34,733 bases of DNA. Source: Candidatus Bathyarchaeota archaeon. GTDB taxonomy: Archaea > Thermoproteota > Bathyarchaeia > Bathyarchaeales > SOJC01. Shown piece after piece: positions 1 through 34,733 of this stretch. The notes under the pieces are model-generated. The model was not told the DNA's origin. It ran no database searches and saw only the letters and a list, made by a program, of their open reading frames with translations. The stretch is taken from contig JAOZHR010000014.1 in assembly GCA_026014805.1 (NCBI GenBank), positions 1 through 34,733 of the forward strand. Direction: 5' to 3'. Position 1 is the first letter of the stretch. Each line of letters starts with the position of its first letter. Both the position numbers and the translations under genes were made by a program.

Positions 1-1582
1 CCTTATACCATTCCTTTTTTGTTAGTTTCCATCCTGTTACTGCCTCGTAAAAGTTGAACATTTTTATGTCTTCAATTCCGAATGCGGCGAAGACGCAGTA
101 GACAGCTGAGTCAGCCATTATTGAGGATAGTTCGCCATGGCCTTGGTCAAGTGGTAGAGAAGCTGTTGATGTGTGGTCTCCGGCCTGGACTGAGCACGCG
201 TAGGCAATGTTTTTTGCAATGAAGTCTTTTCCGCTTCTAACCCCATGCGCTCCTATGGCTACGCCCTTTTCGTGAATGGCATACTTGAGCAGATTGACAC
301 CTTTCACTTCTCCAAGCTTTAAGGCTGCCCGATAGACTCCCTCGGCTAGGACATCACCGATTCCCTGCCTAGAGGCTACTTTCTCAGCGAGAGCTATGAA
401 GGCTTCGACATTTCCCCATTCAGGTTCTATTCCATCTAAATCTTCTTTTGTTAATATTCCTTTCTCGTAGAGTTCCGCTGCGAATCCTAGGACTGCTCCA
501 CCTTGAATTCCACATAAGCCAAGCTCGTTACTAAGATAGGATAGGTAGATGTTCTCTTCTGGGGTGAATATCCCAAGGTTTGTTCCCAAATAGGCTTCAA
601 GTTCGTAGTCTGGATTGTCGCATATCGCTCCCTTAAACCTTCCAGTTTTCAGCACTGCAAGCTTTAGACACGTCGTCGGACAGCCAAAGTCTCCCCAGTT
701 TTTCTTAACCCAGTACTTGTCAAATTCTTCTCCCTTGTAGCTTTCCTTGTCATGCCATTCATTCTGCCAGTTTCTGACAGGTTCAGAACTTGTTTCGGCT
801 CCAAAGAAGTAGCCTCCTCCTCCAGTTCCCCAGCGTCTAAACCTTTCCCTTTCAAAATTCCATTCAGAAAAGCCTTTGGCTAGATTCAGCGTTTTTTCCT
901 TATCATATACGTCTGGCACTGGACCAAATCCCTTTGCGACTATTGCTTTCAGGTTTTTAGCTCCCATTACTCCACCGTATCCGCCGTAACCAGCTGCATG
1001 TGCATACTTAGCGACGACAGCTGCAACCCTAGTTTTATTTTCTCCGGCTGGTCCAATATAGAGAATTGAAGGTTCCTTTACTTCTCCGTAGTTTGGCCGA
1101 ACATCTTTAATTTCTTCGATTGATTTTCTGACTAGAAAACGTAGGGTTTCCCTTGCTTTTTTGCCCCAGATGGGCGAGGCGTCTTTAATTTCGATTTGGT
1201 TGTCGCATATAAATATGTAGCATGGCTTTTCTGCTTTTCTAGTTATTATTAAACCGTCATAACCTGCGCATTTTAAGTCTACTCCAAACTCGCCTGCAAC
1301 TGTTGAGCCTATTACACCATTGCTTTGAGGCGACTTTCCAGAAACACATACCTTTGTTCCGGGGAAATATCCTGTGAAGGGACCTGTAAGCACAAGTAGG
1401 ATATTATCTGGGCCGAGTGGATCTACTGTTTCCCATTTTCTGCCAAGTCTATTCCATAATACTTTTGTGGCTAAGCCTCTTCCGCCGATATAATCTCTTA
1501 GAACTTCGTCTGGAAACTTCGTTTCCTTGATGTTCCTGTTGGAAAGGTCTATTTCCAAGAATTTTCCGGCGTAACCTCTCAT
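1..1582 (-). CDS. aor: Aldehyde:ferredoxin oxidoreductase, tungsten-pterin family (3' end beyond window)
   Basis: Oxidises an aldehyde to a carboxylic acid and passes electrons to ferredoxin, using a tungsto-bispterin and one 4Fe-4S cluster; cytoplasmic. The frame opens at an ATG at 1582 (MRGYAGKFLEIDLS, then GGRGLATKVLWNRLG) and stays open to the left edge, giving about 527 residues, so only the C-terminal part is missing. Family hallmarks are the N-terminal GKFLEIDL and GGRGLA, the AAGYGGYGGVMGAKNLKAI segment and the late cluster-ligand cysteine in DSAVYCVFA. The usual CxxCPxxC cluster motif reads DFGCPTTC here, so the first ligand position is Asp. The ATG overlaps the stop of the upstream ferredoxin gene, so the two are probably one enzyme unit. 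The exact aldehyde substrate cannot be told from sequence. Confidence 0.93.
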   Translation of the reverse strand, partial: MRGYAGKFLEIDLSNRNIKETKFPDEVLRDYIGGRGLATKVLWNRLGRKWETVDPLGPDNILLVLTGPFTGYFPGTKVCVSGKSPQSNGVIGSTVAGEFGVDLKCAGYDGLIITRKAEKPCYIFICDNQIEIKDASPIWGKKARETLRFLVRKSIEEIKDVRPNYGEVKEPSILYIGPAGENKTRVAAVVAKYAHAAGYGGYGGVMGAKNLKAIVAKGFGPVPDVYDKEKTLNLAKGFSEWNFERERFRRWGTGGGGYFFGAETSSEPVRNWQNEWHDKESYKGEEFDKYWVKKNWGDFGCPTTCLKLAVLKTGRFKGAICDNPDYELEAYLGTNLGIFTPEENIYLSYLSNELGLCGIQGGAVLGFAAELYEKGILTKEDLDGIEPEWGNVEAFIALAEKVASRQGIGDVLAEGVYRAALKLGEVKGVNLLKYAIHEKGVAIGAHGVRSGKDFIAKNIAYACSVQAGDHTSTASLPLDQGHGELSSIMADSAVYCVFAAFGIEDIKMFNFYEAVTGWKLTKKEWYK

Positions 1583-2112
1583 CAGTCTATAACCTCTTTT
1601 GCGGTTTCTCCTCCAAAAATTTGCTTGGCAACTTCATGTGTGAGTTCAAGGGGTGTTTTGGCTAAGGTCTTATAGGAGACTTCTTTTTCTCTTGGAATAA
1701 GCAAAGTGTTCCATCGACCTTCTTGGCATGCTTTGACGCATTTTGGCTTTCCACCGCATAGGTCACAGATAACAATGTAGTTTCCTTCTGGATGGAGATG
1801 CGGAACATTTCCCGGGCAAGCCTTTATGCATAGACCGCATGCAGTACACTTTGAAGCATCTACGTTTATTGCCCCAGTTTGATTGTTTACGGATAGGACC
1901 TCTGTTGGGCATACTTCAACACATGGGTAACCCTCGCATTGAAAGCACAAATGGGGAATCTCAACTCCTGGGACAAGCATGAAAACTCTTATTCTTGAAG
2001 CTTCAGGCCAAATTTTCCCTTCATGATAGAGCGAACAGGCAATTTCGCATCTCCTGCATCCGCTACAATTCTCATAGTTTCGCTTGACCCAAACTTGGTT
2101 GCTTCGACTCAT
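1582..2112 (-). CDS. Four-cluster 4Fe-4S ferredoxin, AOR-associated electron carrier
   Basis: 176 residues with sixteen cysteines in four clusters of four: C16/19/22/26, C56/59/64/68, C89/92/95/99 and C116/119/125/129. This is the HycB/DmsB-like arrangement expected to bind four 4Fe-4S clusters. No signal peptide or membrane helix is seen, so it should act in the cytoplasm. Its stop overlaps the start of the aldehyde oxidoreductase gene in an ATGA, which implies translational coupling and a fixed partnership: it probably takes electrons from the tungstoenzyme to soluble ferredoxin or another acceptor. About 45 C-terminal residues follow the last cysteine and carry no recognised motif. The direct acceptor is unknown. 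Confidence 0.9.
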   Translation of the reverse strand: MSRSNQVWVKRNYENCSGCRRCEIACSLYHEGKIWPEASRIRVFMLVPGVEIPHLCFQCEGYPCVEVCPTEVLSVNNQTGAINVDASKCTACGLCIKACPGNVPHLHPEGNYIVICDLCGGKPKCVKACQEGRWNTLLIPREKEVSYKTLAKTPLELTHEVAKQIFGGETAKEVID

Positions 2113-2396
2113 ACTGCATCACTTATACATGCATGATTTGGATTATGAAACATATTAATTTCTTCCTTATTTCTTTGCTTTTTTCGGTCTCTTTTCCACA
2201 CTATTTCTAGTAATGCCTGCGATTCAGTAGGTTGATGCTTGACACCTTGTGTGTGCATATGGCAAACACAACCTTGTTTCTCCACATGGCATTATGCGAT
2301 TCGACATTCAATGTCATCCCAAGGGAATGTTTAGATATGCATCTGTGCATGTAGAATTAGGAACTCTTTTATTCGCAGCTGGTCTAGATTTACCAT

Positions 2397-2746
2397 ATGC
2401 CTTCTGCAATGCTGCAATTTTTAATCTCAATGGGCATTACGGCAGTTTTTTTTGTGCTGACATGGTTTGTAACTAGATTCTACAAGCCTGAAAGTCTAGA
2501 GATTAAATTCGCTGCTCAATCTGGCTGGGAGAAAAAAAAGGGTGTATCCTAGCAAGCATCATTATGGCTCTCGTCCATCTTCCTCAAAGGATATTCATGA
2601 TAGGGTTAAACCCATTACAGGCACTAGTGTCTGCAGCATCGCTAATACCATTCTCACTTTTCGCAGGATACTTGATGATAAGAACACAAAACATCATAGG
2701 ACCTACGGTTGTACACACAACAGCAAATTGGATAGACGTACTATAG
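2397..2746 (+). pseudogene. Frameshifted remnant of a CPBP (CAAX-like) intramembrane protease
   Basis: Two frames join into one CPBP-like protein if a single A is added to the run of eight A at about 2533-2540. The first part (2397-2550) encodes a hydrophobic helix, MLQFLISMGITAVFFVLTWF, followed by a short loop. The second part (about 2541-2746) encodes IIMALVHLPQRI and GPTVVHTTANW, which match CPBP motifs 2 and 3 with their His and Asn. Motif 1 (EExxxR) is not intact: the aligned stretch reads LEIKFA. A normal N-terminal half is not visible upstream. The gene is therefore probably dead, although the one-base shift alone could be a sequencing error in a homopolymer. Confidence 0.5.
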
Positions 2747-2911
2747 CATAGACAGCTGAATCAACAGCTGGGCAGTCCCAATCGGACAAAACATGTACAC
2801 ATTCCATCTCTCCAGTTCAAAGCCAAGCTACACTTACGGCTAAACTGTTTCACCCCTCTGAATCGATAGTGAAATAAAGGCGAAAAGATAGTGCAATAGA
2901 CGTGAACAAAT

Positions 2912-3472
2912 GTGAAGAACCCAGCAGTCATAGTAATCGACATGCTAAACGATTTTGTCACAGGCAAGTTACGATCAGAACGAGCAGATAAAACAATTAA
3001 ACCTCTGAAAAAACTTGTGAAAGCAGCCAGAGAACTTGGAATTCCTGTAATATATTCAAATGACGCTCACTATCATATGGATACAGAAGTTGTCCACAAA
3101 TGGGGAGAACACGCTATAAAAGGCACTCCAGGCGCAGAAGTTATTCCAGAACTGCGGCCAAAGGAAAAAGATTTCATTGTTGAAAAAAGAACATATAGCG
3201 GCTTCTACGAAACCGGTCTCGAACCACTGCTGAGAAACCTCTACAACGGAGAAAGTGTGAAAACCGTGATCTTAGGCGGGTTGCATACAAACATTTGCGT
3301 TAGACACACTAGCGCTGACGCCTTTTTCCGAGGCTACAAGATAATCATAGCCGAAGACGGAGTTGAAGCCTTAACAAGAGAAGCCCACGAGGAAGGATTA
3401 AAGTACTTAAAAGATATTTACAATGCTGAAATAAAAACGGTTGATGAGATAATAAAGGGATTTGAAAAATAG
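2912..3472 (+). CDS. Isochorismatase-fold cysteine hydrolase, nicotinamidase-like
   Basis: 186 residues starting at GTG. The isochorismatase-fold triad is visible as D10 (VIVIDMLNDF), K92 (VEKRTYSGF) and C129 (GGLHTNICVRHT). D51 and H53 (SNDAHYHMD) together with H67 match the metal-binding residues of archaeal nicotinamidases, and length and spacing are close to that group. The likely reaction is nicotinamide to nicotinate plus ammonia in NAD salvage, but related amidases share the fold, so substrate is not certain. It stands alone between a decayed protease gene and an interrupted small ORF, with no operon partner and no strong Shine-Dalgarno sequence. Confidence 0.83.
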   Translation: MKNPAVIVIDMLNDFVTGKLRSERADKTIKPLKKLVKAARELGIPVIYSNDAHYHMDTEVVHKWGEHAIKGTPGAEVIPELRPKEKDFIVEKRTYSGFYETGLEPLLRNLYNGESVKTVILGGLHTNICVRHTSADAFFRGYKIIIAEDGVEALTREAHEEGLKYLKDIYNAEIKTVDEIIKGFEK

Positions 3473-3528
3473 AGATAGCTCCCAACGAACAGAACGAATA
3501 AGTCCTCGTTTTTGCAAATCTTTTTTCG

Positions 3529-3714
3529 GTGAGAATTTTGTCTGGACTACAATTTGAAAAGGTGAAATGTGGTAATTGCGGCAAGTTTTTAGGCTACATT
3601 TACGTCCGAGCAAAAACTGTTTCACCAAAAGAACTATAACGTTTATTTGTTGGACCACCACATGGTAAAACGGAAGTCACAGCATTCTGCCCGGAACGTT
3701 ATTCTAAAATGTAA
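3529..3714 (+). pseudogene. Small zinc-ribbon ORF interrupted by an in-frame TAA
   Basis: A GTG-initiated frame encodes 36 residues with a zinc-ribbon half, VKCGNCGKFLGYIYVRAKT, then stops at TAA (3637-3639). The same frame continues for 24 more codons, RLFVGPPHGKTEV and TAFCPERYSKM, to a second TAA at 3712-3714. The continuation contains the kind of Cys-Pro-Glu turn that would complete a ribbon. This looks like a small zinc protein of about 60 residues broken by one nonsense codon, or a sequencing error. A truncated functional 36-residue product is possible. No function is assigned. Confidence 0.4.
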
Positions 3715-3810
3715 ACCAAACAGCACATTTCAATATGACAGCATAGAAAAGCAAAAATATTATCAGCTTTTCCTACACAGTTATCAACCAACAGAAGAAA
3801 GGGATGAAAC

Positions 3811-5172
3811 TTGGAAAAGTTTGACGTCATAGTTGCTGGTGCCGGAACAGGAGGGTGCTTAGCAGCTAAAACAGCAGCAAAAGCTGGGCTCAAAGTTTGC
3901 TTTATCGACATCAAGAACAAAAAAGACATTGGAAAGAAAATCTGTGGAGACGCCATAGGCAAACACCATTTTGACAACCTTGGCTTGAAAGAACCTGCTG
4001 CTGACGAGCTTGAACGGGTAATGGAAGGAATCGAAGTATATTCACCTGATGAGCAAACCAGTTACGTTGTCAAAGGTGAACAGTTGTATGGGTACATCCT
4101 GAACCGATACCGTTTCGGGCAAAGGCTGGTAAAAGAAGCAGTAAATGCAGGTGCTGTCTTGTATGATGCAACTCAAGTTTTAGAACCGGTGATAGAGCAA
4201 GGATTCGTATGCGGAGTCTCCACAAAAAACTTGAAAACTGGAGAAAAAAATGTGCTGCGAAGCTCCTTAGTAGTAGAGGCAACAGGCTTCTTTGCTGCTA
4301 TTCGAAAGAAGTTGAAACCAGAAATCGCAATTGATGCCAAAGTAGCCAATCAAGACGTGGAAGCTTGTTATCGAGAAATACGGCAGCTGAAACAGCCTTT
4401 AGATGACCCTTCCCTTTGCCAAATCTACATCACTCAAAAAATAGCACTAGGCGGTTATTATTGGATTTTTGCAGAAGGCGGACGCAAGGTGAACGTAGGC
4501 TTAGGGGTAGCTATGACAGAAGGATTTCCGAATCCAAGAGAGCAACTTTACAAGCATATTCTTTCCCAACCACTGTTTGAAGATTCTTCAATAGTTGACA
4601 AGGGCGCGTGGTTTGTGCCTACTCGAAGACCACTAGACAGCATGGTGGGCAACGGCATTATTATTGTTGGCGACGCAGCGTGTCAAGTTAATCCAATTCA
4701 TGGAGGCGGCATGGGACCATCAATGATAGCTGGTGCATCAGCAGGGAAGACAGCCGCAAAGGCTTTAGAAAAAAGTGACGTAAGCCGTAGGGGACTATGG
4801 GATTACAATGTAGAGTATATCAGGAACTATGGTGCGAAACAGGCGGGGTTAGAAATCCTTCGCGCACTTCTGCAGAACATGGATGATGAAGAACTCAACT
4901 ATGGAATGCACAATAGGCTTCTAACTGCAGAAGACGTTTTGAAGGCGAGCTTGGGCGAGGATGTACACTTTACAATCAGCGAGAAAATGAGGAGAGCAGT
5001 CAGAGGGGTAAAGAAGATTAACATGCTTGTAAAATTGAAAAGCGCGGTAGACTCTATGAACGAAGTAAAAGCGTGGTACAGAAATTATCCAGCGTCGCCA
5101 AGCGGCTTTGAAGAATGGAAAACGAAGGCCGAAGAGATATTTGAGAAAACCATAACGAAACTCGAAAAGTAA
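3811..5172 (+). CDS. FAD-dependent geranylgeranyl reductase-family protein
   Basis: 453 residues, from a TTG start preceded by GGGATGA; the nearby ATG at 3804 is out of frame. The N-terminus is a Rossmann FAD-binding motif, VAGAGTGGCLAAKTA, with an acidic residue ending the second strand (CFID). A second FAD motif, GDAACQVNPIHGGGMGPSM, lies near residue 290. The GGR substrate-side signature is present as YYWIFAEGGRKVNVGLG, with Ala where many homologues have Pro. The family reduces double bonds of geranylgeranyl chains in archaeal membrane lipids or quinones, at the membrane surface. Archaea often carry several paralogues, so which isoprenoid this one reduces is not certain. The next gene follows after about 40 bases on the same strand. 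Confidence 0.85.
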   Translation: MEKFDVIVAGAGTGGCLAAKTAAKAGLKVCFIDIKNKKDIGKKICGDAIGKHHFDNLGLKEPAADELERVMEGIEVYSPDEQTSYVVKGEQLYGYILNRYRFGQRLVKEAVNAGAVLYDATQVLEPVIEQGFVCGVSTKNLKTGEKNVLRSSLVVEATGFFAAIRKKLKPEIAIDAKVANQDVEACYREIRQLKQPLDDPSLCQIYITQKIALGGYYWIFAEGGRKVNVGLGVAMTEGFPNPREQLYKHILSQPLFEDSSIVDKGAWFVPTRRPLDSMVGNGIIIVGDAACQVNPIHGGGMGPSMIAGASAGKTAAKALEKSDVSRRGLWDYNVEYIRNYGAKQAGLEILRALLQNMDDEELNYGMHNRLLTAEDVLKASLGEDVHFTISEKMRRAVRGVKKINMLVKLKSAVDSMNEVKAWYRNYPASPSGFEEWKTKAEEIFEKTITKLEK

Positions 5173-5210
5173 TTATCGCTTCACGACAGACACTAAGGCC
5201 TGATTTGATT

Positions 5211-5891
5211 ATGCGTGTTGCAGTGTTGATTAGCGGAGGAAAAGATTCAGCTTTGGCGCTTCACCGCGCCTTACAAGAAGAATATGATGTAAAGTTCTTA
5301 GTGACAATGATACCACAAAGAGATGACAGTTGGATGTTTCACTACCTGAATATTCACTTAGCCGACTTGTTTGCAGAAGCTGCAGGCATCCATCTAGTAA
5401 AGGAAGAAACAGCGGGGGTTAAAGAAGAAGAACTGAAAGATTTGAAACGTGTACTAGCCACATTAGACATAGAAGGCGTGATATCTGGAGCAGTAGCTTC
5501 TCAATATCAAAAGCAGCGAATTGACAAAATCTGCGAGGAGCTAGGTCTCAATTCGATTGCACCACTTTGGAAAATGAACCCTCTGAAACTTCTGGAAGAA
5601 CTAGTTAATCTGAAGTTCAAAGCTATAATAACTGGCGTCTACGCCCACGGCTTCAACAAAAACTGGTTAGGAAAACAGATAGACACAGACACTATAGATG
5701 CTCTTGAAGACCTAAACCGAAAATATCACATTTCACTCATAGGTGAAGGCGGCGAATATGAAACACTAGTTCTAGACGCACCCTTTTTCAAGAAAAAAAT
5801 CGACCTAGTGGAAACAGAAGTAATCTGGAAAGGCCAAAACGGATATTTACTCGCAAAAAAGGCATGTCTAACAGAGAAAAATACACCTTAA
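5211..5891 (+). CDS. dph6: Diphthine--ammonia ligase-like ATP pyrophosphatase (Dph6 family)
   Basis: 226 residues of the adenine-nucleotide alpha-hydrolase family. The N-terminal PP-loop reads VLISGGKDSALALHRAL, and the C-terminal half has the family signature GEGGEYETLVLDAPFF. Dph6 amidates diphthine on elongation factor 2, the last step of diphthamide synthesis; archaeal homologues are single-domain and of about this size. I chose the ATG at 5211 rather than the in-frame TTG two codons upstream, because the conserved protein begins MRVAVLISGG. It lies close behind the reductase gene and may be cotranscribed with it. Function rests on family membership. Confidence 0.85.
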   Translation: MRVAVLISGGKDSALALHRALQEEYDVKFLVTMIPQRDDSWMFHYLNIHLADLFAEAAGIHLVKEETAGVKEEELKDLKRVLATLDIEGVISGAVASQYQKQRIDKICEELGLNSIAPLWKMNPLKLLEELVNLKFKAIITGVYAHGFNKNWLGKQIDTDTIDALEDLNRKYHISLIGEGGEYETLVLDAPFFKKKIDLVETEVIWKGQNGYLLAKKACLTEKNTP

Positions 5892-6030
5892 AATGCTCAT
5901 TTAATCTAGTCAGCAATTTCGTGAAAGCATTCTCCAAATTAGCAATAATATCGTAGAATGTGTTCAAACTTGAGAGAGTGCGTTAATGCTTATTAGCACA
6001 GCGATAGAACAATAAACCGAGGAGTAGACT

Positions 6031-6498
6031 TTGCCAAAAAGAAGCTGGTCTGAAAAGTTGAAAGACAGCAAAGATCTGCCAAAAGTGGAAAAAATCACCG
6101 ATAAGATGAGCAAAAGGTGGGGCACGGGGACAGTAGCCATCCCTGCACCTATAGAAGTTGACGAGATGATGAAAAAAGTGCCTAAAGGAAATCTTATAAC
6201 CCTAAACGAAATTCGCATCGCCCTTGCCAAAAAGCATAATGCAACAATCGGATGTCCTTTAACCACAGGCATCTTTGCTTGGATTGCAGCCAACGCCGCT
6301 GAGGAAGAAAAAGAGAAGGGTAGGAAAGACACTACACCTTACTGGCGCACCCTAAAAACAGGCGGGGTCGTAAATCCAAAATATCCTGGTGGGGTAGAAG
6401 CACAAAGAAATCTTCTAGAAAGCGAAGGTCATAAAGTGGTCCAAAAAGGTAAAAAATACGTTGTCGTAGACTACGAAAAGTCATTGGTGGAAATCTAA
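6031..6498 (+). CDS. MGMT-family (alkyltransferase-like) DNA-binding protein lacking the acceptor cysteine
   Basis: 155 residues from a TTG start with GGAG eight bases upstream. The C-terminal part resembles the DNA-binding domain of O6-methylguanine methyltransferases: a winged-helix region (VPKGNLITLNEIRIALAKK) then TTPYWRTLKTGG. In true methyltransferases the active site is PCHR; here it is PYWR, so the alkyl-accepting Cys is Tyr and the protein cannot work by that chemistry. Alkyltransferase-like proteins (PWHR type) bind damaged bases and hand them to excision repair, which is a plausible role. It ends 12 bases before the convergent valS stop. The N-terminal 35 residues are charged and family-specific. 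Confidence 0.75.
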   Translation: MPKRSWSEKLKDSKDLPKVEKITDKMSKRWGTGTVAIPAPIEVDEMMKKVPKGNLITLNEIRIALAKKHNATIGCPLTTGIFAWIAANAAEEEKEKGRKDTTPYWRTLKTGGVVNPKYPGGVEAQRNLLESEGHKVVQKGKKYVVVDYEKSLVEI

Positions 6499-6510
6499 GA
6501 AAAACAAGCC

Positions 6511-8967
6511 CTATAAGCCAACGAACCGTATCTCGGGGTAACCTTCAACTTCCACACCTTCGCCCTCTCGTGATAGTATGTTTATCTTTTCAATCTTGCA
6601 AGTACCTTCAATATCCTCAGAAGACTCAGCCAACGTTTTAGCATTTTCTTTAGTTCCTCCGTAGATCGTTAACTCTTCAATCGAAGCGTTCAACGGCATC
6701 CTCTTTCTTGCTTTCTCTCGCCTGATTTCACCAATCACCGCAACAAGTAAGTCACCTTTCTCAATAGCTTCCTCGTCAATCTTCGCCTCTTCCACTTGTG
6801 GCCACGACGACAAGTGTATGCTTTTTTGTTTTACACTTTCAGCGAACATCGTTTGATAGATTTCCTCCGTAATGTGGGGAGCGATTGGAGCGAATATTTG
6901 AAGAAGACGGTAAAGAGTAGTATAAAGTGCGTATTGGGCGGCTTCACGTTTCTCTTGGCCATACACGTCGCCCTTGTAGAGTCTATGCTTCGCCGCTTCA
7001 ATGTAATTATCACAGAGGTCACGCCAAGCAAAATTTCTAATTTCTTCAATGGCTATGTTAAATTGACATTTTTCCAAGGCCTCAGTAACCCTCAGCGTTG
7101 CTCGATTCATTCTAGCTATAACCCACTTATCCAGAAGAGTTAGCTCTGGAGCTTTTGCGAGTTCATAGTCTTTCAACAGCAGACCAGCGAATCGGGAGGC
7201 ATTCCATAGTTTTATGAGAAAACGCCACGCATACTCTACGTCTGGCCAGCGGAAAGGTATGTCTGAGCCTGTAGTACCGCCGCCTGCCGCCCACTGCCTA
7301 CTTGTATCTGCACCATACTTCTTGAAGACTTCCTGAGTGGCAATGTAGTTGCCAAGACTTTTACTCATCTTACGCCCATCATTGCCAAGAACCATGCCAT
7401 TAATGAGACAGGCCCTGTAAGGTGTTTCGTTGAAAAGCGCGAGGTGACGTACCATAAGGTAGTAGGCCCAGGTACGGATGATGTCTGTTCCCGAAGGGTG
7501 AAGATCTGCAGGAAAAAGCCTACGCCACTCCTCTTCTGACTTGTCGGGCCATCCTGCATGCACGGCACAAGTTATAGAAGAATCCATCCAAGTATCAAAG
7601 ACGTCTCTTTCAGCAACGAATTTTTCGTGACCACATTTTGGGCATTCCTTGATTCTTGGATTTTCTTGTTTCGGATCTATCGGTGGCCAACTCTCCTCTG
7701 CCAATATTATTTCACCACATTTTTTGCAGTACCATATGGGAATTGGAGTGCCAAAGACTCGTTGGCGGCTGATGACCCAGTCCCAATCAAGGGATTTTGC
7801 CCAGTCGATAAGGCGGGTTTTCATGTAGTTTGGATACCATTTGAGTGCGTTCGTTGTTTTTTCCACTTGCTCTGTCAGCTGGCGAGTTTTCATAAACCAC
7901 TGCTTTGTTTCTAATATTTCGATTGGAGTATCACAACGGTCACATAAGCCGACTTCTTGTTGAATGGGCTCAATTTTAATCAGCAACCCTTGTTGCTTGA
8001 GGTCTTCTGCAATGGCTTTTTTGACTTCTTGGATCGTTAAGCCTTCATATTTACCTGCGTTTTTATTCATTTTCCCGTCTTTGGTTAGAACTGTGACAGA
8101 AAGGAGCCTGTGTTTAGCTACAGTTTTCACGTCTGCTTTGTCGCCATAAGTACAAATCATGACTACGCCAGTGCCAAATTCCGGGTCTACCATGTTGTCA
8201 GTAATTATTTCAACGGTGCGGTTTGCAGTTGGAATGTGAATGCTTTTGCCTACATACTTTTTGTAGCGTTCATCTTTTGGGTTAACGGCGACGGTGACGC
8301 AGGCTGGTATAAGTTCGGGACGTGTGGTGGCAATAGTTAGGTAGCCGCTTTTTTCTAGTGGAAATTTGATGTGGTAGAGAGCGCCTTGGCGTGTTTCGTA
8401 GTTTACTTCGGCGTCCGCTATGGCTGTTTCGCAGCTGGGACACCAGTTTACAGGGTGAGTGCCCTGGTAGATGTAGCCTTTCTTGTAGAGCATCATGAAG
8501 CTTAGTTGGGTGCGGCGCCAGTAGTCAGGGTTCATGGTTTTGTATTCAACTGTCCAGTCGTTGCTGCAGCCGAGCTGTTTTATGGCGGTTTTCATGATGC
8601 TAATGTATTTGTCTACGAATTTTTTGCAGAGGTTGATAAATTCGGCTGTGGTAGTGTCAGACTTTCTGACTCCATATTCTTTTTCAGCTCTTCTCTCGAT
8701 CTGCAAGCCATGGCAGTCCCAGCCTTGGGGAAAGTAGACGTTATAGCCTTGCATGCGTTTGTAGCGGGCAATGATATCGAAATAAGTCCAGTTAAGAACA
8801 TTACCCATGTGAAATTCGCCGCTTGGGTAGGGCGGAGGAGTATCGATGCTGAAAGTAGGTTTAGAAAAATCGTTCCAGTCAAAGTGATAGATACCCCATT
8901 CTTCCCACTTACGTTGCCACTTTTCTTCGGTGGCAAGAAAATCAATTTTTTTGGGCAAAGGCTTCAT
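6511..8967 (-). CDS. valS: Valyl-tRNA synthetase
   Basis: Class I synthetase of 818 residues charging tRNA-Val. The catalytic Rossmann fold shows PPPYPSGEFHMGNVLNWT (HIGH-motif position), GWDCHGL and KMSKSLGN, all in order. Between them sit the CP1 editing domain (TTRPELIPACVTVAVNP) and zinc-ribbon knuckles WCPSCE, CDRCD and CKKCG/CPKCG. GSDIPFRWPDVEYAWRFLIKLWNASRF matches archaeal ValRS rather than IleRS or LeuRS. The C-terminal anticodon-binding domain is present, and there is no bacterial-type long coiled-coil arm. The HIGH motif reads HMGN, with Asn for the last His. It starts at ATG 8967 and reads away from a 310-base intergenic region. Confidence 0.94.
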   Translation of the reverse strand: MKPLPKKIDFLATEEKWQRKWEEWGIYHFDWNDFSKPTFSIDTPPPYPSGEFHMGNVLNWTYFDIIARYKRMQGYNVYFPQGWDCHGLQIERRAEKEYGVRKSDTTTAEFINLCKKFVDKYISIMKTAIKQLGCSNDWTVEYKTMNPDYWRRTQLSFMMLYKKGYIYQGTHPVNWCPSCETAIADAEVNYETRQGALYHIKFPLEKSGYLTIATTRPELIPACVTVAVNPKDERYKKYVGKSIHIPTANRTVEIITDNMVDPEFGTGVVMICTYGDKADVKTVAKHRLLSVTVLTKDGKMNKNAGKYEGLTIQEVKKAIAEDLKQQGLLIKIEPIQQEVGLCDRCDTPIEILETKQWFMKTRQLTEQVEKTTNALKWYPNYMKTRLIDWAKSLDWDWVISRQRVFGTPIPIWYCKKCGEIILAEESWPPIDPKQENPRIKECPKCGHEKFVAERDVFDTWMDSSITCAVHAGWPDKSEEEWRRLFPADLHPSGTDIIRTWAYYLMVRHLALFNETPYRACLINGMVLGNDGRKMSKSLGNYIATQEVFKKYGADTSRQWAAGGGTTGSDIPFRWPDVEYAWRFLIKLWNASRFAGLLLKDYELAKAPELTLLDKWVIARMNRATLRVTEALEKCQFNIAIEEIRNFAWRDLCDNYIEAAKHRLYKGDVYGQEKREAAQYALYTTLYRLLQIFAPIAPHITEEIYQTMFAESVKQKSIHLSSWPQVEEAKIDEEAIEKGDLLVAVIGEIRREKARKRMPLNASIEELTIYGGTKENAKTLAESSEDIEGTCKIEKINILSREGEGVEVEGYPEIRFVGL

Positions 8968-9278
8968 GATGCAAACTTCCGGCTAAACATAACATTTTCA
9001 TACAGATAAGCAAGGCAAGTAAATAACAATCGAGCTACCATCCTTGGTGCAATAGACCATTATTTAAATCTCTTACCAACTGTTTCTTTTCTTCTGATGC
9101 GTGTTCTCCTTCTTATGTTTTTGCACGTATATACCATGGATTGTGCAATAGAGTTTTCCTACAAACAATTCCATCATAAATCCGATAACAATACTGTATA
9201 TACACGCAATATCTGTACAAACACATTATAGGTTTCTAAAATCGCATTAGCCGTTTGGATTTTTATGTTAAGCTAGAC
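8968..9278. other. Intergenic region between valS and a winged-helix gene
   Basis: This stretch of 311 bases holds no convincing gene in either direction. It contains a TATA-like box for valS and two copies of the decamer GTGCAATAGA (9047-9056 and 9143-9152). No tRNA-like fold or strong hairpin was found. Confidence 0.5.
9061..9069 (-). promoter_or_regulatory. Probable TATA box for valS
   Basis: On the minus strand the sequence reads ATTTAAATA, a good archaeal TATA match. It would place transcription start near 9035-9040, giving a leader of about 70 bases before the valS ATG. Confidence 0.45.
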
Positions 9279-9497
9279 TCATTCTTTTACAATTGTGTAT
9301 CGGCGGCCTATGGGGTTTATTTGGCCTTTTTCAAAGAGCCTCTTCAGAGTTCTATAAATGGTTTTTTCTGGTTTGCTGAGTTTCTCAGCGATTTCAGCCA
9401 AAGTTAAAGGCCTTGGAGAGCTTCGCAACAGTTCGAGGACCGGTTTGTCAAGCTTACCCAATAACAACACCACACATATGAGAGCTTTAATTTTCAC
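9279..9497 (-). CDS. Small winged-helix DNA-binding protein
   Basis: Up to 72 residues with a clear winged helix-turn-helix: LDKPVLELLRSSPRPLTLAEI, a recognition helix in SKPEKTIYRTLKRLFEKG, and a wing ending GRRYTIVKE. It resembles stand-alone MarR/TrmB-like DNA-binding domains without any ligand domain, so it is probably a transcription regulator; its targets are unknown. The longest frame starts at GTG 9497, but a strong TATA box at 9506-9515 predicts transcription beginning near 9485. The real start may therefore be one of the GTG/TTG codons around 9461-9473, just before GKLDKPVLELL. Confidence 0.7.
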   Translation of the reverse strand: MKIKALICVVLLLGKLDKPVLELLRSSPRPLTLAEIAEKLSKPEKTIYRTLKRLFEKGQINPIGRRYTIVKE

Positions 9498-9505
9498 ATC
9501 AATCT

Positions 9506-9515
9506 CTATTTATAG
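9506..9515 (-). promoter_or_regulatory. TATA box of the winged-helix gene
   Basis: The minus strand reads CTATAAATAG, close to the ideal archaeal TATA box. With the usual spacing of about 25 bases the transcript would be leaderless or nearly so, which argues for a start downstream of the GTG at 9497. Confidence 0.6.
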
Positions 9516-9792
9516 CTTACCTAATACACACGCATCATTATTAAAGAACCCTTTGAAAATCCAAAGCCGAAAATCCCACCCACACATTTGAAGGCTACGT
9601 TGGACAGCTCGACCCGAAAGCGACAAGCATCTCTCTCCAAGACTTGATCATATTATTCTGAGTGCAACAGAAAGAATACAATCATAGGTGCAAACACATA
9701 AATAATCAAGATGAAGCCATCAAAGAAGATAACTTTTTAGGCTATCTAACAACTCTATCTATCTCAACTCTCCAAAAGGAGCGCCATAAACA

Positions 9793-11481
9793 TTGACCTC
9801 TCAAGAACCCAAGGAACATGACAAACTTACTAAACAACAAGAACAATGGGAAAAAACCACAGTTCCGAATTGGCTAAAACGCCATCCGGAAAGAAAAAAA
9901 GAATTCTACAACACCTCAGAAATCCCAATAGAACGGCTCTACACCCCGGTGGACACCAATAACATCGACTACATTCAACACATAGGATTCCCAGGAGAAT
10001 ACCCCTTCACCCGCGGCGTACATGCCACAATGTATCGAGGCCGCCTATGGACAATGCGCCAGTTCAGCGGTTTTGGCACTGCAGAGCAAACGAATAGACG
10101 GTTCAAATATCTTCTTCATGAAGGGGAAACTGGTCTCAGTATCGCCTTCGACTACCCTAGTATCATGGGCTACGACTCTGATCATTCGATGTCAGAAGGC
10201 GAAGTAGGCAGATGCGGTGTCGCAGTTGCATCGCTCAAAGATTTTGAGATTCTCTTTGACGGAATTCCTCTCGACAAGGTAACAACCAGCATGACCATAA
10301 ACGGCCCTGCAGCTATACTGTTGGCAATGTATGTCGCCATAGGAGACAAACAAGGCGTTCCACGCACAATGCTTGGAGGCACGACACAAAACGACCTTCT
10401 CAAAGAATTCTTCGCCCAAAAACTCTGCATATTTCCTCCAAGGCCATCAGTCAAACTTGTTATAGACATAGTTGAATACTGCACTAAGAATCTGCCAAAA
10501 TGGAATCCTATAAGCATAAGCGGCTACCACATCCGCGAAGCAGGCTCAAACGCCACTCAAGAACTAGCCTTCACACTTTACGATGGCATCGCCTACGTAG
10601 AAGCAGCCATCGAAAGAGGACTCAAAGTAGACAACTTCGCCCCACGCTTAAGCTTCTTCTTCGCCAGCCACAACGACCTTTTCGAAGAAATAGCTAAATT
10701 CCGAGCGGCACGTAGACTATGGGCGAAACTTATGAAGAACAGATTCCACGCCCAAAAGCCACGCTCCATGTGGATGCGCATGCATGTCCAGACATCTGGC
10801 TGCACATTAACAGCTAATCAGCCTCTCAACAACATAATCCGCGTCACAATCCAATCGCTTGCTGCAATACTTGGTGGAACACAAAGCTTGCACACAAATA
10901 GTCACGACGAAGCATTATGCCTTCCCACCGACGAAGCTGTCCGCATAGCCCTGCGCACACAGCAGATAATTGCACGCGAAAGTGGTGTCCCAAATACGAT
11001 AGACCCAGTTGGAGGAAGCTATTACGTGGAAACATTAACAAATCAGATGGAAGAAAAAGCCATGGATTACATTGAAAAAATCGACAACATGGGTGGCGTC
11101 TACGAAGCCATCGAAAGAGGATTCTTCCAAAAAGAAATCGCTGATAGCGCCTATAAGTACCAACGTGAAATTGACAGCAATAAGAGAACGTTGGTTGGCG
11201 TGAACGAATATTTCATCGAAGAACCTGAATGCCCCATCGAACTCCTACGCATCGACCCTAGAGTTGAAGAACAACAAGTAGCGAGACTTCAAAAGCTTCG
11301 GCGCGAACGCAATAATGCTAAAGTAGAACAAGCCTTAGACAAACTTCATGATGCAGCAGACAAAGACCAAAACCTGATGTCTATAATAATTGAAGCTGTA
11401 AAAGCTTATGCGACGATAGGTGAAATATGTGGTGTCCTTCGGAAAGTGTATGGGGAATATAAGGAATTGATAGTTGTCTAG
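9793..11481 (+). CDS. Coenzyme B12-dependent acyl-CoA mutase large subunit (isobutyryl-CoA mutase-like)
   Basis: 562-residue catalytic TIM-barrel subunit of the methylmalonyl-CoA mutase family, with the B12 domain on the next gene. The TTG start has GGAG 11 bases upstream. CoA- and substrate-site motifs are ATMYRGRLWTMRQFSGFGTA, IAFDYPSIMGYDSD, GTTQND and GYHIREAGSNATQELAFTL. Numbered against the Propionibacterium enzyme with a constant offset of two, His244 is H246, Tyr243 is Y245 and Gln197 is Q199, all kept. Tyr89, however, is F91 and Arg207 is Q209. Those two changes are what separates isobutyryl-CoA mutase from methylmalonyl-CoA mutase. I therefore expect isobutyryl-CoA/n-butyryl-CoA interconversion, with the standard methylmalonyl-CoA label as the alternative. 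Confidence 0.88.
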   Translation: MTSQEPKEHDKLTKQQEQWEKTTVPNWLKRHPERKKEFYNTSEIPIERLYTPVDTNNIDYIQHIGFPGEYPFTRGVHATMYRGRLWTMRQFSGFGTAEQTNRRFKYLLHEGETGLSIAFDYPSIMGYDSDHSMSEGEVGRCGVAVASLKDFEILFDGIPLDKVTTSMTINGPAAILLAMYVAIGDKQGVPRTMLGGTTQNDLLKEFFAQKLCIFPPRPSVKLVIDIVEYCTKNLPKWNPISISGYHIREAGSNATQELAFTLYDGIAYVEAAIERGLKVDNFAPRLSFFFASHNDLFEEIAKFRAARRLWAKLMKNRFHAQKPRSMWMRMHVQTSGCTLTANQPLNNIIRVTIQSLAAILGGTQSLHTNSHDEALCLPTDEAVRIALRTQQIIARESGVPNTIDPVGGSYYVETLTNQMEEKAMDYIEKIDNMGGVYEAIERGFFQKEIADSAYKYQREIDSNKRTLVGVNEYFIEEPECPIELLRIDPRVEEQQVARLQKLRRERNNAKVEQALDKLHDAADKDQNLMSIIIEAVKAYATIGEICGVLRKVYGEYKELIVV

Positions 11482-11498
11482 GAGGAGGCATTTAGACA

Positions 11499-11903
11499 TT
11501 GCAAGATAGAAAAATCCGAGTTCTTGTGGCAAAGCCAGGGTTGGATAGCCACGATAGAGGCGCAAAAATTGTGGCGAGGGCTTTAAGAGACGCTGGAATG
11601 GAAGTCATCTACACTGGGCTGAGACAAACACCCGAACAAATAGTGGAGACAGTCTTACAAGAAGATGTTGACATTCTAGGACTTAGCATACTGTCAGGCG
11701 CTCACATGACACTTTTCCCCAGAATAATGGAACTCATCAAGCAAAAGGGACTAGATGATGTCATTGTATTTGCTGGTGGTATAATCCCCGAAGAAGATGT
11801 TTCGTCTCTTAAGCATCTAGGAATAAAAGAAACCTTTGGACCTGGCACACCAACAGAAACCATAGTAAATTTTGTCAAAAAAAGTGTAGAGAAAAGCCGT
11901 TGA
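11499..11903 (+). CDS. Cobalamin-binding subunit of acyl-CoA mutase
   Basis: 134-residue B12-binding domain. The lower-axial ligand motif DxHxxG is D16-S-H18-D-R-G21. It is followed by [11 protein letters not shown] (SxL motif) and [12 protein letters not shown] (GG motif), the three signatures of the B12-binding Rossmann fold. TTG start with GGAGG upstream, 17 bases after the large-subunit stop. It pairs with that subunit to form the split mutase holoenzyme, as in archaeal methylmalonyl-CoA and many isobutyryl-CoA mutases. Substrate choice lies in the large subunit, so this domain does not say which mutase it is. Confidence 0.93.
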
Positions 11904-11909
11904 TAAGAA

Positions 11910-12875
11910 TTGATCGACGCTCAACACCTTGTCGACGCTGTACTGAAAGGAGACCGCAGAACTGTAGCCCGAGTAATAACACTCATAGAAAATAACACCT
12001 TGGAAGCCAAAAAAATCGTATCACTGCTTTATCCCCACACTGGGAAAGCCCGAATAATCGGGATGACAGGACCAGGCGGAGCGGGAAAAAGCACTTTAGT
12101 TGAGAAACTAGTCAGGGAACTGAGGCAGCGAGGCAAAACTGTAGGAGTAGTGGCTGTTGACCCCACCAGCCCATTTTCTGGCGGAGCGTTCTTAGGCGAC
12201 CGCATACGCATGCAAGACCTTAGCACTGACCAGGGAGTTTTCATCCGAAGCATGGCAACACGAAATAACCCTGGAGCCTTAGCTAAAGCCACGAAAGATG
12301 CTGTTCACGTCCTGGACGCAGCTGGCAAAAATGTAATTATCGTGGAAACTGCCGGAGCCGGACAGTCAGAAGTAGACATCATTAAAGTAGCCCAGACGGT
12401 CGTTGTGGTTCTAACTCCAGGCTTTGGTGATGAAATTCAAGCGATAAAAGCTGGCATCATGGAAATAGGCGACATTTTCGTCATCAACAAGGCTGACCGC
12501 GAAAACGCAAACAAAGCAGTTACCGATATCCAAACCATGTTAGAACTTGGTAATAAAAGAGGTAAATGGACCCCCGCAATAATCAAAACCATAGCCATTA
12601 CCGGCGAAGGGACCGCCCAACTCTTAGACAAGATTGATGAACACAGAGAATACCTCGAGAAAGGCGAAGCCGACCTGAGACAGAAAAGAATAGTGGAAAC
12701 AGAACTTGTAGACGCGATAAGGCAGAAAACCACTGAATACATTATAGAGACACTGAGAAGGACCGGCGAACTAGATGTGTTAATCTCAAAAATCCTAGCA
12801 AAGAAAATTGACCCGCTCACCGCTGCAGAAAAAGCGCTAGTTGAACAGCTTAAAAACTCCAACGAGGACAAATAA
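11910..12875 (+). CDS. meaB: MeaB/ArgK-type G-protein chaperone of the B12 mutase
   Basis: 321 residues of the G3E GTPase family. Walker A is GPGGAGKS (about residues 54-61), followed by VAVDPTSPFSGGAFLGDRIRM, the switch region VETAGAGQSEVDI and the base-specificity motif NKAD. MeaB gates loading of adenosylcobalamin into the mutase and ejects inactive cob(II)alamin. It begins at TTG seven bases after the B12-subunit stop, so it is cotranscribed with its client. In bacterial IcmF the same GTPase domain is fused into an isobutyryl-CoA mutase; here it is separate. Confidence 0.93.
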   Translation: MIDAQHLVDAVLKGDRRTVARVITLIENNTLEAKKIVSLLYPHTGKARIIGMTGPGGAGKSTLVEKLVRELRQRGKTVGVVAVDPTSPFSGGAFLGDRIRMQDLSTDQGVFIRSMATRNNPGALAKATKDAVHVLDAAGKNVIIVETAGAGQSEVDIIKVAQTVVVVLTPGFGDEIQAIKAGIMEIGDIFVINKADRENANKAVTDIQTMLELGNKRGKWTPAIIKTIAITGEGTAQLLDKIDEHREYLEKGEADLRQKRIVETELVDAIRQKTTEYIIETLRRTGELDVLISKILAKKIDPLTAAEKALVEQLKNSNEDK

Positions 12876-12879
12876 CCAT

Positions 12880-13416
12880 ATGAAAAAACAACAGTTAGCA
12901 CTCGGTTTAGTGCAAGTTTACACAGGCAACGGAAAAGGAAAAACTTCCGCCGCTTTCGGCCTAGCCCTCAGAGCCATCGGTCGAGGGTTAAAAGTCTACG
13001 TAATACAATTCATTAAAGGCGGCTTCGACTACGGCGAACTTTACGCCGTTAAGCAACTTGCAAACTTGAAGTTAAAGGCCTTTGGTCGCGGAAAATTCAT
13101 AACAGAAAAACCCCCAGAAAAGGTTGATGTAGGATGTGCAAGAGAAGCTTTTGAATTGGCCAAAAAAGTTGTTGTCAGCGGCGAGTACGACATCGTAATC
13201 CTGGACGAAATCAACGTAGCACTCAACCTAAAACTGATAAAAGTAGCCGATGTTATCGAGCTGGTTAGGAATAAACCTAAGCATGTAGAACTGGTTTTAA
13301 CGGGACGACGTGCCCATCCAGAAATTATTGAGATGGCTGATCTGGTTACAGAAATGAAGGAGATTAAACATCCTTTCAGAAAGGGAGTGCCACCTAGGAA
13401 AGGCATCGAATACTAA
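12880..13416 (+). CDS. cobA: Corrinoid adenosyltransferase, CobA/BtuR type
   Basis: 178 residues from ATG 12880, five bases past the meaB stop; an in-frame upstream codon at 12841 lies inside meaB and is less likely. The P-loop YTGNGKGKTSAAFGLALRA near residue 15 and the ILDEINVAL Walker B segment identify the CobA/BtuR (ATP:cob(I)alamin) type rather than the PduO type. It adenosylates reduced corrinoid to make the coenzyme used by the mutase. It closes the four-gene operon, which supplies catalytic subunits, repair GTPase and cofactor in one transcript. The gene ends just before a convergent E1-like gene. Confidence 0.92.
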   Translation: MKKQQLALGLVQVYTGNGKGKTSAAFGLALRAIGRGLKVYVIQFIKGGFDYGELYAVKQLANLKLKAFGRGKFITEKPPEKVDVGCAREAFELAKKVVVSGEYDIVILDEINVALNLKLIKVADVIELVRNKPKHVELVLTGRRAHPEIIEMADLVTEMKEIKHPFRKGVPPRKGIEY

Positions 13417-13422
13417 AGATCA

Positions 13423-14649
13423 CTATCTTATGCAAGCCCAAGGAGTTTCCATTCCATCAACCACGACTTCTTTGTAAAAGTCTAATGTCTCTTCTTTGCT
13501 GTTCGTTCCTGTAGTTATCATGATTCCACTCTTGAGGATGCTTGCCAGAACTCCGCTTTTTGTCGTGAAGGTTACACCGAATTTGGCTTCTACATTTAGC
13601 TGTGCCCCTTCTCGCTTCAAAAGACCAACTAATTTCTCCATTTTCAAGTTCAAATTTTCTTTTGGGACTACAACGAAAACTCTCTTGTTGTTTCTTCCAC
13701 AGCTCTCTTCAACCAGAACACGCTTCAAGGGTAAGGGGCTAGCTTTGGGTTGGCACCCGCAAACTGGGCAGCTCTCAGCTCGTGCAATCTCAATTTCCTC
13801 AAAGCGCATAAAGCCAACATCACAGTATAAGAGCTTATTTTTGAGGTTTGGCGACCTTCCCAAGAGGATTTTAACTGTTTCGGCGACTTCTACGCTTGCT
13901 ACGACGCCTATGACTGACGGATGCACTCCGACTGTGGCGCATGATGGCAAGCTGTTGTCGTCAAGGTCTCCATAGAAACATTCTAGGCATGCAGTCTCTT
14001 GAGGGATGATCGTGGACGCGTTTCCAAAGGTTGATATGGCAGAGCCAAACACGTAGGGAATTTCGAGTCTGACGCAAGCTCTGTTTATAGCATATCGGCT
14101 GGTCATGTTGTCTAGACCGTCAACAACTGCGTCCACCCCACCTAATACTTCATCCGCGTTGTGTTCATTAAGGGAAAGAGGAAGCGGTTCAAATTTCACG
14201 TAGGGATTTAATCTCTCCAACTTCTTCACAGCCGCTCCCACCTTTGGAAAGCCAATGACATCAAAGTCGTAAAGATACTGCCTTTGCAGATTAGATTCTT
14301 CAACAACATCTCGATCAACAAGTCTTAAATGTCCTACACCCATGGCGGCTAACTGGATGGCTATCGTAGAGCCGAGACCTCCTAGCCCTACTACACAGAC
14401 TTTTGCCCTCTTCAGTTTCAGCTGCCCCTCATATCCTACTTCTTCTAACATTATCTGCCTTGAGTAAAACCGCAACTCTTCATCTGAGAGCTTCTTCTCT
14501 TGTTCCTCAAGTAAACGCTTTAGGCGTTTCTCCATTTTCAACTCGTGAGGATGTTCTTCAGGAGGGGCAGGCAACTGTCTCAAGTATTCTTCTATATTAG
14601 TTGTCTCAGCTTTCTCCGATTTACTTCGTTCTTTCTTTACTTCAGCCAT
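13423..14649 (-). CDS. ThiF/MoeB/UbaA-type E1-like adenylyltransferase with extra C-terminal domain
   Basis: 408 residues. After a charged N-terminal extension of about 55 residues comes the E1 core: FYSRQIMLEEVG, the ATP-binding VVGLGGLGSTIAIQL (about 87-100), VDRDVVEESNLQRQ and VDGLDNMTSRYAINR. Zinc ligands are CLEC (221-224) and CPVC (294-297); SCATVGVHPSVIGVVAS is the usual crossover and core end. Such enzymes adenylate the C-terminal glycine of ubiquitin-like sulfur carriers (MoaD, ThiS, SAMP) for molybdopterin, tRNA thiolation or protein tagging. Residues about 310-408 form an additional domain that I do not recognise. A role in tungstopterin synthesis is possible, but no MoaD-like gene is in the window. 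Confidence 0.82.
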   Translation of the reverse strand: MAEVKKERSKSEKAETTNIEEYLRQLPAPPEEHPHELKMEKRLKRLLEEQEKKLSDEELRFYSRQIMLEEVGYEGQLKLKRAKVCVVGLGGLGSTIAIQLAAMGVGHLRLVDRDVVEESNLQRQYLYDFDVIGFPKVGAAVKKLERLNPYVKFEPLPLSLNEHNADEVLGGVDAVVDGLDNMTSRYAINRACVRLEIPYVFGSAISTFGNASTIIPQETACLECFYGDLDDNSLPSCATVGVHPSVIGVVASVEVAETVKILLGRSPNLKNKLLYCDVGFMRFEEIEIARAESCPVCGCQPKASPLPLKRVLVEESCGRNNKRVFVVVPKENLNLKMEKLVGLLKREGAQLNVEAKFGVTFTTKSGVLASILKSGIMITTGTNSKEETLDFYKEVVVDGMETPWACIR

Positions 14650-14757
14650 ACTAAATCCTCTCCTTTAACATTCGTTCTTTTGGGTTCTTCCTAATCCTTA
14701 ACTCGCTAAACATTATGCATATTTCTGCTAAAAAGATAGTTGGTCGAAATTAGAGAG

Positions 14758-15711
14758 CTAAAACATGTGAACATACGGCATGAGTTCATACGCGTTTTGC
14801 GGTCTGATGGATAAGTCAAGTTGCAAGTATGCTGCTGAAGAGTTAAAGTAAGGTGGTCCTTTTCTTGAGAACAATGTTAGTATTTTGCCTTCATGGTTGA
14901 TTTTGAAACCTCTTTGAGAGGGCTCATGCCCACGAATCAGAAATTTGACATTCAACATGTTAAGGAAATTTTGAGTGACATCTTTACCAAAGAGTTTCCC
15001 AGCTCCTCTGAGTGATGAATGAGTTCCTATGATAGTCTCATCTGGGTCGCTCCAAAGGATTTCTTCAAGATGTCTTTCCTTTGGGTGCATCGAATGAGCA
15101 AAAATTAAATCGTTTAGTGAGGAAGCACAACTTGGCACTCCGCCATGAATCATCACACAAAGCCCATCCACAACAACTGCAGTGAACAAATACTGGAATA
15201 GTTCACGAATTTTTGAATAGACAACTGAGCCTTCTTTGCCAAACCTTGCCTGCAGGTTTTCTGGCAAGTCATGTGGATAAGCCAACAAGTCGTCTGGACC
15301 TTCATGGTTCCCTCGCATCAATACCACTTTTTGCGGAAAAAGCTGCTTTAACTTCAGGATTAAATAGTAAACTTCCGGAGAATGGGAACCTCTGTCTCCG
15401 TAGTCGCCGAGAAAAACCAAGAGAACACTATTTTGTGTTGCCTTTTCCATAAACTTTGAAGCTTTCAGCACATACACAAGACTCTCCAGATCACCATGTA
15501 GATCACCTATAACAATTACCTCCCCAGAAGGCTTCGCTTTAATGACCCGCCCCTCAATGCTCAATCTTCCCATTCGCCCTTCTTCTGAAGCCAAGAGTTC
15601 AATGGATTCATCGATCAAGCTAATGTATTCTTTGCTGTTGGCTTTCAGTGCTTTGCGGGATATTTCGACAAGATCTGTCATTTGCTCGACTAGCCCTGAC
15701 ATAGTATGCAA
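14758..15711 (-). CDS. PPP-family serine/threonine protein phosphatase-like metallophosphoesterase
   Basis: 317 residues. After about 65 N-terminal residues the phosphoprotein phosphatase signature follows in order: VIGDLHGD (GDxHG), LGDYGDRG (GDxxDRG, with Gly where PP1/PP2A have Val), MRGNHEG (GNHE), MIHGGVPS and IRGHEPSQRG. These supply the two-metal site ligands. The family removes phosphate from Ser/Thr of proteins; archaeal members often have broad specificity, and symmetrical dinucleotide hydrolases are distant relatives. No signal peptide is seen. It is transcribed divergently from the membrane protein gene at 15.8 kb. Confidence 0.88.
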   Translation of the reverse strand: MHTMSGLVEQMTDLVEISRKALKANSKEYISLIDESIELLASEEGRMGRLSIEGRVIKAKPSGEVIVIGDLHGDLESLVYVLKASKFMEKATQNSVLLVFLGDYGDRGSHSPEVYYLILKLKQLFPQKVVLMRGNHEGPDDLLAYPHDLPENLQARFGKEGSVVYSKIRELFQYLFTAVVVDGLCVMIHGGVPSCASSLNDLIFAHSMHPKERHLEEILWSDPDETIIGTHSSLRGAGKLFGKDVTQNFLNMLNVKFLIRGHEPSQRGFKINHEGKILTLFSRKGPPYFNSSAAYLQLDLSIRPQNAYELMPYVHMF

Positions 15712-15766
15712 AGTATAACATTTATGTAATATCTACATGATTTCCACTCTTTTTTGAGTAGTTACT

Positions 15767-15774
15767 CTTAAATA
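15767..15774 (+). promoter_or_regulatory. TATA box of the ECF-S-like gene
   Basis: CTTAAATA centred about 30 bases before the GTG at 15801. Spacing predicts a very short or absent leader. Confidence 0.45.
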
Positions 15775-15800
15775 GCTAGTGGTTTACCTTGTAAAATCGC

Positions 15801-16439
15801 GTGGTTAACACTATGGTCTTCTTAAACTCGAAACAAATAGCTTTCATTGCTATAATGAGCGCCTTAGGAAACATCCTCGCTGGAATTTCAATTAACGTTG
15901 CCCCAATATTAGCAGCCACCTCCCCAGGTGGGGGTGGAGCAGCATTAGATTTCTCACACATCGCAACGTTTATCGCCGCAGTCTTCGGAGGCCCTAGTAT
16001 AGGAGCAATTGTAGGGTTCCTTGGTGGAATATATTCAGGATACTCGTTTGGCTTCACAGTAGGTAGCCTTGGATTCCTTTCACTTATTGGGATACCAGTC
16101 GGAAAAGCTCTAACAGGCCTAACAACTGGTCTACTCTTCAAAGGACTGAAAGTAAACAAAAGCTCACGTCCTTCTACTTACACTGTTCCCATTGTGCTTC
16201 TATCATTCATTCCTGAATGCTTGTTTACAGTTTTCTATTTCCTTTACCTAGTCTTGTATGTTTATGGCTTTGCCATGACGTTTATGCTATCGATAATTAT
16301 CCCTAAAGCCTGGATTGAAATCATATTAATGAGTTTTCTTATGGGGGCATTGGTAGGGAATGTTGGCTTCAGAGATTTTATTTCAAGATTCCTTTCTTAC
16401 CCGATACGTTCAATGAAAAAGCAGTTAGAGAAAAAATAG
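15801..16439 (+). CDS. Multi-pass membrane protein, probable ECF transporter S component
   Basis: 212 residues with five or six hydrophobic helices. The first is IAFIAIMSALGNILAGISI; the segment LDFSHIATFIAAVFGGPSIG followed by AIVGFLGGIYSG resembles the substrate-binding subunits of energy-coupling-factor vitamin and metal importers. The C-terminus is basic (RSMKKQLEKK), consistent with a cytoplasmic end. No ECF ATPase or T subunit is nearby, so it would share a central module encoded elsewhere. The substrate is unknown. Start may be GTG 15801 or ATG 15813; the TATA spacing allows either. Confidence 0.6.
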   Translation: MVNTMVFLNSKQIAFIAIMSALGNILAGISINVAPILAATSPGGGGAALDFSHIATFIAAVFGGPSIGAIVGFLGGIYSGYSFGFTVGSLGFLSLIGIPVGKALTGLTTGLLFKGLKVNKSSRPSTYTVPIVLLSFIPECLFTVFYFLYLVLYVYGFAMTFMLSIIIPKAWIEIILMSFLMGALVGNVGFRDFISRFLSYPIRSMKKQLEKK

Positions 16440-16469
16440 TCTTAGTAATAGTGTTTTATTGTAATGGTT

Positions 16470-16760
16470 TTATTTTGAAAGTATCGACTTGATATTTTCT
16501 CGTATTTCTTCTGATCTTTCTTGGATCATCTTGAGTAAGTCTTTGAATTCTTCATCGTTAGGATATCTTTTATATGCTCCATATGTGCAGAAGCCTAAGC
16601 CCTCAAGTAAGTCTCCTATTATGATGCCGAAAAGAAAGTTTCTTTTTGATTTTATGGTGTTGAGAAATTTTTTGTTCATCAGTTGGTAGTAGGTTTCAAG
16701 AGTCCCTTGAAGCAGTTTGTCGAGAGCTTTTCCTAGGGTCTCTTCTAGTTTCTTTTCCAT
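16470..16760 (-). CDS. Uncharacterised 96-residue helical protein
   Basis: I do not recognise a family. The protein is mainly helical and charged at both ends (MEKKLEETLGKALDKLLQG at the start, ERSEEIRENIKSILSK at the end) with a moderately hydrophobic centre, FLFGIIIGDLLEGLGF, that is short for a membrane helix. It lies 15 bases downstream of a 44-residue ORF on the same strand and converges with the ECF-S-like gene. The start is ATG 16760. Confidence 0.5.
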   Translation of the reverse strand: MEKKLEETLGKALDKLLQGTLETYYQLMNKKFLNTIKSKRNFLFGIIIGDLLEGLGFCTYGAYKRYPNDEEFKDLLKMIQERSEEIRENIKSILSK

Positions 16761-16775
16761 TGAATCATCGCACTG

Positions 16776-16910
16776 CTAGTCGAATTTTTCTCTGACAATC
16801 ATTTTGCGGAATTTTCTCATGTGATCGCAGTCTGATTTTAGGCGTTTGAGTTCCTTAGTCTCCATCTGAAGCTTAGCAACTCTTAAACGAATTTCTTTAA
16901 GTTTACCCAT
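16776..16910 (-). CDS. Small 44-residue basic coiled-coil ORF
   Basis: A compact frame from ATG 16910 encodes MGKLKEIRLRVAKLQMETK, then KELKRLKSDCDHMRKFRKM. It has heptad-like leucine spacing, and about a third of the residues are Lys or Arg. It sits 15 bases upstream of the 96-residue gene, so the two probably share a transcript. No homology is recognised; the case rests on position and amphipathic composition. Confidence 0.4.
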   Translation of the reverse strand: MGKLKEIRLRVAKLQMETKELKRLKSDCDHMRKFRKMIVREKFD

Positions 16911-17034
16911 TTCAGTTCGGAATGCAATTTCTTTTTGTCTTAAAATCCATTATGAAGAGGGAATCAATATTTGAAATAAGGGAATTTCTCAGCTGTTAAG
17001 ATGATTAATGAAAAACCAGTTTCCCCAAAAAAAG

Positions 17035-17110
17035 CTATACTCCGGGTCTATTAAGGACCTATCGGGAGCATATAGAAGGAGGGCAACACCTCAGCGATGC
17101 GTGAAATTGC
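17035..17110 (+). ncRNA. Candidate structured RNA: three consecutive hairpins
   Basis: Three stems can be drawn one after another. The first pairs 17035-17043 (CTATACTCC) with 17065-17075 (GGAGCATATAG, two bases bulged) and continues with GGTC 17045-17048 to GACC 17056-17059 across a seven-base loop. The second pairs GAGG 17079-17082 with CCTC 17089-17092. The third pairs GCGAT 17094-17098 with ATTGC 17106-17110, with one G-T wobble. It lies 46 bases upstream of the nuclease gene at 17156, so it could be that gene's leader or an independent RNA. It matches no riboswitch class I know. Confidence 0.35.
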
Positions 17111-17155
17111 TGTGACAAATGATTTTAGTGCCTTCCTACAAATAACGCTGTTTGG

Positions 17156-18169
17156 TTGCTTTACATGGACTTGCTATTGAAGGCGAATGTGACAAGTAAA
17201 GGCGCAATCCTTTTGGGAAAACATGTGGCCTGTGACGCTTATGAAGAAAACAGGCCCCTGAGAGTTGTGACCCACGCGCACGCTGACCACATGAACGGGC
17301 TGCATCGAAGTTTGAAAAACTGCGACACAGTGGTGATGACGCCCGCAACCAAAGATTTAATTGATGTCATGAGGGGACAGAGCTTTCTCTTGAGAGGAAA
17401 TGTAAAAGCAATCGAGTACGATAAGCCTTTGATTTTTGACGATGAGCAGTTAACTCTTCACAAAGTTGACCACATTCTCGGTACGGCTCAAGTGCTCGTG
17501 GAGGACGCTGATGGTATGCGTATCCTCTACACAAGTGACTTTCGAATCCAAAACACTCCGGTCATTCAGTCTGACGTCCTAATCATTGAGGCTACTTATG
17601 GTAGTCCATGGCGCACAAGAAACTTCGGAGACGAGGTAACACACATGCTAGTCTCTATCGTTGAGAAAGGACTGAAACAAGGCCCTGTTTATGTTTTCGG
17701 ATATCACGGAAAACTTCAAGAGGTAATGCAGATATTACACGAAGCAAAGATTAATGCACCATTTATAATGCCTGAAAGAATCCTTCAAATTTCGAAAATC
17801 CATCAGAAACACGGAGTAAGAATTTGTAGACCTCTATTCTTGACCAAACACGAATTACAGCTCACCTTACAAGAAGAAACGCAATATGTTGCCTTTTACC
17901 ATATGAATTGGCGCAAAAAAATAGGTTTGAACAGGTTTAGAGTTTGTGTGAGTGGTTGGGAGTTTAATTCGCCTTGCAGGCAAACAGGTGAAAAAGAATA
18001 CGTTGTAGCCTTGAGCGACCACTCCGACTTCAAAGGTTTGCTGGAATACGTCAGGCAAAGCAACCCACAACTAGCCATAACCGATAACTACCGAGCTGGT
18101 GATGCATATGCGCTTGCAAAACAGATAAAGAAGCAACTCGGAATCGAAGCAAAACCCCTCCCAGCATAA
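17156..18169 (+). CDS. Metallo-beta-lactamase/beta-CASP-like exonuclease (mRNA 3'-end processing factor-like)
   Basis: 337 residues; TTG 17156 or ATG 17165 can start it. The metallo-beta-lactamase zinc motifs run THAHADHMNG (HxHxDH), KVDHILGTAQ (His), YTSDFRI (Asp), and the C-terminal SDHSDFKGLLEYV provides the final His. A beta-CASP-like cap covers roughly residues 180-270 (GPVYVFGYHGKLQEVMQIL). Proteins of this type act on RNA or DNA ends and are often labelled mRNA 3'-end processing factors; the archaeal CPSF homologue aCPSF1 is larger and has KH domains, which are absent here. The substrate is uncertain. The hairpin-rich element just upstream may be its leader. Confidence 0.78.
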   Translation: MLYMDLLLKANVTSKGAILLGKHVACDAYEENRPLRVVTHAHADHMNGLHRSLKNCDTVVMTPATKDLIDVMRGQSFLLRGNVKAIEYDKPLIFDDEQLTLHKVDHILGTAQVLVEDADGMRILYTSDFRIQNTPVIQSDVLIIEATYGSPWRTRNFGDEVTHMLVSIVEKGLKQGPVYVFGYHGKLQEVMQILHEAKINAPFIMPERILQISKIHQKHGVRICRPLFLTKHELQLTLQEETQYVAFYHMNWRKKIGLNRFRVCVSGWEFNSPCRQTGEKEYVVALSDHSDFKGLLEYVRQSNPQLAITDNYRAGDAYALAKQIKKQLGIEAKPLPA

Positions 18170-18249
18170 CAACCTTTTCCAGCAATCTCGTGCACGCCCA
18201 ATTCTTGCCAAAACATACATGTACAATAGCAAGATTTGCTAGAGTAAAG

Positions 18250-18258
18250 AATTTAAAC
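18250..18258 (+). promoter_or_regulatory. TATA-like promoter of uL2
   Basis: AATTTAAAC lies about 25 bases before the AGGAGG ribosome-binding site (18277-18282). A transcript starting near 18275 would begin almost on the Shine-Dalgarno sequence. This supports the ATG at 18295 and argues against the longer in-frame upstream start at 18190. Confidence 0.45.
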
Positions 18259-18294
18259 AGCAATCTCCTTTCACATAGGAGGCAGGTCAGAATC

Positions 18295-19029
18295 ATGGGT
18301 GTACGAATTCGAGTGCAAAGACGAGGACGAGGAGGACCAACTTTCCAAGCATCCACTCAAAAGAGAATAGCGCCAGCCAAATACCCTCCAATCAGCAACG
18401 AACAACTAGAAGGCGTCATCGAGGGCAGAATAGAAGGAATTTTCCACGAACCCGGACGAGGCTCACCCCTCGCCAGAATAAAACTACAAGACAACAAAGA
18501 CTACCACTTCATAGTTCCTGAAGGCGTACACGAAGACCAAAGAATCCAAATTGGCAGCCAAGCACCAATCGAAATAGGCAACATCCTTCCTCTAAGCAAC
18601 ATACCCGAAGGCACCATGATCTGCGGAATAGAACTCTCACCAGGTGACGGAGGAAAGATAGCACGTTCATCCGGAACATATGCAACCGTCGTCGCCCACA
18701 CACCACAAGGAACCATGATAAAATTCCCTTCAAGGAAAACAAAATACGTCAATGACCTATGCCGCGCTACCATAGGCATTGTCTCCGGAGCTGGGCGGCT
18801 TGAAAAACCATTCCTTAAAGCCGGCAAAAAATACCACAAGAAGAAAGCGAAAGGTCATAAATATCCACGAACACGTGGCAGAGCCATGGTCGCTGCCGCG
18901 CATCCTTACGGGAGTAGTAAGAGAGGCGGTCGCAAAGTCACCACAGTCGCACGCGGGGCACCACCAGGCAAGAAAGTAGGCTTAATTGCAGCTAGAAGTA
19001 CTGGCAGGAAGCAAAGAAGAAGAAGGTAA
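18295..19029 (+). CDS. rpl2: Large ribosomal subunit protein uL2
   Basis: 244 residues, core of the peptidyl-transferase region of the large subunit. The start is ATG 18295 (MGVRIRVQRRGRGGP), 12 bases after AGGAGG; 35 extra in-frame codons upstream are not conserved in character. Typical features are IEGIFHEPGRGSPLARIK, the C-terminal RGRAMVAAAHPYGSSK close to the catalytic centre, and a basic tail. Archaeal uL2 is about this length. Only uS19 follows on this strand; uL23 does not precede it and uL22 does not follow uS19, so the S10-type cluster is split in this genome. Confidence 0.96.
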   Translation: MGVRIRVQRRGRGGPTFQASTQKRIAPAKYPPISNEQLEGVIEGRIEGIFHEPGRGSPLARIKLQDNKDYHFIVPEGVHEDQRIQIGSQAPIEIGNILPLSNIPEGTMICGIELSPGDGGKIARSSGTYATVVAHTPQGTMIKFPSRKTKYVNDLCRATIGIVSGAGRLEKPFLKAGKKYHKKKAKGHKYPRTRGRAMVAAAHPYGSSKRGGRKVTTVARGAPPGKKVGLIAARSTGRKQRRRR

Positions 19030-19088
19030 CTTCGGAAAAGGTTAATAAACAGCCCTAGAGAAGCAATGAGTAGGCGAACGTAAAAAAA

Positions 19089-19493
19089 ATGCCGAAAGTA
19101 TTCATGTACCGGGGATATACTCTCGAACAATTGCAAAGTCTTTCAATGGACGAGTTTATACTTTTGCTCCCATCCCGCCATCGCAGAAGCCTACAACGCG
19201 GACTCAAAGCTGAGCAACGAATCTTGTTGGAAAACGTAAGAGCCGCAAAAGCGGCGATGGATAAAGGACAAAGTGTCATAGTTAAAACCCACACCCGAGA
19301 CATGGTCATACTCCCAGAAATGGCCGGTGTGACAATATTACTTCACAATGGGAAAGAATTTCTCCCCATTGAAATCGCTCCTCAAATGATTGGGCATTAT
19401 CTTGGAGAATACGCGATCACAAATAAGCCTGTAAAACATGGGCAACCAGGTATTGGCGCTTCAAGGTCGTCAATGTATGTGCCACTGAAATAA
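19089..19493 (+). CDS. rps19: Small ribosomal subunit protein uS19
   Basis: 134 residues, a head protein of the small subunit near the A-site tRNA. It shows the archaeal/eukaryotic (S15e-like) form: MYRGYTLEQLQSLSMDEF, LLPSRHRRSLQRGL, VKTHTRDMVILPEMAG, and the C-terminal GEYAITNKPVKHGQPGIGAS. It starts at ATG 19089, 60 bases after uL2, in the usual uL2-uS19 order. The next gene is convergent, so the pair stands alone here. Confidence 0.96.
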   Translation: MPKVFMYRGYTLEQLQSLSMDEFILLLPSRHRRSLQRGLKAEQRILLENVRAAKAAMDKGQSVIVKTHTRDMVILPEMAGVTILLHNGKEFLPIEIAPQMIGHYLGEYAITNKPVKHGQPGIGASRSSMYVPLK

Positions 19494-19510
19494 ATAGTTG
19501 CAATAATTTT

Positions 19511-20011
19511 CTACGCGCGATAACTTGGTTCAGTTTTCTTCTTTTTTTCGCTTGCTAATGGTACTTTAGGAAGTGGAATAGGTGGGGGAATATTCAGAGT
19601 TCTGGAAATAAGCACGGATTCCAAAAACACAACATTAGAAATGGTCTGTACAATAATAGGCGGTGGCGCTTTCTTCTCTCCGTAACTTGAAAATATTTTT
19701 TCCAGCTCTTCTTTATCTCCCGTGACGTTAGCCTTGCCTTTAACACTGATTTGAGCCACTGCAGGATTGTAGTTTATGGTAAAAACAAAAGGTACTTCCA
19801 ACAAATCTTCACTCGGCTTATTTATACTTATGAGGTTGAGGTTTGTAGCGATCTTCACTGGAGGAAGGGGGCGTCTGATTTCCCAAAAGCGTTCAGCGGA
19901 TATGCTGTTTATGGAAACATTAACGCGGATTTTAATCTTTGGCTGACTCAGTCTTCTACGCCTCGCTATTCTTGGTTTTGTTTGTACCGTGTAAAGCCAC
20001 AGTGTCCACAC
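19511..20011 (-). CDS. Uncharacterised protein downstream of eS31
   Basis: About 166 residues from a GTG at 20011; the frame is open to 20056. I do not recognise it. The body looks like beta-rich soluble protein (KIKIRVNVSINSISAERFWE, VPFVFTINYNPAVAQISVKG), with a proline-rich stretch PPPIPLPKVPL and a basic end. The start is a puzzle: no ATG, GTG or TTG lies between the eS31 stop (19966-19968) and the conserved-looking part, so either it begins inside eS31 in another frame or it uses a rare codon. It is the last gene of the eS24-eS31 run and is likely cotranscribed with it. Confidence 0.5.
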   Translation of the reverse strand: MWTLWLYTVQTKPRIARRRRLSQPKIKIRVNVSINSISAERFWEIRRPLPPVKIATNLNLISINKPSEDLLEVPFVFTINYNPAVAQISVKGKANVTGDKEELEKIFSSYGEKKAPPPIIVQTISNVVFLESVLISRTLNIPPPIPLPKVPLASEKKKKTEPSYRA

Positions 20012-20253
20012 GTGTATCGGTTGCCATGGTCTGCCATGAAGTAACCTGGACCGCATCTTTCACAGAATGGTCGCAGCCGTGTCAAGCTTTTTTCCTCAAT
20101 TTTGTAGTAGCTGAAAATGCTTTTCTCTTTTTTCTTCTTTTTTTCCACCTTTGCCTTCTTAGGTTCTACAGGTTTTTCTTCTACAACTTCCTCTGCAACT
20201 TCTTCAGTCTCAGCTTCTTCTTTGGCCTCTGATTTCTCAGTTTCTTCAGACAT
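19966..20253 (-). CDS. rps27ae: Small ribosomal subunit protein eS31 (S27ae) with acidic-basic N-terminal extension
   Basis: 95 residues. The ribosomal core is residues 45-95: SIFSYYKIEEKSLTRLRPFC, then zinc ligands C64, C67, C82 and C85 (CERC and CGHC) and GFTRYKQ. Archaeal eS31 is usually 50-60 residues. Here about 44 extra N-terminal residues come first, a Glu-rich half then a Lys-rich half (KKAKVEKKKKKEK). In eukaryotes this protein is made as a ubiquitin fusion; the extension here is low-complexity and not ubiquitin-like. It follows eS24 after three bases, as in many archaeal genomes. Confidence 0.93.
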   Translation of the reverse strand: MSEETEKSEAKEEAETEEVAEEVVEEKPVEPKKAKVEKKKKKEKSIFSYYKIEEKSLTRLRPFCERCGPGYFMADHGNRYTCGHCGFTRYKQNQE

Positions 20254-20256
20254 TCA

Positions 20257-20712
20257 CTATTCCTCTTTCTTTCTTTCTTCTTTTTGGTCTTCGGATTTAG
20301 GAGTGGAGGGTGCTTCCTTTGCCTCTTCTCCTTTCTCTGGTTCTCCTTCTTCAAGTTTTTCTTCCTTTATCGGCTTTTTCTCTTCTAGTTTTGGTGTTTT
20401 TGGTTTTTCTGTTTCCTCTGCGGGTTTTTTAGGGGAAACATTACGGGTAATAATGTGTTCGGGTTCGATCAGCTTTGCTTGTTCAGCAGATTCGTAGGCG
20501 TTCGCCTCTCCTATGGCAGTCATTGTACCGGTTTTCGTTTCTACTTTCTCCACGAACACCAAGTCGATTTCTATCTTTAGCATGTTCGCCAGATTTTTTC
20601 TTAGTTCTAAACGTGAAGTGGTTTGTCCTTCTTGACTGTGATCAACTTCAAAGACAACTTCTTTTCTTTTTAGTAAAGGGTTGTATTTTTGGGAGAGGAT
20701 TTTCAACTTCAA
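20257..20712 (-). CDS. rps24e: Small ribosomal subunit protein eS24 with long charged C-terminal tail
   Basis: 151 residues. The first 92 or so are eS24: MKLKILSQKYNPLLKRKEVV, RKNLANMLKIEIDLVFVEKV and AIGEANAYESAEQA, a beta-alpha fold on the small-subunit body. Residues about 93-151 are a low-complexity tail of Lys, Glu and Pro (KKPAEETEKPKTPKLEEKK and on), which normal archaeal eS24 lacks. A TATA box lies about 55 bases upstream. It leads an operon with eS31 and the unknown gene after it. Confidence 0.94.
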   Translation of the reverse strand: MKLKILSQKYNPLLKRKEVVFEVDHSQEGQTTSRLELRKNLANMLKIEIDLVFVEKVETKTGTMTAIGEANAYESAEQAKLIEPEHIITRNVSPKKPAEETEKPKTPKLEEKKPIKEEKLEEGEPEKGEEAKEAPSTPKSEDQKEERKKEE

Positions 20713-21114
20713 ATCTATTCTTCCGTTAACGAGTAGTTATGGCACAAAAAAAGTGTTTTTGTCCTTATAAAGTTTCATTCCTTTTGATAAGTACTAGGGT
20801 TTATATTCTTCCCCATAGCTTCCAGCGATTATGAATACGTCGAATATATCTATGATTCCACAAGGCTCTACAATGTCACAGTGGGGTTCCACTTAGGGTC
20901 TAAAGGTGTAGAACTATAGGCACTAGCAGCCAAGACAACATTAGCGCTAGAGACGCCTTCTTCACATTTTCCCCCATATACAACATGTTTTTGAATCTAT
21001 TATCCTTTTTGAAAGGACCCACTCTGCTTGTCATTAAATATTTTCATAGAAACTAATATTACAAATATTGATTTTGCATGCTTAACACTTTTCGTCTAGT
21101 AGGTGAATAATTAG
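20713..21114. other. Intergenic region upstream of eS24
   Basis: About 400 bases without a convincing gene. It holds the eS24 TATA box. A stop-free plus-strand stretch at about 20798-20923 reads FPIASSDYEYVEYIYD and then STRLYNVTVGFHLGSKG; this looks protein-like but has no start codon and may be the remnant of a lost gene. No RNA fold or repeat was noticed. Confidence 0.35.
20765..20772 (-). promoter_or_regulatory. TATA box of the eS24 operon
   Basis: The minus strand reads CTTTATAA, a near-consensus archaeal TATA box centred about 56 bases before the eS24 ATG. Predicted start of transcription is around 20742. Confidence 0.5.
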
Positions 21115-21324
21115 TTGGCGATCACGTTGGAAACCAAAGGCGTTCTTGTGGGAGTAGTCTTATGCCTTTTAGGTCTTGTTGTTTTTATGCATGGGATAAA
21201 CAACATGACCCCTATAAATGCAGTTTCAAACTCGTTTCTTGTGGTAATAGGTATGTTCTTAGGAATAGCGGGGCTCATTGTGTTGATTACAAATGTTTTT
21301 TCAGGCGGCTCGATTTTCACCTAG
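21115..21324 (+). CDS. Small two-helix membrane protein
   Basis: 69 residues from a TTG start with AGGTGA upstream. Two hydrophobic segments, GVLVGVVLCLLGLVVFMHGI and SFLVVIGMFLGIAGLIVLIT, are joined by a short loop, giving a hairpin in the membrane. No family is recognised. It lies on the opposite strand to its neighbours and converges with the dephospho-CoA kinase gene, ten bases apart, so it is outside the information-processing operon. Confidence 0.55.
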   Translation: MAITLETKGVLVGVVLCLLGLVVFMHGINNMTPINAVSNSFLVVIGMFLGIAGLIVLITNVFSGGSIFT

Positions 21325-21333
21325 ATGTTTTCT

Positions 21334-21855
21334 TCAATTACTTTTCATTGCTTCAACAATTTCTTGCACTCTGTGCTTCGTTTCTGCTGTTGTTTTGATC
21401 GCCACGACTCCTTTATGTGGTTGCCCATAGAGTACTAGCGAGTTTTCAGGTGCTGTTAGGATGGCGACTAATGTTAGCAAGTCTTCTTCGCCGTCAACGA
21501 TAATTTTTGTCCGCTGAGAATCGCGCATCGCCTTTTCTATTGCCAACCAAGCTTCGTCAGTTATGGTTCCAGGTGGATTCTTCACTTTTATGACTTTGTC
21601 AGCCGTTGCAGAGATGGGAGGTATTTCTTTTCTCATGATCTTGTTATCGATTATTAAGACATCGGGCAAAAGAGAATGGGTGGTTAAGTCTTGTGAAACT
21701 CGGTCGCCTACTGTTACTATTTTTGCTGGTTTTTCTTTTTCAATTAATGTTTCTAGTATTTTCATTGTTTCTTCCAAAGAGCCTTGAAACAATGTTCCTA
21801 AGGGCTTTTTTAGCTTTTTTCGAAGCTGCGGTGTGAGATAGCGGATGTCAATCAC
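21334..21855 (-). CDS. GTP-dependent dephospho-CoA kinase
   Basis: 173 residues of the former DUF359 family, shown to phosphorylate dephospho-CoA with GTP as the last step of archaeal coenzyme A synthesis. Recognisable stretches are KIVTVGDRVSQDL, PDVLIIDNKIMR, VKNPPGTITDEAW and IIVDGEEDLLTLVAILTAP followed by SLVLYGQPHKGVV. It begins at GTG 21855, whose GTGA overlaps the stop of the Cys-rich gene upstream. Its place between spt4 and eS24 is the standard archaeal order, which supports the call. Confidence 0.92.
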   Translation of the reverse strand: MIDIRYLTPQLRKKLKKPLGTLFQGSLEETMKILETLIEKEKPAKIVTVGDRVSQDLTTHSLLPDVLIIDNKIMRKEIPPISATADKVIKVKNPPGTITDEAWLAIEKAMRDSQRTKIIVDGEEDLLTLVAILTAPENSLVLYGQPHKGVVAIKTTAETKHRVQEIVEAMKSN

Positions 21856-22097
21856 CCATGGCTTGCAATGAATCTCTCTATTGACCGATCATATGTTCTT
21901 TCAACTTCGGGCGGAAACAAGCATCCTGGCAGTTCATCTTGCTCTTTATGAAAACGAATACATTCACAACATTTTCCTTTTTTGTCACACGATGGATAGG
22001 TGCAGCTACAGTTTTTTAAATTCGCTTCAAGATTCGGACATGGCTTTTTTTGTTGCGTTTTAGTTATCCCCCTATTTTCTATGGAAAATTCATGCAA
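21852..22097 (-). CDS. Cysteine-rich protein, DUF6485-like
   Basis: 81 residues, with eight cysteines concentrated in 20-59: CPNLEANLKNCSCTYPSC, CCECIRFHK, and LPGCLFPPE, then ERTYDRSIERFI. The pattern matches small Cys-rich proteins of the DUF6485 type, which probably bind zinc or another metal; no biochemical function is known to me. It is placed between spt4 and dephospho-CoA kinase, overlapping the latter by four bases, so it is translated from the same message. The first 18 residues may not be part of the conserved domain. Confidence 0.7.
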   Translation of the reverse strand: MHEFSIENRGITKTQQKKPCPNLEANLKNCSCTYPSCDKKGKCCECIRFHKEQDELPGCLFPPEVERTYDRSIERFIASHG

Positions 22098-22121
22098 ATT
22101 GATAACTTATGAAACGCTGTG

Positions 22122-22307
22122 TTATCGGACGCGTAGCGCGTAACGTCCTTTTTCCTTGATTTCCATCACTTTCGCTATTTCTGACTCTTCTGGATCGATG
22201 ATAATTACAAGACCGCTGAAATCATCACTTAGAGTTGCGGTTTTGCATTTTTGGCACAACGCGCCTGTGGTGAGTGTATGGCATTCTCGACAGGCTTTCT
22301 CATTCAT
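22122..22307 (-). CDS. spt4: Transcription elongation factor Spt4
   Basis: 61 residues, typical for archaeal Spt4 (RpoE''). A zinc ribbon (CRECHTLTTGALCQKC) is followed by SGLVIIIDPEESEIAKVM, the Spt5-NGN binding face, and ends GRYALRVR. With Spt5 it clamps RNA polymerase for processive elongation. Its ATG overlaps the rpo7 stop in ATGA, so the two are coupled, as in most archaea. Confidence 0.95.
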   Translation of the reverse strand: MNEKACRECHTLTTGALCQKCKTATLSDDFSGLVIIIDPEESEIAKVMEIKEKGRYALRVR

Positions 22308-22915
22308 TGCTGTTTTTTCTCCTGCTCCTTAGCTTTTTCAACAGCCTTCCCTTTTTCAGCTTCGGTCTTGATTTTTTTCACTTCTTCCTTTATCCATTCA
22401 AGCTTTCCAAGAAATGGCTGTCTGGCAGTTACCCCAATTTTACCAGAACTCCCGCCCCGAGCCAATGAAACTGCTGTTATACGAGTTCTAACATGATCTC
22501 CAGACGATAGTTTCCTTCTAGTTTCTTTGCCCATCAACACACCTTGCCTTTCATCATAAGAAATGAAATCATCCATTAGTTGTGATACATGAAGTAACGC
22601 GTCAATTGGGCCAACACGAATGAACGCCCCAAAATCAGCAATTTCCACGACTTCACCTTCAACGATTTCTTGAATTTTTGGATAAAAGGTGATAAGAGAA
22701 AAGGAGACCCTGTGGTATGTGGCGCCATCACCAAGAATTATCTTTCCAGTTGGATTAACGTTAATGTCAGTAACAGCTACTACATAGCCAAGTTCATCAT
22801 CTACCATGCCCTCGTATTTCACTCTCAGCTGTTCATGACCCGCTTGTGTAAGAGGTTCACCGAATTTTTCTGGGGGTATACGAATTGTGTCTTCCAGAAC
22901 GAGGATCTTAAACAT
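22304..22915 (-). CDS. rpo7: DNA-directed RNA polymerase subunit Rpo7 (E')
   Basis: 203 residues. N-terminal RNP-like tip domain (MFKILVLEDTIRIPPEKFG, ILGDGATYHRVSF) and a C-terminal S1 domain (VEGEVVEIADFGAFIRVGPI, DALLHVSQLMDD). Rpo7 pairs with Rpo4 in the polymerase stalk. Start ATG 22915 has AGGAG nine bases upstream; a GTG two codons earlier is possible. After the S1 domain come about 30 residues of Lys/Glu-rich low complexity (from KKIKTEAEKGKAVEK), an extension not usual in Rpo7. First gene after a good TATA box at 22969-22979. Confidence 0.95.
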   Translation of the reverse strand: MFKILVLEDTIRIPPEKFGEPLTQAGHEQLRVKYEGMVDDELGYVVAVTDINVNPTGKIILGDGATYHRVSFSLITFYPKIQEIVEGEVVEIADFGAFIRVGPIDALLHVSQLMDDFISYDERQGVLMGKETRRKLSSGDHVRTRITAVSLARGGSSGKIGVTARQPFLGKLEWIKEEVKKIKTEAEKGKAVEKAKEQEKKQQ

Positions 22916-22968
22916 TATCACTTTCTCCTGACTTGAATAAACTCGCGCCTTACATAAACCTCTAAGGG

Positions 22969-22979
22969 ATTTTAAAAAG
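22969..22979 (-). promoter_or_regulatory. TATA box upstream of rpo7
   Basis: The minus strand reads CTTTTTAAAAT, centred about 60 bases before the rpo7 ATG. It suggests that rpo7-spt4-DUF6485-DPCK has its own promoter, separate from the eS6-aIF2-gamma-PIN genes upstream. Confidence 0.5.
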
Positions 22980-23043
22980 CTTTTTGAAGCGTCTTTAGTT
23001 ATTGACTAAAAGAAGCATTCTAGTTGGCGCTTCAATAACAAAG

Positions 23044-23463
23044 TTAGATGGCTCCATCCACCGCTAAATGTGACTTTTGCCTTAGATAAATAACTGGCAC
23101 GTTTTTACGCCTCAGTCTTTTTCTTAACACTCTGTCATTTGTTGCAACACAGCAATTCAATTCCGTCGACACCCGAACAATTATGTCATCATGCGACTCA
23201 CCCCCGTCTCTCTCCGCATCGATTTGACGGCATTTTTGAGTAAACTTCAAAGCAAAAGTTGCTTGTCGACGCAATTTCGTTGATCGGCTTTCAGTTATTC
23301 TCTGCAACTCTTTGTAGGTCGGAGAGAGGATTATTGGTTCAAACCGTCGATTTAGAATTTTTGCTAGCTCTTCAAAAATATCTACATTGAATTGGCAAGG
23401 AATAAAGAGGAAACTTGAGTCCAATATGACCCTTAATACCTTTCTTGATTTTTTTAAAGGCAA
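23044..23463 (-). CDS. PIN-domain nuclease, Fcf1/Utp24-like
   Basis: About 139 residues. PIN-fold features are the first acidic strand RVILDSSFLFIPCQ, a central conserved acidic stretch ERDGGESHDDIIVRV, and the late CCVATNDRVLRKRLRRKNVP, where the Asp is a metal ligand; the C-terminus YLRQKSHLAVDG resembles eukaryotic Fcf1/Utp24. Fcf1 cleaves pre-18S rRNA, so a role in rRNA maturation is plausible and the ribosomal neighbours agree. I prefer the TTG at 23463, which has AAGGG upstream and follows the aIF2-gamma stop; the longer frame from TTG 23523 would overlap that gene by 47 bases. Confidence 0.82.
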   Translation of the reverse strand: MPLKKSRKVLRVILDSSFLFIPCQFNVDIFEELAKILNRRFEPIILSPTYKELQRITESRSTKLRRQATFALKFTQKCRQIDAERDGGESHDDIIVRVSTELNCCVATNDRVLRKRLRRKNVPVIYLRQKSHLAVDGAI

Positions 23464-23476
23464 ACTTTTTTTCCCT

Positions 23477-24751
23477 TTATCCTTGAGGTTTCTCTTGTGT
23501 TGTAGCCTTGTGCTTGTTTCCAATTTGCTTAACTATACCATAGCCGATTAATCGCCATCTTCCAGCTACTTTCCTGCTTAACGCTGCTCGCGTTCCCTTT
23601 TCGACGCACACTGGACGTCCCAGCTTTAATGTCGCCTCATCTCCTTTCACTGAAACGACTGCGCCTACAGTGATTGTTGTCCCTATGTCTAAAAGGAGGC
23701 TTTCTTTGAGATGTATTCTGTCTATCGCAATCATCTCTTTCGTTCCTATTGCACGCTCAAAAAAATGCGTTTCTACTGTAAGCGATGATGCTGTTGGAGG
23801 AAGCTTCTCAGGCAGCCCAACTAGGTTTCCAGTGAGGCTGTCTGCCTTGGTTAGAGATGGGTCGAGCATCGTTCCTATTCCTACTAAGCCGCCGCATTGT
23901 GCTTCATCCATGTCTCTTCCACCTGCTCGAAGGCTAACGATTTCGGTTTGTAAAGGTTCATATACGCTTTGGCCTTGCTTTTCCACTCGTACGCCTGGGC
24001 GGATTTCTATTTCGTTGCCCATTTTGAATTGTCCTTGTATAATGCTGCCGCCTATAACGCCGCCTACTAAGTCGTCAATGGAGGTTCCTGGTTTGTTGAT
24101 GTCGAAGGAGCGGACGATGTACATTAGAGGAGATTTCGTTATGTCGCGTTTGGGTGTAGGAATGTATTCTTCGATGGCTTGGACGAGGACATCGATATTA
24201 ACAGCATGCTGAGCTGAAATCGGAATGACGGGAGCGCCCTCTGCAATTGTGTCTTTGACAAATTCGGCGATTTCGCGATAGCTTTCCATGACTCTTTTTT
24301 CGTCAACTATGTCTATCTTGTTTTGAACGATAATTATTTTACCTATGCCGACAATTTGTATGGCTGCTAAATGTTCGCGTGTTTGGGGTTGTGGACAAGG
24401 TTCATCTGCAGCGATGACGAGTATTGCACCGTCCATTATGGCAGCGCCAGAAAGCATTGTTGCCATTAGCGCCTCGTGTCCAGGGGCGTCTACGAAACTG
24501 ACAGCTCTTTGAAATTCGCATTTTGTGCCGCAAGCTGGACATTTTGGCTCTGTTGAGTAGCATTCTGGGATGCCACATCTTGGGCATTTGTATACGGAGG
24601 CGTCAGCGTATCCAAGCTTTATTGTGATACCTCGTCTCAATTCTTCGCTGTGTTTGGCGGCCCACACGCCCGATAAGGCTTGTACTAATGTGGTTTTTCC
24701 ATGGTCTACGTGACCGATTGTTCCTATATTGACTTCGGGCTGTTTGGGCAT
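23477..24751 (-). CDS. eif2g: Translation initiation factor aIF2 subunit gamma
   Basis: 424 residues. GTPase domain with GTIGHVDHGKTTLVQALSG (G1), DAPGHEALMATML (G3) and VQNKIDIV (G4), interrupted by a zinc knuckle CPRCG ... CPACGTKC. Two EF-Tu-like beta barrels follow. aIF2-gamma binds GTP and delivers initiator Met-tRNA to the small subunit, and also protects mRNA 5' ends in archaea. It begins 25 bases after eS6 and is followed by the PIN gene, the conserved archaeal order. Confidence 0.97.
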   Translation of the reverse strand: MPKQPEVNIGTIGHVDHGKTTLVQALSGVWAAKHSEELRRGITIKLGYADASVYKCPRCGIPECYSTEPKCPACGTKCEFQRAVSFVDAPGHEALMATMLSGAAIMDGAILVIAADEPCPQPQTREHLAAIQIVGIGKIIIVQNKIDIVDEKRVMESYREIAEFVKDTIAEGAPVIPISAQHAVNIDVLVQAIEEYIPTPKRDITKSPLMYIVRSFDINKPGTSIDDLVGGVIGGSIIQGQFKMGNEIEIRPGVRVEKQGQSVYEPLQTEIVSLRAGGRDMDEAQCGGLVGIGTMLDPSLTKADSLTGNLVGLPEKLPPTASSLTVETHFFERAIGTKEMIAIDRIHLKESLLLDIGTTITVGAVVSVKGDEATLKLGRPVCVEKGTRAALSRKVAGRWRLIGYGIVKQIGNKHKATTQEKPQG

Positions 24752-24776
24752 TTTTTTCAGGCGGTTAACCTCCAGC

Positions 24777-25292
24777 TTAGGTTTCTTCTGGCGTTTTGTT
24801 GGGCTTTTCGGTGTCTTCTTTGATGGTTTTTGGTTCTTTCTTTTGCTTTTCTGGTTTTTCTGGCTTTTTCTCTACGACTTTGGCCTTTTCTGCTATTTTT
24901 TTTGTTGCAGCTTTTTTGGGCTTCTTTGATTTTTCTGCCTTCTTGGGTTTCTCGGTTATCTTCATGTTGATTTGAACGATTTCTTCAGTGATGACGTTTC
25001 CGCGGAGTGTTCTTCTTCTACGTTCCCCTTTGCGGGTAGAGTGGAAGCCAACACCTCGAGTTATTATTACTCGGGTTTTTACTCCGCCATGGATGTCTGG
25101 TCGCATAGGGAAACCGTCTTTGTCTGAGCCTCCTGTGATTTTCAATTTGTGCCCTCTCAGTCCAATGGCTGTTCCGTCTATTGTTTCGCCAAGTCTTCTT
25201 CCTATAAGCGGGACAGCTCGGGAACTTTCCAATTCAATTATTTGTGATCTTCCTGTTTCTGGGTCTGAAAGTATTATCTTGAATTTTGCCAT
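24777..25292 (-). CDS. rps6e: Small ribosomal subunit protein eS6 with Lys/Glu-rich tail
   Basis: 171 residues from ATG 25292 (MAKFKIILSDPETGRSQ); a GTG two codons upstream is the alternative. The ribosomal core covers about 1-112: GRRLGETIDGTAIGLRGHKL, ITGGSDKDGFPMRPDIHGG and RRRRTLRGNVI. Residues 114-171 are low-complexity and Lys/Glu/Pro-rich (KPKKAEKSKKPKKAATKK onward). Archaeal eS6 is usually about 115-130 residues, so the tail is extra. It opens the eS6-aIF2-gamma-PIN run; a TATA-like TTTAAAAA at 25345-25352 on this strand is a candidate promoter. Confidence 0.94.
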   Translation of the reverse strand: MAKFKIILSDPETGRSQIIELESSRAVPLIGRRLGETIDGTAIGLRGHKLKITGGSDKDGFPMRPDIHGGVKTRVIITRGVGFHSTRKGERRRRTLRGNVITEEIVQINMKITEKPKKAEKSKKPKKAATKKIAEKAKVVEKKPEKPEKQKKEPKTIKEDTEKPNKTPEET

Positions 25293-25486
25293 GAACACGT
25301 TTACTCCGTATGAAGCAAGTTTAATTATGGATTGTACACCGCGTTTTTAAAGCTTCCTTTCAAAACACCAAAAGTCGTTGATTGGCAAAAAACTAGGTTT
25401 ACCTTTATAGTTATTCATTCCAGATGTCCATTAGGTGCCTTTTGGAGAAAACAGTGTTGGACCCAGTCGAAGAGCCAAACATACAT

Positions 25487-26500
25487 TCATGAAGAACTTC
25501 TTCTATCAATTATGTCCAAAGCACCAGGTCCAGTACCAACAATAGTCACACGTACACCTGTCGCTTCCTCAACCTTAGCAATGAAATCCCTCGCTTCTTG
25601 AGGCAACCTGTCATAATCCGTCGCATTCTTACAACTGGGGTACAAAATGTCAAGCTTAGTAACTGCCGCTTCTGTAGCACCGTGAATCCTTGCCGCCCTC
25701 CTCGCCAAATCAAAATTGAATGGCGCAGATCTACGTTCCCGTCCGGTTCCAGCTGCAGTCTCAAACCATCCTCGACGCTCAGCTTCTTCCTTAGACAATT
25801 CCCCAGGCAAGCCCCCCGCACCCACACGCGTAATAAAAGCCTTGAACACAACCAAAATCCTATCCACCCTGCTTGGACCTACCCCTGACTCGGAACATAT
25901 TGCTGCAGCACTCGTATCACGACTCGTAACATAGGGATAAGATCCATGATAGAGCGAAAGCATTAAACCCTGCGTTCCCTCCAAAACAACAGTTTTATCC
26001 GCATCAATAGCGTCGTTCACCTCTTCTACCGCATCTGCCAAAAAGCCTTTCAACTCTGCCACATCCTTCGCTAACTTAGCTGACCTCTTCGCTCTCTCCT
26101 GCACCGCGGGACCAACACCCCAGCCAGTAGTGCCAAGGCTTCTCAAGTGATCGTCGCTCTTGTCTAGTTCAGAGTGATGCAGCTCAATAATAGACGCCTG
26201 CCTATCCACCCCAATCCTACCTTCAACACCTGTTGCCTCTACCTCTTTTAAAAATTGAGGAACATGAACATTAGCTCCAGGACCAATCAAGAGGCGACAA
26301 CTATCATAAACAAATGTGGAAGGAACCACATGTAGCGCGTAACGTCTACCTTTGAAATGCACAGTGTGGGCAGCATTAACAGACCCCGTGCGCACACAGA
26401 CGTCAACCTTATCCTTCAAAGCTAAATAGGATATGACTTTCCCTTTTCCTTCATCTCCCCAAAAGGCGCCAGCCACCACTGTGCAACCCACAACTTTCAC
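25487..26500 (-). CDS. purA: Adenylosuccinate synthetase, short archaeal form
   Basis: About 337 residues. It condenses IMP with aspartate using GTP, the first committed step from IMP to AMP. Motifs are AGAFWGDEGKGKVISYLA (GTP P-loop), SVNAAHTVHFKG, LEGTQGLMLSLYHGSYPYVTS and GVGPSRVDRILVVFKAFITR. Archaeal enzymes are about 100 residues shorter than the E. coli one, as here. The frame extends to TTG 26524, but the TATA box at 26529-26536 predicts transcription starting near 26505. One of the GTG codons at 26503, 26500 or 26491 is therefore the better start. A divergent HAD gene shares the control region. Confidence 0.93.
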   Translation of the reverse strand: MKVVGCTVVAGAFWGDEGKGKVISYLALKDKVDVCVRTGSVNAAHTVHFKGRRYALHVVPSTFVYDSCRLLIGPGANVHVPQFLKEVEATGVEGRIGVDRQASIIELHHSELDKSDDHLRSLGTTGWGVGPAVQERAKRSAKLAKDVAELKGFLADAVEEVNDAIDADKTVVLEGTQGLMLSLYHGSYPYVTSRDTSAAAICSESGVGPSRVDRILVVFKAFITRVGAGGLPGELSKEEAERRGWFETAAGTGRERRSAPFNFDLARRAARIHGATEAAVTKLDILYPSCKNATDYDRLPQEARDFIAKVEEATGVRVTIVGTGPGALDIIDRRSSS

Positions 26501-26528
26501 CACGGTGCATTTAGAGTTTGGCAAGAAT

Positions 26529-26536
26529 ATTTAAAA
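26529..26536 (-). promoter_or_regulatory. TATA box of purA
   Basis: The minus strand reads TTTTAAAT, a strong archaeal match. It sits so close to the upstream TTG that a leaderless start at a downstream GTG is favoured. Confidence 0.5.
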
Positions 26537-26553
26537 GTATTTGTCAACTTTAT

Positions 26554-26585
26554 GTAAAATGTCAGGTTATTTTACAAGGAACCTG
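26554..26585. promoter_or_regulatory. Interlocked inverted repeats in the purA/HAD divergent region
   Basis: GTAAAAT (26554-26560) is inverted as ATTTTAC (26569-26575), and CAGGTT (26563-26568) is inverted as AACCTG (26580-26585). The pentamer TGTCA also recurs at 26542, 26560 and, as CTGTCA, at 26583. The element lies just upstream of the purA TATA box, where an activator or repressor would bind. Confidence 0.4.
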
Positions 26586-26666
26586 TCAATTTATATGGAT
26601 GTGTCGAATAGGTTTAAGAAGCACTCAACAACATCCCTCTCATGAGAAAAACGAAGGCGCACAATC

Positions 26667-27416
26667 ATGCAGTTCAAAGCCGTAATCTTTGACCTCGGTG
26701 ACACACTAATATTAACTGACCGATGGGACTATGACAAATGCTTGGCAAGGCTTGTGAAGAGCCTGCAAAACGACAATGTAAAACTCTCAGCCTCATTTGA
26801 GCAGTTTAGACGTGTTTACTTTGAAGTGCGCCATCAAATGTACATTAGATCTGAACAATCCCTCAAAGAAGTAGATTTTCGCCTACGAATTGCTGAGACA
26901 CTGAAAAAGTTCAACTACAATTTTACTCACGAAAGTCCTACAGTGACGCGAGCCGTAGAAGCTTTTCTTGAAGCCTTTATCGAGGACGTAAGGATGGAAG
27001 CTCACATACGACCATTACTCACTCAACTGAAGAAAAAATCCAAACTAGGATTAGTCTCCAATTTTGCCTACGCACCTGGCTTATGGAAGATACTGGAACG
27101 CTTCGACTTAACCAGATTTTTCGACGCAGTGGTGATTTCCGGTGAATTAGGCCTACGCAAACCTCACCCAAAAATCTTCAAAGAAGCACTGGAATTGTTA
27201 GAGGTGGAGGCCTCAGAGGCAGTTTTCGTGGGCGATTCCTTAAAAGCGGACATTAATGGTGCAAAAAACATGGGACTCAAGACAGTCTTAGTTGAAAACA
27301 TTGGACTTCGAAAGAACCCATATGCTACCGCAAACGAGCAGGATCCTTTCCCTATAAAACCAGACATAGCAATGCCAAATCTGAAGGATTTAGCTAAAAT
27401 TCTAGAGAATTTGTGA
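26667..27416 (+). CDS. HAD-superfamily hydrolase
   Basis: 249 residues from ATG. HAD motif I is VIFDLGDTLI (nucleophile D9), with Gly at the position of the usual second Asp and Asp after it; motif II is GLVSNFAYAP; motif III is the Lys in GLRKPHPKIF; motif IV is FVGDSLKADINGAKN. A helical cap lies between motifs I and II. The layout is that of small-molecule phosphatases or 2-haloacid-dehalogenase-like enzymes; the substrate is unknown. It is divergent from purA and has a TATA-like GGTTTAAG about 50 bases upstream. Confidence 0.83.
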   Translation: MQFKAVIFDLGDTLILTDRWDYDKCLARLVKSLQNDNVKLSASFEQFRRVYFEVRHQMYIRSEQSLKEVDFRLRIAETLKKFNYNFTHESPTVTRAVEAFLEAFIEDVRMEAHIRPLLTQLKKKSKLGLVSNFAYAPGLWKILERFDLTRFFDAVVISGELGLRKPHPKIFKEALELLEVEASEAVFVGDSLKADINGAKNMGLKTVLVENIGLRKNPYATANEQDPFPIKPDIAMPNLKDLAKILENL

Positions 27417-27594
27417 CAATTCAGAGTACTCAGCATTTCATTGATCCTATCGAATTTGCGGTCTTTGGCTAAGCTGAGCAAGCATTGTACTCACTAAAAA
27501 GGATCTTACTTATCATTTGCCTTGATCACTTCTTCTAAGTATCGCTCCGATGAATCCTAAAGTCTTATAGCTCAATTTTTGGAGCATTTCATGG

Positions 27595-27837
27595 TCAAGC
27601 GTTCACTAAAAGGTAAGGGTTCAATTGTTCCATCCATTCGATTTCTTTTAAAAGAATCGTCAATGGAGGCCTTCTTGGTTGTGTGATGCAGAAAACAGCT
27701 GGTTTGCCGCCATCTTTTTCCCGTTTAGCATCAGCAACGTAAACGTTAACGAGGACAGACCCATCTTTAAGATGTAGATTAACATGACGGCCTATGAAAG
27801 CACGAGCCACGTTTAAGTTGAAGCGTTCCATACCCAT
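27595..27837 (-). CDS. Small LSm-like (Sm-fold) protein candidate
   Basis: 80 residues. The stretch HVNLHLKDGSVLVNVYVAD fits the Sm1 motif (alternating hydrophobics, D25-G26, then a final D36), but the Sm2 motif is not obvious; the later strand reads PPLTILLKEIEWME. I would call it an LSm-like or SH3-barrel protein with no assigned role; RNA binding is inference. It follows the zinc-finger gene by three bases and must share its transcript. Confidence 0.45.
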   Translation of the reverse strand: MGMERFNLNVARAFIGRHVNLHLKDGSVLVNVYVADAKREKDGGKPAVFCITQPRRPPLTILLKEIEWMEQLNPYLLVNA

Positions 27838-27840
27838 CGT

Positions 27841-28047
27841 TTAACTTCTCCATTCATTGCTCTCATCCGCAATTCTACGCCAACAGTGGGTGCAAATAGG
27901 TAATTGCTGGTCTTCGTGTAGGATGTAAACTTCTATGTCGGTGTTTCTACACTCGTTTTTCCATGGATTCTGACATTTCTCTACAGGACGAGACATGACT
28001 ATATTCACTACAAGACTGTTTTTCGGGTTTCCCGCGTTTAAAGCCAT
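27841..28047 (-). CDS. Small CxC-type zinc-finger protein
   Basis: 68 residues from ATG 28047; an internal ATG at about 27996 (MSRPVEKCQNPW) may be the real start. Four cysteines form a likely zinc site: KCQNPWKNECRNTDIEVYI supplies two, LPICTHCWRR two. The rest is short and polar. No family name is recognised. It forms a two-gene unit with the LSm-like gene immediately downstream, and a 16-bp perfect palindrome lies about 90 bases upstream. Confidence 0.5.
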   Translation of the reverse strand: MALNAGNPKNSLVVNIVMSRPVEKCQNPWKNECRNTDIEVYILHEDQQLPICTHCWRRIADESNEWRS

Positions 28048-28136
28048 CGTTGAAACAACAATTCACAGAGGGGTGAGACATAAGTGAAAGTGAAAATTGA
28101 GCTGAGCGCACAGCATTAATGACTCTTGCAGCAAAT

Positions 28137-28152
28137 TGCCAATCGATTGGCA
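28137..28152. repeat. 16-bp perfect palindrome
   Basis: TGCCAATCGATTGGCA reads identically on both strands, with no spacer. It lies between the phosphodiesterase stop (28188) and the zinc-finger start (28047). A spacer-free palindrome is more like a dimeric-protein operator than a terminator, and it would sit at about -90 from the zinc-finger start. Confidence 0.5.
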
Positions 28153-28187
28153 TTGAACTAACGAAAAATATTGGCCTTCTGCTTTTT

Positions 28188-28682
28188 TCAGAGGTTTATA
28201 ATTTCTGGCTCGATTTCTTTCTTGGTTATTTTCAATAACGCGACAGAGGGTTTGGTTAAAAACGGTGGAATGGGATTGGTGGGGCTGCCAGGGTTTATGA
28301 GCAACATACCATCTTTATATTTCAGACTTGGTCGATGAGTGTGACCTGATACGAAAACGTGGAAACCTCGCTTCTCGACGATGTCTTTAAATCTGTTTGT
28401 TCGGAAGAAATAGTTTAGGCTGTGTGTCATTCCAATTTTCCAGTCATAAACATCAACAGAATTTATCACAGGTAATTTCTCTCTTACATCTCTTGTGTCC
28501 ATGTTGCCATGCACGCCAAAGACAGGCGCCATTTGCTCCAATTCATCAAAAACACTTAGCCTCGTTAAGTCTCCAGCGTGAATAATCAAACTGGCGTCTT
28601 GGAAGATTTTGAAAACCTTGTTTGGTATTGCTTTTGCACGAGCTGGAATATGGGTATCCGAGATTAAGCCTATGAGTTTCAA
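28188..28682 (-). CDS. YfcE/MJ0936-type metallophosphoesterase
   Basis: 164 residues of the small calcineurin-like phosphodiesterase family. Metal-site motifs are in order: LISDTHIP (DxH), IIHAGDLT (GD), VHGNMDTRD (GNxD), MTHSLN (H) and VSGHTHRP (GHTH). The known homologue MJ0936 and E. coli YfcE hydrolyse phosphodiesters in a metal-dependent way, but the natural substrate is unsettled. It is alone on this strand between a DUF3795 gene and the zinc-finger pair; a TATA-like CTTTATAA on this strand lies about 55 bases upstream. Confidence 0.88.
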   Translation of the reverse strand: MKLIGLISDTHIPARAKAIPNKVFKIFQDASLIIHAGDLTRLSVFDELEQMAPVFGVHGNMDTRDVREKLPVINSVDVYDWKIGMTHSLNYFFRTNRFKDIVEKRGFHVFVSGHTHRPSLKYKDGMLLINPGSPTNPIPPFLTKPSVALLKITKKEIEPEIINL

Positions 28683-28945
28683 AACACTCAGCTCTGCTAG
28701 TTTTTGTTATCAGCTATTATAGCATTAGGGAGCAACTGTTATAAAGTTAGCAGAAAATCTTCCCCGAGGCTTATACTAGAAGACTTGATTTGAATGGATA
28801 TTTCTTTGACGCGTACTCGGAAAAGTACGAATTGCGTTAAGAGTCAAAATGAGAAAATGCCTTGCATCAGAGTCTGGGAGCTATTCGCAAAGTTGATTTT
28901 GCCATTGTATGGATGAATCGCCTAAAAAGAAGGATTGTGGAGAAG

Positions 28946-29422
28946 TTATTTGCGTTCTTCCAAGTAGCTGTACCCTTCGTCTACTTTTTTCTGCATTTCC
29001 TCAGCGTATTTTTCAACACCATTTTGTTTGATGCTATGGAGTGCTGCTGTAAGTCCATAGCCTTTTCGATAAGGAGCTAAGGGTTCACATGTTTCAGATT
29101 CATCGCATTCGGCGCATGTGCGATAGCCCTTTTGTTTTGCACATGATCTTACTTTGCAGTTTGGGTCCCCGCCACCTTGAAGGCAGCCAGGGCAGTAGCC
29201 AAACATTTTGACTAAGCCATTCATGACTTGGCTGAATTCGTTGTAGTGTTTGAAGCTTGGTTCCCAGTTAGCGAGTTTTGGCATGGCTTTGTCGAAGCCA
29301 TAAGCAGCAATAATCTTGTGTAGGTCATTGACAGCCTTTTTTATCTTTCCTTGACGGATTCCACAGGCGTTGCAGTGGAGGCCGCAGTGACCGACAAGGT
29401 TGGCTAGATCTGTTGTGGCCAT
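28946..29422 (-). CDS. DUF3795 cysteine-rich protein
   Basis: 158 residues with the usual DUF3795 pattern: VGHCGLHCNACGIRQGKI near the N-terminus, a helical middle, then YCPGCLQGGGDPNCKVRSC, and YRTCAECDESETCEPL. About twelve cysteines in pairs suggest a structural zinc or iron-sulfur site. The family is common in anaerobic archaea and bacteria; no reaction is known to me. It is monocistronic, with nothing informative upstream. Confidence 0.82.
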   Translation of the reverse strand: MATTDLANLVGHCGLHCNACGIRQGKIKKAVNDLHKIIAAYGFDKAMPKLANWEPSFKHYNEFSQVMNGLVKMFGYCPGCLQGGGDPNCKVRSCAKQKGYRTCAECDESETCEPLAPYRKGYGLTAALHSIKQNGVEKYAEEMQKKVDEGYSYLEERK

Positions 29423-29928
29423 GTGTCATGCCTTCTTAACGTATTTTTCTTTCGACGCCCAGTAGTTTAAGCATTTTGGTTGGCAAGCTCTGGTTTATGG
29501 GTCAACCCTACGACATCGCCAATGTGTTGGCAGTTTCAAAAATAGCCTGTTGGAGAGTTGTCTTAAGCTATATGTTCATGGCTTGGACGGGCAGCGCAAT
29601 CTTTGGCTTGACTTAAGGAATATTAGGCGGAAGTCTTTAGAAACGACAACATTGAAAACATTGTGGCAATTAAGGAAAAATGAAGGTTCAACCCCTCAAA
29701 ACGCTTCCAAAAATTGAATCGGAATCTAGGGGGCAGGCACAAACCCACAAATACGAACTGTCCATATTTCACTCTACTAAAAACATATCTGGAATCAAAT
29801 ACAAACTAGAGATGCCCAGAAGGTGACGCACACACACTTTTGCCAACACCAGCAAAGCATTGTGCTGTAATAGAAGTTTCTTCCATAAAGAATAAATGTC
29901 TTAGAGAATACTTTATTTTTGATGCACT
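29423..29928. other. Intergenic region before the C25 protease, with a possible gene remnant
   Basis: About 500 bases. A plus-strand frame at 29497-29616 encodes 39 residues, MGQPYDIANVLAVSKIACWR then VVLSYMFMAWTGSAIFGLT, with one membrane-like segment; after the stop the same frame continues for seven codons (GILGGSL). It may be a decayed membrane-protein gene. The rest is AT-rich without recognisable RNA, repeat or promoter apart from AT-rich sequence close to the protease start. Confidence 0.35.
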
Positions 29929-32900
29929 ATGCAAAAATACGTTCGGTTAGTGTTAGTTGTCTCAATTTGCTGCTTCATAGCTATATCTCTCATTCCAACT
30001 AGAGCCCTAAAGGTCAAGCAGTATCAATCTCCTGCAGCTGAAGATAACAAAAACACGTTAAGCATTAAGACCCACACCATGTCAGATTCAATTATAGTTG
30101 AGTTGTTTTTCCCACAACCCACTATAATTGATTCCCAAAATTACCACTCAGTTGAGATGCAAGACTTACTAAGATTTGGTGCTCCCGGTGAGCCAGTACT
30201 CCCTTTCAAGACGATCAAAGTGTTGATTCCTCAAGGCAAAGAGTTCCAAAGAATCGATGTGGCTCACGGCAATAAAAAACTGTTAGAAGGCAAGTTCAAT
30301 GTGGAGTATGGAAAGACAGCAATACCCATTTCATCTAAGACTAGCATTGCAGACCGACAAAATCAGGAAATCTATAGCTCCTCAGATCCGTTCCCCAGTG
30401 CGTTGTTTTCACAAGCATCAGAGCAATATGTACGAGGATATAGAATCCTCCTCTTGACACTTCATCCAGTCCAGTACATTCCAAAAACGGGTGAACTATC
30501 CTACTTCGAAACCATGACTGTTACTATTAATTTAAAGGAAACTAGCAAAACATCTCCATGGCTAAGAAATCTGCCAAAAGACAGAATGACCGTTCAAGAA
30601 ATTGCGGACAATCCAGAGGCCGCGGAAACGTACACAATAACGACAACACAATTGCGACCATTATCTGTGAATTCGTCGGAATCATACGATTATGTGATCA
30701 TTACCGACAGCACTCTGAACTCTTCATTTCAGCCATTAATCGATTGGAAAATCCTGAAGGGATTAAACGCAACAACAGTTCTGGTTGAAGACATTCTAAG
30801 CGACCCAGACTATTATGGCAATGGTTTGTTTGGTGACGGTTCGCAATTTAACGATACAGCTGCCCGCATAAGAAACTTCATACGAGATGCATACTATAAC
30901 TGGGAAACTGAGTATGTATTGCTCGGTGGAGACATAGGGATTATTCCTAAAAGAGGCACCTATGGCTTTGTCGCGACGGACCCAATTACGGTAGACTACA
31001 GCATCCCTTGTGACATGTACTATGGGGCCCTTGACGGAAGCTGGGACAACGACAACGACACCATATTTGGCGAAGGAGTTTATTCAGAAGGTTCAGAATC
31101 ACCTCAGAATGGAACAGCTGGAGAAGAAGCCGACTTCTTTGCGGAAGTATATATCGGAAGAGCACCAGTGACTTCACCAGTGCAAGTAGAGAATTTCGTC
31201 AACAAAACGCTGTGGTATGAACAAGCTTCAGATGACAGCTATTTCAGGAAGGCAGTGATGATTGGTGAAAAACTGGACGATGAAACGCAAGGCGCAAACA
31301 GCAAGGATTTGGTATCAGATGAAATACCGCAGTATACAACGACAAGGTTGTACGAAAGAGACGGCTCATACAGTCGCTCAGCAGTTATCGACGCAATTAA
31401 CAGCGGCACCCACATATTGAACCATGATGGACATACAAATCCCGATATTATGATGGAACTGACTAGAGATGACGTCGACACTCTCATCACCAACACGGAA
31501 TACTTTTTCGGATATAGCATTGGATGCCACGCAGCAGCATTCGATGGAGACTCAGTCATAGAACATTTCATCTATAACCCTCACGGAGCCTTTGCATTCG
31601 TAGGCAACTCAAGATATGGCTGGTATTCGCCAGGCACAACATTTGGAACAGGAGACCAATTCGACAGAGCATTCTTTAACGTCCTGAATAACACCGTAAG
31701 AAATCTAGGTAAGACACTGCAGTTCTCAAAGGAAGGATTTGCAGGTTCAACGTCAAACAGCGTGAGATGGACTTACTTTGAGCTAAATCTCCTTGGAGAC
31801 CCTGAGACAGAACTAGTAACTGAGATTATGGCACCAACAGCTCACTTCCAAACTAACCCGACTGCAGAACGGTTATCACCACCCATTCTCCTAGGCGTCG
31901 TAAACATTACAGGCGTAGCAAGAAGAGGAACAGCAGCTGGAACAACATTCAGTAACTTCACAATTGAATTCTATCGAAGTGGCCAATGGCATTCTGATGG
32001 AATTTCACTACTAAACAATGGTCATGACGAGACTACTAATGACATGTTAGCCATTTGGGATACTAACGTAGTTAGCCCAGGGACAGTTGATCTTAGGCTG
32101 ACTGTAAAAGATGAAAATGGCACAATTGGAGAAGATAGGTGGCGAGTTCGCGTCGAAGAGTTACCTGCCATTCGCGTACTTCCTAAACTTACCGAGACAC
32201 AAGAAGGCTTGACCTTCACAGTAAGTGTCATGATTACCGATCCAGTAAACCTCTTTGGACTAGACTTTCACATGAGCTGGAACACTACACTCGTAGATTA
32301 CGTCAGTCATGCCTTATACATTCCAGTAGAAGATTACTGGTGGGGAATTCTATACAGCCCAGTAACGATAACCAAAGACAACGTGAACCAGACAGCCGGA
32401 ACCTACTGGGTGGCAGCAGAATCAACGTCTTCAACCCCGTTCAACAAAGATGGAACAGTCTTCGACATGACTTTCCAAGCCATAGCCACTGGCGCTTGCA
32501 ACCTAGAAATATACTCCACCAACCTTACCGAGAAAGATGGCACACCAATAACCCATAAAATTGCTGATGGCGTCGTAGAAATAGCACCAGGTGTTCACGA
32601 TGTGGCAGTTACAGGTATTTCGCTTGTTGACACTGTTGTTGGTGAAGAATACCAGGCCAGAATCAGGGTGACAGTTGCGAATGAAGGCACCTACGCTGAA
32701 AACTTCAACATCACAGTCTATGCAAACGGGACCCTCATAAACACAACCCAGATCGCCCTCTCTCCCCTTAACTCGACAACGATTACTGTTATTTGGGACA
32801 CAACAGGATGGATGAAAGGCAACTACACAATTAGCGCTAACGCCACATCAGTCCTTGGAGAGACAGACATGGCAGATAACACAATGGTCAATGGCACGAT

Positions 32901-33093
32901 TATAATAACCATAGTTGGCGATGTTGACGGAGACAGGGATGTTGACATCTACGACATCGTTCGAATGGCAGGCATCTACGGTGTGAGCCAACCAGATCCA
33001 AGATATGACCCCAACTGTGACATAGACGGCGACGGAGACATAGACATCTACGACATAGTAGCCGCAGCTGGAAACTACGGGCAAGGCACATAA
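29929..33093 (+). CDS. Secreted C25 (gingipain-like) cysteine protease with cohesin-like, CARDB and dockerin domains
   Basis: 1054 residues. A signal peptide (about 1-26, LVLVVSICCFIAISLIP) precedes a propeptide-like region to about 230. The caspase-fold protease domain covers about 250-640: HILNHDGHTNPDIM gives the catalytic His (H502) and GYSIGCHAAAF the Cys (C533). After beta domains, residues about 749-887 resemble a type I/II cohesin (VMITDPVNLFGLDFHMSWN ... VFDMTFQAIATG). A CARDB-like domain follows (about 888-990), then a dockerin with two EF-like loops, DVDGDRDVDIYDI and DIDGDGDIDIYDI (about 998-1050). Extracellular protein degradation, anchored or assembled through cohesin-dockerin pairing, is the likely role. 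Many N-glycosylation sequons fit secretion. Confidence 0.88.
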   Translation: MQKYVRLVLVVSICCFIAISLIPTRALKVKQYQSPAAEDNKNTLSIKTHTMSDSIIVELFFPQPTIIDSQNYHSVEMQDLLRFGAPGEPVLPFKTIKVLIPQGKEFQRIDVAHGNKKLLEGKFNVEYGKTAIPISSKTSIADRQNQEIYSSSDPFPSALFSQASEQYVRGYRILLLTLHPVQYIPKTGELSYFETMTVTINLKETSKTSPWLRNLPKDRMTVQEIADNPEAAETYTITTTQLRPLSVNSSESYDYVIITDSTLNSSFQPLIDWKILKGLNATTVLVEDILSDPDYYGNGLFGDGSQFNDTAARIRNFIRDAYYNWETEYVLLGGDIGIIPKRGTYGFVATDPITVDYSIPCDMYYGALDGSWDNDNDTIFGEGVYSEGSESPQNGTAGEEADFFAEVYIGRAPVTSPVQVENFVNKTLWYEQASDDSYFRKAVMIGEKLDDETQGANSKDLVSDEIPQYTTTRLYERDGSYSRSAVIDAINSGTHILNHDGHTNPDIMMELTRDDVDTLITNTEYFFGYSIGCHAAAFDGDSVIEHFIYNPHGAFAFVGNSRYGWYSPGTTFGTGDQFDRAFFNVLNNTVRNLGKTLQFSKEGFAGSTSNSVRWTYFELNLLGDPETELVTEIMAPTAHFQTNPTAERLSPPILLGVVNITGVARRGTAAGTTFSNFTIEFYRSGQWHSDGISLLNNGHDETTNDMLAIWDTNVVSPGTVDLRLTVKDENGTIGEDRWRVRVEELPAIRVLPKLTETQEGLTFTVSVMITDPVNLFGLDFHMSWNTTLVDYVSHALYIPVEDYWWGILYSPVTITKDNVNQTAGTYWVAAESTSSTPFNKDGTVFDMTFQAIATGACNLEIYSTNLTEKDGTPITHKIADGVVEIAPGVHDVAVTGISLVDTVVGEEYQARIRVTVANEGTYAENFNITVYANGTLINTTQIALSPLNSTTITVIWDTTGWMKGNYTISANATSVLGETDMADNTMVNGTIIITIVGDVDGDRDVDIYDIVRMAGIYGVSQPDPRYDPNCDIDGDGDIDIYDIVAAAGNYGQGT

Positions 33094-33097
33094 CCCC

Positions 33098-33110
33098 CTC
33101 TTTTTTTTCT
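33098..33110 (+). terminator. T-rich terminator after the protease gene
   Basis: CTCTTTTTTTTCT begins five bases after the stop codon. Archaeal RNA polymerase terminates at such T-tracts without need of a hairpin. Confidence 0.6.
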
Positions 33111-33356
33111 ATACATTTTCTCTTTTTCCATCCCATTCTTCAGTATATGTGGAGATACACGATTCTCTAAAAAATTACTTCTCTCTCTGACCCAAAACCC
33201 ACATTCATAAACATCAGAAAACTTACCTTCTAGAAGAAAAGCTCGAAATCAAAGCCTAAATTGGAAACTCTAGTATGAACGAGCCTACATGTAGAGGAGA
33301 AGAGCGACTCCTTTGTTATTAGGATCCAAATAGGGAAAAGCGCGCGCGCATAAAGG

Positions 33357-34733
33357 TCACTGACGTGTTAGGGTTTTTACAAGGTTGCGTTCACTATCGT
33401 AAATCCTGACTTGGAGAGGCATCTGACCGACTGCAAAATGTGTAGCACAAGCCATACAAGGGTCGTATGCTCGGAAAGCCATCTCCACTCTGTTTAATAG
33501 CCCCTCATTAACCACATTGTTTTTTATCAGGCCTTTCGCAGCATCGCGAATAGACAGGTTGATGGCTGCAGAATTATTGGTTGTTGCCACTATTAGGTTA
33601 ACTTTCTTCACCAAAGCGTCTTCGTCGAGAATGTAATGATGGATTAAAGTGCCTCTCGCCGCCTCGACAATTCCTACACCCTCGCCGGGCGCACCAACTG
33701 GGTTTCTAATATCCTTATTTGTGATCTCCGGGTCTTGAGCTAGCTTTAGAGTCTTCTCAGAAGCATACAACAATTCGATCAATCTTGCCCAGTGAAAAGC
33801 TAAAGTAGAATGCACAGGTTTTCCACCTAAAGTCTTGTACATCCGCTCAAACTCCTGTTGCGCCAAAGGTGTCGCCATCCCCTCAGAAGCATTGAGACGT
33901 CCAAGGGGACCTACACGGTAGATACCGCTGTCAGCACCGTCTACAAAGCCGTTCCAACCAATGTTTTTGAGGTATGGAAACTTAACGTAGGTCCATGGTT
34001 CCACGTGCTCCTCGATAACATCTAAATATTCGTTTGGTGCGAATTTGACGAATTCTTTTCCTTCAGGGTCCACGACGCGAACTTTTCCGTCATAGAAGTT
34101 CACCTTATTGTCATTGTCAACCAGCCCCATGTAATACGTTCTCATAGTGTAAATATCGCTCTTAATCATATTCACATAATCTTCATTCTTCAAGACAACA
34201 TCATTAAACAAGTTGAGACTAAACTTTGCAAACTCCACACAAGACTTCGCCATTTTCTCAATCTCTTGTCTACCCTCCTCACTTAACGCCTTCGAAATAC
34301 CACCCGGAATCCCACAAACAGGGTGCGTAGCTTTACCACCCAAAATCGCAGTTAACCTTTGTCCGTACGCCCTGTGCTTGATGACATCCTTACCCACATC
34401 CAAACCAGCCTTATTAATTACGCCTAAAATGTTCCTTTCTGCAGCAGGCGCATCTGGTCCTACGATGAAGTCTGGTCCACCTAGGAAGTAGAAGTGCAAT
34501 ATGTGGTCGTAGATGATGTAGCCACAATACATAAGTTCTCTCAGTTTCTTAGCCGTCTCTGTAGGTTCCACGTTGAACGCAGCGTCACATGCTTTTGCGG
34601 CTGCCATGTGGTGGGCTACTGGGCAGACACCGCATATCCTCGTTGTTATTATTGGCAAGTCTTCAGCTCTTCTTCCCTCGCAGAACTTCTCGAATCCCCT
34701 TAACTCAGGTATTATCATATAGGCGTTCGCAAC
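33357..34733 (-). CDS. mvhA: NiFe hydrogenase large subunit, Mvh-like (5' end beyond window)
   Basis: 459 residues visible; the frame runs off the right edge upstream of VANAYMIIPELRGFEKFCEG, so perhaps 25 N-terminal residues are missing and an internal ATG near 34718 is not the start. Nickel-site motifs are ITTRICGVCPVAHH (L1, RxCGxC) and AYDPCMACATHF (L2, DPCxxC), so all four cysteine ligands are present. Size and sequence match group 3 cytoplasmic hydrogenases, closest in my judgement to the F420-non-reducing MvhA or related F420-reducing types. After DPCxxCxxH about 26 residues remain, to be cut by a maturation protease. Small and electron-transfer subunits should lie just to the right. 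Confidence 0.9.
   Translation of the reverse strand, partial: VANAYMIIPELRGFEKFCEGRRAEDLPIITTRICGVCPVAHHMAAAKACDAAFNVEPTETAKKLRELMYCGYIIYDHILHFYFLGGPDFIVGPDAPAAERNILGVINKAGLDVGKDVIKHRAYGQRLTAILGGKATHPVCGIPGGISKALSEEGRQEIEKMAKSCVEFAKFSLNLFNDVVLKNEDYVNMIKSDIYTMRTYYMGLVDNDNKVNFYDGKVRVVDPEGKEFVKFAPNEYLDVIEEHVEPWTYVKFPYLKNIGWNGFVDGADSGIYRVGPLGRLNASEGMATPLAQQEFERMYKTLGGKPVHSTLAFHWARLIELLYASEKTLKLAQDPEITNKDIRNPVGAPGEGVGIVEAARGTLIHHYILDEDALVKKVNLIVATTNNSAAINLSIRDAAKGLIKNNVVNEGLLNRVEMAFRAYDPCMACATHFAVGQMPLQVRIYDSERNLVKTLTRQ

Follow-up and report, generated by a model that had tools for sequence, protein, structure and literature searches.

Enzyme, cohesins and dockerin occur together in ScaA of Acetivibrio cellulolyticus, where a GH9 enzyme, seven cohesins and a dockerin in one polypeptide serve cellulose degradation. 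The gene described here lies in a stretch of 34,733 nucleotides from a Candidatus Bathyarchaeota archaeon (the window). It likewise combines enzyme, cohesin and dockerin in one chain, but its enzyme is a peptidase, whereas that of ScaA is a glycoside hydrolase. Another parallel is the ScaC adaptor scaffoldin of Ruminococcus flavefaciens, a short chain of cohesin and dockerin that redirects which dockerin proteins join (PMC5301203). In our case, by contrast, the cohesin-CARDB-dockerin tail (COH-CARDB-DOC) is fused to a protease, and bacterial systems often use different specificities at the two ends. Dockerin-tagged peptidases are known as well, namely a cysteine peptidase in R. flavefaciens (PMC5301203) and an S8 double-dockerin protease in C. 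thermocellum (PMC12484212). As in those, the dockerin here would direct a secreted peptidase towards the cell surface; however, an in-chain cohesin has not been reported for them, and they are minor accessories of a carbohydrate machine. The gingipains of Porphyromonas have a homologous C25 catalytic domain and propeptide, followed by adhesin and T9SS C-terminal domains where the present chain has cohesin, CARDB and dockerin.

In archaea, AF2375/AF2376 of Archaeoglobus fulgidus represent a noncellulosomal case with both modules in one protein, for which strong binding has been shown experimentally. We know of no catalytic protease domain there, and of only a few such proteins, in contrast to the dozens of cohesin or dockerin proteins found here. 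PMC9012536 cites them as cohesin-dockerin proteins, and also describes, in ANME archaea, secreted proteins with a dockerin and one to five cohesins per chain and dockerins on NikA/OppA-type substrate-binding proteins. The account of the ANME proteins mentions no cohesin-bearing C25 protease (PMC9012536), whereas here several peptidases are tagged and a scaffoldin gene adjoins opp genes, in a different lineage. An earlier sequence-only reading of the window had set the chain against cellulosomes, in which cohesin and dockerin normally lie on separate partners; that contrast is overstated, since adaptor scaffoldins and some archaeal proteins (PMC9012536) make the one-chain pairing not unusual in itself. 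What looks undescribed is the system for proteolysis and peptide uptake: a search of the freely accessible literature on Bathyarchaeota with dockerin or cohesin found no such system.

Modules of the C25 chain

The gene is a single intact open reading frame with no internal stops. It encodes, in order, a hydrophobic leader, the C25 propeptide and peptidase, an Ig-like linker, a cohesin, a CARDB domain and a two-loop dockerin (Table 1). The modules that the sequence-only reading had placed in this chain (signal peptide, C25 His/Cys, cohesin-like, CARDB-like and two-loop dockerin) were borne out by the open reading frame, Pfam and profile tests, the signal peptide as a probable one from hydropathy. 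The flanking genes encode a HAD hydrolase, a phosphoesterase-like protein, a small Cys-rich protein and a NiFe hydrogenase large subunit. An operon logic around the C25 gene was considered and rejected; these neighbours look unrelated and are simply kept in the genus-mate too.

Table 1. Features of the C25 gene in window coordinates
Feature	Position	Strand	Description or evidence
Complete gene, 1054 aa	29929..33093	+	secreted C25 peptidase: propeptide, Ig-like linker, cohesin, CARDB, dockerin
Probable signal peptide	29929..30006	+	hydrophobic from residue 3 (Kyte-Doolittle scan); cleavage at ~residue 26 inferred
C25 propeptide, residues 76-209	30154..30555	+	PF08126 (Propeptide_C25) 4.1e-10
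Peptidase C25 catalytic domain, residues 255-629	30691..31815	+	PF01364 4e-57; gingipain chains in PDB
Predicted catalytic His502, NHDGH motif	31432..31434	+	invariant in 4/4 aligned orthologs
Predicted catalytic Cys533, YSIGC motif	31525..31527	+	invariant in 4/4 aligned orthologs
Cohesin domain, residues 757-888	32197..32592	+	PF00963 on isolated domain; PDB type II cohesins; family HMM
CARDB (Ig-like) domain, residues 890-995	32596..32913	+	PF07705; adjoins dockerin
Dockerin, residues 994-1052	32908..33084	+	PF00404 17 bits (below cut-off); family profile; PDB dockerins
Calcium loop 1, residues 998-1009; recognition residues I1007/Y1008 (loop positions 10-11)	32920..32955	+	sequence
Calcium loop 2, residues 1031-1042; recognition residues I1040/Y1041 (loop positions 10-11)	33019..33054	+	sequence
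Segment exchanged relative to genus-mate ortholog (approximate)	32914..33048	+	divergence comparison

By its domain score (Peptidase_C25, 194.6 bits against a cut-off of 23) and its conserved His/Cys dyad, which was assigned by motif and order, the chain is a member of peptidase family C25 with predicted proteolytic activity. The cohesin required closer attention. Pfam Cohesin is missing from the full-length scan of the chain, but that absence as an argument against a cohesin is overturned by two further tests, one of the domain by itself and one with family profiles. Scanned alone, the domain reaches PF00963 with an E-value of 4.3e-6 over profile positions 9-139 and 27.4 bits against a cut-off of 24.1, and 26 of the 32 members of the cohesin family alignment match the same model. 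When the family profile was compared with all PDB chains, the confident matches were cohesins (3l8q at 5.6e-15, 2y3n_A at 2.1e-7), solved type II cohesins among them. Judged by these profile matches, residues 757-888 are a true cohesin; the domain proposed by the sequence-only reading thus stands, with its limits moved from 749-887. AlphaFold2 gave a pLDDT of 45 for the cohesin from two input sequences and of 40 for cohesin-CARDB-dockerin with the window and one ortholog as input, and Foldseek with the low-confidence cohesin model gave no match at E<=0.001. With models this poor, the cohesin call is one of sequence, and the nine-stranded jelly-roll is its predicted fold.

The CARDB assignment is by Pfam (8.1e-7, residues 902-972). 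In the Pfam scan of the chain, Dockerin_1 reaches 17.0 bits (E 0.0068), under the cut-off of 22.9. Because the dockerins of close paralogs clear that cut-off (25.0 and 26.5 bits) and the family profile matches solved dockerins (2y3n_B at 2.9e-8), we call the tail a divergent archaeal dockerin. Calcium-ligand positions 1, 3, 5, 9 and 12 are all Asp in both loops.

Dockerins and cohesins in the genome and its relatives

Dockerins and cohesins are numerous elsewhere in the genome: there are 24 matches for dockerin, and the family profile finds 9 domains of cohesin. Of the two sequence results that would have told against the sequence-only reading, a non-cohesin domain and a genome lacking further dockerin or cohesin genes, neither was obtained. 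The Pfam Cohesin model places only 3 domains over its cut-off, so standard annotation catches little of the system. The dockerins are borne by C25, S8, SBP_bac_5 (oligopeptide-binding), arylsulfotransferase, metallophosphatase, NosD and other proteins, and no glycoside hydrolase is among the subset of dockerin proteins scanned with Pfam. For that reason the idea of a protein-degrading, cellulosome-like assembly is retained in part. The setting fits it, with dockerin-tagged peptidases, peptide-binding proteins and, in relatives, a scaffoldin by Opp, but "cellulosome" describes the wiring and not the substrate.

Surface anchoring of the cohesins is predicted by hydropathy. A cohesin-CARDB-PKD protein of the same genome (L065:5589-7001) ends in a putative membrane helix, and similar C-terminal helices are predicted for L072, L079 and L083, among others. 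Two-cohesin proteins are present in this genome; a multi-cohesin scaffoldin is absent from the assembly, in which contig C18 ends inside a cohesin gene. That contig carries the matching opp genes, and the cohesin gene at its end is the one that precedes the scaffoldin in the genus-mate G008. Scaffoldins of the form COH3-CARDB-DOC occur in G008, G003, G009, G002, G110 and others, and adjoin Opp transporter genes in G008 (L070) and G110 (L102). In the genome studied here the SBP gene upstream of oppBCDF (L094) is itself dockerin-tagged; the C25 gene is adjacent to neither scaffoldin nor opp genes. In G160 three genes follow one another on the same strand with gaps of ~90 bp: C25-COH-CARDB2-DOC, an M14 carboxypeptidase-CARDB-DOC, and an adaptor of the form COH-CARDB-DOC. 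The COH-CARDB-DOC arrangement recurs in many proteins, and CARDB directly precedes 57 of the 76 dockerins with room upstream. Across 121 genomes, 41 have both cohesins and dockerins, 15 and 10 have one only, and 55 have neither (odds ratio 15, p 9e-11, by a test that ignores phylogeny).

The dockerin columns most informative of genome are loop positions 11 and 17 in both repeats, which vary more between genomes than within them. For residues 10-11 and 17 the code here is IY..A, and that of G104 is AK..G. In this genome and its close relatives the cohesin-bearing proteins share an I[YF] signature with the enzyme dockerins. The C25-COH-CARDB-DOC architecture is kept in eight genes from seven genomes, in two families of one Bathyarchaeia order. 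Since module order and content are maintained in orthologs as low as 53% identity, the architecture is not due to chance. A search of viral contigs for relatives found none. Within this conserved frame, the dockerin differs from the genus-mate ortholog by 22.6%, against 5.6% across the remaining gene, and the 3' flank is ~95% identical. By this pattern of divergence, the dockerin was exchanged within the C25 gene relative to its closest ortholog.

A probable surface network with the protease, and the alternatives

We consider it probable that the secreted C25 protease is both enzyme and adaptor in a surface cohesin-dockerin network that couples digestion to peptide uptake. A propeptide-controlled cysteine endopeptidase would be one component of that network. 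In the presence of calcium, its CARDB-dockerin tail would dock into cohesins on scaffolding or membrane-anchored proteins that the cell itself makes. The cohesin of the chain, in turn, would receive a further dockerin-tagged protein, for example an oligopeptide-binding protein or another peptidase. With a dockerin plug and its own cohesin socket, the chain would therefore be enzyme and adaptor in one. The network probably holds protein digestion beside peptide capture and uptake. Against this reading stand the lack of a multi-cohesin scaffoldin in this assembly and the distance of the C25 gene from the opp genes, and the enzyme could also cleave surface proteins of its own cell instead of food protein. 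The modules and their conservation, the number and kind of the other dockerin and cohesin genes, the predicted membrane anchors, the scaffoldin/Opp neighbourhood, the genome-specific signature and the dockerin exchange are observations, and from them we infer binding between modules, the choice of partners, proteolysis and its link to uptake.

Self-assembly, a pairing of the cohesin with the dockerin of its own chain or of a second copy, is unlikely. The sequence-only reading had raised it, and a capped monomer or head-to-tail polymers may form, since the shared I[YF] signature leaves no obvious orthogonality to block self-binding. However, dockerins exceed cohesins by ~2.5 to 1 in the genome, and the majority must therefore have partners elsewhere. 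Enzyme-free adaptors that end in this tail are common, and in G004 the adaptor dockerin motif is unlike that of the genome's majority, which points to orthogonality in some relatives.

It is rather improbable that the dockerin does no more than hold the protease on a cohesin anchored in the membrane, with the cohesin of the chain itself being an evolutionary leftover or a non-binding structural domain. In G197 a close ortholog (59% identity across residues 54-747) does have just a C-terminal membrane helix after the Ig-like region, where COH-CARDB-DOC otherwise stands, and cohesin-fold domains with other roles are known elsewhere. Against this, the cohesin is present in all full-length dockerin-bearing orthologs, with 36% of its columns invariant across four, and in the closest pair its dN/dS of 0.12 is below the 0.27 of the catalytic domain.

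We give little credence to a PorU-like protease for surface-protein maturation or sorting instead of digestion. Matches to the NCBIfam T9SS sortase PorU exist at 59 bits, but the cut-off is 420, far above, and the same region matches gingipains. Other peptidases are dockerin-tagged too (S8 in this genome, M14 beside C25 in G160). Finally, a generic Ig-like domain followed by an unrelated calcium-binding repeat, as the full-length Pfam scan might suggest, is very improbable and already contradicted by the profile tests, the isolated domain and family profiles matching as given above and paralogs clearing both Pfam cut-offs.

Beyond the adaptor-protease reading, we offer a broader proposal, tentatively and with more doubt than confidence. 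In members of one Bathyarchaeia order, a genome-wide and largely single-specificity cohesin-dockerin machine would handle protein, not cellulose. One docking code per genome would serve scaffoldins and oligopeptide-binding proteins as well as endo- and carboxypeptidases, with recombination between paralogs swapping dockerins and helping to keep the code uniform. The C25 protease would be a branching adaptor, and digestion and import would share one assembly.

Bathyarchaeia are abundant in anoxic sediments, and protein breakdown by archaea there has been connected with peptidases of the gingipain type. How small cells retain secreted enzymes and their products is a question to which a dockerin code gives a concrete, testable answer. 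Such a code, if common to peptidases, peptide-binding proteins and scaffoldins, would yield compact cohesin-dockerin pairs for protein engineering, would offer a case of natural dockerin exchange between genes that is readable in sequence, and would extend cellulosome logic to archaeal proteolysis.

Modules of the C25 protease and its relatives

The gene at 29929-33093 is uninterrupted, and its domains are listed in the table with the other features. The sequence-only reading placed a C25 His/Cys pair and a dockerin tail in one chain, and Pfam, motifs and sequence matches in the PDB (gingipains for the catalytic part, dockerins for the tail) agree with it. The predicted catalytic dyad is His502 (NHDGH motif) and Cys533 (YSIGC motif), both unchanged across all four aligned orthologs.

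The beta domain read as a cohesin is not reported in a Pfam scan of the full-length protein, yet scanned alone it passes the PF00963 cut-off (27.4 bits against 24.1, profile positions 9-139). Cohesin is matched by 26 of the 32 members of the beta-domain family. By BLAST, the domain is 32% identical (E 1.5e-17) to one in the protein at L063:6914-8056, in which Pfam finds two cohesins at 68 bits. A profile of its family, run against all PDB chains, retrieves cohesins with type II scaffoldins top-ranked (3l8q, 5.6e-15; 2y3n_A, 2.1e-7; SdbA/2bm3, 5.5e-6), and the dockerin profile retrieves 2y3n_B (2.9e-8), the partner of 2y3n_A in one solved complex. AlphaFold, run from two sequences only, gave models too poor to use (pLDDT 45 and 40), and a Foldseek search with the first found no significant match. 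A cohesin fold is supported at the sequence level only.

The C25-cohesin-CARDB-dockerin architecture occurs in 8 genes of 7 genomes in two families: G000, the genus-mate G008 (92% identity), G009 (61%), G006 (57%), G189/L021 (53-55%), G107 (two genes, 68% and 56%) and G160 (54%). L021, from 'Candidatus Bathyarchaeota' MAG M8_bin1642 of the same order as the window genome, and contig G189:C12 are one contig and counted as one. Orthologs truncated at contig ends, in G010 and G007, are counted apart. G197, of the genus of G107, has an ortholog with 59% identity across residues 54-747. It has no cohesin-CARDB-dockerin tail and terminates in a hydrophobic helix with a basic end (..IPEFTSFLILPLFLIATLPAVILYRRKQGT), a segment that may resemble PEF-type sorting tails. 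Tail and membrane anchor may be alternative ways of holding the enzyme at the cell.

Features of the window protein and of the related loci (L-numbers, contig stretches; own genome unless stated)
Feature	Location	Strand	Remarks
C25 protease gene	window 29929-33093	+	1054 codons
C25 propeptide	residues 76-209		Pfam
C25 peptidase	residues 255-629		Pfam, E 4e-57
CARDB	residues 902-972		Pfam
Dockerin_1	residues 997-1043		Pfam, 17.0 bits, under 22.9 cut-off
Subtilase (S8), CARDB, NosD beta-helix, dockerin in one chain	L091:3676-6702	+	S8 9.7e-61; unusual combination
SBP_bac_5 with dockerin	L055, L093, L094		three above cut-off
SBP_bac_5 with dockerin	L060		partial
Arylsulfotransferase-like with dockerin	L061
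Metallophosphatase; rhodanese protein, with dockerins	L089
NosD beta-helix proteins; PKD proteins, with dockerins
COH-CARDB-CARDB-DOC adaptor	L053:6825-8207		single-cohesin gene nearby
FIMAH protein, two cohesins	L063
Cohesin-CARDB-PKD	L065		C-terminal membrane helix
Two cohesins each	L064, L067		L064 truncated by contig end
Large two-cohesin proteins	L094:13634-14890; L067:6645-9686; L070:6112-9138 (G008)		~1000 aa in complete ones
C39-like by eye	L036:1-1719 (contig C19)	+	gene start missing at contig end
NosD-type dockerin C-terminus	window 20797-20954	-	frameshifted, without intact ORF
Tail-less C25 ortholog, G197	L113:6768-9428	+	ends IPEF + membrane-helix segment
C25-COH-CARDB2-DOC; M14 zinc carboxypeptidase-CARDB-DOC; COH-CARDB-DOC adaptor, G160	L112:794-7494 (contig C114)	-	gene trio
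COH-CARDB-DOC adaptors, G004	L032:1195-2205; L116:5277-6290		motif IN or ID, then KA

Candidate partners in the genome and their gene neighborhoods

The proposed assembly implied other dockerin or cohesin genes, and these were found. Searched with the family profiles, the own genome (1.79 Mb, 96.6% complete) yields 24 dockerin matches at E<=1e-6, rising to 28 at E<=1e-3, together with 9 cohesin domains; Pfam models over cut-off recover fewer, only 3 cohesins and 7 dockerins. The neighbouring genomes G008 (38 dockerin matches, 17 cohesins) and G003 (a single contig; 36 and 23) both exceed it. No glycoside hydrolase is among the dockerin proteins scanned. On visual inspection, part of the L067 two-cohesin protein looks similar to a stretch of the L055 SBP protein that bears a dockerin. 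The C39-like protein, for which Pfam gave no catalytic match, has an internal dockerin-like repeat (residues 184-242) in addition to its C-terminal CARDB-dockerin. The window's minus-strand remnant, which in two frames shows 65-75% identity to paralogs in the own genome, is by its sequence a decayed dockerin gene.

Archaeoglobus has cohesin and dockerin modules, both in one protein, an arrangement common to it, ANME archaea and the window protein. ANME archaea also have multi-cohesin proteins with a dockerin, and OppA/NikA-type proteins that carry dockerins (PMC9012536). In bacterial cellulosomes, too, peptidases tagged with a dockerin are known (PMC5301203, PMC12484212). In the searchable literature, we found no C25 protease described as bearing a cohesin of its own and no such cohesin-dockerin system described for Bathyarchaeia.

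The C25 enzyme would be exported via the general pathway and its propeptide then removed; the CARDB-dockerin unit would dock onto a cohesin, and the in-chain cohesin would next take up another dockerin protein. CARDB directly precedes the dockerin in 57 of the 76 cases having room upstream, an arrangement reminiscent of the X module-dockerin dyad in clostridial type II dockerins. The protein may also assemble with itself into polymers or self-capped chains, as first proposed, and no sequence feature in the own genome renders the two ends orthogonal. However, dockerins there outnumber cohesins by about 2.5 to 1, from which we infer that docking in trans must dominate.

In G008, oppB, oppC, oppD and oppF (oligopeptide transporter genes) lie with a two-cohesin gene at L070, with a COH3-CARDB-DOC scaffoldin downstream. 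Upstream of the same opp genes in own-genome L094 is an SBP_bac_5 gene carrying a C-terminal dockerin, and the contig end falls within the two-cohesin gene. In G110, of another family, scaffoldin, cohesin and dockerin genes adjoin oppB/oppC and an SBP_bac_5 gene that carries a dockerin, and the orientation differs. The G160 trio is consecutive on one strand with gaps of ~90 bp. These placements are the best evidence linking the cohesin-dockerin system to proteolysis and peptide uptake, with which it would be functionally coupled.

Proposed docking code and dockerin exchange

Cohesins and dockerins tend to co-occur: of 121 genomes of the order, 41 have both domains, 15 cohesin only, 10 dockerin only, and 55 have neither (odds ratio 15, p 9e-11). 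Outside the own family the odds ratio is 10 (p 1.5e-7); phylogeny is ignored in both. Among dockerins of ten genomes, four alignment columns carry the most information on genome membership, those of position 11 in the loop and of position 17 in each repeat (columns 15, 48, 21, 54). The same four rank top after near-duplicate removal with one genome per genus; with all genomes retained, three of the top four are among them. Positions 10, 11, 17, 18 and 22 are the classical clostridial specificity positions. The corresponding loop pair (there numbered 11-12) was mutated in a peptidase dockerin (PMC5301203). Codes include IY/IF plus A17 for the own genome, IT plus I17 for G002, ID for G004, AK plus G17 for G104, VL for G113, and LY/LF plus L17 for G160, where most dockerins have the L[YF] motif in common. 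Since the code is symmetric in both repeats, it suggests a dual binding mode as in type I dockerins. Scaffoldin dockerins bear the code of their own genome in G008, G003, G009 and G110. G004 is exceptional; its adaptor dockerins depart from the majority ID/ID, possibly as a second specificity.

The window gene differs from its G008 ortholog by 5.6% of bases outside the dockerin (166/2979), with a ~95% identical 3' flank, and by 22.6% within it (40/177; p 4e-13). Synonymous divergence is 2.2 in the dockerin versus 0.11-0.19 elsewhere, and dockerin protein identity is still 86%. The window dockerin DNA is 82% identical to that of own-genome L060 versus 77% to the G008 ortholog; two other dockerin gene pairs between these genomes retain 91-93%. 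Recombination with a paralog, in either the lineage of the window genome or that of G008, would explain this most simply. Such exchange implies that dockerins of different proteins are interchangeable in these genomes, and recombination among paralogs would supply a mechanism for the uniform code.
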